DNA from: Centipeda noxia ATCC 43541
GTDB taxonomy: Bacteria; Bacillota; Negativicutes; Selenomonadales; Selenomonadaceae
DNA length: 64,000 nucleotides
Direction of reading: 5' to 3'
Assembly: GCF_000160555.1 (NCBI RefSeq)
Contig: NZ_GG749281.1
Span: 163,955-227,954, forward strand
Every line of letters begins with the position of its first letter. The first letter of the stretch is position 1. The notes under the pieces are model-generated. The model was not told where the DNA came from and did no database searches. It saw only the letters and a list, made by a program, of their open reading frames with translations. Below, piece by piece: positions 1-64,000 of this stretch. Made by a program: the position numbers and the translations under genes.

Positions 1-1689
1 CGCCCCCCCCTCGAGTGCAAGAAACGCTGCGCGCCACTCCTTTGTCAGATTCTCCTTGTACCTCATGCGCTCGATGATGAATGTCTCCGGCATCCAGAGG
101 ATGTCAAAGAAACCTTCGATATCGTGTCCGAATGCCTCCTCGAAGAACGAGCGTCCGCGCCCGATCTTTCCCTTGGTTGCATTAAGAACCGCCTGCACCG
201 CGCGGATAAACTTTCGGTTCCAATGCACGCCGATAAAATCCCGGTTACGGAAATACTTCGGGTCGCGAATCGGGTGATACTTCATCGGGAACGAATAGAT
301 CGCCACGTCCAGTTCGTCGCAGAGGTCTACATTGATGCGCATCCGCAGATACAGCTCCTCGGGCTGATCCTCATAATTGTAAAGCAGATAGTTCGACAGA
401 TGGTCGATGCCCGATGCCGCTGCCATCCGAATCGCACGGACATAGACATCCTTCGCCTCGTAGTGATCAAATGCGATGCGCAGGGGATTGATTGCCGTTT
501 CTGCAAGTCTCGCCATCTTCTCAGACGTTACAAGCCGTGCGTCAAGCCCTTGGTTGAAATCCAGCGCACGCTTTCGCTTCGTCCGCTTGAAATATTTCTC
601 GTAGAGCGGACGCGCCACCACGTCAAAGGCAAGCGCATTCTCCCGCTCTGCCGAGGGGAGATAAAGCAGACCTGCGCGCTCGCGTGCGAGGTAGAACGCC
701 CCCGCCTCCTCATCCTTGAGCTTCCCCGCAATCGCCTCATAGAGTGCGAGCATTTTTTTGAGATAGCCGCGCACATTGTGCCCGCGCCGCAGGTTGGAAA
801 TGGCAACCTCGTACGGGCTGGACGGTGTGTAGTGCGCCCCCTTTTGAAAGCCCTGCGCCTTGATCTCCTCAATGATGTCAAAAAAACGTGCAGAAGCAAA
901 AACGTTGTTATCCATGAGCAGGAGATCCCGCTGCGCACCGAAATGCTCCTCGATATACCCGAGCTGTCCTGCGATGCCGATATACTCCTTATACTTCGGC
1001 TCGAGCGTCTTGACCGCACAAAAGGGACAGTTGCGGATGCAGCCGCGCGTCATATAGCCGAAATAGGCATCGTGCGCGGGATAGGTATAGTCGATTTCCT
1101 CCAAAATGGAGTAGTCAAGCGGAAGCGTGTCGATGACCTCCCCGTCCTCATCAATCATGCCGGGACGGTCGAGCAGACCGACATAGGGATCAACCCCCGT
1201 CTCCTCCTTGATATGCGCGGGCAAAATCGTCGCAGCCACGCCGCCGACGAGCAGACGCCCCTCAGGGTGCACAAACGCCTTGGCATCATTGATGGTGTCA
1301 ATCGTCTTTGCCCAGTAAAACGTAAAGAGCGTCGTCACCGCCACGAGGTCGAACTGCGGATAGTCCCGCCGCTTATAACGCAGGTAGTAGGCGTGTGCCA
1401 GCTCCTGTGCTGCGAGATCCTCCGAGAGCTCGCGCACATCCTCCAAAATGGATGCTGTTCCGCGCCGCACATAGCGCTTCAACGCATCAAAGTAGCGGGC
1501 AAGATCAGGCTTGTCCAGTGCGCAATAGAGTTCCTCGACGAGCAGCTGCGCAGCAAAATCCCGCAGATCCCCCTTGAAAAAACGCACATCGTCGCCGCGT
1601 CTGCGAAAATAGGTCGCGAGCTTCATGAGGGGCATCGGCGGGTATTTGTTCTTGTAGTCAGGCTCGAGTAGGAGTACCTTGCGGCTCAC
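1..1689 (-). CDS. Radical SAM protein, C-terminus beyond window edge
   Basis: An open frame begins at a GTG (1689-1687) whose bases overlap the TGA of the upstream ATPase gene (GTGA), and it runs without a stop to base 1, giving 563 visible codons. Residues 217-224 read CIRNCPFC, the CxxxCxxC motif that binds the 4Fe-4S cluster of radical SAM enzymes. The N-terminus (VLLLEPDYKNKYPPMP) resembles the start of the B12-binding-like domain common in this superfamily, but no clear DxHxxG motif was found. It is the last gene of an apparent operon with NurA, HerA and an Hsp90-like ATPase, so a role in nucleic acid or protein modification within that system is plausible. The substrate is unknown. Confidence 0.85.
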   Translation of the reverse strand, partial: MSRKVLLLEPDYKNKYPPMPLMKLATYFRRRGDDVRFFKGDLRDFAAQLLVEELYCALDKPDLARYFDALKRYVRRGTASILEDVRELSEDLAAQELAHAYYLRYKRRDYPQFDLVAVTTLFTFYWAKTIDTINDAKAFVHPEGRLLVGGVAATILPAHIKEETGVDPYVGLLDRPGMIDEDGEVIDTLPLDYSILEEIDYTYPAHDAYFGYMTRGCIRNCPFCAVKTLEPKYKEYIGIAGQLGYIEEHFGAQRDLLLMDNNVFASARFFDIIEEIKAQGFQKGAHYTPSSPYEVAISNLRRGHNVRGYLKKMLALYEAIAGKLKDEEAGAFYLARERAGLLYLPSAERENALAFDVVARPLYEKYFKRTKRKRALDFNQGLDARLVTSEKMARLAETAINPLRIAFDHYEAKDVYVRAIRMAAASGIDHLSNYLLYNYEDQPEELYLRMRINVDLCDELDVAIYSFPMKYHPIRDPKYFRNRDFIGVHWNRKFIRAVQAVLNATKGKIGRGRSFFEEAFGHDIEGFFDILWMPETFIIERMRYKENLTKEWRAAFLALEGGA

Positions 1690-3287
1690 CGCAGCGCGTC
1701 CTCGATTGCCGCAATCACACGCTCGGCGACGGCTGGGTCATCGGCGAGCGTTTTCTCAACAACACGGTATATTTTATCGACCATCTTCTTTTCCTTTTTA
1801 CTCAGTTCAGACAAATTATCAGTACGCCGCACCTTATCATTTTGTACTTTCTGGGGACGCGGTGCCTTTTCCTTCGACGCAGAGGGCTTCGGCTGCTGTT
1901 TCAGCTCCTCTTTGTGTATGCTTAGCCGTGCGCCTGCAATCCGCGCAAGACCCGCATCCATGTCGGAGACATCTTCCTGCTTCGCCATCTCCGCGATGGA
2001 CTTCAGCTTTTGTTCCGCAACCTTCGCCGCTTTTTCCGAAGTCTTGAGACTGTCCGCCGCCTTTTGACGTGCCACAGCATCCAGGAAACGATTTTCTTCG
2101 GACTTTTTCTCGAACGCCTCTTTTTCTTTTTCATACTTTCGCATGTCATTCAGATAGGTGTTCATATCAGAGCCGGAACGGCAGAGCTTGCCAATCTCCT
2201 TCGCGACCTCGCGAAATGCCTCCTCGAGCGCGATGAGCTGCGGGCTGCTGTTGAAGTAGTCGCGGCGCGCATTGGGGCGCAGTCCCGCCGACGGCAGAAC
2301 ATGAAGCTCTCCCATTACATAGCCGGCAAAACGCGCCTCGGGATAGAAGGGACGCAGGGTATCCTCATCACCAATTTGGATATTCCCGACGCGTACACGG
2401 ATACCGGCGAGTGCGCGGTCTTTTCCCGCGAGAGCAGCATAGAACCCCGTTCTCGCATACCAGAGCCAGGCAAGGACAGTACCGTCTGCATCCCTTAGTT
2501 CCTTGAACGCAAGATCCTGTATAGCGTCATGCTTGCCGTCTTTGTAATGATAGTTCGTCCGATATGCCTTGAAAAGCGGCTCCTGATTCACGATAATGCG
2601 GTACTCGTCGAGCGGAACCCCATACTTTGCGGCATGCTTCGTAACCATGCCTTTCTGATAAAAACTGATCTCATATGCTGCGGGAGCGACAAAGGAGAGA
2701 TAACTCCGAATCCGTTCCTTGTCGAGCAGGGCATCCACCTCGCGCTCCACATCATAGAGTTCCACACGAAAGAAATGCGCAGCATCCTTCTTCTTCGCTT
2801 CCTCCGCAGAGAAGGAAAACGCTGCGTCAAGCACCTCTGCGGCAGTGTGCCCCTTTTCATCCACCATTGCACGGAACTGTACGGCATCACATTCCAGACG
2901 GGAAACAGCCGTCTCCCCCGCCGCCCGTGTCGTAAAGACAAGCCGCTTGCAGTAGGCAAGTCCTGCGAGGCGTCCGATTCCGCGAAAGCCCTTGTCCTTG
3001 CCCGCTTCCTTATCTGAGTTGGCAATATCCCCGACCGTGCTGCGGAACTTCGCCGCAGGGACGCCCGCACCGTTGTCTTCGATGCACACATAGCGCTTGT
3101 CACGGTCAATCAGGAGGTGCACACTCCCCTGTCTCTGCTCTGCGTACAGCCCCTCACGCACCGCCTGATCGATGGCATCGCACGCGTTCTGAATGTACTC
3201 CCGATAGATGATGATGGGATCTTGGTACATCCCCGTCGTCAGCGTCTCGAGCATACTCGCACCAAAGACAGTTTGCTGTTCTGCCAT
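1686..3287 (-). CDS. Hsp90-like (GHKL) ATPase
   Basis: This 533-residue protein has a GHKL ATP-binding domain at its N-terminus. The N box is at E30/N34/D37 (REYIQNACDAID), the Mg/adenine loop is DNGAG at 71-75, and a glycine-rich lid (GFRGIGRLAGL) lies near residue 100. The arrangement is that of Hsp90/MORC-like ATPases rather than histidine kinases, as no H box or receiver partner is present. The C-terminal third is charged and probably coiled coil (KYEKEKEAFEKKSEENR and following). ATG 3287 is preferred because AAGGGGTGAG sits just upstream. The HerA stop lies 5 bases before it and the radical SAM gene overlaps its end. It may be an ATP-driven clamp or sensor in the cassette. Confidence 0.85.
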   Translation of the reverse strand: MAEQQTVFGASMLETLTTGMYQDPIIIYREYIQNACDAIDQAVREGLYAEQRQGSVHLLIDRDKRYVCIEDNGAGVPAAKFRSTVGDIANSDKEAGKDKGFRGIGRLAGLAYCKRLVFTTRAAGETAVSRLECDAVQFRAMVDEKGHTAAEVLDAAFSFSAEEAKKKDAAHFFRVELYDVEREVDALLDKERIRSYLSFVAPAAYEISFYQKGMVTKHAAKYGVPLDEYRIIVNQEPLFKAYRTNYHYKDGKHDAIQDLAFKELRDADGTVLAWLWYARTGFYAALAGKDRALAGIRVRVGNIQIGDEDTLRPFYPEARFAGYVMGELHVLPSAGLRPNARRDYFNSSPQLIALEEAFREVAKEIGKLCRSGSDMNTYLNDMRKYEKEKEAFEKKSEENRFLDAVARQKAADSLKTSEKAAKVAEQKLKSIAEMAKQEDVSDMDAGLARIAGARLSIHKEELKQQPKPSASKEKAPRPQKVQNDKVRRTDNLSELSKKEKKMVDKIYRVVEKTLADDPAVAERVIAAIEDALR

Positions 3288-3292
3288 CGTTC

Positions 3293-4999
3293 TCACCCCT
3301 TAAATTGTTTATAAATCGGTTTTGGAAATTGGATCTTGAGCAGGGAACGGAACATCGGGTTCTGGATGAGGTAGTCGCCCTGTGCGAGGCGTGTGAGCAT
3401 ATTCTTGTAGACAGGTGGCAGACTCTTGTAGTCCTTCGTCTCCGTCTCAATCGTATTCGTCCGCCCATAGGCGTGCGTCGAGCAGTTGCCCGTCACGCGC
3501 GGATGGATATTCGAGCGGAACTGCTCCGCGCCAAAGAGGACAACGCCGAGCGAGCGCCCGCGCTCCGTCACATCGAGGATTTCGCGCAGGATCGCCGAGG
3601 ACTTCGGCGTGTCCTTCGAGGCATATTTGTTCAGCTCGTCGATGAAGACCACGATGCGCGTGGGCGGCTTGTGTTCATCCAGCTCATCATCATACTCGCC
3701 GAGCTTCAGATTGTAGATTGCCCGAATCGCATCGCCGAAGACGAACGCCTGTTTATCCTCCGAGAGCTTTGCAATATCGATGACGTAGACATCGTTTTTC
3801 CGAATACGGCGGATTTCGTCCGTCAGACGGCATTCGCCCTGCGTATCGACCACGCGGCTCGCAAACATATCATCGTTACGGATTGCCTTGTTGATGATTC
3901 TCTTAAATTTTCTCCAGCTAAGAACGGAGATTTCATTGGACTTCTTCTTGTCCTCCTTCGTATTCTTCTGTGACAGATCGTCCACCTTTTCCCGAAAGGC
4001 GTTCCAATTGGACAGACCCGAAAAGTCTGGATCCGTCGCATCAATAATCTTATTGATGATCGCGTCCATCGTCTGCTGCGGATCGTCAATGTCGGAAAAG
4101 AGCATCTCAATGCTCTCCTTATCGTCCTCATAGGTGTATTTGAACTTTTTGAGGATTCCCTCGTGTTCGTATTCTGACTGCTCCACTTTCCCGAGATAGG
4201 TGCTCTGGCGGGGCTTGCCCTGCTGCGTGTAGGGAATGTAATATTTAACCTGCTCAAACGGCTTGCCCGAAAGTCCCATCGCATGATACTCCGTCATCAC
4301 ACGGGTGCGCTCTACGGCAGGGTCATCTGCCTCACTGAAATCATTTTCCTCGTGAATGGCAAGCAGATCCTTCCCCTTCACATTGAAAATGACGTAGGCG
4401 ACCGACTCCTCCTCTTCCTTCATGTACCGCTCCTGCGCGGCTTTCAGGAGGAACATCGCGTAGGAGGTCTTTGCCGCAAGACCGGAGATGCCCGAGATAT
4501 TGAGGTGTGCGCCCTCCGGTCCGAGCAGGAATTTCGCATTCAGCGGGACATTGAGCGAGATTTCCGCTGCTGTGTCCGCGTACATTCGAACCGCGCCGCA
4601 AACGAGCGGATTCTTCACATCATCCAGACCGAGCGCCGTCGTAATCTCGTCTACACTCGCACGACGCACCTTCGCCCCGCTGTGCACGGGCGTATAGATG
4701 CCCTTACTGTTGTATGAAACCGCCGCCTCGACATAGTTCATACCGAGCCGCGCCGTATTGCCCTCCACATCCACATCGCCGAAGTCACTCGAGATAAAGC
4801 TCGTCAGAAAGCTCTGCGCATCCGTGATGTGCGAGATGTTCTGAATGACACCATAGGAAAACGAGCCTTCGATGTGCTCCACCTTCACAATGTCGAACGC
4901 ATGAAGTTTCTCGTTCTCGCTAGTCCAGAAGGTAAATGTGTCCATCGTCGTGGGGCGTTTCTCCGTTGCAATCACGCGCCCGATTAAAGTACCTGCCAT
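3293..4999 (-). CDS. HerA-like ATPase/translocase (DUF87 family)
   Basis: This 568-residue protein fits HerA, a hexameric DNA translocase that works with NurA in DNA end processing and in several defence systems. A short N-terminal beta domain (MAGTLIGRVIATEK) resembles the HAS barrel. The nucleotide loop is near residues 170-179 (GISGLAAKTS), a deviation from GxxxxGK[ST]. Walker B is IVVFIDEL near 449-456, followed by a segment resembling a sensor/arginine-finger region (GRSLGVVLFGAEQFRSN). The lysine-rich middle (340-370) is probably a linker. It starts 9 bases after the NurA stop with a TGAGGTGG ribosome site. The function is inferred from fold and neighbour; the P-loop change makes ATPase activity a point to test. 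Confidence 0.88.
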   Translation of the reverse strand: MAGTLIGRVIATEKRPTTMDTFTFWTSENEKLHAFDIVKVEHIEGSFSYGVIQNISHITDAQSFLTSFISSDFGDVDVEGNTARLGMNYVEAAVSYNSKGIYTPVHSGAKVRRASVDEITTALGLDDVKNPLVCGAVRMYADTAAEISLNVPLNAKFLLGPEGAHLNISGISGLAAKTSYAMFLLKAAQERYMKEEEESVAYVIFNVKGKDLLAIHEENDFSEADDPAVERTRVMTEYHAMGLSGKPFEQVKYYIPYTQQGKPRQSTYLGKVEQSEYEHEGILKKFKYTYEDDKESIEMLFSDIDDPQQTMDAIINKIIDATDPDFSGLSNWNAFREKVDDLSQKNTKEDKKKSNEISVLSWRKFKRIINKAIRNDDMFASRVVDTQGECRLTDEIRRIRKNDVYVIDIAKLSEDKQAFVFGDAIRAIYNLKLGEYDDELDEHKPPTRIVVFIDELNKYASKDTPKSSAILREILDVTERGRSLGVVLFGAEQFRSNIHPRVTGNCSTHAYGRTNTIETETKDYKSLPPVYKNMLTRLAQGDYLIQNPMFRSLLKIQFPKPIYKQFKG

Positions 5000-5008
5000 T
5001 ATGCCACC

Positions 5009-6187
5009 TCAAAACATCTGCAAAAAACTCTCATTTGGAATGTACTGCGCCTTGACGAATTGCTCCGTCAGGTAAATTGGATAGAGATGATTCGCCCAAC
5101 GCAAATCTGACCCGTAGCAGACGGGATTCCGCTCATTCAGAATCCGTGCACTCAGGTCATCGATGCGCTCCGTGTCCATCCCTTTTTCAGCCTCATCCCC
5201 GACCAGTATCTTCTCCACCTTGACAACGCCGTCAAAGATGGAGCGCGTCCGCACCGCCTCGCGCAGACGGAGATACCAGACGGCATAGCGAACTCCGCCC
5301 CACTCGTACATCGCGGCGGGCGTACGGCAGCAAAAGGGAAGCTCCGCGATGAAGCCCGGATTCGGCTTGCCGTCTTGATCCTTGCAGACCTCGGGGTTAA
5401 AGTTCTTCGATACGCCGAGTACCCATTCATACTGCTCCTGGTGCAGCATCTTGTCCTTCTCACTTGCCGCATCCCCACGCTTCAGCCCTCGGTATTCGAG
5501 CGAGCCGTCCTTGATGAGATAGTTCGCCTGATCGAGTGCGTGCTCCTTCACAAGATTCCGCACCATCTCCTGCTCGAGCCAGATCATGCGATCCTGAATC
5601 ATTGCCGTGCCGCGGCTCTCGTAAAAGTTCCGCCCGATCTGCTTCCACTCCTCACTTGGTTTGGAGGTATCATAGAAAAAGATGTGACTGAAATGTACGC
5701 CGCGCCGCCCTGCCATCTCCACCGCATTGAGCTTTTCCACAAGCGCACCCGAAAACCCTGCCCGTCCGTCCGCATTGGCGAGGTCGGGCAGGGCAAGAAC
5801 GCACTCGAAAGAAAATCGGTGCTTCTTCATCACGCGATTGCTGCGCTTACAGCAACCGACCCCGACCTGCCCTGCGAGGACGGGATAGACCGAGATTCGT
5901 TTATTTTTCGAAAAGGCAATATCATCGACCTTGTAGACATGACGCGACCCGTCCAGAAAATAAGCAAGGCTGTCTACCACTTGATACTGTTTGAGCTGAT
6001 CGCATCGTGCTGCAAGGTCACGATAGCCCTTCAGAGTCTCCGTCTCGCCGGACTGTTCCCATGTCGCGCCATCCCGCCCGTAGTCAATCGTCGGGCGCTC
6101 TGTCATATCAAGACTATGCCGCTGTCCCGGGAACATCCGCTTTGCCCCTGTCTCTTTGATGAGAATATCTTTGATCCGCAATGACAC
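5009..6187 (-). CDS. NurA-like nuclease
   Basis: This 392-residue protein is the first gene of the minus-strand cassette. It carries the acidic N-terminal motif expected of NurA nucleases (FLDGSRHVYKVDD, with D79-G80-S81) and a C-terminal LRWANHLYPIYLTEQ segment typical of the family's second half. NurA is a toroidal nuclease driven by HerA. The start is GTG at 6187, chosen because GAGGTG lies 5 bases upstream and the motif spacing fits. A near-consensus promoter (6287-6315) precedes it. The gene is immediately followed by herA-like DNA, the standard pairing. Assignment to the NurA family is good; the exact substrate is unknown. Confidence 0.85.
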   Translation of the reverse strand: MSLRIKDILIKETGAKRMFPGQRHSLDMTERPTIDYGRDGATWEQSGETETLKGYRDLAARCDQLKQYQVVDSLAYFLDGSRHVYKVDDIAFSKNKRISVYPVLAGQVGVGCCKRSNRVMKKHRFSFECVLALPDLANADGRAGFSGALVEKLNAVEMAGRRGVHFSHIFFYDTSKPSEEWKQIGRNFYESRGTAMIQDRMIWLEQEMVRNLVKEHALDQANYLIKDGSLEYRGLKRGDAASEKDKMLHQEQYEWVLGVSKNFNPEVCKDQDGKPNPGFIAELPFCCRTPAAMYEWGGVRYAVWYLRLREAVRTRSIFDGVVKVEKILVGDEAEKGMDTERIDDLSARILNERNPVCYGSDLRWANHLYPIYLTEQFVKAQYIPNESFLQMF

Positions 6188-6286
6188 AAACTCACCTCGC
6201 TCTTTCGATTCTCAGTCTTAATATTCTATTCACTTTATCTTTTTCCTTCTTTAATCTTGCTCCTATAAACGGAAATTTCACTCTTT

Positions 6287-6315
6287 ATTATATCTCTTGC
6301 ATTTTCGTTGTTCAA
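6287..6315 (-). promoter_or_regulatory. Sigma-70-type promoter of the nurA-herA cassette
   Basis: On the minus strand TTGAAC (6315-6310) and TATAAT (6292-6287) are separated by exactly 17 bases in an AT-rich intergenic region. It is positioned to transcribe nurA, herA, the Hsp90-like ATPase and the radical SAM gene. The leader to the GTG start is about 95 bases. Confidence 0.7.
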
Positions 6316-6379
6316 CAGAAATGGAAATACTACTTTAACAACTTACTCCTCTATACCTATGGAACCCGAGCTCCAAATA

Positions 6380-6388
6380 TGCTATCAT
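6380..6388 (+). promoter_or_regulatory. Possible extended -10 promoter of the ImmA/IrrE-PIN pair
   Basis: TGC followed by TATCAT lies 31 bases before the ATG at 6420. There is no good -35 element, so this is a weak call resting on the extended -10 pattern and position. Confidence 0.35.
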
Positions 6389-6419
6389 GAAGAAAATCTC
6401 TTGAAAGGAGGTGTCTCTC

Positions 6420-7577
6420 ATGGCAGGGATCACATTACCAATTCACTCGAATATTATTGACTGGGTGCTGCAAAACATCCAAGAGGAGCATCTCGACCCC
6501 GCTGACCTCCACCAATTGGACGCATGGAAGACCGGTGAAAAGCAGCCAACGCTGAGGCAACTGGAAGACATAAGCAAAAAGACTCATATTCCATTTGGTT
6601 ATTTCCTCCTGCAAACCCCTCCGAAAGAAGTCTTTCCACTTATCGAATATCGGACAGTGGGCAGTACAAAGAAAAAGCGCCCCAGCCGTGAGCTCATTGA
6701 TGTCCTCGATCAGATGGCGGCGATCCAGGATTGGATGCGAGACGAGCTGCAAGCAGATGGCATGGATAAATTATCCTTTGTTGGAAGTTACGGGCTCCAT
6801 ATGCCTGCCATACAAATTGCACAGAGCATTCGCCATATACTTGAACTAAAAACCATCTGGTATAGTACGGGAAAAACAGCAGGAGATAATTTTAACTTGT
6901 TTAGAGAGCGCCTAACAAACTGCGGTGTCCTTGTTTTTACTGGAGGTAAGGTTGGCTCTAATACACACAGGCCCCTAAACATAAACGAATTTCGGGCATT
7001 TACACAGGTCGATCCCTATGCACCTCTGATTTTTATCAATACAACAGACGCTCCAAATGGAAGACTCTTCTCCCTCTTGCACGAAACGGCTCATCTTTGG
7101 CTCGGGGAAAACAGTTTGTTCAACCATCCCGATTGGTCGAGAGAAAATGTAAACCTGCTCGAGCAGAAATGTAATGCCGTTGCAGCAGAACTTCTTGTTC
7201 CTATTGATGATTTTCGATCTACATGGGATTCGTCTGTACCTGTGGAAGAAATGGTCGAAAGGGCTTCGCATTATTTCCGATGCAGTGAGGCTGTCATCCT
7301 GCGGCGTGCATATGACAATGGAAAAATCCAGCGAGATTTATATATGAAACTAATGGCAGTCCAAAAACAGCACTGGAAAAATGCAAGGGCCAACAAAGAA
7401 AAAAGTTCTGGAGGCGATTTTTACAACACATTATTGTCGAATCTGGATCGTCGCTTTCTATCTGCCCTTGAAAGGAGCGTCCTTCAGGGAACTACACAGG
7501 ATACGGACGCCTATCGGTTGACAGGTACAAATCGAAAGACATACAGAGCCGCACTAGCAAGGATGGGGGGCATATAA
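6420..7577 (+). CDS. XRE-family regulator with ImmA/IrrE metallopeptidase domain
   Basis: This 385-residue protein is likely an antitoxin-like regulator/protease. The first 70 residues form a degenerate helix-turn-helix region (WKTGEKQPTLRQLEDISKKTHIPFGYFLL), and the middle holds the ImmA/IrrE zinc protease signature HETAH at 221-225. ATG 6420 is chosen over a GTG at 6411 because AAAGGAGGT ends right at that GTG and is correctly spaced from the ATG. The next gene starts one base after its stop, so the two are translationally linked. Pairing with a PIN-domain DUF4411 protein matches a known type II toxin-antitoxin arrangement. Base composition is more AT-rich than most of the window, suggesting horizontal acquisition. 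Confidence 0.85.
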   Translation: MAGITLPIHSNIIDWVLQNIQEEHLDPADLHQLDAWKTGEKQPTLRQLEDISKKTHIPFGYFLLQTPPKEVFPLIEYRTVGSTKKKRPSRELIDVLDQMAAIQDWMRDELQADGMDKLSFVGSYGLHMPAIQIAQSIRHILELKTIWYSTGKTAGDNFNLFRERLTNCGVLVFTGGKVGSNTHRPLNINEFRAFTQVDPYAPLIFINTTDAPNGRLFSLLHETAHLWLGENSLFNHPDWSRENVNLLEQKCNAVAAELLVPIDDFRSTWDSSVPVEEMVERASHYFRCSEAVILRRAYDNGKIQRDLYMKLMAVQKQHWKNARANKEKSSGGDFYNTLLSNLDRRFLSALERSVLQGTTQDTDAYRLTGTNRKTYRAALARMGGI

Positions 7578-7578
7578 G

Positions 7579-8085
7579 TTGAGCGAAAAATATCTCATTG
7601 ATGCCAACAGTCTCATACAACCTGCCCGTGCCTATTATCCTTTTGATTTTGCCCCCTCTTTTTGGCAGCAACTGAGCCCTAGGATTTCATCAGCCAAGAT
7701 TGTCATTTTGGATAAAGTGCGCGATGAGCTGCTGAAAGGAACTGATGAACTTGCCAAATGGATAAACAATCTCCCGACCGAATATATCCTTTCGACGAGA
7801 GATATGCAGATCCTTAATATCTATGGCAATATCCTCACCTTCATTCAGCAAAGCGATCAATACAGCGACGCCGCACTTCGTCATTGGTCTCAACTTGATG
7901 TTGCCGACCCGTGGCTGATTGCCGCTGCTAAGGCGTACAACTATACAATCCTTAGCTTCGAACAGTCGGCAGGTCGCATAACGACGCGCTCGAATAATCC
8001 AAAACTCCCTGACATAGCCCGCCATTTTCAAGTCCCGTACACATCCTTATTTGACATGATGCGGCAAGAAAACTTTCGTCTATGA
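7579..8085 (+). CDS. DUF4411 family protein, PIN-domain toxin
   Basis: This 168-residue protein starts with the PIN-like acidic motif YLIDANSLI and has further conserved acidic positions (LDKVRDELLKG; DVADPWLIAAAKA), consistent with a magnesium-dependent RNase fold. DUF4411 proteins are commonly encoded next to XRE-ImmA/IrrE proteins, as here. The start is TTG at 7579, one base after the upstream TAA, with GGATGGGGGG as ribosome site. A strong terminator follows immediately. It is inferred to be the toxin of the pair; its RNA target is unknown. Confidence 0.82.
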   Translation: MSEKYLIDANSLIQPARAYYPFDFAPSFWQQLSPRISSAKIVILDKVRDELLKGTDELAKWINNLPTEYILSTRDMQILNIYGNILTFIQQSDQYSDAALRHWSQLDVADPWLIAAAKAYNYTILSFEQSAGRITTRSNNPKLPDIARHFQVPYTSLFDMMRQENFRL

Positions 8086-8121
8086 CAACACCCCTGCACA
8101 TTATCTGTGCAGGGGTGTTGT
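8085..8121 (+). terminator. Intrinsic terminator after the PIN gene
   Basis: There is a perfect 16-base stem (8085-8100 with 8106-8121) and a 5-base loop. It begins on the last base of the PIN-gene stop codon. It probably also limits transcription from the convergent minus-strand pseudogene. Confidence 0.85.
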
Positions 8122-8136
8122 TGTGTGTCTCGTATT

Positions 8137-8873
8137 CTATTTTCCAGCGAGCATCACCTTGTACCGCAGCCATAGGCAGCCGCCCTGCTTTTCCTCAATG
8201 CCAAGCAGTCGGAGTGAAAGCGCTTTGTTTTCCGCGAATCCTCCCGCATCCGAAAAGAGGGCGGGCATCTTCGCCGTGCCGTCGGCTGCAGCGGCGATGA
8301 CAAGGCTGATCTCGTCGCACAGCCCCTCCTGTAGGAAAGACCAGTTAAGTATCCCACCGCCGCCAAGCATAAGCGTGCGAACGTGAAAGAGGTGGAAAAG
8401 CTTATCCATCGCAAGAGCACAGTCGAGAGCATCCTCTCCTGCGATGATGTACGAGATGTTCATCCTTCGCAGGAACGCCTTATAGGCGTTCGATGCACGC
8501 CCCGTCACACCTCAATGATATGCGCCTCGGTATCGCCGTAGCGCAGGATATTGCTCTTCTACCCGAGCCGCCCGCTGCGATCGAGCGAGATATAATACAA
8601 TACATAGGGCGCTCCGCCGTGATAACAAAATCCCCCGCCGAGACTTGCAACGCATTTTCATCGAGATCGAGCTATTCGTAGAATGTGAAGTTATCATCCG
8701 TCGTGACCCGCCCCGAGATCCATCCCTCGTGCTGATAAAACGCGTCCTTGCCGAACGCGATGTCATATAACACCTCGCCTGCCGCCGCGCCCTCGGGTGT
8801 ACCCATAGTAGGAGCCCATGATTTTACCGTCGAGCGAGGTCATCATATGGCAGAAAATATATGGTCGCTTCAT
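8137..8873 (-). pseudogene. Decayed RibD C-terminal/dihydrofolate-reductase-fold protein
   Basis: The 3' half is an intact frame (8137-8508) with the family's glycine-rich nucleotide site (LMLGGGGILNWSFL) and C-terminal strand. Upstream, recognisable N-terminal sequence is spread over more than one frame. ATG 8873, with a GGAAAGGA ribosome site, opens RPYIFCHMMTSLDGKIMGS. A frameshift near 8806 leads to TPEGAAAGEV, an in-frame TAG follows after DDNFTFYE, and a second frameshift precedes the intact part. The ancestral protein would have been an NADPH-dependent reductase of the RibD_C family. Several independent lesions argue for real decay rather than one sequencing error. Confidence 0.75.
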
Positions 8874-8930
8874 CATCCGCCATCCTTTCCTATACGCTCT
8901 TTTGCCCGCGCACAAAAGAATGCGTTTATC

Positions 8931-9530
8931 TCAGCGCCTCCGCAGCATCTCCTCCAGCTGCGCTGCCCGCGCGCCGAGCGGCGATCCCTCCGCCTGTCCG
9001 AGCACGCTCCGACAGGACAGGAGCGCCTGATAAGAATAGTAATAAAAGCTGTAAAAGAGATCGTCGGGGAAAACGTCGTCGTCCTCCCAGCGCCGTTCAT
9101 CCGCGTCCTCATCGTACACCTTCGACCACAGATATTCCTCGCGGAGGAGATCGGAAAAGTACGGCAGCGGATCTGCGTGCGCCATTTCGCTGCCGTCATG
9201 GACGCATTCGGCGATCAGCAGGAAGTGCTCCAGCAGCTGCGCCGCAATGTCCCGCGCCGTCGCGTTGTGCTCCTGCTCCTCAAGCGCGCGCCGAAAGATC
9301 CGCGTGAGAAAAATCATCGCAAAGGGCGTCGCATGCCAAAGCGTGCTTTGATGCTCCGTGTGGATGGTCAGCTCATACAGGGCCTCATCCGCCGCCGCAC
9401 GATCACGCATCGTCTCCAGTACGGCAAAGAAGCGCGGGAACTCTGATGCCCTGCCGTAGGGCGTCGTCAGCCTGTGCCACGGCACGTCCCGTACCGCCAC
9501 GCTCCGCATGTACCGTTCATTTTCATTCAT
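8931..9530 (-). CDS. Hypothetical cytosolic protein
   Basis: This 199-residue protein is of no family I recognise. It has no signal peptide or membrane segment. It is rich in acidic and aromatic residues and appears helical (DEALYELTIHTEHQ, AAQLLEHFLLIAE), with an acidic tract DEDADERRWEDDDVFPDD near residue 145. ATG 9530 is chosen over an upstream ATG at 9644 because GGAGGTGTCGAG lies just before it and the longer form would overlap the ammonia-lyase gene. It follows that gene on the same strand, about 80 bases downstream. Confidence 0.6.
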   Translation of the reverse strand: MNENERYMRSVAVRDVPWHRLTTPYGRASEFPRFFAVLETMRDRAAADEALYELTIHTEHQSTLWHATPFAMIFLTRIFRRALEEQEHNATARDIAAQLLEHFLLIAECVHDGSEMAHADPLPYFSDLLREEYLWSKVYDEDADERRWEDDDVFPDDLFYSFYYYSYQALLSCRSVLGQAEGSPLGARAAQLEEMLRRR

Positions 9531-9612
9531 CTCGACACCTCCAAACAGCGAAAAGGACATTGTACAAAACAAATCTTGGTACAAAGGCCCTTTGTTCTGC
9601 AATATTTTTCTC

Positions 9613-10812
9613 TCAAAAACTCGGATACAGGCCGTCCCATACAACGCGGCGGTAGTTCGCGCGGTCCGTGTCGCCCTCGGTGGAGATGCAGAGGATGCGC
9701 GCGTCCTTGTTCAGGCCGATGCGGTCACGCAGGTAGTCGAGGCTGCGGTTCTGCATGAGCTCGGCAACGAGCCCCGTGGTGACGGCACCGCTCTCGCCCG
9801 AGACAACGCGCGGATCATCGCCCGTCGGGCTGCCGAGGATGCGCATGCCCTTCGCCGCGACCCACTCGGGCACGGAGACAAAGTGATCGGCATAGTCCTT
9901 CAAAATATCCCATGCAAGCGGATTCGGCTCGCCGCAGGAGAGCCCCGCCATGATCGAGTTGATCTCGCCCGTCACGATGTGCGGCGCGCCGTCGTTCGCA
10001 GCGGCGGTGCGGTAGAGGCAGTCCGCGCGGTTCGGCTCGACGATCGTGATGACAGGACGCTGCGCTCCATAATGCGCCGCAAAATATCCCGTGATCGCGC
10101 CCGGCAGAGAGCCGACGCCCGCCTGCAGGAAGATGTGCGTCGGCAGCTCTCCGTATTCCTCCGTCGCTTCCGCGGCGAGCGTCGTATATCCCTGCATGAT
10201 CCAGAGCGGGATCTCCGTGTAGCCGTCGAACGCCGTGTCCTGCATCAGCACCCAGCCCTGCTCCTTTGCCATCGTCGCCGCATGGCGCACCGTATCATCG
10301 TAGTTGTATGTCGTGAACGCGGCCTCTGCGCCGAGGCCGCGAATGTTCGCGAGGCGCTCGGGCGAGCCGCCCTTGGGCATAAAGACGTGTGCAAAGAGGC
10401 CGAACAGCTTCGCCGCCCATGCAACGCCGCGCCCGTGATTGCCGTCCGTCGCCGTGACGAGGATGACATTGCGGAGACGCTCGCGGTACGCCGGCTTCTG
10501 CAGGTTCTCATAGGTCATCTCACTCTCGGGCAGACCCAGATACTGCGCGAGATAACGCGCCACGGCATAGCTCGCCCCGAGGGCCTTGAACGCATTGAGG
10601 CCAAAGCGCTTGCTCTCATCCTTTACCGCAAGCCGCCCGATGCCAAGCGCTGCCGAAAGCCGCACGAGATCTGCGAGCGGGGTCGGCTCATACCCCGGAA
10701 TTCCCCGATGGAACTCTGCCGCACGCGCGGCGGTCTCCTTGCCGAATGCAGAGACATCGGATAACGCGGTCTCGGGATGCAGCTTCTCTACTGCTTTGAT
10801 CGATTCATTCAT
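9613..10812 (-). CDS. dpaL: Diaminopropionate ammonia-lyase
   Basis: This 399-residue fold-type II PLP enzyme converts 2,3-diaminopropionate to pyruvate and ammonia (EC 4.3.1.15). The PLP lysine lies in the family motif SKRFGLNAFKALGASYA near residues 67-83. DGNHGRGVAWAAKLFG is the phosphate-side loop typical of this family and distinguishes it from threonine dehydratase. The length agrees with E. coli YgeX (about 398). It is transcribed away from the SLH porin. Amino acid catabolism is the likely role; no neighbouring gene ties it to a particular pathway. Confidence 0.9.
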   Translation of the reverse strand: MNESIKAVEKLHPETALSDVSAFGKETAARAAEFHRGIPGYEPTPLADLVRLSAALGIGRLAVKDESKRFGLNAFKALGASYAVARYLAQYLGLPESEMTYENLQKPAYRERLRNVILVTATDGNHGRGVAWAAKLFGLFAHVFMPKGGSPERLANIRGLGAEAAFTTYNYDDTVRHAATMAKEQGWVLMQDTAFDGYTEIPLWIMQGYTTLAAEATEEYGELPTHIFLQAGVGSLPGAITGYFAAHYGAQRPVITIVEPNRADCLYRTAAANDGAPHIVTGEINSIMAGLSCGEPNPLAWDILKDYADHFVSVPEWVAAKGMRILGSPTGDDPRVVSGESGAVTTGLVAELMQNRSLDYLRDRIGLNKDARILCISTEGDTDRANYRRVVWDGLYPSF

Positions 10813-10942
10813 GATGCTTTCCTCCCGATCAATTCAATCCGAAAATTCTTTTCTCCATTATAGCACAGAGCCCCTTCTTTTGTAAGAAGCACAAATATAT
10901 TCCGACGCGCTCATTAATTTTTCTATTTTCGGAAGTTTCTGC

Positions 10943-10970
10943 TTGACAATGATTTTTACTTATATATAAT
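10943..10970 (+). promoter_or_regulatory. Consensus sigma-70 promoter of the SLH porin gene
   Basis: There is an exact TTGACA (10943-10948) and an exact TATAAT (10965-10970) with 16 bases between. It is the strongest plus-strand promoter in the window, as expected for an abundant outer-membrane protein. The leader to the ATG at 11099 is about 120 bases. Confidence 0.85.
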
Positions 10971-11098
10971 GATGATACATTCATTATTAACGCAGGGAGC
11001 GGATGTGTGCTCGTGCACCGCGGACACAATGCTGCATTGGAAACAGAGGCGGACGGGACATGTCCATTCCTGCAGATTTCAAAAGGAGGGGCTTCCCC

Positions 11099-12376
11099 AT
11101 GAAGAAAACTCTCGTATCTGCGCTCGCGGCGGCATTCGTCATCGGAGCTGCAGGAACGACGTTTGCTGCGGCAAATCCGTTCAGCGACGTGCCGCGCGAT
11201 CACTGGGCATACGACGCTGTAACCCAGCTCGCCTCGGACGGCGTGATCGAGGGCTACGGCGACGGCACGTTCCGCGGCGACCGCAACATCACGCGCTACG
11301 AGATGGCGCAGATGGTCGCAAAGGCGATGGCAAAGGGCAATATGTCGGCCTCGGACCGCGCGCTTGTCGATCGTCTGGCTGCTGAGTTCGCGGATGAGCT
11401 CAACAACCTCGGCGTGCGCGTCTCGAACCTCGAGCGCAACGCGGACATGGTAAAGTGGAACGGCAAACTCGAGTACACCTACACGAGCGAGCGCGCAGAT
11501 TTCAGCCGCAATGCTGACGGCAGGACAAAGAAAAACGACAACAACCTGCTCTTCCGTCTTGAGCCGAGCGCAGAGGTGAACAGCCACTGGCACGTCAATG
11601 CGCGTCTCGATGCCGAGACCAAGATGAAGTCTGATGCCGGCAATGACGGCAGCGACAAGGTCTCGCTCAAGCGTGCATGGGCACAGGGCGACTACGACAA
11701 CTTCCAGGTCAAGCTCGGCAAGATGGAGCTCCTCTCGGCAGAGGCCTACGCAAAGCCGGGCGCGCTCATCTTTGACCGCGAGTTCTCGGGCGCCGAGGTC
11801 TCCTTCGGTAAGGATCTGCGCGTCAAGCTGCAGGCAGGCCGCATGACCTCCGATGAGCTTCCCAATGATCCCGCCAACTACCAGGGCATCGAGCTCATGT
11901 ACAACGGCCGCCTCACGGCAGGCGCTGCCTACTATCGCATGAACTCCAGCGACCTGGCTTCGATCCTGAAGAACCATAAGCACACCATGAATGTCTGGGC
12001 AGTGAACGCAGGATACAGCTTCGACAAGAACAACTTCCTCTCGGCTGCTTATGCCCGCAACAACAATCTGAATCTCGGCAACAAGCTCAATAAGTCCTAT
12101 CAGGTCAGCTACGACTACAAGGGCGCAAAGCCCGAGGACAAGGGCTCGTGGGGCGCATACGTCTCCTATCGCTACATTGGCGGCGCATCGATCGAGCCGA
12201 CTACCGACGGCGCAATGGAGGGCTCGAAGGGCATCGAGATCGGGACGGACTACACTCTGTTCCCGAATGTCGTCCTCTCGGCGAAGTACTTCAACGGCAA
12301 GGATCTGAACCCCCTAAATACAACCAACGACGACAAGGTCTCGAAACTCTTCGGCCGCGTCGAATTCTTCTTCTGA
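11099..12376 (+). CDS. SLH-domain outer-membrane porin, OmpM-like
   Basis: This 425-residue protein fits the OmpM/Mep45 porins of Negativicutes, which tether the outer membrane to peptidoglycan. It has a signal peptide (MKKTLVSALAAAFVIGAAG) and one SLH domain at about residues 23-75 (NPFSDVPRDHWAYDAV, then YGDGTFRGDRNITRYEMA). A short coiled coil (LNNLGVRVSNLERN) and a beta-barrel ending in the outer-membrane signature phenylalanine (VEFFF) follow. The start has AAAGGAGGGG upstream. The gene is monocistronic, between a perfect promoter and a strong terminator. In Selenomonas relatives the SLH domain binds polyamine-decorated peptidoglycan; that is family knowledge. Confidence 0.92.
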   Translation: MKKTLVSALAAAFVIGAAGTTFAAANPFSDVPRDHWAYDAVTQLASDGVIEGYGDGTFRGDRNITRYEMAQMVAKAMAKGNMSASDRALVDRLAAEFADELNNLGVRVSNLERNADMVKWNGKLEYTYTSERADFSRNADGRTKKNDNNLLFRLEPSAEVNSHWHVNARLDAETKMKSDAGNDGSDKVSLKRAWAQGDYDNFQVKLGKMELLSAEAYAKPGALIFDREFSGAEVSFGKDLRVKLQAGRMTSDELPNDPANYQGIELMYNGRLTAGAAYYRMNSSDLASILKNHKHTMNVWAVNAGYSFDKNNFLSAAYARNNNLNLGNKLNKSYQVSYDYKGAKPEDKGSWGAYVSYRYIGGASIEPTTDGAMEGSKGIEIGTDYTLFPNVVLSAKYFNGKDLNPLNTTNDDKVSKLFGRVEFFF

Positions 12377-12398
12377 TCTTTACGGCATCGGAACGGCA

Positions 12399-12437
12399 AA
12401 ATCCCCCTGCATCCATATTTGGGATGCAGGGGGATTT
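12399..12437. terminator. Bidirectional intrinsic terminator
   Basis: A 16-base perfect stem (12399-12414 with 12422-12437) with a 7-base loop and A/T-rich ends lies between the convergent porin and malic enzyme genes, ending both. Confidence 0.85.
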
Positions 12438-12446
12438 CTCAATGCG

Positions 12447-14075
12447 TCAGTATTCCGCCTTCCAGACCATTTCCTCGACAGCGGCCTTTACATCCGCAGC
12501 CGCACGTCGGTTCAGGCCCTGCTTCACGGCACACTCCGCGACGGCGACAGCGACAGCGGCAGAGAACTCGGTGAGACGCGTGACGGGCGGGATGACGGCA
12601 GCGCCCTTTTTCTCAGGCGTAAGGAATGCGCCGAGTGAATGCGCCGCGGCCGAGATCATCTCATCGGTCACGAGCTTCGCGTCGACCGCCATGCTGCCGA
12701 GTCCGAGTCCCGGATAGATGAGTGCGTTGTTCGCCTGTCCGATCTCGTAGGTCGTTCCTCGGTGGGAGACCGGATCACGCGGAACGCCGGTCGCAACCAA
12801 CGCACGCCCGTCCGACCAGCGAATGAGGTCCTCCGCTGTCGCCTCGGCAAGCTCCGTCGGATTGCTCAGCGGAAAAATGATCGGACGATCACACCACGAT
12901 GCCATCGCTCGCACGATCGTCTCCGTGAACGCGCCCGGCATTGTCGACGTGCCGACAAGGATGGTCGGCTTTACCGCCATCACGGCGGCCGTGAGCGTCG
13001 TGAGCGAATCCGCATGGTCGAACTCGCTGCGTTTTCGCGCGAATGGCTTTTGCTCCGGCGTCAGGTCGCCCATGTCGTCAAATAGGAGTCCCTGCTTGTC
13101 CACGAGGTAGAAATGCCCGCGCGCCTCCTCCTCGCTGAGTCCCTGCTCGACCATCTCGCGGCAAATACGGCTCGTGATGCCCGCGCCCGCCGTCCCCGCG
13201 CCGAAGCACATGTATCTCTGCTCCGTGAGCTTCTGCCCCGTGATCTTCATCGCGCCAAGGAGTCCTGCGAGCGTGATGATGCCCGTCCCCTGACAGTCGT
13301 CGTTGAAGACGGGATAGGTCTTCTGGTACCGGCGCAGAATCGGCGCGGCGTTCGGCCGTCCAAAGTCCTCGAAGTGGAGATAGAGACGTGGGAAAAGCCG
13401 CTCTGCCGTCTGCACAAAGGCATCGATGAAGTCGTCGTATGCCTTGCCCCGCACGCGTTCGTGACGATTGCCGAGGTAGAGCGGATCCTGCAGGAGGCTC
13501 TCGCGGTTCGTCCCGCAGTCGAGCATGACCGGCAGCACCGACGCGGGGTCAATTCCCGCTGCTGCGGTATAGACCATCAGCTTCCCGACGGCGATATCGG
13601 CACCGTTCGTCCCCCAGTCACCGATGCCGAGAATGCCCTCTGCGTCCGTTGCAACGATGAGACGGATCTCCCGGTCGCCCGCCGCCTGCCGCAGCGTCGT
13701 CTCGACCGCCTCCGGATGATCAATCGAGAGATATGCCGTCTCCTGCGGGTTGATAAACTGCTCGCTGTACTGCTCAATGCTCTCGGCGATCACGGGATCG
13801 TAGACGATCGGCATAAGTTCTGCGATATGCTGACGAAACACATAGTAGAACAGGCGGCGGTTGCGGTTGAACACGTCCATCAGAAAGCGGCGCTTCTCGA
13901 TCCCCGAGCTCTTGCGTTCCATCTGCTGATAGATGCGCTGCGCCTGCTCCGCAATCGTATCAATATGCGGCGGCAGGAGACCCGTAAGTCCAAACTGCAC
14001 GCGCTCGTCAGCACGGAACGCCGTCCCCTTGTTTTGGAACGGATCGCTCAGCAGAGCATAGCCTTTCTTTTCCAT
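12447..14075 (-). CDS. NAD-dependent malic (or malolactic) enzyme
   Basis: This 542-residue protein belongs to the large malic enzyme family that decarboxylates L-malate to pyruvate and CO2. Family blocks are visible in order: the tyrosine region (PIVYDPVI), [18 protein letters not shown], the metal/substrate block [12 protein letters not shown], and the Rossmann loop [10 protein letters not shown]. The length matches SfcA-type enzymes. Malolactic enzymes share these blocks, so sequence alone does not settle the product (pyruvate or lactate). ATG 14075 is preferred to 14150 because AAAAGGAG precedes it and [12 protein letters not shown] matches family N-termini. The gene is monocistronic, with a terminator at its end. 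Confidence 0.87.
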
Positions 14076-14174
14076 AATTTTTCTCCTTTTCGCTGATAAA
14101 ATTTTCCTGCATCCGGTATTCGAGAAAATCCCCCCGATTTCCTGCGGCACAGCTTATAATCTGCTGCGGCATAC

Positions 14175-14204
14175 TGGACAGGCACATTCCTCATGCGTTA
14201 CAAT
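14175..14204 (+). promoter_or_regulatory. Promoter of the small acetyltransferase gene
   Basis: TGGACA (14175-14180) and TACAAT (14199-14204) with 18 bases between, followed 22 bases later by the ATG. A reasonable but not perfect match. Confidence 0.45.
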
Positions 14205-14225
14205 ACGGGCAAAGGAGGAATCGCC

Positions 14226-14495
14226 ATGCAGATCGTATTTGAAGCGGAACAGCCCCGCAGTGCGGCCTATGACAAAGAAAAGCTCGTCGGCGTCGCTGAG
14301 ATCGAGGACACGCACGGATGCTGGGTCATCACACATACCGAGGTTGACCCCGCCTATGGAGGGCAGGGCATTGCCCGCCGCCTCATCGAGGAGATCGTCG
14401 CCGAGGCGCGCCGTGCGGGGAAGAAGATCGTCCCGCTCTGCTCCTACGCCGATAAGATGATGACGGGCAAAGAGGAGTACCGCGACGTGCTGTAA
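14226..14495 (+). CDS. Small GNAT-like N-acetyltransferase
   Basis: This 89-residue protein belongs to the compact YidJ/Acetyltransf_CG group of GCN5-related acetyltransferases. The acetyl-CoA loop is seen as VDPAYGGQGIARRLIEEIV, followed by the family's C-terminal CSYADKMM segment. ATG 14226 with AAAGGAGGAATCGCC upstream is preferred to the upstream ATG at 14193. The gene is monocistronic with its own promoter. The acetylated substrate is unknown. Confidence 0.8.
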   Translation: MQIVFEAEQPRSAAYDKEKLVGVAEIEDTHGCWVITHTEVDPAYGGQGIARRLIEEIVAEARRAGKKIVPLCSYADKMMTGKEEYRDVL

Positions 14496-14497
14496 TC

Positions 14498-15088
14498 TCA
14501 GTACTCGCTGAACCCGAAATTCAGACCGATCCGCTCGCCCGTCGTCGTATACTCCTTGAACTTGTAGATGAGCGGGCGCCACTTCGCCGTGTCGATCCGC
14601 CCGTCCCGCAGCAGTTCGTCCGAGACGAAGATCGCCGTGATCCGGCAGACGACGACGGCGAACCAATCCTTGGGCGTGATGCTCTCCACGACAGTCTCGA
14701 TATGGATGGGACACTCCGCGACACGCACCGTCCGCACCGTCTCGCCGGGCAGCCGCGTGAGGCCGGCGGCGGCGAATTTATCCGGGCAATAGGTATAGCC
14801 GAGCTCTTTTTTCACACCGGCGGGCTCTTGGACGCCCGTCGTTTTTTCAATGCGCTTCAGCTGCTCATAGAGCGTGTCATCGGGCACGCTGAACGTCGCC
14901 TCCGCGCCCTCTTCCAGATTTTGAAAGCCTTTATTCCCCTGGCCGATGCCGATCACCATCGTATTGCCAAGCGTCCAGGACGAGGACAGCGGCGTCAGAT
15001 CGTCCGCGCCGGTCGTGCGGTCCTTCGTTGTCATGAAAAACACGGGAAACCCGTAGTAAAACCCAAATCGCTCAATTCTCTGATGCAT
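14498..15088 (-). CDS. Flavin reductase-like FMN-binding protein
   Basis: This 196-residue protein of the flavin reductase/FMN-binding split-barrel family opens with YYGFPVFFMTTKDRTTGADD and the SSSWTLGN motif that lines the flavin pocket. Such proteins reduce flavins with NAD(P)H or act as small flavoprotein oxidoreductases. The length is normal for the family. It is convergent with the acetyltransferase gene, with stops 2 bases apart, and lies upstream of no other gene. The physiological partner is not evident. Confidence 0.8.
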   Translation of the reverse strand: MHQRIERFGFYYGFPVFFMTTKDRTTGADDLTPLSSSWTLGNTMVIGIGQGNKGFQNLEEGAEATFSVPDDTLYEQLKRIEKTTGVQEPAGVKKELGYTYCPDKFAAAGLTRLPGETVRTVRVAECPIHIETVVESITPKDWFAVVVCRITAIFVSDELLRDGRIDTAKWRPLIYKFKEYTTTGERIGLNFGFSEY

Positions 15089-15157
15089 CGTATGCTCCTT
15101 TCAGTCAATGGATCTGTTTTCAGCATACCACCTGCGTCAAGCCTTCGTACAGAAAAG

Positions 15158-15184
15158 GAGCCGGCACATATTGTGTGCCGGCTC
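15158..15184 (-). terminator. Terminator of the metal-uptake ABC operon
   Basis: An 11-base GC-rich stem (15158-15168 with 15174-15184) is followed on the minus strand by CTTTTCTG. It lies 45 bases after the ABC ATPase stop. Confidence 0.8.
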
Positions 15185-15228
15185 TTTTACCGTATATTGT
15201 GAAGATGCTCCGCATCTCAGCCAAACCG

Positions 15229-15996
15229 TCACAGCAGCGTCAGCAGTCCCCGATGTACCTCATCCCCGACACGGGTCTCTGTGATGCGGCAGTCGATGTC
15301 ATAGAACCGACGAAGGTTCTCCTCGACGAGTAGGCTTTCCGTCGGCCCAAAGAGCTGCTCCCCGCGCCGCATGAGCAGGCTCTTGTCCGAGATCTTGAGC
15401 GCATTCTCGGGCGAGTGCGTGTTCATGACAATGGTCATATTCTGCTCTGTTGACAGCTTCTTCAGTAGGCGCAGGACAATCATCTGGTTATGAAAGTCCA
15501 GATGTGCCTCCGGCTCGTCGAGAATCATCAGCTTCGGCTCGACCGCGAGTGCGCGGGCGATGTAGACCATCTGCAGCTGTCCGCCACTCAGCTCGGTCGC
15601 CGCACGGTCTGCGAGCGGCAGAACGCCGACCAGATCGAGCAGCTCCGCAACACGCGCGCGGTCTGCCGCCGCAGGGGTCCGAAAGAGGCCGATGCGCCGC
15701 GCGCGCCCCATCATGACCATCTCAAAGACCGTGTAGGGAAAGGCGGGCGCATGGCTCTGCGGCACATAGCCGATTACATCGCTGACCGCAGCGGGGTCGG
15801 GCCGCTGCCCGTCCACCATGCACTCCCCGCGCGTCCACGGCAGGATGCCGAGTAGACAGCGCAGGAACGTTGTCTTGCCGATGCCGTTGCGCCCGAGAAT
15901 GGTGAGAACCTCGCCCGCCGCGAGGGAGAAGGAGAGATCGGAGAACAGTTCGTTTCTGCCGTCGTAGGAAAAGGCGGCATGCTTCACCGTAATCAT
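15229..15996 (-). CDS. FecE/FhuC-type ABC transporter ATPase
   Basis: This 255-residue ABC ATPase energises an iron-siderophore/cobalamin-type importer. Walker A is GRNGIGKTTF, the Q-loop is GYVPQSHAP, the signature is LSGGQLQMV and Walker B is LMILDEPEAHLDF with an H-loop at MNTHSPENAL. ATG 15996 overlaps the stop of the permease gene (ATGA), the usual coupling; longer N-terminal forms lie inside the permease gene. It is the last gene of the lipoprotein-permease-ATPase series. The ligand is not determined by sequence. Confidence 0.92.
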   Translation of the reverse strand: MITVKHAAFSYDGRNELFSDLSFSLAAGEVLTILGRNGIGKTTFLRCLLGILPWTRGECMVDGQRPDPAAVSDVIGYVPQSHAPAFPYTVFEMVMMGRARRIGLFRTPAAADRARVAELLDLVGVLPLADRAATELSGGQLQMVYIARALAVEPKLMILDEPEAHLDFHNQMIVLRLLKKLSTEQNMTIVMNTHSPENALKISDKSLLMRRGEQLFGPTESLLVEENLRRFYDIDCRITETRVGDEVHRGLLTLL

Positions 15997-17006
15997 GACC
16001 AGTCCCCCTGTTTCTCCCGCGTGCGCTTCAGCAGGAAGGCAAAGAACGGCGCGCCGAGGAGTGCCGTGAGAATGCCGATCGGCAGCTCTGCCGCGAGGAG
16101 GCTCCGCGCGCAGATGTCGACGAGCGCGAGGAAGATCGCCCCCATGAAGCACGCCGCGGGCAGGAGCCGCGCATGATCGACGCCGACCATGCGGCGGCAC
16201 ATGTGCGGGATGACGAGCCCGACCCATCCGACAATGCCGCAGGCCGTCACCGAGAGCGCCGTGAGGATCGTCGCCGCGACAATGGCAATGTTGCGGATGC
16301 GCGCGGGATTCACCCCGAGGCTGCGCGCCTCCTCCTCGCCGAGCGAGAGGATGTTGATGCGCCAGCGGATCGCGATCAGGAGCGCCCCTGCGGCAATCAT
16401 GGGCAGCCCGATGATCTGGATTTTATCAAAGTCCGCCTTGGCAAAGCTGCCCATCAGCCAGTAGGTAATGGCGGGCAGCTTGTCGTAGGGGTCGGCCGAG
16501 TATTTCACCAGCGAGATGAGCGCGGAGAAGATCGACGAGATGATGATGCCCGAGAGCACGAGCGACATCATCGAGACGGAGCCGCGGCTGCGCGAGAAGT
16601 AGTACACGAGCCCGACACTCGCCATGCCGCAGACGAAGGCGATGACCGAGGTCCCCGTGCCCGTCCCCCAGAGGAGGATGCCGAGCACAGCGCCGAAGCC
16701 AGCGCCGCTCGAGACGCCGAGCACATCGGGACTGACGAGCGGATTGCGGAAAATGCCCTGGTAGACAGCCCCCGAGAGCGAAAGCCCCGCGCCGACGAGC
16801 ATGGCGATGAGCGTCCGCGGCAGGCGAAGCTCCAGAACGACGGTCGATGCCATATCCGTCCCCGCATTGCCTCCGGCCGCGCGCATGAGAATGTCACAGA
16901 CCTCGCCGGGCGCGATCGCAAAGCGTCCCGCCGCAAGCGACAAGAAAAAGACGGCGATCAGCAGGACCGTCATGGTCGTCCAGAGAGCTGCATTGTTTTG
17001 TTTCAT
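15993..17006 (-). CDS. FecCD-family ABC transporter permease
   Basis: This 337-residue inner-membrane permease of the FecCD/BtuC family has about ten hydrophobic segments. Family hallmarks include LRLPRTLIAMLVGAGLSLSGA, SPDVLGVSSGAGFGA and the coupling loop ARSLGVNPARIR. ATG 17006 is preferred, but a GTG at 17018 overlapping the preceding stop is possible and would add four residues. Only one permease gene is present, so a homodimer is expected. It works with the adjacent lipoprotein and ATPase. Confidence 0.9.
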   Translation of the reverse strand: MKQNNAALWTTMTVLLIAVFFLSLAAGRFAIAPGEVCDILMRAAGGNAGTDMASTVVLELRLPRTLIAMLVGAGLSLSGAVYQGIFRNPLVSPDVLGVSSGAGFGAVLGILLWGTGTGTSVIAFVCGMASVGLVYYFSRSRGSVSMMSLVLSGIIISSIFSALISLVKYSADPYDKLPAITYWLMGSFAKADFDKIQIIGLPMIAAGALLIAIRWRINILSLGEEEARSLGVNPARIRNIAIVAATILTALSVTACGIVGWVGLVIPHMCRRMVGVDHARLLPAACFMGAIFLALVDICARSLLAAELPIGILTALLGAPFFAFLLKRTREKQGDWS

Positions 17007-17014
17007 AGGGCAGC

Positions 17015-18079
17015 TCACTCGTGCAGAATCATCTTGAGATCGGCATCCGTCAGCGTGTATGAGAAGAACTTCTCATAGAAGGCGCGCAGATCGTCTGTCA
17101 GACGATAGTCGCCAAAAACATCCGGATGCAGTTTCTGCGCAATCCACTTGATCATCAGCGGCGTCTCGACGCAGGGCGCATCCCAGCGGTAGAGGCCATT
17201 CGGCGCCTTGTAGACACGTCCCTCGCGCACCGCCTTGATGTTCTTCCAGTTCTGTCCCTCAAGTTTATCCTCAAAGAGATCGGCCGGCTGAATCGGGTCA
17301 AAATCGCTGAGGATGATGACATCGGGATCCCACGCGGCGATCTGCTCCATTGTGACCGGCGTCCACTGTCCCTGCACATCCTTTGCGACGTTCACGCCGC
17401 CCGCCGTCTCGATCATCATCGTGTTGACGGTTTCGCCCGCCGCAACCTTGAGATCGCGATCGCGCAGGTAGAGTACCTTCGGCTTTGCTTTTCCTTCAAG
17501 CGCCGCCTTTTTCGTCTCAAAATACGCCATGATGTCCTGCTGAAAGCCCACTAGCTCCTCGGCGCGTTCCTCCTTGCCGAACACCTGCCCGATGACGCGG
17601 ATGCCCTCCTGGACGTCCTCCAATGTACCGTACTTCAGTGCAATCGTGGGGATTTTCAGCTTCTCGAGCTGCGCAATTTCATCCTCCTGATAGTTCCAGA
17701 CGATGATAGCGCTCGGGTTCAGTTTGCCGAGTTCCTCCATGTGGATGGAGAAGTCCTGTCCGACAAAGTCTGTTGCGGCATTCGCCATCCCCGGCGCAAG
17801 CACCTTGAGCATGGACTTCTCATACGACGCCTTCGCCGACGGGTGCATGCCCGCAATGCGGTCGGCCGAACCGTCCACCGCAAAGGCAACAGATGCCCAC
17901 GGAATCGGCACAACGGCGATGCTCTTAACCTCTTCCGGCAAATGCACCTCGCGTCCGGCCGTGTCCGTCACGACTCGCTCTTTCTGGGGGGCGGCCGCCT
18001 GCTCCTGTCCGCATCCTGCGAGCACGGCGCAAAGGAGCATCAGCGCAGCAAGAACGCCAAGCGAAAAACGGTGTGTCAT
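17015..18079 (-). CDS. Substrate-binding lipoprotein of iron-complex-type ABC transporter
   Basis: This 354-residue lipoprotein has a type II signal peptide ending in the lipobox LAGC (residues about 19-22). It shows the FhuD/FepB/BtuF-like fold signatures EVKSIAVVP, NPSAIIVWNY and DPDVIILSDFDP. It would receive the ligand after TonB-dependent import. ATG 18079 is chosen because AGGAGG lies 6 bases upstream; the ATG two codons earlier is too close. It is followed by permease and ATPase genes with minimal gaps and preceded by the TonB receptor gene on the same strand. An iron-siderophore or other metal complex is the likely ligand. Confidence 0.9.
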   Translation of the reverse strand: MTHRFSLGVLAALMLLCAVLAGCGQEQAAAPQKERVVTDTAGREVHLPEEVKSIAVVPIPWASVAFAVDGSADRIAGMHPSAKASYEKSMLKVLAPGMANAATDFVGQDFSIHMEELGKLNPSAIIVWNYQEDEIAQLEKLKIPTIALKYGTLEDVQEGIRVIGQVFGKEERAEELVGFQQDIMAYFETKKAALEGKAKPKVLYLRDRDLKVAAGETVNTMMIETAGGVNVAKDVQGQWTPVTMEQIAAWDPDVIILSDFDPIQPADLFEDKLEGQNWKNIKAVREGRVYKAPNGLYRWDAPCVETPLMIKWIAQKLHPDVFGDYRLTDDLRAFYEKFFSYTLTDADLKMILHE

Positions 18080-18113
18080 GATCATCCTCCTATTCCCAAA
18101 ACTTCCATCTGAA

Positions 18114-18122
18114 ATTATAGCA
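18114..18122 (-). promoter_or_regulatory. Extended -10 promoter of the lipoprotein-permease-ATPase genes
   Basis: TGC plus TATAAT on the minus strand lies 35 bases before the lipoprotein start, with no clear -35 box. It suggests these three genes can be transcribed separately from the TonB receptor gene upstream. Confidence 0.45.
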
Positions 18123-18200
18123 TAATACAATACGGGGCACACCCCAAAGGCTTGTAAAAGTCCCGGAGCGGCCCCTCCTGTATGTCTATCCGGAGTGTAG

Positions 18201-20417
18201 TCAGAGATCAAACGTCGCGGAGAGCATGAACGTCCGCGGCATCGAGAGCAGCAGCTTGCTCCCCTGTCCCGGCTGCAGAATCCAATAGCTGCGGTTGAAT
18301 ACGTTGTAGACAGACGCCTGCACGGAGACCGGCGTCGTCCCGATCTTCGTCCGATAGCTGGCAAAGAGATCAAATACCGCCGAGGACGGCACGGAGAGTT
18401 CGCGGCGGCCGGTGCCGATGATCGTACCGCGCGAAACGTAGTTCATACGCCCCGTGATGGTCCAGTCCGCATTCGGCATATACTCAAGCCCGACAACGGC
18501 GCTCCACGGCGCCGAGCTGTCCGTCGGCAGTCCGTCGTTTGCGCCTCCCTGCGTCCGCTGCTGGCGCGCACGGAGGTACTGAATCCCGCCGAATACGTTC
18601 CATTTCGGCGCGGCCGCGCCCGTAACGCTGAGGTCAAGGCCGCGATAGCGGTTCTCGCCGTCGAGGCGGCGGAACTTCGTCCCCGGAACGGCGGGATTCG
18701 CGACATCGACATAGTTCGGCTGGTTCACGTCGAAATAGGCGAGCGCGGCATACATGCTGCCGAACTTGTACTTTACGCCGACTTCCTTCTGCGTGACCTT
18801 TACTGCGGGGAGAATCGCCCCCTCGTTGACATAGCCGCTGCCGACCACCTGCCCGCGCGTCGTGGCTTTTGCATACGCGCCGTAGACCGAGAGGCGGTCC
18901 GTCGGCGCATAGGTCACGCCAAACGTGGGCGCATACTGCGTATCCTTCGTCTCGCTTCCTGCAGCTGCGCCGCGGTAGTTCCCGTGGCGGCGCGTGACGG
19001 CCGCGAGCAGATTCCACTTCCCGATCTTTACATTGTCCATCAGGTTGATGCTCGTATCCATCTCCTGATACTGGAACTTCTGGCCGAGGCTGCCGGAGAT
19101 GTCGTAGCTATAGATCGAGGGATTGTAGATCATGCCGGAGTAGATATTGCCTGTCACATGAGCATTTGGAGTATCTCTCCGCGTATTGTTGTACTGCACG
19201 CGCCACGAACGGTCCACGGCGAGCGTCACGTCATGCTCCGCTGCCCCTGTCTTGAACTTGTGGTTCACACCGACCTGCCCGTAGCGGCTCTTGAGATAGA
19301 AATACTGCGACCAGACCTGATTGCTGCGCAGATTCCCGTCACCGTCAATTGTGATCTGTGACCAGTAGATGAACCGTCGGTTCGTCATGTCGTTCGTGCC
19401 AGCGTTCAGGAACCACTTCGTATGCGGATTGATCCTCTGCTCGTGGTTGAGCGTGATCTGATAGCCGTCCCAGTCGCTGTGCATGAGGTTCGGATCATCG
19501 TAGCTGCGGCTCGCATCGGGTGCGCCCGGCACCTGCCGCGCCGCGCGCTGGATCTGGAAGCGCCGTTCGGTTCCGCGCAGGCGGTCCTTGTAGTATCCGC
19601 CGAAGAAGTTCGTTGTGCTCTTCGGCGTTTCGCGGCTGACATCGACAAAGAGGTTCGTCTTTTGCCGTCCCGCACCGCTCACGGCAAAATTCCCCTCGCT
19701 GTGCTCGCCGTAGATGCGCACGCCGAATGTCCCGTCGCCGAGACCGCTGCGGTTCACGTCGATATAGCCGCCGTAGTGCCCGTAGCCGCCGATCGTCTGC
19801 CGATAGCGCGTGAAGTCGCCCTTCTCCGGCCGTTTCGTATAGAGATAGACGGAGACCGGCTGTCCGCCGTCGGGGCCGTTGTAGGACTGCACCGAGCCGG
19901 AAAGCGTTGCCGCAGGACCGACCATGACATCTGCGCGGCCGATGGTATTCGTCACGGGACCGGACGCCATGATGAAGAAGCCCGGCACATTGTTGAGATA
20001 CATCGCCGAACCGTTCGCAAGCATCCCGCGCGCGGAGAAGTCCGTCTTGATGAGCGAGGTGCCCACGCGCAGCGACGGCACATTCGCGAGAACCTGATTG
20101 ACGTCGCCCGACGGCGCAGAAAACGTATCGAAGTTCTTCGTTGTGAGGCTCTGCGCCGTATACGGCACCAGCATCACATCCCGATCGCCCATCAGGCCGA
20201 AATTCGTCTGCTCTGCCTGGAATCCTCCGGGCAGACTTCTGCGCGCCGCGGTGTCTGCGGGGCGGCGCAGTCCGATCACCGTTGTCTCGGGCAGGCCATA
20301 GGTGTCCATCTCCTCTGCCGCCTCTGTCTGCGGATGCTCCTCGGCAGCAGCAGTACTCATCATGCCCGTGCCCGTCAGACATGCGAGGAGCAGAGCAAGT
20401 TTCTTCTTCCGTGTCAT
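18201..20417 (-). CDS. TonB-dependent siderophore-type receptor
   Basis: This 738-residue outer-membrane receptor has a signal peptide (MTRKKKLALLLACLTGTGMM). A plug domain contains VMLVPYTAQSLTTKNFDTF, VLANVPSLRVG and DFSARGM, the features of siderophore-type receptors, followed by a 22-strand barrel-like region. The last residue is leucine (ATFDL) rather than the usual aromatic residue. AAAGGA precedes the start. It lies directly upstream of the ABC importer genes and downstream of the nitrogenase-like gene on the same strand, so all probably serve one uptake route. The actual ligand cannot be read from sequence. Confidence 0.92.
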   Translation of the reverse strand: MTRKKKLALLLACLTGTGMMSTAAAEEHPQTEAAEEMDTYGLPETTVIGLRRPADTAARRSLPGGFQAEQTNFGLMGDRDVMLVPYTAQSLTTKNFDTFSAPSGDVNQVLANVPSLRVGTSLIKTDFSARGMLANGSAMYLNNVPGFFIMASGPVTNTIGRADVMVGPAATLSGSVQSYNGPDGGQPVSVYLYTKRPEKGDFTRYRQTIGGYGHYGGYIDVNRSGLGDGTFGVRIYGEHSEGNFAVSGAGRQKTNLFVDVSRETPKSTTNFFGGYYKDRLRGTERRFQIQRAARQVPGAPDASRSYDDPNLMHSDWDGYQITLNHEQRINPHTKWFLNAGTNDMTNRRFIYWSQITIDGDGNLRSNQVWSQYFYLKSRYGQVGVNHKFKTGAAEHDVTLAVDRSWRVQYNNTRRDTPNAHVTGNIYSGMIYNPSIYSYDISGSLGQKFQYQEMDTSINLMDNVKIGKWNLLAAVTRRHGNYRGAAAGSETKDTQYAPTFGVTYAPTDRLSVYGAYAKATTRGQVVGSGYVNEGAILPAVKVTQKEVGVKYKFGSMYAALAYFDVNQPNYVDVANPAVPGTKFRRLDGENRYRGLDLSVTGAAAPKWNVFGGIQYLRARQQRTQGGANDGLPTDSSAPWSAVVGLEYMPNADWTITGRMNYVSRGTIIGTGRRELSVPSSAVFDLFASYRTKIGTTPVSVQASVYNVFNRSYWILQPGQGSKLLLSMPRTFMLSATFDL

Positions 20418-20526
20418 TTTGAACCATCCTTTGTATCGAAATCATTAATCGACGGAAAGATTATCATAGTCCACGATTAAATACAATCGAATAGGTTCAA
20501 AACGATAGTTCAATATTTTTGAAATA

Positions 20527-22110
20527 TCAGCCTCTCAAAAATACGTCCAGCACTGCAGCGAAGTCCGCGCCAAGCACGCCGCTCCCCTCTCCCGCGGCAT
20601 CCCTGCCCGAGAGCAGGCCCGACGGCAGCGGAACGAGGCGCTTCTCCCCCATCGCAGGCAGCAGTGCAGGATCGGCAATGACGGCATCCGCCGCGTCCCA
20701 TGCAGGCTGCAGCTCCGCAGCCGTACGAAAGACGAGCACATCGGCCTCGGCCGCCTGGCGGTACAGCATCGCCGTCTCCTCGCCCCACGCATAGGACGCG
20801 CAGCGGATATTGTGAAGTCCATATGCGCGGAGCAGGCGATCGATGGCTGCGGCAACAATCGGATCGCCGATGATGAGGATCCTATCCGCACGCACATCTC
20901 TCGCTGCCTGCTCTGCAGCTGCATCCTCTGGGGGCAAACCGAGCGCCGCAGCGATCTCAGCCCGCCAGGCCGTCCGGCCCGCATCCCCGAGCGGCAGGCT
21001 GCGGACAACGGGCACACCGCACTCCCTGTGCAGCCATTCCGCCGCAGACGCACCGGCAGCAGATACCAGCCAGACCAGCGCGGGGCGTTCGGTCAGTGCA
21101 TCGCGCCCTGCCGTGCGCACATCGCAGCCGTACGCAGTGAGAAAATCAATCGGGGCATCCAGCTGCGCCATATCGCCGAACAGCAGCGGGCTGTACCCGA
21201 GAATGAGAACCGTCCGTCCCGCCTCCCGCCATCCGTCGGCCGCCTCCCGTACAAGACGAAGGGCCTCCTCTGCAGCACCGTACACGGCATCATGAAAGCC
21301 GTCCGTCGGCGGTGCGCACGCACGGCAGCCCTGCTCCTCCGCTGCCTGCAGGATCGGTGCGGCCTCCATCGCCATGAACGCGGGCACCGGCGAGCTGAGG
21401 AGATGCACCGTGCGGTATGCGCCCCCTGCCGCAAGCGCACCGGTCTCTGCGGCAGCGGTCTCCTCCATGCCGAAGATGTAGTCCTCCGCCTGCGGTATGA
21501 GTGCATAGACATCGCTGCGCTCCGCCATGAGATCCATGCGTGCGAGCGCATTGCGGCAGCCCGACGGCGTGACAAGGACATGCGCCGCGCCCTCTTCCCG
21601 CAGGAAGTCCGCCACGCCCGCCGTATCGCTCATCGGCGGCGGCAGCTGGGCCGGCGCCGTGACTGCCCCCTCCTCCGGCGGCAGTGCGGCGAGGAGTTCC
21701 TCTGCGGTCTCGTGCCGGATGCCGTCCGCCTTTGCCAGCGGCCCGCGAAAGAAACAGCGCACGATGCAGCCCGTCTCCGCCGAGAGCGTGCGCTCGATGT
21801 CTGCAAAATCCGGACGTGTGAGGATGTCGAGGCAGGAGAGATAGATCACAACCGCGCGCGCCCCGGGCAGGCGTGCGGCATCCCGCACCGCATCCCGGAT
21901 CGCATCCTCCGCCGTTCCGAGCACATAATCCTCTGCCCGCACAGGGGCATAGCGGAACCGCCCGAGCGCGCCGATCTGCAGTGCACGCCGGTAGATCGAG
22001 CGAAAACAGATGAGCGCCCCCGCTGCGACGACGACGAGATCGCGTCGCGCCCACAGGCGGTCGAGACTCGTGTCAAAGTCGCGAATCTCCTCAGCGGCAA
22101 CCGGCTGCAT
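20527..22110 (-). CDS. Nitrogenase component 1-like protein with tandem domain duplication
   Basis: This 527-residue protein has features of the nitrogenase component 1/NifD-NifE-like fold. A cysteine in AVVIYLSCLDIL occupies the place of the cluster-binding cysteine, and VLVTPSGCRNAL resembles the GP-GC loop. The first two parts are repeats of each other: AEDYVLGTAEDA in the first matches AEDYIFGMEETA in the second. The C-terminal third (DRILIIGDPIVAAAIDRLL) resembles the Rossmann-like cofactor-side domain. ATG 22110 is chosen for GAGGGGG spacing and overlaps the LysR gene by 20 bases. No nifH-type ATPase is nearby, so nitrogenase chemistry is unlikely. A role in metal or tetrapyrrole handling beside iron uptake is inferred. 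Confidence 0.6.
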   Translation of the reverse strand: MQPVAAEEIRDFDTSLDRLWARRDLVVVAAGALICFRSIYRRALQIGALGRFRYAPVRAEDYVLGTAEDAIRDAVRDAARLPGARAVVIYLSCLDILTRPDFADIERTLSAETGCIVRCFFRGPLAKADGIRHETAEELLAALPPEEGAVTAPAQLPPPMSDTAGVADFLREEGAAHVLVTPSGCRNALARMDLMAERSDVYALIPQAEDYIFGMEETAAAETGALAAGGAYRTVHLLSSPVPAFMAMEAAPILQAAEEQGCRACAPPTDGFHDAVYGAAEEALRLVREAADGWREAGRTVLILGYSPLLFGDMAQLDAPIDFLTAYGCDVRTAGRDALTERPALVWLVSAAGASAAEWLHRECGVPVVRSLPLGDAGRTAWRAEIAAALGLPPEDAAAEQAARDVRADRILIIGDPIVAAAIDRLLRAYGLHNIRCASYAWGEETAMLYRQAAEADVLVFRTAAELQPAWDAADAVIADPALLPAMGEKRLVPLPSGLLSGRDAAGEGSGVLGADFAAVLDVFLRG

Positions 22111-23035
22111 CGGCATCCCCCTCATCACAAGGCAGTTCCTCCCCGCCCGAGTTTCCGCTCTCCTCCCCAAGAATTTCAAGGAAGAGATTCATTGCGGGGC
22201 TGCGCCATTTATTCCGGTGAATTCCGTAGTATGACGTGACGGTCATCGGGTCCGACTGCGCTGCAGTCAGCCGGCCGAGAGCCATACGTTCCCGCACCGC
22301 ATGATCCGGCAGCAGTCCAATCCCCATGTCGTTCTCAACCAGATTGATGATGGTCTGCGTGCTCCGCAGCTCAATCATATTCGTAAACGAAATCCCCCGC
22401 CGCCGCAGATAGTCGTCCGCCATCTGCCGAATCTCGCCCGGACGCGGCATCGTGATCAGCGGCATCTCGTTGATCTCCATCTCCTGCTCGCGAAAGTCCG
22501 GGCACCATGCGGCTGTGGCGGCCGAGGTGTAAAAATGCACGGGACTCTCCTCGAACGCCCGGAATGCAAGGTTCTCCTTATCTCTCTCGTGGATCGCATA
22601 TGCGAAGCCGACGTCGAGCTGCCCGTCGCTGAGTGCCGCAACGACATCGCGGCTCGTGAGCGAGCGCAGGCGCAGATCGACGCGCGGAGCATGCGCATGC
22701 AGACGTTCGAGCAGGGGCGGCAGACGGAAGCAGAGCAGCGACTCCGGCGCACCGACCGTGAGCGTCCCCTGATAGGCGGCAATGCCGTATTGAAAGTTCT
22801 TGATCTTGTTCGCCGCCGCAAGAACCTCGTCCACATACGGAATCAGCGCCTCGCCCGCCTTTGTCAGAACCATGCGCCGCCCGCTTTTCTCAAAAAGCGG
22901 TACCCCCGTCAGCTTTTCCAGCTGCGCGATGTGGAACGTGATCGTCGACGGCGTGTAGCTGAGGAGACGCGCCGCCTTTGTAAAGCTGCCCGTGCGCACG
23001 ATTGTCCGGAACGTCGTGAATATCTTCAGTTCCAT
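22091..23035 (-). CDS. LysR-family transcriptional regulator
   Basis: This 314-residue regulator has an N-terminal winged helix-turn-helix (MELKIFTTFRTIVRTGSFTKAARLL, then TPSTITFHIAQLEKLTG) and a periplasmic-binding-protein-like effector domain. ATG 23035 is preferred to 23044 because AAGGG is then 8 bases upstream. Its 3' end overlaps the nitrogenase-like gene, so it is cotranscribed with the locus it probably controls. This is unusual for LysR genes, which are commonly divergent from their targets. The effector is unknown. Confidence 0.9.
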   Translation of the reverse strand: MELKIFTTFRTIVRTGSFTKAARLLSYTPSTITFHIAQLEKLTGVPLFEKSGRRMVLTKAGEALIPYVDEVLAAANKIKNFQYGIAAYQGTLTVGAPESLLCFRLPPLLERLHAHAPRVDLRLRSLTSRDVVAALSDGQLDVGFAYAIHERDKENLAFRAFEESPVHFYTSAATAAWCPDFREQEMEINEMPLITMPRPGEIRQMADDYLRRRGISFTNMIELRSTQTIINLVENDMGIGLLPDHAVRERMALGRLTAAQSDPMTVTSYYGIHRNKWRSPAMNLFLEILGEESGNSGGEELPCDEGDADAAGCR

Positions 23036-23136
23036 TCGTATCATCCCTTATCGGCAAGTATGTATAAACTATCATACGACATGCGGGGATGCTTTTCAAG
23101 CGCTCCGCCCATTGCCGGCAAGTGCCCGCATCAAAA

Positions 23137-23176
23137 GAGGCTGCGGCACGAAAATATTACTTCGTACCGCAGCCTC
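23137..23176 (-). terminator. Terminator of the flavodoxin gene
   Basis: A 16-base stem with one mismatch (23137-23152 with 23161-23176) is followed on the minus strand by TTTTG, 20 bases after the flavodoxin stop. Confidence 0.8.
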
Positions 23177-23195
23177 CTCATGAGCCTGTCCGGTC

Positions 23196-23633
23196 TCAGC
23201 CGACCGCCTTTGCCATCGCCGCGCCGAGGTCCCTGCAGCGCGCGAGTGCATCGTCGTCCGGCTCATTCTCGCAGGTCACGCCGTCCGCGACCATGTTCGC
23301 GCCCGCTGCCTGCGTGCGCTCCGTCCACGTCTCCATGAACATGCCGCCGCCCCAGCCGTAGGAGCCGAAGAGGCCGACCTTCACACCCGCGAGCTTGCCC
23401 TCTGCCTCGGCGAAGAACGGCTCAAACTCCGTCTCGTCGAGCTCCTCCGTACCGCAGGCGGGACAGCCCATGAGCACGCCGTCATAGTCCGCGATGCGGT
23501 CCGCCGAAAAATCGCTCACGCGGATGAGCTCGGCCTCGGCGCCGCCCTTTTTCACCCCCTCGACGACTGCGTTCGCCATTGCCTCCGTATTGCCGGAGCC
23601 GCTCCAAAATACAACTGCAATCTTTGCCATCAT
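23196..23633 (-). CDS. Flavodoxin
   Basis: This 145-residue short-chain flavodoxin is an FMN electron carrier. The phosphate-binding loop is WSGSGNTEAMAN near residues 9-20. Flavin-contact loops are seen as MGCPACGTEEL and FGSYGWGGGMF. The start at 23633 has AAAGGGGG upstream; the next ATG (23630) is also possible. It is monocistronic with its own terminator. In anaerobes flavodoxin substitutes for ferredoxin under iron limitation, which suits the adjacent iron-uptake locus, though no shared operator was recognised. Confidence 0.93.
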   Translation of the reverse strand: MMAKIAVVFWSGSGNTEAMANAVVEGVKKGGAEAELIRVSDFSADRIADYDGVLMGCPACGTEELDETEFEPFFAEAEGKLAGVKVGLFGSYGWGGGMFMETWTERTQAAGANMVADGVTCENEPDDDALARCRDLGAAMAKAVG

Positions 23634-23721
23634 AAAATCCCCCTTTGGATGATGTTCATTCGATACGTTGATGATAACATCTCTCATGCATGGGCGCAAT
23701 CTCTTTCGAAAATTTTTCTCA

Positions 23722-23750
23722 TTATTAAGTCTTGACAGGAATGCTATAAT
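23722..23750 (+). promoter_or_regulatory. Extended -10 promoter of copA
   Basis: TGC plus TATAAT (23742-23750) has a poor -35 (TTATTA, 23722-23727) at 17 bases. The leader to copA is about 30 bases. No CopY or CsoR box was recognised. Confidence 0.55.
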
Positions 23751-23788
23751 GTAACAAAAAATCTTCTAAAAATAGAAAAGGAGTTTCT

Positions 23789-26425
23789 ATGCGAAAGGAA
23801 ACATTCAACGTCACGGGCATGACCTGCTCGGCGTGTGCGGCGCGCGTGGAACGCGCTGTGAAAAAAATGGAGGGGACGGCGGATGTCTCCGTCAATCTCC
23901 TTACGAATACAATGACCCTCGCCTACGATGAGGCGGCGGCCAATCCCGCTGCGATCATTGCGGCGGTGGAGGATGCGGGCTACGGCGCAAGCGTGAAGGG
24001 TGCCGCGAGCGCACAGGCAGCCCCGCAGGCGGGAGGTTCGTCAGAGGCGGGTGCGGACACAGCAGAGAAGGAGATCCGTGCGATGCGTTCACGCCTCACG
24101 GTGTCGATCCTCTTCCTCCTGCCGACCATGTACATCGCGATGAGCCATATGCTCGCAGGCTGGGGACTTCCCTACGCTGCAGGATTCAAGGAGGTCTTCT
24201 GGGGCGCGGAGAACGCGCTGACGTTCGCGCTCGCGCAGTTCGTGCTCATCCTGCCCATCATGTACGTGAACCGCGCGTACTATGTCAACGGGTTCCGCAA
24301 TCTCCTGCACGGCGCGCCGAATATGGACACGCTCGTCAGCATCGGCTCGATGGCGTCCGCACTCTTCGGCGTGTTCGCCATGTTCCGCATGAGCTGGGGG
24401 CTCGGGCACGGCGATCTCGCCCTCGCGGCGGAGTACAGCACGAACCTCTACTTCGAGTCGGCGGGCATGATCGTCACGCTCATTACAGTCGGAAAGTATC
24501 TCGAGGCACGCGCCAAGGGACAGACCACAGGCGCACTCAAGGCGCTCATGCAGCTGGCTCCTGCGGAGGCGATCGTCCTGCGCGACGGACGGGAAGTGAC
24601 CGTCCCCGCCGCATCCCTCGCCCTCGGCGATACCGTCATCGTCCGCCCCGGCGGCCGCATCCCCGTCGACGGCACGGTCACGGAGGGCGCAACGAGCGTC
24701 GATGAGTCCGCCATGACGGGCGAGTCCATGCCCATTGCAAAGACAACGGGCGACACCGTGACCTCGGGCACGCTCAACATCGAGGGCACGATCCGCTTCA
24801 CCGCGACGCGTGTCGGCGAGGACACGACCATCCGCCAGCTGATCCGTCTCGTGGACGATGCGAGCGGGTCCAAGGCACCGATCGCGCGCATTGCCGACCG
24901 CGTGTCAGCGTTCTTTGTCCCCGTCGTCATCACGATTGCGCTGGCGGCGGGCGGCATCTGGCTCATGACGGGCGCAAGCATCGAGTTTGCCTTCTCCATC
25001 GTGATCTCCATCCTCGTCATCTCCTGCCCCTGCGCGTTGGGTCTCGCAACGCCCGTCGCCATCATGGTCGGTACGGGACGCGGCGCGGCGCACGGGATCC
25101 TCATCAAATCGGGCGAGGCACTCGAGACGGCAGGAAACATCGACATCGTCCTCATGGACAAGACGGGCACCCTCACCGAGGGGCGCCCGCAGCTCGTCAG
25201 CGTGCGCCCGATCGGGATTTCCGCCGACACGTTGATCTCCCTTGCAGCGGCGCTCGAGGCGGGCAGCGAGCACCCGATTGCCGCAGCGGTTACGGCCTAT
25301 GCTGCAGAAAAGGGGCTTGCCGTCCCTGACGCTGCAGATTTCCATGCGGTCTTTGGCAAAGGCGTGCGTGCGCGCGTCGCAGACACCGACTGCGCGGCAG
25401 GCAATGCGGCGCTCCTTACAGAGCTCGGCATCCCGCTCTCCGATGCGATCGCGGCGGCCCGCGCGGAGATGGCCGAGCGCGGCGAGACTGCCCTCGCGGT
25501 CGTACAGGCAGGCCGCATCGCCGGACTCCTCGGCGTGCGCGATGCGGAGAAGCCGACGAGCGCGGCAGCGATCACGCAGATGAAACGCATGGGTCTCACG
25601 CCCGTCATGCTCACGGGCGACGATGCGCGCACGGCAAAGGCAATCGCCGAACGGCTCGGCATCACAGAGGTCATTGCAGGTGTCCTGCCCGCAGACAAGC
25701 GCGCCCATGTGGAGCGGCTGCAGGGCGAGGGGCACTGCGTTGCCATGATCGGCGACGGCGTGAACGACGCGCCCGCACTCGTGCAGGCGAATCTCGGCAT
25801 CGCCATCGGTGCCGGTACAGACGTCGCTGTTGACAGTGCGGACGCCGTGCTCGTGCGCAGCGATCTCCTCGACGCAGTTTCCGCCATCCGCCTGTCGCGC
25901 AGCGTCATGCGCAACATCAAGGAGAACCTCTTCTGGGCGTTCTTCTACAACGTCATCGGCATCCCGCTCGCGGCGGGCGTGCTCTACCCCTCCCTCGGCA
26001 TCAAACTCTCGCCGATGATCGGCGCGGCGGCGATGAGCCTCTCGAGCGTCTGCGTCGTGCTGAACGCCCTGCGCCTGCGTTTCTTCGCCATCGAGCATGA
26101 GCCGGTCCGCCAGGAGGAGCACACACCGATTGAGGTCATGATAAGCCCCATCGTCCCGGCGATGGATGAGATACGTCAAAGCACGGCGGACAGCTCCGCC
26201 GCACAAAGAAAGGAAGATATTATTATGGAAAAGACCATCACTGTCAAGGGCATGACCTGCCCTAACTGCGTCAAGCATGTCACGAAGGCTCTCAGCGGCA
26301 TGGAGGGTGTCTCCGATGTCGCCGTCGACCTCGAAGCGGGCACGGCGAAGTTCACGGCGAGCCGTGAGATTCCGGACAGCGAGCTCGCTGCCGTCCTCGA
26401 CGATGCGGGGTATGAACTCGGCTGA
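23789..26425 (+). CDS. copA: Copper-translocating P-type ATPase with C-terminal CopZ-like domain
   Basis: This 878-residue P1B ATPase exports Cu(I). It has an N-terminal heavy-metal domain with GMTCSAC (C13, C16). It also has the TGES dephosphorylation motif, the membrane CPC at 413-415 that selects copper, DKTGT with phosphorylated D457, the HP dipeptide in EHPIAAAV and GDGVNDAP at 655. After the last membrane segments comes a poorly conserved linker, then a second heavy-metal domain (MEKTITVKGMTCPNC; C824, C827) that looks like a complete CopZ chaperone. Family members usually carry such domains at the N-terminus only. AAAAGGAG precedes the start. A terminator follows. Confidence 0.93.
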   Translation: MRKETFNVTGMTCSACAARVERAVKKMEGTADVSVNLLTNTMTLAYDEAAANPAAIIAAVEDAGYGASVKGAASAQAAPQAGGSSEAGADTAEKEIRAMRSRLTVSILFLLPTMYIAMSHMLAGWGLPYAAGFKEVFWGAENALTFALAQFVLILPIMYVNRAYYVNGFRNLLHGAPNMDTLVSIGSMASALFGVFAMFRMSWGLGHGDLALAAEYSTNLYFESAGMIVTLITVGKYLEARAKGQTTGALKALMQLAPAEAIVLRDGREVTVPAASLALGDTVIVRPGGRIPVDGTVTEGATSVDESAMTGESMPIAKTTGDTVTSGTLNIEGTIRFTATRVGEDTTIRQLIRLVDDASGSKAPIARIADRVSAFFVPVVITIALAAGGIWLMTGASIEFAFSIVISILVISCPCALGLATPVAIMVGTGRGAAHGILIKSGEALETAGNIDIVLMDKTGTLTEGRPQLVSVRPIGISADTLISLAAALEAGSEHPIAAAVTAYAAEKGLAVPDAADFHAVFGKGVRARVADTDCAAGNAALLTELGIPLSDAIAAARAEMAERGETALAVVQAGRIAGLLGVRDAEKPTSAAAITQMKRMGLTPVMLTGDDARTAKAIAERLGITEVIAGVLPADKRAHVERLQGEGHCVAMIGDGVNDAPALVQANLGIAIGAGTDVAVDSADAVLVRSDLLDAVSAIRLSRSVMRNIKENLFWAFFYNVIGIPLAAGVLYPSLGIKLSPMIGAAAMSLSSVCVVLNALRLRFFAIEHEPVRQEEHTPIEVMISPIVPAMDEIRQSTADSSAAQRKEDIIMEKTITVKGMTCPNCVKHVTKALSGMEGVSDVAVDLEAGTAKFTASREIPDSELAAVLDDAGYELG
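26225..26425 (+). other. Nested in-frame CopZ-like start within copA
   Basis: An ATG at 26225 lies in the copA frame, preceded by AAAGGAAG at chaperone-gene spacing. It would yield a free 66-residue CopZ-like protein (GMTCPNC) in addition to the fusion. The sequence upstream of it reads like a former intergenic region (AAQRKEDII). Whether one or two products are made cannot be told from sequence. Confidence 0.5.
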
Positions 26426-26444
26426 GAAGATTCAGCGCATACAA

Positions 26445-26484
26445 AAACGGTCATTCGGGAAGATGTACTCTCGTATGACCGTTT
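26445..26484. terminator. Terminator between copA and the convergent toxin gene
   Basis: A 10-base stem (26445-26454 with 26475-26484) with a 20-base loop lies just after copA. Its right arm overlaps the toxin stop codon, so it may serve both strands. Confidence 0.6.
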
Positions 26485-26800
26485 ATTTTATGACATTTTC
26501 GATATCTCTGCCCGCATAGAAAATACGGAGAATCGTGACCGCCGCGGCATCCTCATCCACGCGATAGAACGCACAATAGTTGTCTACGGGCATCTTATGA
26601 ATCCCCATTGACGCCCACGGCTCCCAATCAACCGCAGGATGTCTGCACGGAAACGTATCCAATGCACGGACAGCCTCCCGTATCCGCCCGGTCTGATCCT
26701 GCGCCGCCTCTGGCGCCAGCAGCTCCGACGCGATATAACGGTAAATCGCCCGCAAGTCCTCATATGCGGCAGGTGAATACTGCACGCGGTAAGAGCTCAT
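26483..26800 (-). CDS. RelE/ParE-family toxin
   Basis: This 105-residue protein has the RelE/ParE fold: helix-rich start (SPAAYEDLRAIYRYIASEL), a central strand with HKMPVDNYCAFYRVD, and the C-terminal VTILRIFYAGRD strand. RelE members cleave mRNA on the ribosome and ParE members poison gyrase; sequence here does not decide between them. Its ATG overlaps the antitoxin stop by 4 bases, giving the usual antitoxin-toxin order and coupling. Confidence 0.88.
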   Translation of the reverse strand: MSSYRVQYSPAAYEDLRAIYRYIASELLAPEAAQDQTGRIREAVRALDTFPCRHPAVDWEPWASMGIHKMPVDNYCAFYRVDEDAAAVTILRIFYAGRDIENVIK

Positions 26801-27003
26801 CTGCGAAATTCCTGTGCGAGTGCCGCATCCATCTCATCCGGCGTCATCACGTTTCCTGTGTTCAGGGAGTTCAGCCCCTTCTCAAGTTCACGGTTCAATG
26901 CCTGGCGGGGCATCCCGCCAATGGCGACAGGGCGGCACAAACGCGGTTCGTGCCTTTCCTCTGCGGAGGGTATTCGATTATAGTCAATCGCCGCATTTGA
27001 CAT
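26797..27003 (-). CDS. Antitoxin of the RelE/ParE pair
   Basis: This small 68-residue protein is encoded directly upstream of the toxin. It is charged, with a C-terminal MTPDEMDAALAQEF segment likely to wrap the toxin. No clear ribbon-helix-helix is visible, so the family is uncertain and the call rests largely on context and size. ATG 27003 is chosen because AAAGGCGGT precedes it. It probably represses its own operon. Confidence 0.7.
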   Translation of the reverse strand: MSNAAIDYNRIPSAEERHEPRLCRPVAIGGMPRQALNRELEKGLNSLNTGNVMTPDEMDAALAQEFRR

Positions 27004-27239
27004 AACGGCACCGCCTTTCCTTTTTGTGCTCATTGTATCAGTTTTTATCACCTGTGACAAGTTCCCCCGCCGCACGGCTGATTTGAGGCAAACGAAATGA
27101 CCGCCCCGAACAGAGGAAAAGCACATGTCGCCCTCAAATCATAGGCACAGCATATACCTACTCCACCTTTTCTTCGTTTGCTGCAATCACGCAAGCCCCC
27201 TTTTTCTGTACGTGCACCAAAAGTATACCGCCTGCATGA

Positions 27240-27268
27240 TTTACAAAACGCCGCATTTATCCTACAAT
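27240..27268 (+). promoter_or_regulatory. Promoter of azlCD
   Basis: TTTACA (27240-27245) and TACAAT (27263-27268) at exactly 17 bases, 29 bases before the azlC start. The rest of the 290-base gap to the antitoxin gene shows nothing recognisable. Confidence 0.55.
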
Positions 27269-27296
27269 AAATAAATCAATCTGTGAGGTGGTTTGT

Positions 27297-28037
27297 ATGA
27301 TGGAGGAACAGCTCGGTACATCGCGGCGCGCGGTGTTCATCGAGGGTGTGCACGACGGCGTGCCGATTGCGCTCGGCTATTTTGTCGTGGCGTTCACCCT
27401 CGGGATTCTCGCGCAGACGGCGGGACTGACCCCATGGCAGGGCTTCGTGACGAGCATGGTGAACATTGCCTCGGCGGGCGAATACGCAGGCTTCACTGTG
27501 ATCGCGGCACAGGCGCCCTACCTTGAGATCGCCGTGCTGACCCTCGTTGCAAACGCACGCTACTTCCTCATGGCTGCTGCGCTGACGCAGCGCTTCTCGC
27601 CGGAGCTGCCCCTCCTGCACCGCCTCGCCGTGAGTTTCGGCGTGACGGACGAGATCTTCGGCATCACGGTCGCGCGCGGCGGCACACTGGATCCATACTA
27701 CAACTACGGCGCATTGGCGATCTCCGTCCCCGCATGGTCCGCCGGCACAGCCATCGGCATCGCAGCGGGCGATGTTCTCCCCGCGATGGCGCTGTCCGCA
27801 CTCTCGGTCGCGCTCTACGGGATGTTCACATGGATCATCCTCCCGCCGACAAAGAAAAGCCGCCCCATCGCCGCCATGGTCGCCGCCAGCTTCGTCCTGT
27901 CCGCCGCGGCAGCATATGCTCCCGGCCTGAGCGAGCTCTCGGGCGGCACCCGCACGATCATCCTCACCCTCCTCATCGCCGGAATCGGCGCAGCACTCTG
28001 CCCGATCAAGGAAGAACAGGAGGGCCGCAATGCGTGA
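27297..28037 (+). CDS. azlC: AzlC-family branched-chain amino acid exporter, large subunit
   Basis: This 246-residue inner-membrane protein carries AzlC hallmarks: GVPIALGYFVVAFTLGILA near the N-terminus, SMVNIASAGEYAG and LTLVANARYFLMA. With AzlD it forms a two-subunit exporter for branched-chain amino acids and analogues. ATG 27297 is preferred to a GTG at 27288 because GAGGTGG is then properly placed. The azlD gene overlaps its end by 8 bases. Confidence 0.92.
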   Translation: MMEEQLGTSRRAVFIEGVHDGVPIALGYFVVAFTLGILAQTAGLTPWQGFVTSMVNIASAGEYAGFTVIAAQAPYLEIAVLTLVANARYFLMAAALTQRFSPELPLLHRLAVSFGVTDEIFGITVARGGTLDPYYNYGALAISVPAWSAGTAIGIAAGDVLPAMALSALSVALYGMFTWIILPPTKKSRPIAAMVAASFVLSAAAAYAPGLSELSGGTRTIILTLLIAGIGAALCPIKEEQEGRNA

Positions 28038-28341
28038 TATATGGATCTACATCGCCGTCATGAGCGCGGTGACCATTGCCATCCGCCTCACCCCGGCGCT
28101 TCTCCTGCGGCGCGAGATCAAAAACGTCTTTGTCCGCTCCTTCCTCTTCTACGTCCCCTATGTGACGCTTTCCGTCATGACCTTCCCCGCCATCGTAGAG
28201 GCGACGCGCACGCCGCTTGCCGGCGCGGCGGCATTTGCATTTGCCGCCTTCCTCGCGTGGAACGGGGCGAGTCTCTTCCGCTGTGCGGCGGGCGCAAGCA
28301 TAATGGTGCTGATTGTGGAGGGCATCTATTTTTCGCTGTAA
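28030..28341 (+). CDS. azlD: AzlD-family small exporter subunit
   Basis: This 103-residue hydrophobic protein has about four membrane segments and the family motif TIAIRLTPALLLRREI followed by YVTLSVMTFPAI. Overlap with azlC by 8 bases supports coupled translation. It is the second subunit of the branched-chain amino acid exporter. Confidence 0.9.
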   Translation: MRDIWIYIAVMSAVTIAIRLTPALLLRREIKNVFVRSFLFYVPYVTLSVMTFPAIVEATRTPLAGAAAFAFAAFLAWNGASLFRCAAGASIMVLIVEGIYFSL

Positions 28342-28395
28342 TCGACTGTAATTTGCTGAAATGCGTCCGTTAAAAGAAACGAAGGGAGCACGCGC

Positions 28396-29508
28396 ATGGA
28401 CTTCGACTGCTGGACGGGACTCAAGATCAAAGGGACATCCTACATCATCGCAGAAAAGATTTGCTACAAGGAGAAGGCATCGGACGATGTATGGACAGAG
28501 TACGGTCTTATTACGTCCAACAGCAATGATCGCATTTGGCTGACAATCGCAGACAGCGGGCTCTCGTGCAGCCTCTCTCATCCCGTCGCCCGTGTTTCCC
28601 CGCCGCAGGGCTACCGCCTGCACGACAAAGGAATGGAGCTCGTCACCGGTGTCTGGGGCGATACGGATGCCGCTGTCGGCGATACGGCAGAGTACGAACA
28701 ATACGAGAGTGCAGACGGCGCGGAGATGTTCTTCCTCGAGAACTGGGAGGGCACAAAGAGCGGCTCCCGCGGGACGAAGATTGCTGCGTCCGACATCGTT
28801 CCCAACGATGCACCGTCTGCCGAACGCGACCGGCTGATGGCAGCTGCATGCAGAAAATCCCTGAACCGCTTCACAAAAAACAGCGTGATTATGGGGGCCA
28901 CCGTGGCTTATGCCGCCATCATCGCAGCCTTCCTTTTCGGTGGTGTGACCGATCTCGGCAAGGGCGATTGGCATGACTTCCGCCGTTTCGTGAACATGCC
29001 CTACGCCCTGCATGAACGGCTTGCCGATGCGCCTTACTATGCGGAGGAAGCGGAGGAGGGTGGTGCGCGCATCTATACGGCACAGATGGATGCGGGGGCG
29101 GCTGCGCTCGACCTCATCGAGGGGATGGACGGCAATGTGCAGGACGCCTTTGAGGACGCCGCCGACGCAGAGCACCCCATTGTGATCCGCACTGAGACGG
29201 AGACCGCACGCATTACAGCCGTGTCCGACGGCACGGCACGCATTGCCGTCAGGCAGACGAGCCCCGACCTTGCCCCCGCCGCAGATCAGCTCAAACGCGA
29301 CCACACGCTCGCCCGCTACGCCACGCTTGTGCGCACGGGCGATTCGCGCGGACGCGCCGGCATCGTCACAGAGGGAGCAGACACAAGCGCCCCCGCGACA
29401 GCTGCAGATACGGCGAGCTCCCATGCCTCTGCCGCAGAAGCAGCACCCGCACAGACACCCACATCTCCCGAAGGGACACCGCGGCACACGCGCTACCTCG
29501 CACACTGA
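28396..29508 (+). CDS. DUF4178-domain membrane protein
   Basis: This 370-residue protein has a cytosolic beta-rich N-terminus resembling DUF4178 (GTSYIIAEKICYKEKASDDVWTE). One clear membrane segment lies near residues 165-185 (SVIMGATVAYAAIIAAFLFG), followed by an outer region and an Ala/Thr/Pro-rich low-complexity tail. AAGGGAG precedes the ATG. It heads a four-gene run with a DUF350 protein, a secreted or anchored protein and a glutathionylspermidine-synthase-like ligase. The molecular role is not known; linkage suggests it is part of a membrane-associated modification complex. Confidence 0.75.
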   Translation: MDFDCWTGLKIKGTSYIIAEKICYKEKASDDVWTEYGLITSNSNDRIWLTIADSGLSCSLSHPVARVSPPQGYRLHDKGMELVTGVWGDTDAAVGDTAEYEQYESADGAEMFFLENWEGTKSGSRGTKIAASDIVPNDAPSAERDRLMAAACRKSLNRFTKNSVIMGATVAYAAIIAAFLFGGVTDLGKGDWHDFRRFVNMPYALHERLADAPYYAEEAEEGGARIYTAQMDAGAAALDLIEGMDGNVQDAFEDAADAEHPIVIRTETETARITAVSDGTARIAVRQTSPDLAPAADQLKRDHTLARYATLVRTGDSRGRAGIVTEGADTSAPATAADTASSHASAAEAAPAQTPTSPEGTPRHTRYLAH

Positions 29509-29550
29509 CTGCGCCCCCGCACAACTCATATGCAAGATAGGAGAACTCAT

Positions 29551-29982
29551 ATGATCTTTCTGCCCGATCTTATGCTCACGGTATTCTACGCCGCGTTCGG
29601 CATTCTGCTCATGATTGTGTCGAACATTGTAATGGACTTCTTCATCCCCGGCAACTTCGCCGAGGAGATCCGCCGCGGCAACCGCGCGGTCGCGTGGCTT
29701 TCGGCCGGCTCCTTCATCGGCATCGGCGAGATTCTGCGCGCCGTCATCATCTCGCCTGCCTATGATTCGATGACAACGGACTTTGTGCAGGGCGTTGCGG
29801 CAAGCGCAGTCTACGCGGCCGTCGGTATTTTCTTCTTCATCATCGGCTTCTTCATCATCAATGCGTGGCACCGCAAATATGGGCTTGCCGAGGAAATCAA
29901 ACGCGGCAATACAGCGGCGGGGATCTTTGTTTTCGGCATCTTCGTCGGGCTGTCGCTCGTCATCAGCGGCGCGGTGCATTGA
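29551..29982 (+). CDS. DUF350-family inner-membrane protein
   Basis: This 143-residue protein has four predicted membrane segments in two repeats, each followed by a very similar charged loop (FAEEIRRGNRAVAW and LAEEIKRGNTAAGI), the mark of DUF350. ATG 29551 is chosen because TAGGAG lies 7 bases upstream; an ATG at 29530 would lack a site. It resembles YjfL, which in E. coli sits with the glutathionylspermidine-synthase-like YjfC, and the same association is seen here. Function unknown. Confidence 0.85.
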   Translation: MIFLPDLMLTVFYAAFGILLMIVSNIVMDFFIPGNFAEEIRRGNRAVAWLSAGSFIGIGEILRAVIISPAYDSMTTDFVQGVAASAVYAAVGIFFFIIGFFIINAWHRKYGLAEEIKRGNTAAGIFVFGIFVGLSLVISGAVH

Positions 29983-30044
29983 TGCGAGCTGCGCGCAGCG
30001 AAGTGTTCGCGAGGGCGTCATTATGAACAGAAGGAGTACTCTGC

Positions 30045-30611
30045 ATGGAAAACATGGGACGTAAGGCCGCCATCCTCGCCGCTGCATTTGCCTCGGTCAG
30101 CGCACTCGGCGCTGCGTATGTCTATCGAAACGACATCGCATATTCATTGTGTGAAATTATTCATCCTGAATGGAATGCCGGCGAGGCGCGCCTCTCGGAC
30201 GCCTATGACCGCCGCTTCACCCTGCTCAACAACGGCGACGGGACGGAGACAGCGCTCTACGACGACAACACTGCCGTGACCTTTCGCAGCGACGGCGCAG
30301 GCAGCCTCGTCTGGCTCTATGGCACGGCGAGCCTCCTCGCCCCCATGGCGCCGAACTATTTTGCGTTTCACGGGTTCTCCTATCCCGGCGGATCCATGGA
30401 TCTCGCACACATGACATACCGGACAAACGCGCCTCTGTCCCCGCTCCCCGAAGAACCTGCCGCGGCTTCCAAGCAGAACCATGGACACGGCGCATCTCAC
30501 GTCTTTGCGGGGCGCAGCAGCTACGGTCAAAGAAAGAGCTCTCAGTCCGGCGAGATCAGCCGAAAATCCGGCTTCGGCCAGGCAGGCATCCGCTCCTCGG
30601 GAGGATCGTAA
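30045..30611 (+). CDS. Membrane-anchored or exported protein of unknown function
   Basis: This 188-residue protein has an N-terminal hydrophobic segment (AAILAAAFASVSALGAAYVY) that may be an uncleaved anchor. A small soluble domain (GDGTETALYDDNTAVTFRSDGAGSLVW) and a Ser/Gly/Lys-rich disordered tail (SSYGQRKSSQSGEISRKSG) follow. AGAAGGAG precedes the start. It lies between DUF350 and the ATP-grasp ligase gene, 3 bases before the latter. A position like that of YjfM/DUF1190 or DUF4247 proteins in related clusters makes it a candidate substrate for the ligase; that is inference. Confidence 0.65.
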   Translation: MENMGRKAAILAAAFASVSALGAAYVYRNDIAYSLCEIIHPEWNAGEARLSDAYDRRFTLLNNGDGTETALYDDNTAVTFRSDGAGSLVWLYGTASLLAPMAPNYFAFHGFSYPGGSMDLAHMTYRTNAPLSPLPEEPAAASKQNHGHGASHVFAGRSSYGQRKSSQSGEISRKSGFGQAGIRSSGGS

Positions 30612-30614
30612 GAG

Positions 30615-31919
30615 ATGCAGACAAACCAAAAACCGACCTACATCGACACGCTCGATCCCGACATCTTTACCTACATCCGCTACGGCGACTATGCCGACCG
30701 CTACCCCGCGCATACGGCACAGGAGTTCCCGCAGGAAGTCTATGACGAGATGCGCACGGCGTCCGCCGCACTCTTTCGCATCTTCTGCAAGGCGGCGAAG
30801 GTCTTTCAGCAGGCGCCGGACAGCTTCGCCCGCGCAATGGATATGCCGGAGGAGCTGCTGCCCTATCTGCGCATTCCAAATGCATTTCATCTACCGACAT
30901 GGCTTGCACGCTTCGACTTCGTCCTCGACGAGAAAGGGCATATCCGCATGGTTGAGATCAATGCGGATACGCCCTGTTTTATCATTGAATCGTTTTATGC
31001 CAACAGCGCTGCGGCCGCGTATTTCGGCAGACAGGATCCGAATGCGGAAGCACTCCCCCAGCTGCGGAGCTTTCTCGCACGCATCCACGATCGTCTCTGC
31101 GCGCCCGTTGCCGATCTCCGAACACGGGCGCTCATGCGGCGCACCTTCCTCTTCAGCTGCTTCGATGACTACCCGGAGGATCTTGCGACCACGCGCTTTC
31201 TCATGCGTCTCATGCAGGAGGGTGCAGAGCATGGAGATATCTGCTTCCGCTCGTTCTACGAGATGGAGATTGATGCAAAAGGGCTTCCTCTTGCAGACAA
31301 CGCATATGCATCTGCACTTTATCGTCTGCACCCAATAGAGATTTTGATCGACGAGCGAACGCAGGACGGCGAACCGCTCGGGCAGATGTTCCTGGATCTG
31401 TATAGAGAAGGCAAATTCGCCATGATGAATCCGCCCGAAGCGATCATTCTGCAGAACAAGTCCTTTATGGCACTCGTCTATGCCCTCGCACAGACGGAGC
31501 AGTTCTTCTCTGCGGAGGAATGTGCGCTCATCCGCCGCTGGCTCGCCCCGTCCTATTTCGAGGACGACTTCGCATCGCTTGCGGACGGCACCTACATCCG
31601 CAAGGAGATCTGGGGACGCGAGGGGCGCAGCGTCAGCCTCGTCGAAAAGCGCGGCGGACGGGCGGCAAAGGTCCTGGAGAAGCAGCCCGACAACGCGGAT
31701 GACATCATCTGCCGCGAGAGCCGCGCCGCAATGTATCAGGACTTCATCCGCCAGCCGCGCTTTGTCCACACCGTCGATTCCGGCACGACGGATGGCTGCC
31801 TGACGCTCTCGTGCTTCATGCTCTTCGACCGGCCCTCTGCCGTCGGCGCACGCTTTTCCCCCGAGGAGATTGCGGGCACGGAGGCATATTTCGTCCCGCT
31901 GGTCATTTCGCAAAAATAA
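30615..31919 (+). CDS. Glutathionylspermidine synthase-like ATP-grasp ligase
   Basis: This 434-residue ligase has the ATP-grasp core of the glutathionylspermidine synthase family: VLDEKGHIRMVEINADTPC near 105, LYREGKFAMMNPPEAIILQNK near 265, and IRKEIWGREGRSVSLVEKRGG near 330. True glutathionylspermidine synthases also carry an N-terminal amidase, which is absent here, as in YjfC. Family members join an amine (often a polyamine) to a peptide carboxylate. The gene closes the DUF4178-DUF350 cassette. The substrate is not known and may be the protein encoded just upstream. Confidence 0.85.
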   Translation: MQTNQKPTYIDTLDPDIFTYIRYGDYADRYPAHTAQEFPQEVYDEMRTASAALFRIFCKAAKVFQQAPDSFARAMDMPEELLPYLRIPNAFHLPTWLARFDFVLDEKGHIRMVEINADTPCFIIESFYANSAAAAYFGRQDPNAEALPQLRSFLARIHDRLCAPVADLRTRALMRRTFLFSCFDDYPEDLATTRFLMRLMQEGAEHGDICFRSFYEMEIDAKGLPLADNAYASALYRLHPIEILIDERTQDGEPLGQMFLDLYREGKFAMMNPPEAIILQNKSFMALVYALAQTEQFFSAEECALIRRWLAPSYFEDDFASLADGTYIRKEIWGREGRSVSLVEKRGGRAAKVLEKQPDNADDIICRESRAAMYQDFIRQPRFVHTVDSGTTDGCLTLSCFMLFDRPSAVGARFSPEEIAGTEAYFVPLVISQK

Positions 31920-31949
31920 GAAACACACGTTTCTTTTCTCTGGCTTTTG

Positions 31950-31958
31950 TGCTATAAT
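31950..31958 (+). promoter_or_regulatory. Extended -10 promoter of the small toxin mRNA
   Basis: TGC plus TATAAT lies 31 bases after the ligase stop; no good -35 is seen. It would start transcription near 31965, placing GTGACTGACGA at the extreme 5' end of the mRNA. Confidence 0.6.
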
Positions 31959-31966
31959 ATTTCCAG

Positions 31967-32190
31967 GTGACTGACGATCGCAGGTTTTCTCCCGCAAGGG
32001 AGGTGATGTGCATTTGAGCCTGTATGAAATACTCTCGCTCGTGCTAGCGGCGGCAACGCTCGCGGTCAACATCATATTCTTGTTCCTGGAATAGGCAAGA
32101 AAAAAGAACCTTACGCAAGGTAACGAAGGCTCTTTCTTCAAGAACATATTTGATTCTAGGGAGAGACCGACGGAACCACTCGTCAGTCAC
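31967..32190 (+). repeat. Long-range inverted repeat: mRNA 5' end versus terminator arm
   Basis: GTGACTGACGA at 31967-31977 is perfectly complementary to TCGTCAGTCAC at 32180-32190, about 200 bases downstream. The first copy is the predicted mRNA 5' end and the second is the 3' arm of its terminator hairpin. Such 5'-3' closure is known in Hok- and AapA-type toxin mRNAs. Confidence 0.7.
32014..32094 (+). CDS. Small hydrophobic holin-like toxin, 26 residues
   Basis: A TTG start at 32014 sits 8 bases after AAGGGAGGTGAT, one of the strongest ribosome sites in the window. It opens a 26-residue peptide (SLYEILSLVLAAATLAVNII, then FLFLE) that is one membrane helix with short polar ends. The YExLSL pattern resembles the putative holin-like (Hol_Tox) and TxpA-type toxins of type I toxin-antitoxin loci. 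A consensus-promoter antisense RNA overlaps the 3' part of its mRNA. Membrane toxicity is inferred from family resemblance; it is not shown. Confidence 0.7.
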   Translation: MSLYEILSLVLAAATLAVNIIFLFLE

Positions 32191-32199
32191 TCTTTTTGT
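32098..32199 (-). ncRNA. Predicted antisense RNA (antitoxin) of the holin-like toxin
   Basis: An approximately 100-base minus-strand RNA is predicted to begin near 32199 under a perfect promoter. It ends at an intrinsic terminator whose stem pairs 32126-32132 with 32106-32112 and is followed by six T on the minus strand (32105-32100). It is complementary to the whole 3' untranslated part of the toxin mRNA and stops right after the toxin stop codon. This is the same layout as RatA/TxpA and SR4/BsrG, where the antisense RNA promotes mRNA decay. Confidence 0.65.
32161..32197 (+). terminator. Terminator of the toxin mRNA
   Basis: An imperfect hairpin (32161-32172 with 32181-32192, two mismatches) is followed by TTTTTG. 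Its 3' arm is the segment that can instead pair perfectly with the mRNA 5' end. Confidence 0.55.
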
Positions 32200-32205
32200 G
32201 TCTTC

Positions 32206-32234
32206 ATTATACCCGCGCGGTCAGGCCTTGTCAA
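32206..32234 (-). promoter_or_regulatory. Consensus promoter of the antisense RNA
   Basis: On the minus strand an exact TTGACA (32234-32229) and exact TATAAT (32211-32206) are 17 bases apart. It is embedded in the end of panF, whose stop codon lies inside the -35 box. Confidence 0.8.
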
Positions 32235-33685
32235 GCTTCGCCCTGCCGGCACCGCTCCCAGAGGTTTCCGAGGAGGAAAAAGAGGAGCGAGACCGTGATG
32301 CCGACGGCAATGGGGTGCAGCCCGAGCGGCTTGAAGCCCGCCGCCATCGCCGTGCAGTAGACGAGTATGCCGCCCGCCATTGATGCGAGCGCGCCCGTGC
32401 GCGTCGCCCAATTCGTAAAGAGACCGAACACGAGCACCCAGAAGAACGCCGTCTCAAGGCCTCCGAACGCGAACATATTGATGAGCCAGATGAGCGAGGG
32501 CGGGGAGACGGCGAGGAGGAACACGACGATGCCGAGCGCGGCGGTGACGCCCATCGAGAGACGACTCAGGGTCTCTTCGGGAACATCCCGGCCGCGCTTT
32601 TGCATATGGTGGAGGTAGACGTCCTTCACCACGGCGGAAGAGGCGACAATGAGCACGCCCGAAATAGTCGAGATCGACGCCGCAAGCGGTCCGATGATCG
32701 CAAGCCCGAGGAGCGCGGGCGGCATGACGTGCGCCATCAGCTGCGGGATCACGCTGTCCACCCCGCCGAGCGCCTGTGCAGGAACGCCGAGCACGCCGCG
32801 TCCGAGCACGCCGACGAGATTTACCGCGATGTTCATAAAGGCAATGACAACCGTCCCGATGATCATAGCCCGGTGCATGTCGCGGCCGCTCCGATAGCTG
32901 ATGCCGCGCACAACCGACTGCGGCAGGGCAATCGTGAGTGCCCCGACGAGCAGCCACTGCGAAACATACAGCGAAATCGGCATGCGCCCCGCGGCCGTCG
33001 GCGTCAGCATCTCCGGATGCGTACTGCGGAGCTCCGCGAGAATCGCCGCAAGCCCGCCGCCGGCATCGAGCACATAGTAGAAGAGCAGAACAATGCCGAG
33101 CATCATCACGATCGCGCAGCAGGTATCCGTCAGCGCGACCGCGCGGAAGCCCCCGATCGACGTATAGACAACGACCACAACGCCAAAGAGGATAAGCCCC
33201 AGCTCATAGCTGTACCCTGTAACCGCGGCGAAAAGCTGCGCCCCGCCGACGAACTGCGCGACCATCGAGGCCGCAAAGAACACAACGATCGCTAGTGCTG
33301 CAATCGCCGCCAGCGCATCCGACTGATAGCGGTGCCGAATGATATCGACAATCGTGACGGCATGGATGCGGCGCGCGAGGCGCGCCACCTTCTTTCCGAA
33401 GATGCCGAGCACGAGGAAGATGGTCATGGTCTGAATGACCGCCATATAGATCCAGCCGAAGCCGATCTCATACGCCATGCCCGGACCGCCGACAAACGAA
33501 CTGACCGAGCTGTACGTCGCGACCATCGTCATCGCGAGCACGAACGCGCCGAGCGTCTGCCCGCCGACAAAGTAGCCGGAGAGGAATCCGCCCGCATGGC
33601 TCTGCCGCCGCACGTACACGCCGAGCGCAAGCATCGCCGCCATGAAACCGAGAAGAGGAAGGAGCACCATGAGATTCCCGCTCAT
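32231..33685 (-). CDS. panF: Sodium/pantothenate symporter
   Basis: This 484-residue sodium:solute symporter (SSS family) has about 13 membrane segments. SSS signatures include GGQTLGAFVLAMTMVATYSS, the sodium-site helix region near SSVSSFVGGPG and GPLAASISTISGVLIVASSA. The upstream overlapping small YhdT-type gene is the usual partner of panF and supports pantothenate as substrate. ATG 33685 is chosen because GAGGGGGA precedes it and it overlaps the yhdT stop (ATGA). Its 3' end contains the promoter of the antisense RNA. Confidence 0.85.
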   Translation of the reverse strand: MSGNLMVLLPLLGFMAAMLALGVYVRRQSHAGGFLSGYFVGGQTLGAFVLAMTMVATYSSVSSFVGGPGMAYEIGFGWIYMAVIQTMTIFLVLGIFGKKVARLARRIHAVTIVDIIRHRYQSDALAAIAALAIVVFFAASMVAQFVGGAQLFAAVTGYSYELGLILFGVVVVVYTSIGGFRAVALTDTCCAIVMMLGIVLLFYYVLDAGGGLAAILAELRSTHPEMLTPTAAGRMPISLYVSQWLLVGALTIALPQSVVRGISYRSGRDMHRAMIIGTVVIAFMNIAVNLVGVLGRGVLGVPAQALGGVDSVIPQLMAHVMPPALLGLAIIGPLAASISTISGVLIVASSAVVKDVYLHHMQKRGRDVPEETLSRLSMGVTAALGIVVFLLAVSPPSLIWLINMFAFGGLETAFFWVLVFGLFTNWATRTGALASMAGGILVYCTAMAAGFKPLGLHPIAVGITVSLLFFLLGNLWERCRQGEA

Positions 33686-33942
33686 CGGACATCCCCCTCT
33701 CCATGCGCATCGAGAGATACATCCTCTGCCGCCCATGCGAGATACAAGGCCAGCACCGTGCCCACAACAAGCACGCCGACCGTTGACGTCACCGCCCAGA
33801 GCGGAAAGCCCGCGATCGTCACCTCGGATTCTGCAAGGCCGAATCCGAGCGCCGTCCAGAGTACGGCAAAGATCACTCCTGCGGCTGCGGTACGCCTCGC
33901 CTCACGAGCGATGGCGTCCGCGGCCTTTTTTTCATCCTGCAT
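33682..33942 (-). CDS. yhdT: YhdT/DUF997-family small membrane protein
   Basis: This 86-residue protein has two membrane segments (AAAGVIFAVLWTALGFGLAE and PLWAVTSTVGVLVVGTVLAL). It matches the YhdT family found immediately upstream of panF. ATG 33942 has AGGAGG at ideal distance; an upstream ATG at 34077 does not. Role unknown, probably accessory to the symporter. The 283-base gap before the chemoreceptor gene contains only its likely promoter. Confidence 0.85.
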   Translation of the reverse strand: MQDEKKAADAIAREARRTAAAGVIFAVLWTALGFGLAESEVTIAGFPLWAVTSTVGVLVVGTVLALYLAWAAEDVSLDAHGEGDVR

Positions 33943-34153
33943 GATGAAACCTCCTATGAAATTCCTGCTGTCAGAGGCACATGGAGGAAGCACCGATAAA
34001 TACAGCGATTCCTTGGCTCTCCGCAGCGCATAAATAAGATACCGATCTATCCTATCACATCCGAACGTGAAGCGCAATCATCACCGTTTCAAAACATGCC
34101 GGCATCTTCCTTTCAATAAGTTCCGGTAAATTGCATCAGCATAAGAAAGCCGC

Positions 34154-34180
34154 TTGATTCTTTGGAGAAAAACGTATAAA
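34154..34180 (+). promoter_or_regulatory. Possible promoter of the chemoreceptor gene
   Basis: TTGATT (34154-34159) and TATAAA (34175-34180) with a short 15-base spacer in an AT-rich stretch. Weak. Confidence 0.3.
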
Positions 34181-34225
34181 ATATAAATTATCTTTAGAGA
34201 TCTCTCATTGAAAGGAAGCGAAATT

Positions 34226-36199
34226 TTGGGCATCAAACAAAAACTGCTCCTGATGGGCACGCTCATGGCAGTCCTTGTCGCAGCCATCTGCGGCATCGGC
34301 TACTACAAAGCGCAGGACGCGCTCACGGAGAGCACATCGAACGAGATCGAAGCTCTTCTCAATGTCGAGGCCGCCTCCATCGACGGCTGGCTCATTCAGA
34401 AGAAGCAGCAGGCAGTGAGCGCCGCGAATCTGCTCGCGGCATACGACGGCAATCCCGTCTCGATGGACCGCGAGATGATGAGTCTTGCCTCCGATGACAA
34501 GGACATCCTCGACCTCGCCAACGGTGCGGAGGACGGCCGCTTCATCAGCTGGAATGACGGCGATATCTCGGCGATCGACCCGCGCGGGCGCGACTGGTAC
34601 AAGGAGGGCAAGGCCGCGGGCAAGGCGGTCTTTACCGAGGTCTATCAGGATGCTGTATCGAAAAAGATGGTGGTTTCCGTTTCCGCTCCCTACAACGGGA
34701 AAAACGGGGCATTTGCAGGCGCCGTCTGCTCAGACATCACCCTCGACACGCTCGCCGCGCGCGTTGCCAATCTGAAGTACCATGGGCAGGGCTCGGGTAT
34801 CATCATCGACAAGAATGGCCTCATCATCGCCTCCTCCGAGGGAGAAGCGATGCATAAGGCGGACGAGACCCCCTTGCTGAAGGGCCGCTTCTCTGAGATG
34901 CAGCAGAAGAAGAATGGCTACTTCGCCACGGAAAAGGACGGCGAGAAACAGATCGTCGCCTACGCGACCGTTCCCTCCACCGGCTGGATCATCGGGATTG
35001 CCGTACCGGAGAGCGTCGCCTTTGCACAGCTGAACAGCCTCAAGGTCACCTACGCAGGGCTGACCATTCTCGGCGTTCTGCTCGTCGCAGGCATCATCTT
35101 CGCCCTCCTGCGCTTTGCCGCGACGATCACCGGCGCGACCGAGCGCCTCATGAACCACGTCGGGGCACTCGCAAAGGGCGAGCTGAACCTGCCCGACATC
35201 CCCGTCACCTCGCAGGATGAACTCGGACAGCTCGCCGCGAATTTCAACGCAATGATGAAGAGCATCCGCGACGTCATCCGCCAGGTTGCAGGCACCGCCG
35301 AACAGCTCGCCGCAGCCTCCGAGCAGCTCACCGCAGGCGCGCACCAGATGGCAGACTCTGCGACTGAGATCGCGGGCACTGTCACCGTCGTTGCCAACGG
35401 CACGGACCAGCAGCTTGAGAGTCTCGCCGACGCAAAGAAGAACATCGGCGAAGTCTCGAACGACATCGATCGCATGACAGACAAGGCAGCACAGGTTGCC
35501 GACAGTTCCGTCCAGACGGCAGACGCCGCCGCACGCGGCGAGGCTCTGATGAACGACGCCATGACGAAGATGAGCGGCATCGAACAGAGCGTCCTGCGCT
35601 CCGCGGAGGTCGTCGAGAAGCTCGGAGAGAGCTCCAAGCAGATCGGCGAGATCGTCGAGACCATCTCCGCCATCGCCGAGCAGACGAACCTCCTCGCCCT
35701 CAACGCAGCCATCGAGGCAGCGCGCGCAGGCGAGACGGGGCGCGGCTTTGCCGTCGTCGCCGAGGAGGTCCGCAAGCTCGCTGAGCAGTCGCGCGAAGCA
35801 GCCGAGCAGATCAAGGAGCGCATCAGCAGCGTCCAGCACGACACGGAGCAGGCCGTCGCCGCCATGCAGAGCGGAACGACCGAGGTGCAGGCGGGCACGA
35901 GCGCCATCCACGAGGTCGGCGCGCAGTTCGAGAGCATCATGCGCATGGTCGACGGGATCAAGGAACAGATGGCAGACATCAACGCCTCCATGCAGACCGT
36001 CGCCAAGGGCACGGAGCGCGTCGTCGCGTCCGCAGACACGGTTCACGAGATCAGCCAGGCCACGGCAGAGAACATGCAGAACATCTCCTCCTCGTCCGAG
36101 TCGCAGTCCGCCTCGAGCGAAGAGATCGCCTCCGCCTCGCAGTCGCTGGCAACACTTGCGACCGACCTGCAGAACACCACGAGCAAATTCAAGCTCTGA
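34226..36199 (+). CDS. Methyl-accepting chemotaxis protein with dCACHE-like sensor
   Basis: This 657-residue chemoreceptor has a first membrane helix at 10-30 (LMGTLMAVLVAAICGIGYY). A periplasmic double-CACHE-like domain to about 270 has WYKEGKAAGKAVFTEVYQD and VSAPYNGKNGAFAGAVCSDI. A second helix (LTILGVLLVAGIIFALL) leads to HAMP and the signalling hairpin, whose tip reads IAEQTNLLALNAAIEAARAG. The start is a TTG at 34226 with AAAGGAAG upstream; no ATG is available nearby. CACHE domains bind small ligands such as amino acids or carboxylates; the ligand is unknown. No che genes are nearby. Confidence 0.9.
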   Translation: MGIKQKLLLMGTLMAVLVAAICGIGYYKAQDALTESTSNEIEALLNVEAASIDGWLIQKKQQAVSAANLLAAYDGNPVSMDREMMSLASDDKDILDLANGAEDGRFISWNDGDISAIDPRGRDWYKEGKAAGKAVFTEVYQDAVSKKMVVSVSAPYNGKNGAFAGAVCSDITLDTLAARVANLKYHGQGSGIIIDKNGLIIASSEGEAMHKADETPLLKGRFSEMQQKKNGYFATEKDGEKQIVAYATVPSTGWIIGIAVPESVAFAQLNSLKVTYAGLTILGVLLVAGIIFALLRFAATITGATERLMNHVGALAKGELNLPDIPVTSQDELGQLAANFNAMMKSIRDVIRQVAGTAEQLAAASEQLTAGAHQMADSATEIAGTVTVVANGTDQQLESLADAKKNIGEVSNDIDRMTDKAAQVADSSVQTADAAARGEALMNDAMTKMSGIEQSVLRSAEVVEKLGESSKQIGEIVETISAIAEQTNLLALNAAIEAARAGETGRGFAVVAEEVRKLAEQSREAAEQIKERISSVQHDTEQAVAAMQSGTTEVQAGTSAIHEVGAQFESIMRMVDGIKEQMADINASMQTVAKGTERVVASADTVHEISQATAENMQNISSSSESQSASSEEIASASQSLATLATDLQNTTSKFKL

Positions 36200-36213
36200 G
36201 AGCATATGCAAAG

Positions 36214-36241
36214 ATACCCCGCGGCGTTTGCTGCGGGGTAT
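36214..36241 (+). terminator. Terminator after the chemoreceptor gene
   Basis: A 9-base stem (36214-36222 with 36233-36241) followed by TTTCG. Confidence 0.8.
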
Positions 36242-36258
36242 TTTCGTGCGGAGATCCA

Positions 36259-36288
36259 TTGCTTTTCTTCGCGCGCTGACGCTATAAT
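36259..36288 (+). promoter_or_regulatory. Promoter of the PHP phosphoesterase gene
   Basis: TTGCTT (36259-36264) and TATAAT (36283-36288), spacer 18 bases, with a leader of about 90 bases. Confidence 0.5.
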
Positions 36289-36384
36289 ACAGACATCCCC
36301 CTCTCAAAAAAGATGCCATGCTCCCTTCCGAGAAAAGGGCACGGCATGTGCCCGAACTCTGCGCACTTTTTAGAAAGGCCTCCC

Positions 36385-37137
36385 ATGACCGACATCATCG
36401 ACATCCACACGCATACGATCGCCAGCATGCACGCGTACAGCACCATCCGGGAAATGGCGGCAGCGGCGAAGGAAAAGGGGCTCGCGCTCCTGGGCATCTC
36501 CGACCATGCGCCCGCGATGCCCGGCACCTTTCACGAGCTGTACTTCCACAACTTCAAGGTCATCCGCCCCGCCGCCTACGGCATTGATCTCATCATGGGC
36601 GCGGAGCTGAACGTCCTGGACCACACAGGCGCGGTTGACCTGCCGGAAAAGGCGCTGAAAAAACTCCACTACGCCATTGCGAGCCTGCACGATCTCGTCA
36701 TCGCTCCGGGTTCGCAGGAGGAAAATACCGCCGCCCTCCTCGGCGCGATGGAGAATCCCTATGTCACCATCATCGGGCACCCCGACAATCCCGTCTACCC
36801 GATCGACTTCGATGCGCTCGCCCGTGCGGCCGCAGCGCAGCACATCCTCATCGAGGCGAACAACTCCTCGCACAACCCCGGCGGCAGCCGTCCCGGCTCG
36901 GATCTCCTCGCGCGCGATCTGCTCGCCGCCTGCCGGCGCCACGGCGCGCATATCATCATGGGCAGCGACGCGCACATCGACATCGATGTCGGCGAACACG
37001 GCTATACGCGCGCCATCCTCGCAGAGACGGATTTCCCGGATGAACTCGTCCTGAACGGTGATCCCGCGCGCCTCAAAGCATGGATTCGGGAGCGGCACGC
37101 CCTGAATGCCGTGCATGGGTTGGATTATTTTTCTTAA
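36385..37137 (+). CDS. PHP-domain phosphoesterase, YcdX-like
   Basis: This 250-residue protein of the PHP superfamily closely resembles the YcdX group, a trinuclear-zinc phosphatase. Metal ligands appear in order as DIHTHT (residues 5-10), ISDHAP, IMGAELNV, SLHD, IIGHPDNP and GSDAHID. ATG 36385 is used because AGAAAGG lies upstream and it begins right at the first metal motif. It is monocistronic between a promoter and a terminator. The natural substrate is not known. Confidence 0.88.
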   Translation: MTDIIDIHTHTIASMHAYSTIREMAAAAKEKGLALLGISDHAPAMPGTFHELYFHNFKVIRPAAYGIDLIMGAELNVLDHTGAVDLPEKALKKLHYAIASLHDLVIAPGSQEENTAALLGAMENPYVTIIGHPDNPVYPIDFDALARAAAAQHILIEANNSSHNPGGSRPGSDLLARDLLAACRRHGAHIIMGSDAHIDIDVGEHGYTRAILAETDFPDELVLNGDPARLKAWIRERHALNAVHGLDYFS

Positions 37138-37200
37138 TTTCTGTCGCTTTATCGTTATTTATATCTATTTATTGTTCTTTATGCCGTCCGCGCAAAGAAA

Positions 37201-37234
37201 AGCACCTGCCGCAGGTTTTTCCCTCGCAGGTGCT
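37201..37234 (+). terminator. Terminator after the PHP gene
   Basis: A 9-base stem (37201-37209 with 37226-37234) followed by a run of T (CTTTTTTT). Confidence 0.85.
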
Positions 37235-37352
37235 CTTTTTTTATGCGGTTCCGTTCTCGTTCCCCCGTGCGGGCACGCTTATGCAGAAATCTCAGCCCCG
37301 ACCGATCGCGGCATCCTTCGCCCGCTCTCCTGAGGGGCAGAATGTGCGCCGT

Positions 37353-38123
37353 CTACTTTCTGCTCACAACGGCGATATAGGAGAACTCCTTGTTGTGATC
37401 GAAGAAGAAGTTGAACATCCTGCGGAAGCGATCGATGTTCTCCGTGCGCAGTCCGTTGCGGATGATCTTCATCGCGCCGTCGAACCCTTCGTCGCGTACG
37501 AGACCCGCCGGATCGAGGAGGGTCATGTCGCCCGTCTGCACCTCTGTCGCAAAGCCCGCATCGTGGAAGAGACGCTCCCACATCTCCTGCGGGAGCGGGT
37601 CGACGTTCACATTGATCGCGCGCGAGATGCCCGCCCGCAATTCTCCTGCCTGTTCTTCGTTTGAAACCCGCAGAGCGACATCATGCGTGAGGAGGGTTCC
37701 GCCCGGCTTCAGCACGCGGAAGTATTCGGCAATCGCCTTTTTCTTGTTTTCGCGCGGCAGCATCGTGAGCATCGCCTCGTTGATGACGACGTCAAAGCTC
37801 TCGTCGGGGAACGGCAGCGCCATCGCGTTGCCCTCGACCACGTCGATCACATCCTCCATGCCGTTCTTCGCAATGTTTGCACGCGCCTTTGCGAGCGCCG
37901 CGGGATTCATATCCAGCCCTGTAATGCGGCAGCCGTGTGCCTCCGCGAGCGCGATCATCGTCGTCCCCATATTGCAGGCGACCTCGAGCACGCGCGTATC
38001 CGCCGTAAAGTCTGCGTGTCCGAGCAGCCACTCCGTCGCCTCGCGTCCGCCCGGACGCAGGCGGGTCTTGCCGAGCCGCGCGAGGAACTCATGTCCCATC
38101 TCAGGCTTCTTCTCTTCTGCCAT
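37353..38123 (-). CDS. Class I SAM-dependent methyltransferase
   Basis: This 256-residue methyltransferase has motif I VLEVACNMGTTMIALA near residue 45, the acidic loop ITGLDMNP, motif II DESFDVVINEAML and the post-III block LKPGGTLLTHD. ATG 38123 has GGGAGTG upstream and is preferred to 38138. The closest general type is the UbiE/arsenite-methyltransferase-like group, but conserved cysteines of arsenite methyltransferases are not seen. Substrate unknown. The 246 bases upstream hold nothing recognisable beyond AT-rich sequence. Confidence 0.8.
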   Translation of the reverse strand: MAEEKKPEMGHEFLARLGKTRLRPGGREATEWLLGHADFTADTRVLEVACNMGTTMIALAEAHGCRITGLDMNPAALAKARANIAKNGMEDVIDVVEGNAMALPFPDESFDVVINEAMLTMLPRENKKKAIAEYFRVLKPGGTLLTHDVALRVSNEEQAGELRAGISRAINVNVDPLPQEMWERLFHDAGFATEVQTGDMTLLDPAGLVRDEGFDGAMKIIRNGLRTENIDRFRRMFNFFFDHNKEFSYIAVVSRK

Positions 38124-38369
38124 CGGAATCACTCCCATCTATATCATTAAAAGCAGCTATTCATCTATTCCGTCAGTATAGTTGAGAATTATCCCCAATT
38201 CCGTTGCAGAAGCCACACATCCGAAAAAAGTGCAAAAAAATAACGCGCCCAATCGGGCCCGCCGTCTGTGCGCATCCGATGGAAAGCGCGTTTCGCAGAA
38301 GAAACGAGGCGCCCTCATGCAAGACGCCCCTTTCGCTGCTATCCCCCGCCGCCGTGGAGTGTTGTTTGG

Positions 38370-38594
38370 TCAGCTTTCCTCCGGACTCCACACCGTATCC
38401 GCAAAGAGCCCGAGCGACTCGCCCGGCAGCGCACGCTGCGCGGAGATCTCGAACGGAACTTTCTGCGCGCGTACGCAGGCGATCGCGAACATATTGATCG
38501 CCGTGGACATGTTCATGCCGACGGCGCCGCAGAAATTCTCAAAGTTCTTCTTGAGGTCAGCGTCCATGCGGATGCTGATGCTGGTCTGTGCCAT
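38370..38594 (-). CDS. RelB/DinJ-family antitoxin without an adjacent toxin
   Basis: This 74-residue protein has the RelB/DinJ ribbon-helix-helix start (MAQTSISIRMDADLKKNFEN) and the expected NMSTAINMFAIACVRAQKVP helix, which would bind DNA and a RelE-type toxin. ATG 38594 follows AAAGGAGATG. It is unusual in that no RelE-like frame follows it; downstream sequence to 38124 is non-coding. It sits 43 bases after the sigma factor gene on the same strand and may be cotranscribed with it. Confidence 0.85.
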   Translation of the reverse strand: MAQTSISIRMDADLKKNFENFCGAVGMNMSTAINMFAIACVRAQKVPFEISAQRALPGESLGLFADTVWSPEES

Positions 38595-38637
38595 GTATGA
38601 CATCTCCTTTACAAGTTCGATGCTTTTTCTTAGGATA

Positions 38638-39261
38638 TCATATTTCACACGGCGTTGCAAGAGCTGCATCCGCTCCCGCGCGCAGTTTTCGCAGAAGGTT
38701 CGCCTTGCTCTTGCTCACTGCCCCGGCGGATGTGCCGAGCAGGGCCGCGATGCGGCGCAGGGTAAGATCGCTGAAATAGTGAAGGGACAGGATCTTCTTC
38801 TCCCGCTCTGTGAGCCGGTGCATCGCGCGTGCGAGAATGCCGCGCACAAGAAGGCGCAGATCCGCGCATGCCGTCGGCTCGTCCGTTCCGCCGCAGCGCT
38901 CCCACACATCGCGGCCCTCAGCATCCTGTTCGGGATGGCTAGTGCGCTCCCAGAGGCGCCGCTCACGGCGAAACTCCGTGTAGAGCGCCGAGTGAATGCG
39001 CGTCTTGGCGAAGGCCGCAAACGGTGCGCCGTGCTGCGGGTCGTAGTCGTGCAGTGCCTCGACGAAGGCGAGCGCCGCGATATTTTCCGCATCGGCCGAA
39101 AGAGCTGCATTCCGCAGATACGAGGCGCGGGATTCCCGGATGATCAGCCCGCGATAGCGCGCGTTCATCTCCGCCGCCGCCTGCGCATCTCCATGCACTG
39201 CACGCGCGATCAAGGCGTCCTCCTCCGCCTTTGGGAGCGGCGGATATTCGTTCCGATTCAT
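38638..39261 (-). CDS. Small sigma-70-family RNA polymerase sigma factor
   Basis: This 207-residue protein has region 2 (AEMNARYRGLIIRESRASY then AALAFVEALHDYDP, APFAAFAKTRIHSAL) and region 4 with a helix-turn-helix (LTEREKKILSLHYFSDLTLR then IAALLGTSAGAVSKSKANLL). It is sized between ECF and full sigma factors, like sporulation or SigH-type regulators. No anti-sigma gene adjoins it. Target promoters are unknown. Confidence 0.85.
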   Translation of the reverse strand: MNRNEYPPLPKAEEDALIARAVHGDAQAAAEMNARYRGLIIRESRASYLRNAALSADAENIAALAFVEALHDYDPQHGAPFAAFAKTRIHSALYTEFRRERRLWERTSHPEQDAEGRDVWERCGGTDEPTACADLRLLVRGILARAMHRLTEREKKILSLHYFSDLTLRRIAALLGTSAGAVSKSKANLLRKLRAGADAALATPCEI

Positions 39262-39420
39262 TCAATCTTCCTCCTTCAGACAACTGTATTCTGAAAGAGA
39301 GTATATCGAGAACATATGTACGCTGCAAATTGCCTATCAGCGCGATGGAGATGAAAATGGCGCCGTCGCCGTCTTTTTCTCCGCCCGATCAGCCCACCCA
39401 TCGCGCCGATACGAAAAAAA

Positions 39421-39442
39421 GCCGCAGATTTTTCTCTGCGGC
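39421..39442 (-). terminator. Terminator of the secreted-protein gene
   Basis: An 8-base stem (39421-39428 with 39435-39442) followed on the minus strand by seven T. The rest of the gap 39262-39528 shows no feature. Confidence 0.8.
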
Positions 39443-39528
39443 AGTTCTGTACAATGATAGGATCGGCATGCCCACATCAATCGCATGACACACCTGCGGA
39501 AGCGGTAAAGAAGACCTACGGCCCCCGA

Positions 39529-40200
39529 TCAGAGAGAGATCCGGCCGAACTCCTCGAGCATATCGCGCAGGCTCATTCCGCTCGTGCCGCTCAGGACGCC
39601 GGAGCGCTCCCCGGGCGCCTGTTTCATCTTTGCGACAATCGCATCGAACAGGTCGTCCTCGATCGATCCGGGGACGAGTTTCTCCCAGTTGGCGTTTTCA
39701 TAGGGGCGTTCCTTGATCGCGTTCTCGGGGCGGCCTGTTACCTCAAGCTCCGAGATGAACATGATCTCGCGCCGCTGCGGACTGATGTAGTAGTGTTCCA
39801 AGAAGTACTTGCTCGGGCGGGCATCCGTGCCCCCCTCTGCGGTATTCCCCTCCGTGTTCTCGACCAGGCGGACCCATGCCTCGATCATGCGCTCTGAGCC
39901 GCTGTTCGGCCGCGGCACCCACCGGGAGTTCTTGGAGTCCAAATAGTAGGTGAACCCGTTGTCCGTAAACAGCGTCTTATAGCGCGCCTTCTTTTCGCGC
40001 TTCGCCTCCGCCTTCTTTGCGGCGCGCGCGGCCTTTTTCTCCGCCTTTGCCTCCGCGCGGTCGGCGTTGCGCTGGGCCTTGGCGTCGGCCTGCTGCTCCG
40101 TCGTGACCGCCGCATCGGGCTGCGCCGCCGTCTCTGCAGGCGGTGCGGCAAATACGAGCAGCATGACCGCGCCGGCCGCGAGACCTCTCCATCGTTTCAT
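39529..40200 (-). CDS. Exported protein of unknown function with Ala/Lys-rich helix
   Basis: This 223-residue protein has a signal peptide (MKRWRGLAAGAVMLLVFAAP). A highly charged Ala/Lys/Glu segment at about 38-75 (RAEAKAEKKAARAAKKAEAK) is likely a single long helix. A compact C-terminal domain has FTYYLDSKNSRWVPRP and HYYISPQRREIMFISELEV. The domain is not one I recognise. AGGGGG precedes the ATG. The long basic helix may span or bind the periplasmic wall. A terminator follows, so it is likely monocistronic. Confidence 0.65.
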   Translation of the reverse strand: MKRWRGLAAGAVMLLVFAAPPAETAAQPDAAVTTEQQADAKAQRNADRAEAKAEKKAARAAKKAEAKREKKARYKTLFTDNGFTYYLDSKNSRWVPRPNSGSERMIEAWVRLVENTEGNTAEGGTDARPSKYFLEHYYISPQRREIMFISELEVTGRPENAIKERPYENANWEKLVPGSIEDDLFDAIVAKMKQAPGERSGVLSGTSGMSLRDMLEEFGRISL

Positions 40201-40361
40201 CTCGTTATCCCCCTATCGAAAAACTTCCTGCATCCGGTGTCCGGCTGCCGCGCATCGATCCCCCCGAACGCGCCTTTGCGGAAAAACGGTACAGCAAACA
40301 CATCTTCTTTGACCTGAATAATCTTCGACATGAACGTCCGAAACCCTTTTGTACGGGGAAA

Positions 40362-41084
40362 TTATTTCAGCGGCGCACGCTCCGGCAGACCCGCGCGCCG
40401 CGGATACCCCTTCGGCGTCGGGCGCTCCTTCGTCACGGCGAGAATCGCACGTACATCATCAAGACCGGGGAGCCGCACGGGGCGTGCACTGATCGCACCG
40501 CCGCCGAGGATCTCCGCCGCGCGTTTCCCCTCCGCCTGCTCGGCGGCATAGGCGCGCCCCTTGAGCGCGAGCAGCGTCCCGCCTGTGCGCACGAACGGCA
40601 GCGTATACTCGAGCAGCACCGGCAGACGTGCGACGGCTCTGCTCACGGCGATGTCATAGCGCGCGCGGTGCTCCGGCCGGCGCGCTGCCTCCTCTGCGCG
40701 CGCGTGGATGCAGCGCACATTCCGGAGCTCCATTGCCGCCGCCGCTTCCGTGAGGAATTTCACGCGTTTGCCGAGCGCATCCATCAGCGTCACCTCTATC
40801 TTTGGTGCATAGACCGCGAGCGGGATCCCGGGCAGGCCCGCGCCTGTCCCGACATCGATGAGCGTGCGTGCGGGTGCAAAGAGCTTCGCATCGTACGCCG
40901 TCAGGCTGTCGATGATATGCTTCACCGCAACATCCTCGGGCGCCGTCAGAGCCGTGAGATTCATGCGCTCGTTCCACGCGATGAGCAGACGGTTGTAGAC
41001 GGCGCACTGTTCGATCTGCACAGCCGTCAGCGCAAGGCCTGCCTCTGCCGCGTGCACTGCCAGGATCTCCTCAAACGGGGTCAT
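40362..41084 (-). CDS. rsmG: 16S rRNA (guanine527-N7)-methyltransferase
   Basis: This 240-residue protein methylates G527 of 16S rRNA. It has RsmG hallmarks: LLIAWNERMNLTALTAPEDVAVKHIIDSL (shown here only in part as NLTALTAPEDVAVKHI), the SAM loop DVGTGAGLPGIPLAV and the VSRAVARLPVLLEY block. ATG 41084 with AAGGGAG upstream is preferred to 41138. The usual mnmG neighbour is absent. It sits directly downstream of the glycerate kinase gene with a 19-base gap and may share its transcript. Confidence 0.93.
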   Translation of the reverse strand: MTPFEEILAVHAAEAGLALTAVQIEQCAVYNRLLIAWNERMNLTALTAPEDVAVKHIIDSLTAYDAKLFAPARTLIDVGTGAGLPGIPLAVYAPKIEVTLMDALGKRVKFLTEAAAAMELRNVRCIHARAEEAARRPEHRARYDIAVSRAVARLPVLLEYTLPFVRTGGTLLALKGRAYAAEQAEGKRAAEILGGGAISARPVRLPGLDDVRAILAVTKERPTPKGYPRRAGLPERAPLK

Positions 41085-41103
41085 GGATGCTCCCTTCTCT
41101 GAT

Positions 41104-42345
41104 TTATCCTTCACTGCGGATGAGCACAACCGCGGCATCGTTCACATTCGTTCCCGTCGGCCCCGTGATGATGAGTCCGCCCACGGAGTTCAGCGCAGGG
41201 TAGGCATCATTCTCAGCGAGCGCCTCTGCCGCGCTCTTTCCCGCGCGTGCAAGCGCCGCCGTCGTCATGCCGTCGACGTAGCCGCCCGCCGCATCCGTCG
41301 GGCCGTCCGTCCCGTCGCTGCCGACGCTGAACACGGCGACGTTCGAAAGGCCCGCGATGCCCTCTGCCGCCGCGAGCGCGAGCTCCTGATTGCGCCCGCC
41401 GCGCCCCTTCCCCTTTACCTGCACGACAGTCTCACCGCCCGCAATGTAGGCAAGCGAACCGTCCTCCGCATGGCTGCGCGCAATCGCCGCGAGGAACCGC
41501 CCCGCCTCGCGCGCCTCCGAGTTCAGCTGATCCGTCAGGAGGATCGGCGTATAGCCGCGCCTCTGCGCAGCAGCTGCGGCCGCTGCGCAGAACTCGCGCA
41601 CGCTGCCCGTGATCACCGTCGTGACATTCGGCAGCACCGCAGGCAGCGGTTCATCCAGGAGCGCCCGCGCGGCAGGAGAGAGACGGAGGCCGTATTTCGC
41701 CGCGACCCGATGCGCGTCCTCCGCCGTCGAGGCATCGGGATGTGCGGGGCCCGAGGCGATCATATCGAGCGGATCGCCGAGGATGTCGCTGAGCACGATC
41801 GAGAATACCTGCGCGGGCGCGCAGTGTTCCGCGAACCGGCCGCCCTTCACCGCGCTCATGCGCTTCCTGAGGGTGTTCATCTCCACGATGTCCGCCCCGG
41901 AGGCAAGCAGCTGATGCGTGAGATCCATCAGCTCCTCTGCGGGGATCAGCGGCTTTTCAAAGAGCGCGCTCCCGCCGCCTGAGAGGAGAAAGAGCACCGT
42001 GTCCTCCGCCGTCAGATCTGCCGTGAGGCGGAGCACCTCCTCCGTCGCCGCGAACGAGTTCTCGTCCGGCACGGGGTGTCCCGCCTCCATGCAGGAAATG
42101 CGCGGGAGATCGCCCATCACATGATCGTATTTCGTAATCACAATCCCGCGGTCGATGCGCTCCCCGAGCACGTCCGCCGCCGCACGCGCCATCTGCCACG
42201 CCGCCTTGCCGACTGCGGCGAGCACAATGCGCCCTCCGGCGAACCGATGTCCATGCAGCGCCTTCTGCACTGCCGCGTCCGGCAGGATTGCCGCCAGGGC
42301 CTCCTCGATGATGCCGTCGGCATCGCTGCGCAGATTCATGATCAT
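41104..42345 (-). CDS. Glycerate 2-kinase (DUF4147/MOFRL family)
   Basis: This 413-residue kinase phosphorylates glycerate at the 2-position. It has the GckA/TtuD-type N-terminal domain (AVGKAAWQMARAAADVL, FLLSGGGSALFE) and a C-terminal MOFRL domain (VGSDGTDGPTDAAGGYVDG). A second ATG six bases later (42339) is better spaced from AAAGGAGA and may be the real start. The hydroxyacid dehydrogenase gene just upstream suggests a glycerate or hydroxypyruvate route. Confidence 0.9.
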   Translation of the reverse strand: MIMNLRSDADGIIEEALAAILPDAAVQKALHGHRFAGGRIVLAAVGKAAWQMARAAADVLGERIDRGIVITKYDHVMGDLPRISCMEAGHPVPDENSFAATEEVLRLTADLTAEDTVLFLLSGGGSALFEKPLIPAEELMDLTHQLLASGADIVEMNTLRKRMSAVKGGRFAEHCAPAQVFSIVLSDILGDPLDMIASGPAHPDASTAEDAHRVAAKYGLRLSPAARALLDEPLPAVLPNVTTVITGSVREFCAAAAAAAQRRGYTPILLTDQLNSEAREAGRFLAAIARSHAEDGSLAYIAGGETVVQVKGKGRGGRNQELALAAAEGIAGLSNVAVFSVGSDGTDGPTDAAGGYVDGMTTAALARAGKSAAEALAENDAYPALNSVGGLIITGPTGTNVNDAAVVLIRSEG

Positions 42346-42491
42346 CGCTCTCCTTTCCTGTATCGTTTACTTATTATAGCACAGATTTCACCGTCCGAAC
42401 TTCGTGCCTGCCAAGCTGCTTCCTTCCTGCTGTGAGGAGGCGGGAAAACGTCCTTGCCGGCATCTTTCCGAAACCACTTGTTTCTTTGGGG

Positions 42492-43454
42492 TTAATTCAC
42501 GACATGCGCGGGCTTCCCGGCCATAAACGACTTCACGTTGTCCGCCGTCGTCTGCATGATCCGCTCGCGCGCCTCCTTCGTCGCCCATGAGATGTGCGGC
42601 GTGATGATGCAGTTCGGCGCATGAAGGAGCGGATTGTCCGCGCGGATCGGCTCCGTCGATGCCACGTCCACCGCAGCACAGCCGACCTTCCCGCACGCGA
42701 GCGCCGCGGCGAGATCGGACTCGACGATCAGCGGCCCGCGCCCATTGTTGACAATGATCACGCCGTCCTTCATCTGCGAAATCCGCGCCGCATTGATCAG
42801 CCCCTCCGTCTCCGGCGTCAGCGGACAGTGCAGAAAGATAAAGTCCGACGATCCGATGAGCTCATCCAGCGGCACATAGTCTGCAAGCGCCTGTCCCTCC
42901 GCACGCTCCGAGCGGCTGTGCGCGAGAACGCGGACATTCATCGCGCGCAGGACGCGTGCGACCGCCATCCCGATCCGGCCGAATCCGATGATGCCTGCCG
43001 TCTTGCCGCTGACCTCGATCAGCGGGCGTTTCCAGTAGCAAAAGTCCGCGCTCTCGGTCCACTCTCCCGCATGCACCGAGCGGTCATGCAGTCCGACGTG
43101 CGAGCACGCCTCGAGAAGCAGAGCGACAGCATATTGCGCTGCATTGTCCGTACCATAGGCCGGCACATTCATGACAGGGATCCCCTTTGTGCGCGCATAC
43201 ACCGTATCCACGACATTGTATCCCGTCGCGAGCACGGCAATCGCGCGCAGGTTCGGACAGGCATCGATCACCGCACGCGTGAGCGGCGTCTTGTTCGTCA
43301 CGGCGATCTCCGCAGCGCCGATGCGCTCGGCGATCAGCGGCGACTCCGCATAGGAGGTGCGGTCATAGACCGTCACATCACCGAGGGCCTCGAGCGGCGC
43401 CCAGCCGATGTCGCCCGGATTCTCCGTATACCCGTCGAGTACAACAATCTTCAT
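42492..43454 (-). CDS. D-2-hydroxyacid dehydrogenase, glycerate dehydrogenase-like
   Basis: This 320-residue NAD-dependent dehydrogenase has the Rossmann loop GFGRIGMAVARVL near residue 155. The catalytic Arg region is NNGRGPLI, with Glu in ASTEPI and the catalytic His in CIITPHISWATKEARERI. The similarity is to hydroxypyruvate reductase/glycerate dehydrogenase (HprA). Adjacency to glycerate 2-kinase supports interconversion of hydroxypyruvate and glycerate feeding glycolysis. AGGAGGAA precedes the ATG. Confidence 0.88.
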   Translation of the reverse strand: MKIVVLDGYTENPGDIGWAPLEALGDVTVYDRTSYAESPLIAERIGAAEIAVTNKTPLTRAVIDACPNLRAIAVLATGYNVVDTVYARTKGIPVMNVPAYGTDNAAQYAVALLLEACSHVGLHDRSVHAGEWTESADFCYWKRPLIEVSGKTAGIIGFGRIGMAVARVLRAMNVRVLAHSRSERAEGQALADYVPLDELIGSSDFIFLHCPLTPETEGLINAARISQMKDGVIIVNNGRGPLIVESDLAAALACGKVGCAAVDVASTEPIRADNPLLHAPNCIITPHISWATKEARERIMQTTADNVKSFMAGKPAHVVN

Positions 43455-43671
43455 CGCAGTTCCTCCTGTCCATCCTTTTTCTCCATTCTACACGAATCTG
43501 CAGCCCGGCGAAAGCCCCGCATTTCCGCGGACCATTTTCCGCCCTGCGCCACTTCAAACAGGACCTCTGCCGCATCGAGACCAGCGCCGAACACGCCGAG
43601 ACCGGCGCGCCGATGTCGAATCGTGTCCGCGCGGGCGCCTCCGCCTTGTTCAGAGCTTTGCAGTCCGATGC

Positions 43672-45210
43672 CTACTGCACCCTCCCCGCGTCCAACGTAT
43701 GAATTTCATCGGCAAAACAGGTGAGCAGCGCGCGGTCGTGCGAGATGAGCAGCATGCCGAGGCGGCGCTCCGCCCGCAGCCGCAGGAACAGACGCAGAAT
43801 CTGCTCTTGAATAGAGACGTCGAGCATGGTCGTCGGCTCATCGAGGAGCAGGATCCGCGGCTTTGTGAGCAGCGCCCGTGCGATCGCCGCGCGCTGCAGT
43901 TCGCCGCCCGAGAGCTCGTGCGGCCGCCGCCCCAAAACGTGCGCGGTCAGTTCCACGGCGCGCAGTTCCGCTGCGATCTGTTCTTTCGCAGAGCCGCCCT
44001 CATCGAGCAGGGACGGATGAATCGCAAAAACCTCCCGCAGACTCTCCTCCATTGTGCAGCGCGGGTCGAATGCCTGCTCCGGATTCTGCGCAACGAGCTG
44101 CACGCTCCGGCGAAAGGCCCGCATCTCCGCACGCGAAAGCATCGTCAGATCACGCCCCTCCCACAGGACCGCGCCGCCGTCCGCGGGAATGAGCCCGAGC
44201 AGGATGCGCACGAGCGTACTCTTGCCTGCACCGCTGCGCCCCTCGAGTCCGATGGTGCGACCCTCGGCAACGACGAGACTGCACGCATCCAGAATGCGCA
44301 GAGGCTCATCCGCCGCACGGCCGCGCATGCTCTTCGTCACCGCGCGCGCCTCGAGTACGGCAGGGCTGCGGGGGGATTCCTCCGCCGGTGCAGGTTTGCG
44401 TTCGTTGCCTGTCCTTTTTTCATGCGCCAGGAACTGCGGCTGCGCCCGGAGATACGCCTTCGTGTACGGGTGCGCGGGATGCGCCCACACATCCGTCCCC
44501 TGCTCCACAATCCGCCCCGCCTGCATGACGACGACACGGTCAGCCAGCTGCGCGGCGAGCGGGATATCGTGGGTGATGAGGAGGAGGGATACCCTTCCGT
44601 ACGCACACAGGCGGCGCAGATTATCGGCAGCCATCTGCCAGACGGCAGGATCCAGCCCCTTCGTCGGCTCGTCCGCGAGAATCCACTGCGGCTCGCCTGC
44701 GTCCGCCATCGCACAGAGCACGCGCTGCAGCATTCCGCCCGAGAGCTCATGCGGATAGGAACGCAGCACCCGCTGCGGATCGTCAAAGCCGAACCGCGCA
44801 AGGAGCGCCGCATACTGCGCCTCGTCCCATGCGGGGCGTCCCGCTCCGCGCCGCACATCCGCCATCTGCCGCCCGATGCGGTGCACCGGGCTCAGTGCGG
44901 CCCGCGGCAGCTGCGGTACGATGCCCCATTGTTTGCCCCAGTAACGGCGGCGCAGCTCCTCCTGTCCGAGCGCGGTCACGTCCGCAGCGCCGAACAGCAC
45001 TTGTCCCTCGACTGCGGCTCCCGGAGGCAGTGCGCCGAAAAGCGCCTGTCCGAGCGTCGATTTCCCGCTGCCGCTCTCTCCGATGATCGCCGTCACGCCC
45101 CCCGCGGGGAACACAGCATCCACATGATCGAGCGCGGATATGCCGCCCGCGCCGTCCGAATAGCGCACAGTGAGTCCGTGCACGGCAAACGCATGCTGCT
45201 GCCCCCTCAT
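43672..45210 (-). CDS. Fused two-domain ABC ATPase of dipeptide/nickel type
   Basis: This 512-residue protein has two complete ABC ATPase halves like DppD-DppF or GsiA. Half 1 has GESGSGKSTLGQALF, LSGGMLQRVLCAM and WILADEPTKGLDP. Half 2 has GRSGAGKSTLVRILL, LSGGELQRAAIAR and ILLLDEPTTMLDVS. ATG 45210 overlaps the permease stop and has AGGAGG; longer versions run into the permease gene. It would drive the adjacent permease pair. The substrate may be peptides or a nickel/metallophore complex. Confidence 0.92.
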   Translation of the reverse strand: MRGQQHAFAVHGLTVRYSDGAGGISALDHVDAVFPAGGVTAIIGESGSGKSTLGQALFGALPPGAAVEGQVLFGAADVTALGQEELRRRYWGKQWGIVPQLPRAALSPVHRIGRQMADVRRGAGRPAWDEAQYAALLARFGFDDPQRVLRSYPHELSGGMLQRVLCAMADAGEPQWILADEPTKGLDPAVWQMAADNLRRLCAYGRVSLLLITHDIPLAAQLADRVVVMQAGRIVEQGTDVWAHPAHPYTKAYLRAQPQFLAHEKRTGNERKPAPAEESPRSPAVLEARAVTKSMRGRAADEPLRILDACSLVVAEGRTIGLEGRSGAGKSTLVRILLGLIPADGGAVLWEGRDLTMLSRAEMRAFRRSVQLVAQNPEQAFDPRCTMEESLREVFAIHPSLLDEGGSAKEQIAAELRAVELTAHVLGRRPHELSGGELQRAAIARALLTKPRILLLDEPTTMLDVSIQEQILRLFLRLRAERRLGMLLISHDRALLTCFADEIHTLDAGRVQ

Positions 45211-46022
45211 CCGCGCACCTCCTGATGTATATCGAAGCGGCGGCGCAGCATCTGCCCGACCGTATTGAGCGCGCCCACGAGCAGGACAAGCGCCGCGCCC
45301 GGTACGATGATGAGATGCGGCGCCTGACGGTAGTAGAGCATCGCGTCGCTGATCATCGTGCTCCAGTCCGGCGTCGGCGGCTGCACGCCGAGGCCGAGGA
45401 AACTCAGCCCCGCGATCGCAAGCACCCCACGCCCGAGCCGCAGCGAGCCGAGCACGAGCAGCGTCCCGCCGAGCGCCGGCAGAATGTGCCGGAGGATCAT
45501 CCGCCCGTCGCTGCAGCCGAGCACACGCAGATTCTCTACATAGGGCTGCGCAGAGAGCCCCATGACCTCCGCACGCACGATGCGCGAGAACCCCGCCCAC
45601 GAGCCCGCAACGAGCGCGAGCAATAGGCCCGCAGCGCCGGGTCCGACAAAGCCCGCGACGGCCACCATGAAACTGATGCCCGGGATCCCCTGGAACACAT
45701 TGCTGACCATCGTCAGAACGGCGTCCGTCCGCCCGCCGAAATATCCCGCGAGCACGCCCACAATCGTCCCGATGCCGAGCGCCAGCACCGTCGAGACCAG
45801 AGAGAGCAGGATCGCACTGCGCCCGCCGTAGAGCATCCGGCTCAGGAGATCGCGCCCGAGTGCATCCGTGCCGAGGAGATGTGCCGCCGTTGGTCCCTGC
45901 AGGCGGATCGCCATATTCGGCTCGAACGGATTCATCGGCGCCAGCTGCGGGGCAAATATGCCGGAGAGGACAATCCCCGCGAGTACGAGCACGGCAGCGC
46001 AGCCCATCCAGCGCTCCATCAC
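45207..46022 (-). CDS. DppC/NikC-type ABC permease
   Basis: This 271-residue inner-membrane permease has the N-terminal HLLGTDALGRDLLSRMLYGG motif of DppC/NikC proteins and a coupling loop with AEVMGLSAQPYVENLRVLGC. It starts inside the end of the partner permease gene (ATGA overlap) and ends in overlap with the ATPase gene, so all are translated in series. Confidence 0.92.
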   Translation of the reverse strand: MMERWMGCAAVLVLAGIVLSGIFAPQLAPMNPFEPNMAIRLQGPTAAHLLGTDALGRDLLSRMLYGGRSAILLSLVSTVLALGIGTIVGVLAGYFGGRTDAVLTMVSNVFQGIPGISFMVAVAGFVGPGAAGLLLALVAGSWAGFSRIVRAEVMGLSAQPYVENLRVLGCSDGRMILRHILPALGGTLLVLGSLRLGRGVLAIAGLSFLGLGVQPPTPDWSTMISDAMLYYRQAPHLIIVPGAALVLLVGALNTVGQMLRRRFDIHQEVRG

Positions 46023-46969
46023 CGCTCACCTCCCGGCAGGATGCGCGGGTCCATGCGTGCGAGCAGGAGATCGACCGCGAGGGTCACGAGCACATAGATC
46101 GCTCCCAGGAACAGCACATACCCCTGCAGCAGCGGATAGTCGCGGTAGTGGATCGCGTCGAGCGCGAGCGAGCCGATGCCCGGCAGAGCAAAGACCGTCT
46201 CCACGACGATCGCTCCGCCGAGCACAGCTGCGAAGAAATTCCCCAGCATCGCCGCTACGGGGAGCATTGCGTTCGGCAGCGCATAGACGAGGAGTACGCG
46301 GCCTTCGCTGAGACCGCGCAGGCGTGCAACGCGCGCGTAAAAGGACGAGAGGGCGCCGCGCAGCTGACTGTCGAGCAGCTGCGCCGTCATCGCGAGCGTC
46401 ACAAGCGCGAGCGCGAGCGACGGAAGAACATAGCCCGCCGCGGACTCCACGCCGTTCGTCGGCAGGATATGGAGCCACACGCCGAAGACCAGGATGAGCA
46501 GGATCGCCGTGAGGAACGACGGCGCCGCCAGCATGACCTGCGTTGCGCCGCGCACCATCTGCTCCCACATCGTCCCGCGCAGGTAGGCCATCGCGAGGCC
46601 GAGCCCGATGCCGCCGACTACCGCCCATACGAGAGCCGCCGCAGCGAGCGCCGCCGTCACAGGCAGCCGGTCGAGGAGCGCCGTGAAGACCGGCATCCCC
46701 AGATGGTAGGACATGCCGCCGTCCCCGTGCAGGAGGCGCCGCAGCCACAGCCCGTACTGCGCGTACCACGGCTGATCCAGACCGAGATAGGAGCGCAGCG
46801 CAGCGACCTCCTCGGCGGACGGCATGCCCATCCCCGTCCCCTCCAGCATAATCTCTGCCGGATCGCCCGGTGAGAGCTGGCCGAGGCCAAACGCGAGCAG
46901 ACTGACGCCGAAGAGCACCGGCAGAGCGCTTGCAAGCCGCCCGCAGATATAGCGCTGCACCGCATTCAT
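46019..46969 (-). CDS. DppB/NikB-type ABC permease
   Basis: This 316-residue permease has the family start (YICGRLASALPVLFGVSLLA), the FGLGQLSPGDPAEIML segment of DppB/NikB proteins and the coupling loop RVARLRGLSEGRVLLVYALP. ATG 46969 overlaps the stop of the binding-protein gene; the GTG two codons earlier is less likely. It forms the channel with the DppC-type subunit. Confidence 0.92.
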   Translation of the reverse strand: MNAVQRYICGRLASALPVLFGVSLLAFGLGQLSPGDPAEIMLEGTGMGMPSAEEVAALRSYLGLDQPWYAQYGLWLRRLLHGDGGMSYHLGMPVFTALLDRLPVTAALAAAALVWAVVGGIGLGLAMAYLRGTMWEQMVRGATQVMLAAPSFLTAILLILVFGVWLHILPTNGVESAAGYVLPSLALALVTLAMTAQLLDSQLRGALSSFYARVARLRGLSEGRVLLVYALPNAMLPVAAMLGNFFAAVLGGAIVVETVFALPGIGSLALDAIHYRDYPLLQGYVLFLGAIYVLVTLAVDLLLARMDPRILPGGER

Positions 46970-48516
46970 CTCCACGCCACCTCCGCCAGCGACACCCCGT
47001 AGCGCAGCGCCCGGTATCCCGTCAGGCGCGCCGCATTGTAGACCACAATGTTTTCATCAAAATAGAGCGGGACGACCGGCTGTTCCTCCACGCCGATCTC
47101 CTGCAGCCGATCAAAGAGCGCCCGCCGCCTCCCCTCGTCCGCCGCGGTGTCGAGCTCCGCGAGGAGCGCGTTCACCTCCGGATTGTCATAGCCGAGCGAC
47201 AGCGCCTTGTTCCGCGGCCCGTTCGGCGCGAAAAATCCCTTGAACACATAGAGCGGATCGCCGTTCGGCAGCCCCTGCTGACTGCGCGCGATGTCGTAGT
47301 CCCCGCGCCGCATCCGCGCCGTCAGCATCGGTGCCTCGAGCGCCTCGATGCGCACATCAAGGCCAATGTCTGCGAGCCAGTATGCAATCAGCTCCGCCTC
47401 GCCCTTGGCGATCGGGTCCGCGCCGTTCACACAGTAGACGATCTCCTGCCGCGCATCGCCGAGCACCTCATGCGCGAGCCGCTTTGCCTCCGCCGTGTCC
47501 CGTGCCACGGGGAACTCCTTGTAGAACGGACTGGAGATGCTCAGCAGATTCGTCGTCGGCTCTGCATAGCCGAGATAGAGCGCATCTGCGAGCAGGCGGC
47601 GGTCGAGCAGGAGACTCACAGCGCGCCGCATGCGGACATCGTTGAACGGCGGCCGCGTCCCGTTCAACGCCAGATAGCGCACCATGATCGAACGGCTGAC
47701 CGAGACGGCGAACCGCTCGTCCTGCGCCAGCTCATCCGCCAGCACCGGCGGCATCGCGCTGACATCCAGCACGCCCATGATCTCCTCCGCCTTGAGCGCG
47801 GCAAAGCGGACGTCGGGGCTCGGGATGATGCGGATCAGGATGCGGCGCGCACGCGCCTTTTCCCCGTAGTAATCCTCGTTGCGCTCAAGAACGACATAGC
47901 GGTCCTGCACATTCTCCGCGATGCGGAACGGCCCCGTCCCGCGCGCGGTCCCCGCGAACGAGCCGTCGTCCGCAAGGCACGAGGGGGCATAGATCGGGCT
48001 GCCGAAATTCATCATATTGTAGAGCTGATTGACGTTCGGCTTGGCAAAGGTCATCCGCACCGTCAGCTCGTCGAGAGGCTCCACGCGGATGAGATTCGGA
48101 TAGTAGTTCTTGCGGCTGCGGGAGTAGAAAATGCTCAAAGGCGCCCCCTTGCCCATCCACGCGATATTGTCCGCAACCGCCTGCGCCGTGAAGGGCGTCC
48201 CGTCATGAAAACGCACCCCCTGCCGCAGATGGAATACCCACACGCGTCCGTCGTCCAGCATCTCCCAGGACACGGCGAGGCACGGCGCAGGCGCGCCCGT
48301 CTCCTCATCCGCCGTGATGAGCGGTTCCCAGACGCCGAGGATCCGGCTGCAGTAGTAGCTGTCATGCACGCCCGGAGCGAGCGGGCGATACGCCGCGAGG
48401 ACGATCGTATCGTCCGCCGCGGCGCTTATCCCCTCCGTCCGTTCCTCAATGCTCTGCCCGCAGCCCGCAGGCGCAAGCAAAAATATGAGCAGGACGAGCG
48501 CGCGCAGGTATCGCAT
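46966..48516 (-). CDS. Extracellular solute-binding lipoprotein, SBP_bac_5 family
   Basis: This 516-residue lipoprotein has lipobox APAGC after MRYLRALVLLIFLL. It carries SBP_bac_5 blocks: WEPLITADEETGAPAPCLAV, the characteristic FHLRQGVRFHDGTPFTAQAV and MRRAVSLLLDRR. Family members bind peptides, nickel chelates or opine metallophores; the N-terminal half here looks closer to NikA/CntA than to DppA, but this is only an impression. ATG 48516 is chosen for AAAGGAG. It heads the ABC operon and is preceded by a long leader with an internal terminator. Confidence 0.9.
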   Translation of the reverse strand: MRYLRALVLLIFLLAPAGCGQSIEERTEGISAAADDTIVLAAYRPLAPGVHDSYYCSRILGVWEPLITADEETGAPAPCLAVSWEMLDDGRVWVFHLRQGVRFHDGTPFTAQAVADNIAWMGKGAPLSIFYSRSRKNYYPNLIRVEPLDELTVRMTFAKPNVNQLYNMMNFGSPIYAPSCLADDGSFAGTARGTGPFRIAENVQDRYVVLERNEDYYGEKARARRILIRIIPSPDVRFAALKAEEIMGVLDVSAMPPVLADELAQDERFAVSVSRSIMVRYLALNGTRPPFNDVRMRRAVSLLLDRRLLADALYLGYAEPTTNLLSISSPFYKEFPVARDTAEAKRLAHEVLGDARQEIVYCVNGADPIAKGEAELIAYWLADIGLDVRIEALEAPMLTARMRRGDYDIARSQQGLPNGDPLYVFKGFFAPNGPRNKALSLGYDNPEVNALLAELDTAADEGRRRALFDRLQEIGVEEQPVVPLYFDENIVVYNAARLTGYRALRYGVSLAEVAWR

Positions 48517-48551
48517 AGAGAGCTCCTTTCTCTGCATTTAGGAACAGCAAA

Positions 48552-48592
48552 AGCGGCTGCTGCACAAAGAGTTTCTTCATCCAGCAGCCGCT
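48552..48592 (-). promoter_or_regulatory. Leader hairpin just before the binding-protein gene
   Basis: An 11-base perfect stem (48552-48562 with 48582-48592) with a 19-base loop is followed on the minus strand by TTTGCTGTT. It could be a weak terminator, an mRNA-stabilising structure, or part of an attenuator with the upstream hairpin. Confidence 0.45.
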
Positions 48593-48739
48593 CTTTTCGC
48601 CCCTTCCGCCATGCTCCGCATGCCCCCGGCAGGCAGGCGGGGGGGATGAGGGATTCATCGCCGTCGTGCGCGGCATTGGGAGATAGAGGCTCTCCTCCGA
48701 GCGCGGCAAAATACACCGCACATTCCCAGGCGTCATTAC

Positions 48740-48766
48740 AAAAACCCCGTCCGAGATGAGACGGGG
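48740..48766 (-). terminator. Intrinsic terminator inside the ABC operon leader
   Basis: A CCCCGTC/GACGGGG stem followed by TTTTTG on the minus strand, about 80-105 bases downstream of the predicted transcription start and about 220 bases before the first gene. It implies premature termination that must be overcome for operon expression. Confidence 0.7.
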
Positions 48767-48792
48767 CTTTTCCACACAAAAACCTGCCTTCA

Positions 48793-48806
48793 TGCCCGTT
48801 CGGGCA
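48793..48806 (-). promoter_or_regulatory. Stable leader hairpin upstream of the attenuator
   Basis: TGCCC-GAAC-GGGCA, a perfect short hairpin about 40 bases from the predicted transcript start. It may be part of a sensing structure; no known riboswitch class was recognised. Confidence 0.4.
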
Positions 48807-48849
48807 CCGAGTCTGCTGATGAAGTCCATTTGACTTTAATTGCTATTGC

Positions 48850-48879
48850 AGTATAATGAAATGGAAATATATTTGTCAA
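48850..48879 (-). promoter_or_regulatory. Promoter of the dipeptide/nickel-type ABC operon
   Basis: An exact TTGACA (48879-48874) and TATACT (48855-48850), spacer 18 bases, on the minus strand. The leader is about 330 bases. The plus-strand side of this gap up to 49156 shows only an AT-rich run and the ribosome site of the transporter gene. Confidence 0.7.
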
Positions 48880-49156
48880 CCAATTTTACACCGCATCTGC
48901 GCGTCCCGATCCATCTCGCATCCATAAAATAATTGCCGTATCTTCGGCAGAATAATTTCCGTATCGATCGGAAGCACGCGCAATTTTCACGTAAATTACT
49001 CTTATTTATCGCTTTTATAAAAAAATTTCATTGCAATTTTTCTCCAAAACTAGCAGGAAAACCAGAAAAGAGAGAGAATTAAGAATTCTGTCGAAAGAAA
49101 GTTTCCGAAATATACAACGGGAACTAGAAGAACTGATATGATAGGAGATGTATTCT

Positions 49157-50416
49157 ATGGATGCAGCAACGCTGACACTGGGAGTGCTCGCTGTGGCGGC
49201 GATCTTCTTCGCCACCGAGATCATCCCGCTCGCAGTCACGGCAATGGGTGCGGCAGTCGCACTCGGCCTCCTGGGTGTTCTGACACCGAAGGAAGTCTTT
49301 GCCGGGCTGTCGAACTCCACCGTCGTGCTCTTCGCGGGCATGTTCGTCATTGGAGCGGCGATGTTCCAAACGGGACTCGCCCAATGGATCGGGATTGCCG
49401 TGGTGAAGAAGTCCGGCACGAACGAGCGCGCGCTGATGACGGCCCTGATGTTGATCACGATCATCCTGTCGTCGGTGTCCTCGAACACGGCGACGGTCGC
49501 CTGTCTCATGCCGGTCGTTATTCAGATCTGCGCGGCCGCAAAGGTTCCCGTGTCGCCGCAGCTGATGGCACTCGCTGTCGCGGCAAACGTCGGCGGTACG
49601 ATCACGATGATCGGTACCCCGCCGAACATCCTCATGAGCGCAACGCTCAGTGCAAGCGGACTCACCCCGTTCGGATTCTTTGAGTTCGCATGGATCGGTG
49701 TCCCGCTCTCCATCCTCGGTCTCGTCTACATGCTCACGATCGGCTACAAGCTCTGCCCGCGCCACACGGTGAAGGTAGAGGGAGAATCCGCGAGCGAGGA
49801 CGGTCCGAAGGACAAGAAGAAGATGATGGTCTGCCTTGCAATCCTGCTCGCGGTCATCGTCGCGATGGTCTTTGAGAAGGATATCCACGTCCCGATGCAG
49901 ATGTCTGCCATCATCGGCGCGCTCGCCTGCGTGCTGACGGGCTGCCTCTCTGAGAAGCAGGCATATCAGGGCATTGACTGGACGACGATCTTCCTCTTTG
50001 CCGGTATGCTCCCGCTCGCCAGCGCCATGGATCACAGCGGCGCGGGCAAGCTCATCGCGGACTTCGTCGTCGGCCTCATGGGCGAGGCTCCCTCGCCGCT
50101 CATCATCGTCGCGGCGATGTTCATCCTCTCGTGCGGTCTGACGCAGTTCATGTCGAACACGGCGGCGGCGGCGCTGCTCGCTCCGATCGGCATCTCGATC
50201 GCAGAGTCCATCGGCGCTTCGCCGTATCCGGTCATCATGGCGATCGGCATTGCTGCATCCTGCGCGTTCACGACGCCGGTTGCGACCCCGCCGAACACGC
50301 TCGTGCTCGGGCCCGGTCAGTTCCGCTTCATGGACTATGTCAAGGTCGGCGTGCCTCTTGCGATTCTCTCGCTGATCCTCTGCATGGTCGTTATCCCGCT
50401 CGTATGGCCCTTCTAA
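49157..50416 (+). CDS. DASS/SLC13-family anion transporter, copy 1
   Basis: This 419-residue inner-membrane protein of the divalent anion:sodium symporter family has the two SNT signature hairpins (SSNTATVACLMPVV and MSNTAAAALLAPIG) and VGGTITMIGTPPNILMSA. Family members move di- and tricarboxylates or sulfate. ATG 49157 is chosen for TAGGAGA at 8 bases; an earlier ATG at 49148 is too close to it. A terminator separates it from an SHMT-fold gene downstream. A second, frameshifted copy lies at 52361-53624 with the same upstream sequence. Substrate unknown. Confidence 0.9.
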   Translation: MDAATLTLGVLAVAAIFFATEIIPLAVTAMGAAVALGLLGVLTPKEVFAGLSNSTVVLFAGMFVIGAAMFQTGLAQWIGIAVVKKSGTNERALMTALMLITIILSSVSSNTATVACLMPVVIQICAAAKVPVSPQLMALAVAANVGGTITMIGTPPNILMSATLSASGLTPFGFFEFAWIGVPLSILGLVYMLTIGYKLCPRHTVKVEGESASEDGPKDKKKMMVCLAILLAVIVAMVFEKDIHVPMQMSAIIGALACVLTGCLSEKQAYQGIDWTTIFLFAGMLPLASAMDHSGAGKLIADFVVGLMGEAPSPLIIVAAMFILSCGLTQFMSNTAAAALLAPIGISIAESIGASPYPVIMAIGIAASCAFTTPVATPPNTLVLGPGQFRFMDYVKVGVPLAILSLILCMVVIPLVWPF

Positions 50417-50517
50417 GGAGCAGTCAGACATAAGCGGCAACAGCTGAGCGGTTCTCCTCTCAGAATGCTCGACCGTGAACAATACGAACTGGAAACAGAG
50501 TACATTGGTTCACCTTG

Positions 50518-50550
50518 AAACAGGTGTGCCCCATCCCGGGGCGCGCCTGT
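50518..50550 (+). terminator. Terminator between transporter 1 and SHMT-like gene 1
   Basis: A 14-base stem with two G-T pairs (50518-50531 with 50537-50550) and a T run. The SHMT-like gene begins 56 bases later after a second short hairpin, so its expression may depend on read-through. Confidence 0.8.
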
Positions 50551-50606
50551 TTTTTATTGGCCGTGCGGCACCTCCGCACGGTCCGGACAGATGAGGAGGA
50601 TGCTCC

Positions 50607-51932
50607 ATGAAAAAAGAAACACTGCTCAACCATCTGAAGGCGTTTGACCCGGCCGTCTTTGGCCTCCTGCAGGATGAGGTGCAGCGGCAGCGCAATATGC
50701 TCTCGCTGGTCCCGACGGTCAACGCCATGTCTCCGCTGGCAGCCTATCTCGTCGGGAGCCCGCTCGCAGGCAGCAGCATCGAGAGCTGCAGCGCGCGGCA
50801 CGGAAATGCAGCCGAGGAGCTCGCACGCACGCGTGCCGCAGAGCTTTTTAACAGCGAGCACGCCATTGTCCGGCTCGGGAACATCGCCGCTGCTTCGCGC
50901 GTAGTTTTCCTCGGTCTGCTGCAGCCCGGCGATACCGTGCTCTCGTTCAACCTGCGCAAACAGGAACACTGTGCGGGGCTGAACTATCGCTTTGAGAACT
51001 ACGGCATCGACCCCGCGGCGCAGCGGGTCGACTGGGATGCCGTCCTGGCGATGGCAAAGGAGCTGAAGCCGCGGCTCATCATCTTCTCCCCGGTCAGCTA
51101 TCCGCGCATCCCGAACTATCAGCGCCTCGCCGCCGTCGCACGCGAGGTCGGCGCCTATCTCTGGGTGGACATCGGTCAATGCGTCGGCCTCATCGCAGCA
51201 GGTCTCATCCCCTCCCCCGTGCCGCTCGCCGATGTCGTGAGTTTCCCGACGGGCGATTCGCTGCGCGGCCCCGAGGGTGCGGTCCTCCTCTGCAAAAAGG
51301 AACTGGCGGACCAGCTGGATACGACCGTCGTCAACAGCGGGCATACCGCGCTCTACGCGAACCGTCTTGCTGCGCTGGCCTTTGCCCTGCACGCGGCGGC
51401 ACAGCCGAAATTCCGTGCCTACGGCGAGCAGGTGCTGCGGAATGCCAAGGCGCTCGCAGCCTCGCTTGAGAGCCGCGGCGCAACGCTCCTGTGCGGCGGA
51501 ACCGAGACCCATCTCGTGCTGGCAGCGCCCGCGCCGAACGTAGATACCACAGACGCGGTGCACGCGCTCGCGCGGATGGGCGTGCAGACAAAGCGCGACC
51601 GCATTTCAACGATGCGCTCGGAGATGGTTCTCTCGGCCCTGCGCCTTTCCGCGCTGAATCCGACGACCCGCGGTCTCAAGGAGGAGGACATGACCCTCGT
51701 CGGTCAAATGCTGGCGCGCGTTCTCTCCGGCGGCATCAGCGCGCACGAGGAGGACGAGATCCGCACGGCCATCGCCAAGCTCATCATCGACAAACCCATC
51801 TTCTCCGAGGAGTGGATCAACACGGAGGCCATGGCAAGCATCTTCTACCCCGAGGCCGATACGAATGAGGTGCATGAACATGCGGCGAGCGAACGCATGA
51901 ACATCATCAAGAATCTCTTCCACAAGGAATAA
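50607..51932 (+). CDS. SHMT-fold protein lacking the PLP lysine, copy 1
   Basis: This 441-residue protein is clearly homologous to serine hydroxymethyltransferase along its length. GLLQPGDTVLSFNLRKQEH, WVDIGQCVGLIAAGLIPSPV and the carboxylate-binding region ALRLSALNPTTRG can be aligned with GlyA by eye. At the Schiff-base site, where GlyA has THKTL, this protein has TGDSLRGP (D217 in place of lysine), and the stacking His of the VDMAH motif is Gln. It therefore should not form the usual internal aldimine. A 30-residue C-terminal extension is absent from copy 2. GAGGAGGA precedes the start. Pairing with a transporter suggests a binding or regulatory role; this is inference. Confidence 0.75.
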   Translation: MKKETLLNHLKAFDPAVFGLLQDEVQRQRNMLSLVPTVNAMSPLAAYLVGSPLAGSSIESCSARHGNAAEELARTRAAELFNSEHAIVRLGNIAAASRVVFLGLLQPGDTVLSFNLRKQEHCAGLNYRFENYGIDPAAQRVDWDAVLAMAKELKPRLIIFSPVSYPRIPNYQRLAAVAREVGAYLWVDIGQCVGLIAAGLIPSPVPLADVVSFPTGDSLRGPEGAVLLCKKELADQLDTTVVNSGHTALYANRLAALAFALHAAAQPKFRAYGEQVLRNAKALAASLESRGATLLCGGTETHLVLAAPAPNVDTTDAVHALARMGVQTKRDRISTMRSEMVLSALRLSALNPTTRGLKEEDMTLVGQMLARVLSGGISAHEEDEIRTAIAKLIIDKPIFSEEWINTEAMASIFYPEADTNEVHEHAASERMNIIKNLFHKE

Positions 51933-51947
51933 CCTCTCGCCCAATCC

Positions 51948-51977
51948 CTCCGGCGGGGCGCAGACGCTCCGCCGGAG
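51948..51977 (+). terminator. Terminator after SHMT-like gene 1
   Basis: A 9-base stem (51948-51956 with 51969-51977) followed by six T. Confidence 0.85.
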
Positions 51978-52016
51978 TTTTTTACTGCGGAAAAATATTC
52001 TCTCGGCAAAAATCCC

Positions 52017-52141
52017 CAGAAACATCAAAATCGGGTGACCAACGCGCTCCGTTGTGCTATAATAAACGCATACAGTCTGTCATGCGGAGCTGCCGCATTG
52101 TTCCTATGATCTTTTGCGAAAACGTAAGAGGAGAACCGCCC
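52017..52141 (+). repeat. 125-base direct repeat, copy A
   Basis: Identical over 125 bases to 53701-53825. It contains a promoter, a short hairpin (ATGCGG/CCGCAT) and the ribosome site of an SHMT-like gene. Here it leads into a remnant gene. Confidence 0.95.
52035..52063 (+). promoter_or_regulatory. Promoter in direct repeat, copy A
   Basis: GTGACC (52035-52040), 17 bases, TATAAT (52058-52063) with TGC in front of the -10 box. Confidence 0.65.
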
Positions 52142-52297
52142 AGGAAAAGAGAAGAAGTTGCAAATCATCTGAAGGCATTTGACCCCGAGATCTATGCTCT
52201 GCTGGAGGAGGAACGCCAGCGCCAGCGCTATACGCTCTCGCTCCTCGGAGGATTGGCTGCGCAGGCGGGATGGAAAAGATGCGCCAAAATGATGTGA
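52142..52297 (+). pseudogene. Truncated SHMT-like gene remnant with mutated start codon
   Basis: The sequence matches the first ~37 codons of SHMT-like copy 2 (KREEVANHLKAFDPEIYALL, then ERQRQRYTLSLL). The ATG is AGG, and after TLSLL the homology ends and a TGA follows. The promoter and ribosome site upstream are intact. It marks the breakpoint of the duplication that produced the second transporter/SHMT-like unit. Confidence 0.85.
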
Positions 52298-52360
52298 CTG
52301 AATTTATCTGTATTTCCTAAAAACGGGAACTAGAAGAACTGTATGATAGGAGATGTTTCT

Positions 52361-53624
52361 ATGGATGCAGCAATGGTGACACTGGGGGTTCTCGCAGTAG
52401 CAGCGTTCCTGTTTGCTACCGAGCTTATCCCGCTGGCAGTCACGGCAATTGGAGCGGCAATCTCGCTCGGGTTGTTGGGAGTCTTGACTCCGAAGGAGGT
52501 TTTTGCAGGATTATCGAATTCCCACCGTCGTTCTCTTCGCAGGTATGTTCATCATCGGCGCGGCGATGTTCCAAACAGGTGTCGCGCAGAAAATCGGCAT
52601 AGCTGTTGTTAAAAAGTCTGGAACAAATGAGCGCTCGCTGATGGCAGCAATCATGCTTATCACAATCGTTCTGTCCGCGGTCTCCTCGAACACGGCGACC
52701 GTCGCGTGCCTCATGCCCGTTGTTGTCCAGATCTGCGCAGCTGCAAAGGTTCCGGTTGGGCCCCAGCTCATGGGTCTCGCCGTCGCCGCAAACGTCGGCG
52801 GCACGATCACGATGGTCGGCACCCCGCCGAACATCCTCATGAGCGCAACGCTCGGCGCGAGCGGACTCACGCCGTTCGGCTTCTTCGAGTTTGCATGGAT
52901 TGGTGTTCCTCTCTCGATCGTCGGCGTTCTCTACATGCTCACGGTCGGCCGCAAGCTCTGCCCGCAGAACATGGCTGTTGTGCCCGAGGGCGCAGCTGAT
53001 AAGAAAGAGGAAGTAAAGGATCCGCGCAAGATGATGATCTGCGCAGCGATCCTCGTCGGCGTTATCATCGCGATGGTTCTCGAGAAGGACATCAACGTCC
53101 CGATGCAGATGTCTGCCATCATCGGCGGTCTCCTCTGCGTGCTCACGGGCTGCCTCAATGAGAAGCAGGCATACCAGGGCATTGACTGGACGACGATCTT
53201 CCTCTTCGCAGGTATGCTCCCGCTCGCAGGCGCAATGGACAAGAGCGGCGCGGGCAAGGTTATCGCTGACTTCGTTGTCGGCCTCATGGGCGATGCACCC
53301 TCTGCGGTTGTCATCGTCGCGGCGATGTTCGCACTCTCCTGCGGTCTGACACAGTTCATGTCCAACACGGCAGCAGCGGCGCTTCTCGCGCCGATCGCGA
53401 TCTCGATCGCACAGTCCGTCGGCGTTTCGCCGTACCCGGTCGTCATGGCGATCGGTATCGCAGGATCCTGCGCGTTCACGACGCCGGTTGCAACGCCGCC
53501 GAACACGCTCGTTCTTGGACCTGGTCAGTTCAAATTCATGGACTATGTCAAGGTCGGACTTCCGCTTGTCTTTATCTCGCTGATCGTCTGCCTTGTCGTC
53601 ATCCCGCTTGTATGGCCGTTCTAA
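52361..53624 (+). pseudogene. DASS/SLC13-family anion transporter copy 2, frameshifted
   Basis: Aligned with copy 1, codons 1-53 (MDAAMVTLGVLAVAAFLFAT to FAGLSNS) are in one frame and the rest (TVVLFAGMFIIGAAMFQTG to the end) in the next. The cause is one extra C in the CCC at 52521-52523, where copy 1 has CC. The total length is one base more than a multiple of three. Apart from this the protein is intact and highly similar to copy 1, so the shift may be recent or an assembly error. The downstream part could be translated alone from about 52503 but would lack the first membrane helices. TAGGAGA precedes the ATG. Confidence 0.75.
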
Positions 53625-53656
53625 TCGACTGAGCCGTCTTTCTTTCGAACAAGCAC

Positions 53657-53680
53657 AGACGCGTCCTTCGGGGCGCGTCT
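53657..53680 (+). terminator. Terminator after transporter copy 2
   Basis: A 10-base stem (53657-53666 with 53671-53680, one G-T pair) closed by a TTCG tetraloop and followed by six T. Confidence 0.9.
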
Positions 53681-53700
53681 TTTTTTCAGCATAAAATCCT

Positions 53701-53825
53701 CAGAAACATCAAAATCGGGTGACCAACGCGCTCCGTTGTGCTATAATAAACGCATACAGTCTGTCATGCGGAGCTGCCGCATTGTTCCTATGATCTTTTG
53801 CGAAAACGTAAGAGGAGAACCGCCC
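53701..53825 (+). repeat. 125-base direct repeat, copy B
   Basis: Identical to 52017-52141. Here it is the functional promoter/leader of SHMT-like gene 2 and ends one base before its ATG. Confidence 0.95.
53719..53747 (+). promoter_or_regulatory. Promoter of SHMT-like gene 2, in repeat copy B
   Basis: GTGACC (53719-53724) and TGC-TATAAT (-10 at 53742-53747), spacer 17 bases; leader about 75 bases. Confidence 0.65.
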
Positions 53826-55061
53826 ATGAAAAGAGAAGAAGTCGCCAATCAACTGAAGGCCTTTGATCCCGAGATCTATACGCTGCTCGAGGATGAGCGC
53901 CAGCGCCAGCGCTACACGCTCTCACTCCTGCCGAACATGAACGCCATGTCGCCGTTTGCGAAGTACCTCGAGGGGAGCATCCTGACGAACAGCGTCTATG
54001 AACGCAGCAACAAGGCAACCAGCCTCGGCCTGCGTCTCACCTCCATTGTCTGCGCACGCGCAAAAGAACTCTTTCACAGCGACCATGCCATCGTCCGTCT
54101 CGGGAGCATCGCCTCCGCCTCGCGCGTCGTGTTCCAAGCGCTCCTCAACCCCGGCGATACGGTCCTGTCGTTCAACCTGCGCAAGCAGGACCATGCCGTA
54201 GGGCTCTCCTATACCTTCGAAAACTGCGGCATTGACCCGGCAACGCAGCAGGTCGACTGGGGCGCGGTGCGCGAGCAGGCCGAGCGCGTCAAGCCGAAGC
54301 TCATCATCTACTCTCCTGTCAGCTACCCGCGGACGATCGACTACCGTATCCTCTACGATATCGCCAAGGGCATCGACGCCTACCTCTGGGTCGACATCAG
54401 CCAGTCCGTCAGCCTCGTCGCCGCGGGGGTCATCCCCTCGCCCGTGATGCTCGCGGATGTCGTGACATTCTCCACGAACGGATCGCTCCGCGGGCCCGAC
54501 GGTGCCGTCGTCCTCTGCAAAGAAGAGATTGCCGACTGCCTGGATGCAGCGGTCATCAATACAGGGCATGAGGCACTCCACATGAATCACCTCGCCGCGC
54601 TCGGCGTTGTCCTGCGCGAGGCGGGCACAGACGGATTCCGCAGCTATGCGGAGCAGGTGGTAAAGAATGCCGAGGTGCTCGCACGCTCCCTTGCCGATCA
54701 CGGCGCCTCTGTTCTCTGCGGCGGGACGGACACACATCTCGTCCTCGCCTCTGCCGCGGCCGGCATCGATCTCGCGGAGGCATCCAAGGCCATCGCTCAG
54801 ATCGACATACGCGCGATGCGCGAGAACATCCCCACGATGAGCTCCGGCCTTTTCCTCCAGGCACTGCGGCTCTCCACCACCAACCCGACCACACGCGGCA
54901 TGCATGAGGAGGACATGGCATATATCGGCACTCTCCTGGCAAAACCGCTCACCGCCGTCCTCTCGCCCGAGGAAATCGAGGCAACGCGGCAGGAGATCGT
55001 CGCCCTTGTCAAGGACGCTCCCGTCTTCTCCGAGGAGTGGATGGGCGACACCGAGGGCTGA
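53826..55061 (+). CDS. SHMT-fold protein lacking the PLP lysine, copy 2
   Basis: This 411-residue paralogue of the protein at 50607-51932 shares the fold blocks LLNPGDTVLSFNLRKQDH, WVDISQSVSLVAAGVIPSPV and ALRLSTTNPTTRG. The Schiff-base site is TNGSLRGP, with Gly219 where SHMT has lysine and Asn in place of His. Both copies have therefore lost the catalytic lysine with different substitutions while keeping the surrounding fold, which points to a selected non-standard function rather than random decay. ATG 53826 follows AGAGGAGAACCGCCC; the longer frame from 53736 lies in the leader. Confidence 0.75.
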   Translation: MKREEVANQLKAFDPEIYTLLEDERQRQRYTLSLLPNMNAMSPFAKYLEGSILTNSVYERSNKATSLGLRLTSIVCARAKELFHSDHAIVRLGSIASASRVVFQALLNPGDTVLSFNLRKQDHAVGLSYTFENCGIDPATQQVDWGAVREQAERVKPKLIIYSPVSYPRTIDYRILYDIAKGIDAYLWVDISQSVSLVAAGVIPSPVMLADVVTFSTNGSLRGPDGAVVLCKEEIADCLDAAVINTGHEALHMNHLAALGVVLREAGTDGFRSYAEQVVKNAEVLARSLADHGASVLCGGTDTHLVLASAAAGIDLAEASKAIAQIDIRAMRENIPTMSSGLFLQALRLSTTNPTTRGMHEEDMAYIGTLLAKPLTAVLSPEEIEATRQEIVALVKDAPVFSEEWMGDTEG

Positions 55062-55080
55062 GCCTCCTATAACACACGGC

Positions 55081-55107
55081 GCCCCTCCGATCGAATATCG
55101 GAGGGGC
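55081..55107 (+). terminator. Terminator after SHMT-like gene 2
   Basis: An 11-base stem (55081-55091 with 55097-55107), 5-base loop, then TTCTGT. Confidence 0.8.
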
Positions 55108-55170
55108 TTCTGTATGATTGCATGTGTTTTTACTTGATGATATACTAGAAACAAACAGGAGGTGAGTTCT

Positions 55171-55494
55171 ATGGACACCTTGGTACAATTTCACATAGAT
55201 GAATCGGAGCGCGCAGAAGCCGCGGATATCTGCACGGCGCTCGGCATCGATCTGCCAAGCTATCTGCGGATGTGCACGTCCCGCCTCGTACGGGAGCGCG
55301 GCATCCCATTTCGGATGCATCTGAATGATGTCGGCTCTGTAAAGGAACCAAAAACACTGGACACCTTGACTGCTGCGGAGCTGAATGCAAAGCTCGAGCA
55401 CAGCTGCAACCAAAGCCTTGCTGATGAAGGCAGGCCCCTTGATGACGTGTTTGATGAGCTCAGACGAGGTCTCGGTTCGAATGGATTTGTATGA
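55171..55494 (+). CDS. RelB/DinJ-like antitoxin
   Basis: This 107-residue protein has a ribbon-helix-helix-like start (TLVQFHIDESERAEAADICT, ALGIDLPSYLRMCTSRLVRE) typical of RelB/DinJ antitoxins, and a charged C-terminal half for toxin binding. ATG 55171 is preferred because AGGAGGTGA precedes it. It overlaps the toxin gene by 14 bases. Confidence 0.85.
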   Translation: MDTLVQFHIDESERAEAADICTALGIDLPSYLRMCTSRLVRERGIPFRMHLNDVGSVKEPKTLDTLTAAELNAKLEHSCNQSLADEGRPLDDVFDELRRGLGSNGFV

Positions 55495-55813
55495 AATCGT
55501 CATAACGCTTGATGCCGCGGATGATCTCAGCGGGCTGCGCAGCTATATTGCCGATGCTCTGCTTGCCCCTGATACCGCGCGAGCTTATCTTGATATGCTC
55601 TATATGGAGATGAAAAACCTCTCTACACTGCCGAAACGCAGCAAATGCATCGACGATGAGCCTTGGCACTCGCGCGGAATCCGAAAAATCATTGTGAAGA
55701 ACTTCGTCATATACTACCGCGTCGAAGAGTTTACTATGCGGGTCTACATCCTGAATGTCATCTATGCCCGACGCGACCAGCTGCGCATGCTTGCACAGAT
55801 AAAAATTGACTGA
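55481..55813 (+). CDS. RelE/ParE-family toxin
   Basis: This 110-residue protein has the RelE/ParE fold: ITLDAADDLSGLRSYIADAL, then GIRKIIVKNFVIYYRVEEF and the last strand VYILNVIYARRD. ATG 55481 lies inside the end of the antitoxin gene, so translation is coupled. It shows only limited similarity to the toxin at 26483-26800 (shared YYRV-type strand), so the two pairs are not recent copies. Confidence 0.87.
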   Translation: MDLYEIVITLDAADDLSGLRSYIADALLAPDTARAYLDMLYMEMKNLSTLPKRSKCIDDEPWHSRGIRKIIVKNFVIYYRVEEFTMRVYILNVIYARRDQLRMLAQIKID

Positions 55814-55819
55814 TATACG

Positions 55820-55865
55820 AAAACGCCCGCCCACGAAGGTTCATAGCTTCATGAGCGGGCGTTTT
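55820..55865 (+). terminator. Terminator after the toxin gene
   Basis: An 11-base stem (55820-55830 with 55855-55865) with an inner GAAG/CTTC helix and T-rich end. It may also act on the convergent phosphatase gene. Confidence 0.8.
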
Positions 55866-55930
55866 TGATGCGTTTCATAGCATACGCCGTCTTTCCTTTG
55901 TCATTATGCCATCTTTACAAATCAGGCCGT

Positions 55931-56845
55931 TCATCTCTGCTCCGCCCCGATGATCTCTTTCCAGATATACCCCTCGCGCACGCCGGAGTCGCTGTACCGG
56001 ATGTCGACGGCGGCAAAGGTCTCGGCGAGGGCACTCGCGATGATCATGCCGGGCACGATGTTGTGGAGGCGGTCGGGCGCGGCGCGCAGGAGTACGGCGG
56101 TATCCGCCTCCGTGAGCGGTCTGCCGCTGCCGAACATGGCGATCATCTGCGGCAGTGCATCTGCGGGCAGGAGACGCGGCGTCTCCTCCGGATGGAGCAG
56201 CGCATGCATACGGCTCGCACTGCTGAGGACGCCGCCCATCCCGACCATGTGGCGCGCGCGCAGGTTCCGCACAGCGGGCGCCTCATCGAGCACGCTCCGC
56301 ACCGCTGCGGCGATCGTCCGGCATTCCTCACGGGTCGGCAGGAGGCCTGCCACGTGTGCCTTGCTCATGGCGAGCGAGCCGAGCGGCAGGCTCCACCTGC
56401 CCTGCATCGCACGCCCCGCAAAAGAGACAATCTCGGTACTGCCGCCGCCAATGTCGATCATAATGCCGTCTGCATGCGCGATGTTCTGGGTCGCACCGAT
56501 GAAGTCGTACATCGCCTCCTCATTGCCGGAGATGATGCGGACCTGCACCCCTGTGCGCCGCGCGATCTCCCCGACGGCCGCACGGCTGTTCACGGCGCTG
56601 CGCAGCGCGGCCGTCGCAAAGGCATGGACGTGCGGGATGCGGAACATATCGATGAAGTCCATGAATCCATGCAGAATCTTCACCGTCTTTTCGAGCCCCG
56701 CGCGCACGAGACGGCCGCTCTCGAGATAGCCCGCGAGGCCGACGGTGTGCTTGCGCTTCATGAGCAGTGTGAACTGTCGGCCCTCGATCTGGTAGACTGC
56801 CATGCGGATGGTGTTCGAGCCGATGTCGATGATCGCGTGCAGCAT
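55931..56845 (-). CDS. Ppx/GppA-family phosphatase
   Basis: This 304-residue protein has the actin/Hsp70-like fold of exopolyphosphatase/guanosine pentaphosphatase. The first phosphate loop is IIDIGSNTIRM at 5-15, the catalytic block ATAALRSAVN near 95, the second loop IDIGGGSTEIVSF near 142, and MVGMGGVLSSASR near 215. It is the short form (about 300 residues) without the C-terminal HD domain. Short forms act on polyphosphate or (p)ppGpp. It follows thrC by 4 bases on the same strand. Confidence 0.88.
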   Translation of the reverse strand: MLHAIIDIGSNTIRMAVYQIEGRQFTLLMKRKHTVGLAGYLESGRLVRAGLEKTVKILHGFMDFIDMFRIPHVHAFATAALRSAVNSRAAVGEIARRTGVQVRIISGNEEAMYDFIGATQNIAHADGIMIDIGGGSTEIVSFAGRAMQGRWSLPLGSLAMSKAHVAGLLPTREECRTIAAAVRSVLDEAPAVRNLRARHMVGMGGVLSSASRMHALLHPEETPRLLPADALPQMIAMFGSGRPLTEADTAVLLRAAPDRLHNIVPGMIIASALAETFAAVDIRYSDSGVREGYIWKEIIGAEQR

Positions 56846-56849
56846 GGCA

Positions 56850-57851
56850 CTACCGCTTCAGCCCGCTGCCGGGCACGGGGATGACGACGCGGTAATTGTC
56901 GGGCATGCCGTCCGCAAAGAAGGCACGCGCCCCGGCAAGCCCTGCCGCGGCGGTGAGCTCCGCATAGATGCCGCGGTGGTTGAGCGTCTTTGCCCCCTTT
57001 AGGATCTCGCTGTCCTCGACGGCAACGGCATCGCCGCCGCTGCGGCGCAGCGCTGTCAAAATATCGTCCATCCGCGGCGGCGCGCCCACGCGGATGGTCT
57101 CGGCGATTGTACTTTTGCGCGGGGTCTCGGGCAGACCGTGGAAGGCCTCGACGACAGGCGCACATTTCGTGCTCTGCACGCCGACGAGATGCGGCAGCCG
57201 ACCGATCTCGACAAAGCCCTGATAGAGCCCGAGCAGCAGCGATCCGTTACCAATGGGGACAAAGATGTAGTCGGGCACCGCATCGCCGAGCTGGCGATAG
57301 ATCTCGTGCGCCATACTCTTGATGCCGTCGGCAAAGAGCGGGTTGTAGATATGCGAGGCGTAGTAGTCGCTGCCGAGTTCCGCGCGCGCCGTGCTGCCGG
57401 CGTTCATACGCCCGTTCGGCACGCGAATGACCGCAGCGCCGTACGCCGCGATCTGTTTGGCGCGCTCGGCGGAGATATCGTCGGGCACATAGACCCTGCA
57501 CGCGATTCCCGCTGCCGCCGCATAGGCCGCAACCGCCGCGCCCGCGTTGCCCGCAGAGTCAACGGCGACGTGGTCGATGCCGAGATGCGCGAGTTCGCCG
57601 ATGAGGCGCTTCGCCCCGCGGTCCTTGAACGAGCCCGTCGGCTGACGATCCTCCATTTTGAAAAAGAATTGATGCCCGTCCACCTTGAGCGGCAGGAGCG
57701 GCGTCTCCGTCTCGCCGAGGGTCACCGCCTCATGGCAGTCCTCCGCGTCCATCGCAGTCTGATACAGGCGAAAAAGCCCGCCGCATTCACACGCATAGGC
57801 GTGCGTCGCGACGGGGTATTCCTTTTTGCATCGCTCGCAGTAGAAATGCAT
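56850..57851 (-). CDS. thrC: Threonine synthase
   Basis: This 333-residue fold-type II PLP enzyme makes threonine from O-phosphohomoserine. The N-terminus has a zinc-ribbon-like set of cysteines (CERCKKEY and ACECGGLF), common in the short threonine synthases. PLP lysine is in MEDRQPTGSFKDRGAKRLIG near residue 75, and the phosphate loop is SAGNAGAAVAAYAA. The glycine-rich cofactor loop is VPIGNGSLLLG. No other thr genes are nearby; the phosphatase gene follows immediately. Confidence 0.82.
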   Translation of the reverse strand: MHFYCERCKKEYPVATHAYACECGGLFRLYQTAMDAEDCHEAVTLGETETPLLPLKVDGHQFFFKMEDRQPTGSFKDRGAKRLIGELAHLGIDHVAVDSAGNAGAAVAAYAAAAGIACRVYVPDDISAERAKQIAAYGAAVIRVPNGRMNAGSTARAELGSDYYASHIYNPLFADGIKSMAHEIYRQLGDAVPDYIFVPIGNGSLLLGLYQGFVEIGRLPHLVGVQSTKCAPVVEAFHGLPETPRKSTIAETIRVGAPPRMDDILTALRRSGGDAVAVEDSEILKGAKTLNHRGIYAELTAAAGLAGARAFFADGMPDNYRVVIPVPGSGLKR

Positions 57852-57898
57852 GACCGATCCTCCTTCGAAGCATATGAAGTTGGCCGATAAGGAGCTCT

Positions 57899-59761
57899 CT
57901 ATTTGGTCTGCGCATCGGATTCCGCAGGCACGCCCGCCGCGTACACGGGCGGCTCGACATCCTCGGTGAGCGCGTGTGTGCCGAGCATCGTCGTCAGCGT
58001 CTCGCGCGTAAAGCCGTACGAGGGACTGGAGAAATCCTGCCGCGGATCATAGCGGTTCGACGGCGCTCCGAGGAGGCCACAGACCGTATCGTACATCATA
58101 TCGTTCGTGAAATACGCCTCCCGGCGCGCGGCGAGCGTCTCCGTCCGGCGCGGGAACGCGGCGCGGTACTCCGGCGAGAGATAGATGAAAAACGGGATGC
58201 GCACCATGTCAAAGCGGAACACATCGGGGTTGTGCGAGATCTTCAGATTCTCGCCGTGATCGGAGAAATAGACCATCGCGCGGAGGTTCAGATTTTTCTC
58301 CGCATAATGAAAGATCTCCGCGAGAATGTGATCCGTGTAGAGAATGCTGTTCGCGTACGACGGCGCGCTCGTCATCACCGAGTCGCCGTCGGCCGAGGCG
58401 AACTTCGCCCATTCGTCCGGATAGCGGTTGTTGTAGTAGATATGGCTGCCCATCAGATGCAGCACGATGAAGTTGTTGGCATGCGGGTCGATCCGTGTGA
58501 GGTACGGGAGCAGACTCTCATCAAACTTCGTCGTAAAGGTATAGGAATCGTCCGTCCACTCCGCCGTGTCCGCCGTCTTTGCGACCATCGTAATCGCGCT
58601 GTCGAACTGCCCGTAGCGCCCCTGGTTGCTGAACCAGTACGTATGATAACCGATCTTCTTCGCCACGTCGATCAGCGACGCCGACTCGAAGAACTCCTTG
58701 TCGTTGTACTGGCTCTTCTCCGTCAGCGCACGCTCGAGGACGGGGACCGTCTGCGTCCATGCGGAGTAGGTGTTCTGATAGATGAGGAAGCCGTCGCGCT
58801 CCGCCATGCTCTCGAGCCACGGCGTATTCTCATACGGGAAGCCCGGCGTATAGTAGTGCATGTAGTCGCGCGAAGCAGACTCGCCGATGACGAAGATCAC
58901 GGTGCCCGGCGCGCGTGCAGCGAGCGTATTCTCCATGTCGATGATGAGTGATGCATATCTCTCGCCCTGATTCAGACTGTACGACTGCGTTTCTTCAACA
59001 TACGTTGTCACGTCTTTGTAAATCGCCGCGATCGAGCACTCCGGAATGAGCGCAATGTGCACGGCCGCCGCGATGAGCATGACGACAAGAAGCGCGCCCA
59101 TGCGCGAGCCCTCGGCGCTCGGATAGATGCGCCGGCTGAGCACGAGATAGCTGCGGTACGAGAGATAAACGAGCACGAGAAGGCCGAGCACAATGGCCGC
59201 TGCGGGCCCGATGCCCACAGTCGACTCGATGTAGTCCCCCGCCTCGTGCCAGTTCGTCAGATAGAGCGCCATCAGCGAGGCCGGACTCAGGGCATGCCAG
59301 ACCGTCATATAGTAGGCGATCTGCGTCAGCGGAATAAGGGCCATGAGGAAGCCGAGCACGGCGAGCAGCGCCGCTGTCAGCCGCCGGTGTCCGAGATGAA
59401 AGAGGACGCCGCCGAGCGCGGCGAGCACGAGCATATTGGCCGTCCCGATGAGGAAGTCATAGTAGATCAGAGAACTGTACCACGGCTGCTGATACGTCCA
59501 AGCATAGAGGAGCGGGAACGTCACGCACCAGAGTACGCCGGGAACCATCGCCCCGATCATGCCGCGCGAGAAGAGAGAAACGCCCGTGCCGTACTGCACG
59601 AGCATGAGGACCGCGAGGAACGGGACAAACGCGGGGAGAAAATACTCCGCGCCCATGTCCTGCCCCATATTGATATAACACGCGATAAGCGTCAGGAAAT
59701 ACACGCCTGCCGCCGCCGCATGGCGAATCCATTCATTCGCCCGCTCCGTAGAGAGATTCAT
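57899..59761 (-). CDS. Phosphoethanolamine transferase (sulfatase superfamily)
   Basis: This 620-residue inner-membrane protein has five N-terminal membrane segments (VYFLTLIACYINMG, LMLVQYGTG and others). The periplasmic alkaline-phosphatase-like domain begins with the metal/nucleophile motif GTVIFVIGESASRDYMHYY and carries YWFSNQGRYG and the zinc-binding YFSDHGENL. The GESxSR form resembles CptA, which modifies lipopolysaccharide core, rather than the GETARA form of EptA. It fits an outer-membraned Firmicute. It lies in a same-strand group with the 3D-domain and mqnA genes. Confidence 0.88.
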   Translation of the reverse strand: MNLSTERANEWIRHAAAAGVYFLTLIACYINMGQDMGAEYFLPAFVPFLAVLMLVQYGTGVSLFSRGMIGAMVPGVLWCVTFPLLYAWTYQQPWYSSLIYYDFLIGTANMLVLAALGGVLFHLGHRRLTAALLAVLGFLMALIPLTQIAYYMTVWHALSPASLMALYLTNWHEAGDYIESTVGIGPAAAIVLGLLVLVYLSYRSYLVLSRRIYPSAEGSRMGALLVVMLIAAAVHIALIPECSIAAIYKDVTTYVEETQSYSLNQGERYASLIIDMENTLAARAPGTVIFVIGESASRDYMHYYTPGFPYENTPWLESMAERDGFLIYQNTYSAWTQTVPVLERALTEKSQYNDKEFFESASLIDVAKKIGYHTYWFSNQGRYGQFDSAITMVAKTADTAEWTDDSYTFTTKFDESLLPYLTRIDPHANNFIVLHLMGSHIYYNNRYPDEWAKFASADGDSVMTSAPSYANSILYTDHILAEIFHYAEKNLNLRAMVYFSDHGENLKISHNPDVFRFDMVRIPFFIYLSPEYRAAFPRRTETLAARREAYFTNDMMYDTVCGLLGAPSNRYDPRQDFSSPSYGFTRETLTTMLGTHALTEDVEPPVYAAGVPAESDAQTK

Positions 59762-59773
59762 AACTGCTTTGCA

Positions 59774-60475
59774 CTACTCCATGATAAAAATTTCGAGATC
59801 CTGCCGTCCGAACATCAATGCTTCTGCATGCGAATCAAACGCAACGTCGATACGATAGCCTTTGATTGCATAGCCGACATCCTCTGCCACGGCCTCGCCG
59901 TACCCGGGAATAAAGACCCGCGTGCCGAGCGGGATGACCGAGGGATCAACGGCAATCACACCATGACGCACGAGCGTCCCCGTTGCCGTGCGGTTGCTGT
60001 TGCCCGGGTCGTATGCGCTGTACGCCGTCGCCGACACGTAGATCGACCGTCCGCTTCCGCGGCTCACCTGCGACCCGCGGTCATCCGTGATGCCGAGCGC
60101 GACAGGATCGTACTCTGCGCCGCCCGAGAGCACCCGATAGGTCGCCTCGCCGCAGATGCCGTCCACGACGAGCATGTGATCCGCCTGGCAGCGTTCAATC
60201 GCCGCACGCGTCAGAGGCCCCGCAATGCCGTCCGCCCCGCCGTCCAGATAACCGGCCTGGATGAGGAGCTCCTGCACATGACGCACCGCGCCGCCGCGCA
60301 TCCCCTCCTTCACAAGGATCTGTGCCGCCTCCGCGGGCGCATGGACAGCGAGGGGAGCAACCGCCGCGAGCGCAATCCCCGCCGTGAGGCAGCGGCGGAA
60401 ATGCTGCCGCTGCCTCAGTTTACGTGCCGCCCAGAGAATACCGCGTGCCGCTAAAAGGATTTTCCACATCTGCAT
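59774..60475 (-). CDS. Exported 3D-domain protein with peptidoglycan-binding domain
   Basis: This 233-residue protein has an N-terminal hydrophobic export segment (CLTAGIALAAVAPLAVHAPA) and a PG_binding_1 repeat at about 60-115 (GMRGGAVRHVQELLIQAGYL). The C-terminal 3D domain has the conserved aspartates (YSAYDPG, VIAVDPSVIPLGTRVFIPG, EDVGYAIKG, IDVAF) and resembles the catalytic barrel of lytic transglycosylases such as MltA and the YuiC/YocH proteins. A role in cell-wall turnover is likely. A second ATG two codons later is equally possible as start. Confidence 0.88.
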   Translation of the reverse strand: MQMWKILLAARGILWAARKLRQRQHFRRCLTAGIALAAVAPLAVHAPAEAAQILVKEGMRGGAVRHVQELLIQAGYLDGGADGIAGPLTRAAIERCQADHMLVVDGICGEATYRVLSGGAEYDPVALGITDDRGSQVSRGSGRSIYVSATAYSAYDPGNSNRTATGTLVRHGVIAVDPSVIPLGTRVFIPGYGEAVAEDVGYAIKGYRIDVAFDSHAEALMFGRQDLEIFIME

Positions 60476-60542
60476 TATGATCGCGCTCCCTTCGTTTCGT
60501 CGCTGCGTTATGAGAATATTTTACTATAAAGCGGAATCCGCG

Positions 60543-61373
60543 TCAAACTGCCGCCAGCTCGATCGCGGGCGCGCGGGCGATCAGCCCGTCCTCCGCTGCA
60601 TACCGGTAAAAGAGGCGCAGACCCGCGAGCGTCTCCGCGTCCAGATGCCACACAACCGCGCTGCCGAGATACGCCGTCAGCTGCGCGCGCGTAAAGCGCC
60701 CGTCCGCGAGCACCGCAGCAATCGCCGCATCCTTTGCCTCGTCCCAGCGGCGGAACGCCTCGGCAATCCGCCCATGCACCATGGCGAGCTCCGCCGGATG
60801 CGCCGCGGCGAACGAACGCGCCGCCGCCCAGATCCCGAACACCATGCGTGCGCCCGTCAGGCGTTTCCACTCGTACGCGAGATCGTAGATACGGATGCCG
60901 TCCGGCGGGTGATGATAGAGTTCCAGCGCATCGTCTCCGATGAAGAGCGACGCCGCCGCCCCGTCCGGCACCGGATCCTCCGGCGTGAGCGCACGCGTCT
61001 CGTAGGCGGGTGCCGCCCCGTAGCTGCGGCGCAGGATGATCTTCAGCAGTGCATGGGACGATGCCGACTTATCCGAGAGCAGGACGCGCTGCGTTCCGAT
61101 CTCCTCGGCAGGCACACGCGAGACGAGCAGCACGCTCCGCACATCGCCGTCCGAGGCGATGCACACATCGGGCAGGATGAGCAGGTCATCCGCATGCTGC
61201 GCGTACGTGATCGACGACACGCCCGACACATCGAGCCCCTTTGCCTCCAGGCGCCCGTTCAGCTGCGCCGGCGAGGCGCGCAGGATGTCCAGCCCCTCCG
61301 CCGCCCCGTGCGCGAGCGCATACGTCAGCGGCAGCACATTCAAGAACGCGATATGCCCTAACCGCGGCACCAT
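60543..61373 (-). CDS. mqnA: Chorismate dehydratase of the futalosine menaquinone pathway
   Basis: This 276-residue MqnA-like enzyme converts chorismate to 3-enolpyruvylbenzoate, the first step of the futalosine route to menaquinone. The family start RLGHIAFLNVLPLTYAL and the blocks VSSITYAQHADDLLILPD, LLSDKSASSHALLK and FIGDDALELYH are present. ATG 61373 is chosen because AGAAAGGGGG precedes it; upstream codons do not match the family. Other mqn genes must lie elsewhere. Confidence 0.88.
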   Translation of the reverse strand: MVPRLGHIAFLNVLPLTYALAHGAAEGLDILRASPAQLNGRLEAKGLDVSGVSSITYAQHADDLLILPDVCIASDGDVRSVLLVSRVPAEEIGTQRVLLSDKSASSHALLKIILRRSYGAAPAYETRALTPEDPVPDGAAASLFIGDDALELYHHPPDGIRIYDLAYEWKRLTGARMVFGIWAAARSFAAAHPAELAMVHGRIAEAFRRWDEAKDAAIAAVLADGRFTRAQLTAYLGSAVVWHLDAETLAGLRLFYRYAAEDGLIARAPAIELAAV

Positions 61374-61497
61374 GCAAAGGCCCCCTTTCTTTCTCATGTA
61401 TTCATTATACTCTTTCGCAGACAAAAAAGCACCGTATTTTCACAATCACGCAACGGATTCCCCGCGCATAAAAAAGACCGTCCCAGCTGGCGGAATG

Positions 61498-61506
61498 TGA
61501 TATACT
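61498..61506 (+). promoter_or_regulatory. Possible extended -10 promoter of the short-chain dehydrogenase gene
   Basis: TGA plus TATACT, 47 bases before the ATG, without a clear -35 box. Confidence 0.35.
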
Positions 61507-61553
61507 GCGCTTAGAGCATATCAAATATTTGGACACGATCAGGAGGTCCCCAT

Positions 61554-62348
61554 ATGAGCCAGGACACAGCAAACTACACCGTCATCACCGGCGCGAGCGC
61601 AGGCATCGGCGCCGCCGCAGCGCGGGCGTTCGCCGCGCGCGGGCACAATCTCGTCCTCATCGCGCGCCGCACCGCGCGGCTGAATGCGCTGAGGGAGGAA
61701 CTCCTCGCGGCGCATCCGACACTCGACATCATCATCAAAACGGCCGACCTGTCGGACCCCGACAGCGTCATGCAGGTCTATCACGAGGTGAAGGGCCTGC
61801 CCCTCCGGACATGGATCAACAATGCGGGCTTCGGCAGCTACGGCGCGATCGGCGCGCAGGACCTCGGCAAGATCCGGCAGATGATTCACCTGAACATCGA
61901 GGCACTGACCATGTTCTCCTCGCTCTTCGTCCGCGACTTCGCCGACACGGACGGCACGCAGCTGATCAACATCTCCTCCGTCGGCGGCTACCTGATCGTC
62001 CCGTCCGTCGTCACCTACTGCGCGACGAAATTCTACGTCAGCGCCTTTACCGAAGGGCTCGCACAGGAACTCGCAGCGCGCGGGGCGAAACTCCGCGCAA
62101 AGCTCCTCGCTCCCGCCGCAACGCAGACCGAGTTCGGCGCCGTCGCCAACGACAACCCTGCCTACGACTACGACAAGGCATTCGGCACCTACCACACGAG
62201 CGCCCAGATGGCAGAATTCCTGCTCGCCCTCTACGACAGCGACGCCGTCCTCGGCATCGTCGACCGCGAGACGCTGGCCTTCCGCCTCACCGCCCCGCAG
62301 CTGCCGTACGCAGGCGGCTCTGCGCGCAATCAGAAAATCTCCGATTGA
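61554..62348 (+). CDS. Short-chain dehydrogenase/reductase
   Basis: This 264-residue NAD(P)-dependent classical SDR has the cofactor loop TGASAGIGAAAARAF at about 12-26, the NNAGFG motif near 91, catalytic Ser in INISSVGG and the YCATK active-site Tyr/Lys near 160. An arginine pair after the first strand (IARRTARL) favours NADPH. AGGAGG precedes the start. The 3' end overlaps the convergent WYL regulator gene by 19 bases. Substrate unknown. Confidence 0.9.
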   Translation: MSQDTANYTVITGASAGIGAAAARAFAARGHNLVLIARRTARLNALREELLAAHPTLDIIIKTADLSDPDSVMQVYHEVKGLPLRTWINNAGFGSYGAIGAQDLGKIRQMIHLNIEALTMFSSLFVRDFADTDGTQLINISSVGGYLIVPSVVTYCATKFYVSAFTEGLAQELAARGAKLRAKLLAPAATQTEFGAVANDNPAYDYDKAFGTYHTSAQMAEFLLALYDSDAVLGIVDRETLAFRLTAPQLPYAGGSARNQKISD

Positions 62349-63295
62349 GGCATGTCTGCCCCCACCCTCTCATAATGCGCCGTCAGCGCGCGCAGCCGCA
62401 CGCGGATCACGTCCCGCAGCACCTGAGGCCGAATCTCCAGCACCGCATCCCCACAGCGGATAAAATAGTCCGCAATGAACGTCTCCTCGCCTGGGTTGTA
62501 AAACCCGCAAATACAGCACTGCCTGTCCTGCTCTGTAAGGTGCATGGACGGGTAGTGTTCTTTATGAAATAGATCACGGCCGCGCTCCGTGACCCGCACG
62601 GCAAAGGAGACCGCATCCGCAGAGCGATAGAGTTCCTCGGCGGAGCGTGCAAACGCGGGCAGGGCTCTGCCCTCCTCCGCAGACGGGCGCACCGAGACAA
62701 TCCGATCGCAGCGAAAGACCTGCACCCGCCCCGTCTCAAAATTGTACGCCGTCCCGTACCACTGCCCATATGCCGCGCTGATCCGGAAGAACTGCAGCGT
62801 ATAGGTGCGCAGCGTTCCCTTGCGATATGCAATCGTGCAGGGCTGCTCCTCCATGGCAAACCGCAGGAGATCCTTGAGGCAGGCACTCTCGTTCGGGTGC
62901 CACACCGCATCCAGGCGCAGGATCTCCGCCATGCGGTGCAGGCGCTCGATGTGCACGGGCGCAAGACAGCCCTCGAACTTCTCCCGCAGACGCGCAATAT
63001 CCAGATGGAACGGCGTTGTCTGATAGGCATCCAGTGTGCGCATCGCAACGTAGAGTGCATACATCTCGTCTGCCGTGAAAACAACCGGCGCAAGCAGCCG
63101 GTTCGGCAGGATGCCGTATGACCCGCCGCGCCCGGGACGCGAAAAGATCGGCATGCCCAGCTCCTCAAGCGCGCGGACATCGCGCAGGGCAGAGCTGCGG
63201 GAAATGCCGTATTTCTCCATCAGATCGCGCAGGTTAAAGTGGTCTTTCCCCGCGAGATAACGCATCATGTCATTCAGCCGCTCAGATTTATGCAT
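62330..63295 (-). CDS. WYL-domain HTH transcriptional regulator (YafY-like)
   Basis: This 321-residue regulator has an N-terminal HTH (FNLRDLMEKYGISRSSALRD, VRALEELGMPIFSRPGRGGS), a helical linker and a WYL domain (FFRISAAYGQWYGTAYNFET, VFRCDRIVSV) with a C-terminal WCX region. WYL proteins sense small ligands or nucleic acids. ATG 63295 (MHKSERLND) is chosen because TGGAGATGG precedes it. A palindrome at 63311-63337 lies between it and the divergent flavin-binding protein gene and is its probable operator. Confidence 0.88.
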   Translation of the reverse strand: MHKSERLNDMMRYLAGKDHFNLRDLMEKYGISRSSALRDVRALEELGMPIFSRPGRGGSYGILPNRLLAPVVFTADEMYALYVAMRTLDAYQTTPFHLDIARLREKFEGCLAPVHIERLHRMAEILRLDAVWHPNESACLKDLLRFAMEEQPCTIAYRKGTLRTYTLQFFRISAAYGQWYGTAYNFETGRVQVFRCDRIVSVRPSAEEGRALPAFARSAEELYRSADAVSFAVRVTERGRDLFHKEHYPSMHLTEQDRQCCICGFYNPGEETFIADYFIRCGDAVLEIRPQVLRDVIRVRLRALTAHYERVGADMPQSEIF

Positions 63296-63310
63296 CGTCA
63301 CCATCTCCAT

Positions 63311-63337
63311 AAAAGGTGCCGCAAATTGACACCTTTT
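63311..63337. promoter_or_regulatory. Palindromic operator between divergent genes
   Basis: AAAAGGTG, 11 bases, CACCTTTT: a perfect inverted repeat with half-site centres 19 bases apart, about two helical turns. It overlaps a TTGACA (63326-63331) and is next to TATACT boxes reading towards the PPOX gene, so a bound dimer would block that promoter. Confidence 0.7.
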
Positions 63338-63380
63338 TATACTATACTCCAAGTATTCCGGAAAGAAAAGGAGAATGACA

Positions 63381-63800
63381 ATGAACATGACGGATGAATT
63401 TCTTCGCTTGATGCGCACGCAGAGGGAGATTGCTCTCGCGACCTCCGCGGACAATACGCCCCATGTGCGCATCGTGAACTTTATCTATGCCCCGGAGGAG
63501 CGGCGCATTTACTTTGCCACCTTTGCCGACAATGCAAAGGTCAGCGAGATGGCTGCAAACAACACCGTCTCCTTTACGACCATCCCGCATGACGGGAGCA
63601 CGGCGCACGTCCGCGCAGTCGGCACAGCGGCGCCGAGCACGCACAGCATCTTCGACCTCGCCGATGCCTTTGCGGCGAAGATTCCGGGCTACGACGAGAC
63701 CATCGCCGCCGTCGGCAGTGAACTGCTCCTCTACGAGATCACATTCGATACGGCGGCCGTCACCGTGGACATGGAGCACAGCGGGACAGTTTGCCTCTAG
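63381..63800 (+). CDS. Pyridoxamine 5'-phosphate oxidase-family flavin-binding protein
   Basis: This 139-residue split-barrel protein of the PPOX family has EIALATSADNTPHVRIVNFI and RRIYFATFADNAKVSEMAAN, where FMN or F420 would bind. It is too short and lacks key residues to be PdxH, so it is probably a general stress or nitroreductase-like flavoprotein. ATG 63381 is the best spaced of three nearby ATGs relative to AAAGGAGA. It is divergent from a WYL regulator across a palindromic operator, so it is probably the regulated gene. Confidence 0.85.
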   Translation: MNMTDEFLRLMRTQREIALATSADNTPHVRIVNFIYAPEERRIYFATFADNAKVSEMAANNTVSFTTIPHDGSTAHVRAVGTAAPSTHSIFDLADAFAAKIPGYDETIAAVGSELLLYEITFDTAAVTVDMEHSGTVCL

Positions 63801-63847
63801 ACTTTGCCAAACACGGAGGCCTATCCTTGCTTTTTTATGCCTCTTTC

Positions 63848-63876
63848 TTGTCCTGGCTGTTCATACATTGTATAAT
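63848..63876 (+). promoter_or_regulatory. Promoter of the DUF4160 gene
   Basis: TTGTCC (63848-63853) and TATAAT (63871-63876) at 17 bases, 35 bases before the start codon. Confidence 0.6.
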
Positions 63877-63910
63877 AGAATCAACAACCGGATCGAAGGA
63901 GGCAGCGTCT

Positions 63911-64000
63911 ATGCCAACGATTTCCATGTTCTTCGGGATCATCATTCGCATGTATAACAACGGCGAACACAATCCGCCGCATTTCCACGCCTCGTATCAG
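63911..64000 (+). CDS. DUF4160-domain protein, truncated by the window end
   Basis: The first 30 codons are present: MPTISMFFGIIIRMYNNGEH then NPPHFHASYQ. This matches the start of DUF4160 proteins (PTI-x-FYGI, then EHxPPHFHA). These small proteins are often encoded with a DUF2442 partner and have been linked to toxin-antitoxin-like pairs; the partner would lie beyond the window. GAAGGAGG precedes the ATG. Confidence 0.8.
   Translation, partial: MPTISMFFGIIIRMYNNGEHNPPHFHASYQ

Follow-up and report, generated by a model that had tools for sequence, protein, structure and literature searches.

A NurA-HerA pair and a GHKL ATPase-radical SAM pair as exchangeable modules of a candidate restriction-like cassette in Centipeda noxia

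What would a nuclease, a DNA translocase, an Hsp90-like ATPase and a radical SAM enzyme do together in one bacterial operon? The question is raised by the start of a 64,000-nucleotide stretch of the Centipeda noxia ATCC 43541 genome (contig NZ_GG749281.1; the whole stretch is called the window here), which a sequence-only reading had taken for a NurA/HerA/Hsp90-like ATPase/radical SAM cassette with a candidate role in DNA processing or defence. The four minus-strand ORFs are packed as tightly as that reading had stated (overlaps or gaps of at most 10 bases), with spacings of +9, -4 and -4 bases for N-H, H-G and G-R in the order of transcription. The quartet and its surroundings are as follows.

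5009-6187, minus strand: N, 392 aa, predicted nuclease of the NurA family, transcribed first in the operon (AF2 model and fold match)
3293-4999, minus strand: H, predicted HerA-family DNA translocase ATPase, 568 aa (profile match to 7f6d_B)
1686-3296, minus strand: G, predicted Hsp90/HtpG-like GHKL ATPase, 536 aa (Pfam HATPase_c_3 and HtpG N-domain profile)
1-1689, minus strand: R, predicted radical SAM enzyme with an N-terminal cobalamin-binding-type Rossmann domain (motif and AF2 fold)
6287-6315, minus strand: promoter-like site upstream of N, TTGAAC-17-TATAAT (consensus scan)
6411-7577, plus strand: ImmA/IrrE-type (M78) peptidase, antitoxin- or regulator-like neighbour outside the cassette (Pfam Peptidase_M78, 48.9 bits)
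7579-8085, plus strand: DUF4411 protein, putative toxin-like partner of the M78 gene, outside the cassette (Pfam DUF4411, 144 bits)

R extends beyond the window, which contains 563 aa of it; the R of the closest relative measures 601 aa. Purifying selection acts on all four genes, with a dN/dS of 0.04-0.15 relative to the nearest relative. The single near-consensus promoter that had been claimed was found as a site with 10 of 12 consensus matches, and it is only suggestive as the quartet promoter, since the scan of positions 6000-6600 returned 3 sites where 0.8 were expected (two are overlapping readings of the same TTGAAC-17-TATAAT, and one lies on the plus strand). The adjoining AT-rich segment is present (GC 0.32 at 6200-6399), and so is the toxin-antitoxin-like pair. 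The pair was set aside as regulator and toxin of the cassette, because it is present at this site in a genus relative (G030) that lacks the quartet.

The sequence of N gave little on its own: Pfam did not match the window protein and matched one of 23 family members at E 0.1, and the profile against the PDB was weak (E 0.38). Because sequence profiles alone failed to establish NurA, a predicted structure was used. The AF2 model (pLDDT 84.3) matched D. radiodurans NurA (7f6d_G) with a VIA Z of 20.0 over 293 residues and a Foldseek E of 1.7e-11, followed by Sulfolobus NurA (2ygk_A, Z 15.6) and TdpAB chain G (8wfd, Z 14.3). Two acidic residues, D79 in FLDGSR and D227 in KDG, are invariant in 23/23 sequences; judged by the NurA DGS motif, they are presumably catalytic. 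N is thus predicted to be a NurA nuclease, as had been proposed. Its neighbour H, whose gene lies 9 bases away, has a profile match of E 2.1e-51 to D. radiodurans HerA (7f6d_B), and the alignment showed an unusual P-loop region common to both, NISGISGxAxKTSY, which identifies H as a Deinococcus-type HerA translocase. In other HerA-NurA complexes HerA pumps double-stranded DNA and NurA degrades it.

G likewise agrees with its earlier family call. Pfam HATPase_c_3 matched at 47.1 bits (cut-off 25), the N-terminal GHKL ATPase domain was recovered by a profile match to the HtpG N-domain (E 2.7e-11), and the motifs N-box, DNxxG and GFRGIGRL are invariant across the modules. The full-length HtpG chaperone architecture was not found in G (36.8 bits, where the curated cut-off is 371), and the protein is best described as a predicted Hsp90-like GHKL ATPase.

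For R, the CxxxCxxC motif that had been read as radical SAM (C217, C221, C224) is invariant in 19/19 aligned sequences, and Pfam Radical_SAM was found in 19/19 members at E <=0.1, the window R itself scoring 19.2 bits, under the curated cut-off of 29.5. B12-binding was found in 8/19 members at E <=0.1 (best E 0.0022; window R 18.2 bits, below the cut-off). The AF2 model (pLDDT 87.1) gave VIA Z values of 15.4 for AprD4, 15.1 for MgmA, 13.8 for TsrM, 13.1 for MiaB and 12.7 for both OxsB and CysS. The motif together with an N-terminal B12-type Rossmann domain fits class B radical SAM enzymes; the extra conserved cysteines of the second iron-sulfur cluster of MiaB/RimO are absent among 12 diverse R sequences, in which only C217, C221 and C224 are invariant. 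By its modelled fold, R is a B12-fold radical SAM enzyme, and with it all four earlier family assignments stand. With the cobalamin-type enzymes AprD4, MgmA, TsrM, OxsB, CysS and TokK it has the two-domain fold in common (Z 12.6-15.4), but identity is only 9-16% and the R operon has DNA-restriction genes. AprD4, the top structural match, is not known to need cobalamin. The substrates of the solved structural neighbours of R are small molecules, peptides, proteins or tRNA, and DNA is not among them.

The four families recur together. The order N-H-G-R was found in 25 of 32 family loci, the window counted, and in seven further loci (L106-L109, L111-L113). Three of the seven lie in genomes from outside the family, three on viral contigs and one on a faecal scaffold. 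This rules out that the four genes rarely co-occur. Family counts of the quartet do not rest on the gene caller, which dropped some overlapping genes (L040, L053 and L054, for example). Presence is patchy: with the window's own genome counted, the N search was positive in 32/189 family and 2/14 genus genomes. A single-sequence scan of genome contigs gave one locus, in Selenomonas flueggei (strain ATCC 43531), whose H is 94% identical, and searches in the class around G206 (1/15) and in the order around G501 (1/13) gave just those two genomes. Mirror-tree correlations were 0.85-0.97, values that stand without a housekeeping control for comparison. In three loci (L047, L048, L052) N and H are full-length and an HNH gene replaces part of G and about the first 45-50 residues of R. 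These count against a simple toxic-restriction model, unless cells can do without the mark or R keeps its function when shortened. A further locus, L042, was rejected as an N-H pair lacking G-R and is not counted against the model, because the same genome bin has a full-length adjacent G-R on another contig.

The set has no name in PADLOC, Pfam, NCBIfam or PHROGs, where window genes and aligned relatives gave only family-level or sub-cut-off matches; a named housekeeping or defence operon was thus not recovered. Nor was the set found described in the available text of the literature on HerA, NurA, radical SAM, GHKL, DGQHR, DISARM and restriction-modification (R-M), a body that includes PMC10250203, PMC12707154, PMC3226654, PMC7641849 and PMC12926258 and lies mostly outside subscription papers.

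What stands in place of either pair was followed in a phylum sample of 398 genomes. H occurs in 12 of these; in 4 it adjoins G-R and in 8 a type IIG-like methyltransferase of about 1,090 aa. Copies of the latter are 47-76% identical to the copy in L115 (in two pieces in L121), two scanned copies scored 1269 and 1322 bits against the PADLOC type IIG restriction-methyltransferase model, and a further gene of a methyltransferase family lies in 6 of the 8 H loci without G-R. In L114 and L115, radical SAM genes a few kb from N-H were rejected as R (17 and 22 bits, 21-22% identity). R was found above 200 bits in 7 genomes, adjoining N-H in 4 and lying in a Pbe/CxC-type cluster in 3: L124 (PbeA 724 bits, PbeC 626 bits) and, with Pbe homologues, L122 and L123. 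L122 has R and lacks G. A gene of about 150 aa in the Pbe clusters was rejected as DndE, its sole family match being to 'DNA phosphorothioation-associated protein 4', with a score (22 bits) under the cut-off.

On plasmids (12 records found), a DndB/DpdB-like DGQHR gene, R and G follow each other in 9/9 opened R loci. SNF2-type helicase and ParB-like genes lie near 6 and a long DGQHR protein near 3, and in 7 of the 9 a second GHKL homologue is paired with a PIN-type nuclease gene. For viruses, module counts are from the best 19 R loci (L131-L149, where L131 and L132 share their contigs with L106 and L107), the other 61 being excluded; as the best 80 of 427 relatives were kept, the scan is no census. 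No recognised module stands beside R or R-G in 7 of these 19. In one (L134), DrmA (E 4.9e-51), DrmB (E 9e-8) and one more gene precede R-G. In a phage locus, L158, the one such locus where this pairing was identified by profile, an R homologue adjoins a ParB-like gene, of a kind also joined to a DNA methyltransferase in PHROGs.

The two pairs are thus exchangeable modules. Because of the contexts in which they are exchanged (IIG-methyltransferase, Pbe/CxC, DndB/DpdB and DrmA-DrmB), the best reading is that G-R takes the position of a modification module and N-H that of a restriction module. This supports the earlier 'DNA-processing or defence' and sharpens it to two modules, one modification-like and one restriction-like. 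The chromosomal site points the same way: among 8 genus relatives examined here, HsdR/HsdM occupy it in one and a gene for a BsaXI-like methyltransferase in another, and the defence-island setting is supported by these R-M genes in 2/8.

If G-R takes the place of a methylase, are conventional modification genes lacking? None of the four window genes has a methyltransferase family match in PADLOC, Pfam or NCBIfam, so that no cognate methyltransferase of the R-M kind was found among them. The methyltransferase-type motif [DNS]PP[YFW] is absent from genes of at least 150 aa in L033 and L034 and occurs somewhere in a gene of 3 of 32 tested loci (L107, L143, L145). In the 38-kb record of L134, which has DrmA and DrmB, neither the C5-methylase family nor the PAPS-reductase family was matched, and the N6 type, checked by motif in the fetched stretch, gave no [DNS]PP[YFW] in 8 fetched genes. 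C5-methylase matches lie elsewhere in 4 of 6 records tested, including the genomes that hold L112 and L113, both with the quartet. For L124, whose genome is 97% complete, the PAPS-reductase family was not matched, and a 34-position fragment was the sole trace of a C5-methylase. The PAPS-reductase family PF01507, which we take to be the DndC family, had 0 matches in the window genome (G000) and in G206, G437 and G583, with 14/14 controls positive, a zero that leaves a divergent PAPS-reductase-type enzyme possible. PF01507 was matched in G501, G359 and G189, and the genomes of L122 and L123 have PAPS-reductase genes elsewhere.

Named systems fared no better. The DISARM set (DrmA, DrmB, DrmM) had no PADLOC match in the window cassette; of MADS mad1-mad8 only H was matched, by the mad8 model alone (35.3 bits), and the other three genes by none; and no DUF4297 or Sir2 effector beside HerA was found by PADLOC or Pfam in the six proteins scanned. 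The closest solved relatives of H and N, P-loop region included, are those of D. radiodurans HerA-NurA (7f6d), to which the window cassette adds GHKL ATPase and radical SAM enzyme as fixed operon partners. TdpAB is tied to the DNA phosphorothioate mark. It has a NurA-fold chain in an ATP-dependent complex (8wfd); the window genome, in contrast, lacks a PAPS-reductase match, and the partners are radical SAM and GHKL. Pbe/CxC (PbeABCD) is alike in that three clusters carry R(-G) homologues, but the window cassette has HerA-NurA in place of the HKD-helicase and CxC ABC ATPase. In the available text of PMC10853773, some other CxC/Pbe systems carry cytosine methylases or phosphorothioation genes. 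MORC/paraMORC GHKL proteins function mainly in R-M neighbourhoods and were proposed to loop DNA (Iyer et al. 2008, PMC2292703, a paper whose main text contains neither 'radical SAM' nor 'HerA'). Their operons too combine a GHKL ATPase with R-M-type genes, but use DNA methylases and SF2 helicases. DUF4297-HerA and Sir2-HerA, as far as described in the available text of PMC11291478 and PMC12977600, respectively, also pair a HerA motor with a nuclease or effector of its own, but of another effector family and with no G or R, and the window gave no PADLOC match to them.

Taken together, we put at roughly 0.55 the probability that the cassette acts against invaders as a restriction-like system of two exchangeable modules, in which N-H would degrade DNA and G-R would be an undescribed self-marking module. 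By analogy with other complexes, H would pump double-stranded DNA and N would degrade it. R, we infer, would modify DNA by installing a chemical mark on that of the host; methylation is the likeliest chemistry, a guess that follows from the nearest structural relatives of R. G would act as an Hsp90/MORC-like ATP-driven clamp that loads or licenses R on DNA. The mark would block N-H, and unmarked incoming DNA, presumably of phages or plasmids, would be captured and degraded. Against this reading stand, besides the three loci with an HNH gene in G-R, the R of L122 that has no G, the substrates of the structural neighbours of R, the 7 viral R loci with no recognised module, and the methyltransferase-type motifs, C5-methylase matches and PAPS-reductase genes listed above. 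A wider version, held more tentatively and leaning towards doubt, is that R-G is a mobile DNA-modification module with an unseen mark, used interchangeably by NurA-HerA, Pbe/CxC, DndB-SNF2-PIN and DISARM systems instead of methylation, phosphorothioation or 7-deazaguanine, and that phages wear the same mark by means of a stand-alone R.

The strongest rival, which we regard as unlikely though worth serious thought, is that R-G is a sensor or signalling module, in which R, during infection, would make or alter a small molecule or partner protein, much as radical SAM enzymes of the viperin type produce modified nucleotides, or would strip marks from the invader, and G would pass this on and so switch on HerA-NurA or another effector. 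The very unlike effectors that G-R accompanies (NurA-HerA, HKD-helicase, PIN nuclease, DISARM) suit a common trigger, as do the GHKL-PIN pairs on the plasmids and the tolerance of partial G-R loss with N-H intact, and the two-component DUF4297-HerA, which has no modification gene, acts by abortive infection according to the available text of PMC11291478. Against it, N-H is paired with a methyltransferase-family gene in 8/8 sampled loci without G-R, and R keeps company with DndB/DpdB-like and Dnd-related genes, a modification-type setting. If R-G were such a trigger, four effector sets of differing kinds would share one activation module, an arrangement that was likewise not found described.

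Housekeeping or stress DNA repair, with HerA-NurA resecting breaks, R repairing a damaged base or nucleotide and G serving as a chaperone, seems improbable to us. The D. radiodurans and archaeal HerA-NurA enzymes are usually described as repair enzymes, and the D. radiodurans pair is the closest solved relative of H and N; but N has the patchy distribution given above (just 2/14 genus and 32/189 family genomes), broken copies exist, the quartet is on three viral contigs, G-R is on plasmids, and relatives use the site for R-M genes. In the available text of PMC12977600, moreover, T. kodakarensis HerA-NurA cleaves both strands, is an unlikely direct actor in end resection and is proposed to be possibly antiviral. 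We consider it very improbable that HerA and NurA export or trim DNA in cell-to-cell transfer, like TdtA and the NurA-like nuclease of Thermus ICEth1 (efficient transjugation needs both and a type II restriction enzyme, according to the available text of PMC5365140), for although a NurA-HerA pair is present on Marinitoga camini virus 1, no integrase or transfer gene was recognised by eye beside the quartet in the ORF lists of the window and its relatives, and G-R beside Pbe, SNF2/PIN or DISARM genes would be left unexplained.

Should the restriction-like reading be true, bacteria would have a new means of telling self from foreign DNA, by radical SAM chemistry, unlike the usual marking by methylases, and HerA-NurA, the role of which is debated (available text of PMC12977600), would gain a clear use as a restriction machine. 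The gene orders DGQHR-R-G, N-H-G-R and DrmAB-R-G would then be search handles for new DNA modifications. If R-G marks DNA, methylation-oriented sequencing analysis may misread the mark, and one module would account for a family of loci that have no other assignment and are spread over chromosomes, alphaproteobacterial plasmids and phage-like contigs.

The sequence-only reading had proposed a NurA/HerA/Hsp90-like/radical SAM cassette as a candidate DNA-processing or defence system. The four-gene cassette is present in the window as it was described:

5009-6187, minus strand: N, NurA-family nuclease, transcribed first of the four
3293-4999, minus strand: H, HerA translocase, second
1686-3296, minus strand: G, Hsp90-like GHKL ATPase, third
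1-1689, minus strand: R, radical SAM enzyme, fourth, cut by the window edge

The N-H, H-G and G-R spacings are +9, -4 and -4 bases, respectively. A promoter-like site lies 5' of N, within an AT-rich spacer (GC 0.32) common to the quartet and a divergent M78 peptidase-DUF4411 pair. This M78 (ImmA/IrrE-type) and DUF4411 pair (6411-8085) is toxin-antitoxin-like and occurs at the same site with or without the quartet. Two adjoining short minus-strand ORFs (8137-8766) look by eye like one RibD/DHFR-like reductase-type gene with a frame break.

All four family assignments hold by profiles and structural models of N and R. Judged by sequence, H is HerA; its profile (22 sequences) matched Deinococcus radiodurans HerA with E 2.1e-51, and the two share an unusual P-loop region. 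N had no match in Pfam, NCBIfam or PADLOC; its predicted structure (pLDDT 84.3) matched D. radiodurans NurA (Z 20.0), T. maritima TM1739 (Z 18.2), Sulfolobus NurA (Z 15.6) and also the TdpAB complex (chain G, Z 14.3). G is a GHKL ATPase nearest to the HtpG N-domain; across 11 diverse members its N-box, DNxxG and GFRGIGRL motifs do not vary. R is a radical SAM enzyme with a cobalamin-binding fold in its N-terminal domain. Whereas MiaB/RimO enzymes carry an extra cluster, only the three CxxxCxxC cysteines of R are invariant (12 diverse members), so that such a cluster is not indicated.

N was found in 32 of 189 family genomes and in 2 of 14 genus genomes (the window's own counted). The four families recur together, a check that had been asked for: the order N-H-G-R was detected in 25 of the 32 family loci, on three viral contigs (L106-L108), on one human-faecal phage-labelled scaffold (L109) and, outside the family, in three genomes (L111-L113). 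The incomplete family loci were cut by contig ends (L008, L036, L044, L063), decayed (L061, L062) or N-H only (L042). At least 8 of the 25 quartet loci (L043, L047, L048, L050, L052, L058, L059, L060) had a broken, truncated or contig-cut gene. The dN/dS of the four genes against the nearest relative was 0.04 to 0.15, and pairwise distances of the four proteins correlated at 0.85-0.97 (14 loci; no housekeeping control). The cassette was absent from the family libraries searched and from the papers listed in the literature searches.

The flanking gene at 9613-10812 is more than 80% identical in 11 genus relatives, 8 of which were compared at this site. One (G027) contained the quartet plus the M78-DUF4411 pair, another (G030) the pair and no quartet, G029 HsdR-like and HsdM-like genes, and G035 a BsaXI-like methyltransferase gene; in the remaining four no comparable operon was seen in the ORF lists. 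These differing contents indicate that the site is a variable slot, also used by restriction-modification genes.

The two modules, N-H and G-R, exchange partners. Of 398 genomes sampled from the phylum, 12 contained H, which adjoined G-R in 4. The other eight loci (L114-L121) all adjoin a protein of ~1,090 aa (43-76% identity to the copy of L115; two pieces in L121), of which two scanned copies matched the PADLOC type IIG restriction-methyltransferase model with 1269 and 1322 bits. A second methyltransferase-family gene was present in 6 of these 8 (one scanned, matching N6_N4_Mtase). With a methyltransferase or G-R beside every N-H, all 12 sampled N-H loci have a candidate modification partner. 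Conversely, R (>200 bits) occurred in 7 of the 398 genomes, adjoining N-H in 4 and lying in a Pbe/CxC-type cluster in 3 (L122-L124), in the order BigB-PbeA-PbeC-small protein-R(-G). In L124, PbeA and PbeC scored 724 and 626 bits; the small protein of this cluster scored 22 bits, below cut-off, to 'DNA phosphorothioation-associated protein 4'. One genome (G359) holds both arrangements on separate contigs (L120, N-H; L122, Pbe-R). The large first gene of the L123 cluster (L123:1032-4502) has a sigma-70 region 4-like segment and a weak match to MzaA of the MZA system.

The L124 genome had no PAPS-reductase family match and only a 34-position fragment matching C5-methylases, leaving no obvious DndC or cytosine methylase to serve its Pbe cluster. 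The L123 genome (G501) had no C5-methylase match, and its PAPS-reductases lie >500 kb from R; in the L122 genome both families are present on other contigs, as are C5 methylases in the quartet genomes of L112 and L113.

By Tblastn, R was found on 12 alphaproteobacterial plasmid records, of which 9 were opened (one without annotation). All nine had the order DGQHR protein-R-G, but the number of independent events is smaller than nine, because L215 and L219 are near-identical. By profile, the DGQHR protein belongs to the DndB/DpdB type (L212, TIGR03187, 142 bits, cut-off 58.85; L211, PF14072, 31.5 bits, cut-off 29.1). Genes for an SNF2 helicase, in L212 kin to DpdE/ZorD, and a ParB-like protein were present in 6/9; the three without the SNF2 homologue had a long DGQHR protein. 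Nearby in 7/9 (L211-L215, L218, L219), a second GHKL homologue is paired with the gene for a PIN-type nuclease, which in L211 matched the PIN_8 profile. On Chlorohelix and Streptomyces plasmids (L125, L126) a HerA-like gene occurs with an ImmA/IrrE peptidase, SbcD and an SMC-family ATPase, another pairing of HerA with an M78-type peptidase.

Among the best 19 viral-contig loci (L131-L149), in which R scored 382 bits or more, R neighboured N-H in 2, the SNF2/ParB set in 8 and a long DGQHR gene in 1, and 7 had no recognised module beside R(-G). In L134, DrmA (E 4.9e-51), DrmB (E 9e-8) and one more gene precede R-G. DISARM, the known system with DrmA and DrmB, normally includes a methyltransferase; the 38-kb L134 record had no C5-methylase or PAPS-reductase family match, and its 8 fetched genes no [DNS]PP[YFW] motif, which was found in a gene of 3 of 32 loci tested (L107, L143, L145). 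Shorter R homologues (~360-440 aa, 180-240 bits) occur on phage-like contigs (L151-L159, L163-L165), with a ~200-aa gene 5' in 9 of the 12 and a terminase gene nearby in L157 and L158 (downstream in L158). In the L158 stretch (L158:9264-10996) the gene neighbouring R encodes a ParB-like protein, which has a further match to the N-terminal portion of a PHROG named DNA methyltransferase. Marinitoga camini virus 1 carries a NurA-HerA pair adjoining a divergent R (166 bits) on the opposite strand.

The simplest reading of the module exchanges is that N-H would degrade DNA and G-R would recognise self DNA. The Thermococcus kodakarensis study reports that HerA-NurA cuts both strands of double-stranded DNA; its authors consider that the pair may serve in defence and is unlikely to take part directly in end resection (PMC12977600). 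MORC/paraMORC GHKL proteins are described as acting primarily in restriction-modification neighbourhoods, with DNA looping proposed (PMC2292703). R-G takes the same kind of position as modification genes in the CxC/Pbe systems, some of which contain cytosine methylases; the DndDE core is said there to recruit non-phosphorothioation modifications too, and in the main text radical SAM is named twice, both for DndC, and NurA and GHKL are absent (PMC10853773). From gene position we infer that R could mark DNA, or else produce or take away something to which the effector responds.

Several results count against this model. R occurs without G in L122, and the structural neighbours of R are not DNA enzymes. 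In L047, L048 and L052, N and H are full-length and an HNH nuclease gene displaces part of G and the first ~45-50 residues of R; the truncated R is the sole copy found in these draft bins (60-80% complete), and only in that of G058 is R without a reported stop. Intact N-H beside damaged G-R is unexpected under a strict toxic-restriction model.

The HNH endonuclease gene was present in 9 of 32 family loci (L008 left out of the search; L042:10647-11444, L047:2251-3048, L048:4166-4963, L052:12693-13649 and five more), upstream of N or inside G and the start of R, and may be a movable nuclease or an additional effector.

The analysis thus confirmed the original observation and supported its interpretation. 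We rate the cassette as modification-linked restriction of a new form, and there is a substantial chance that G-R is a new DNA-modification module.
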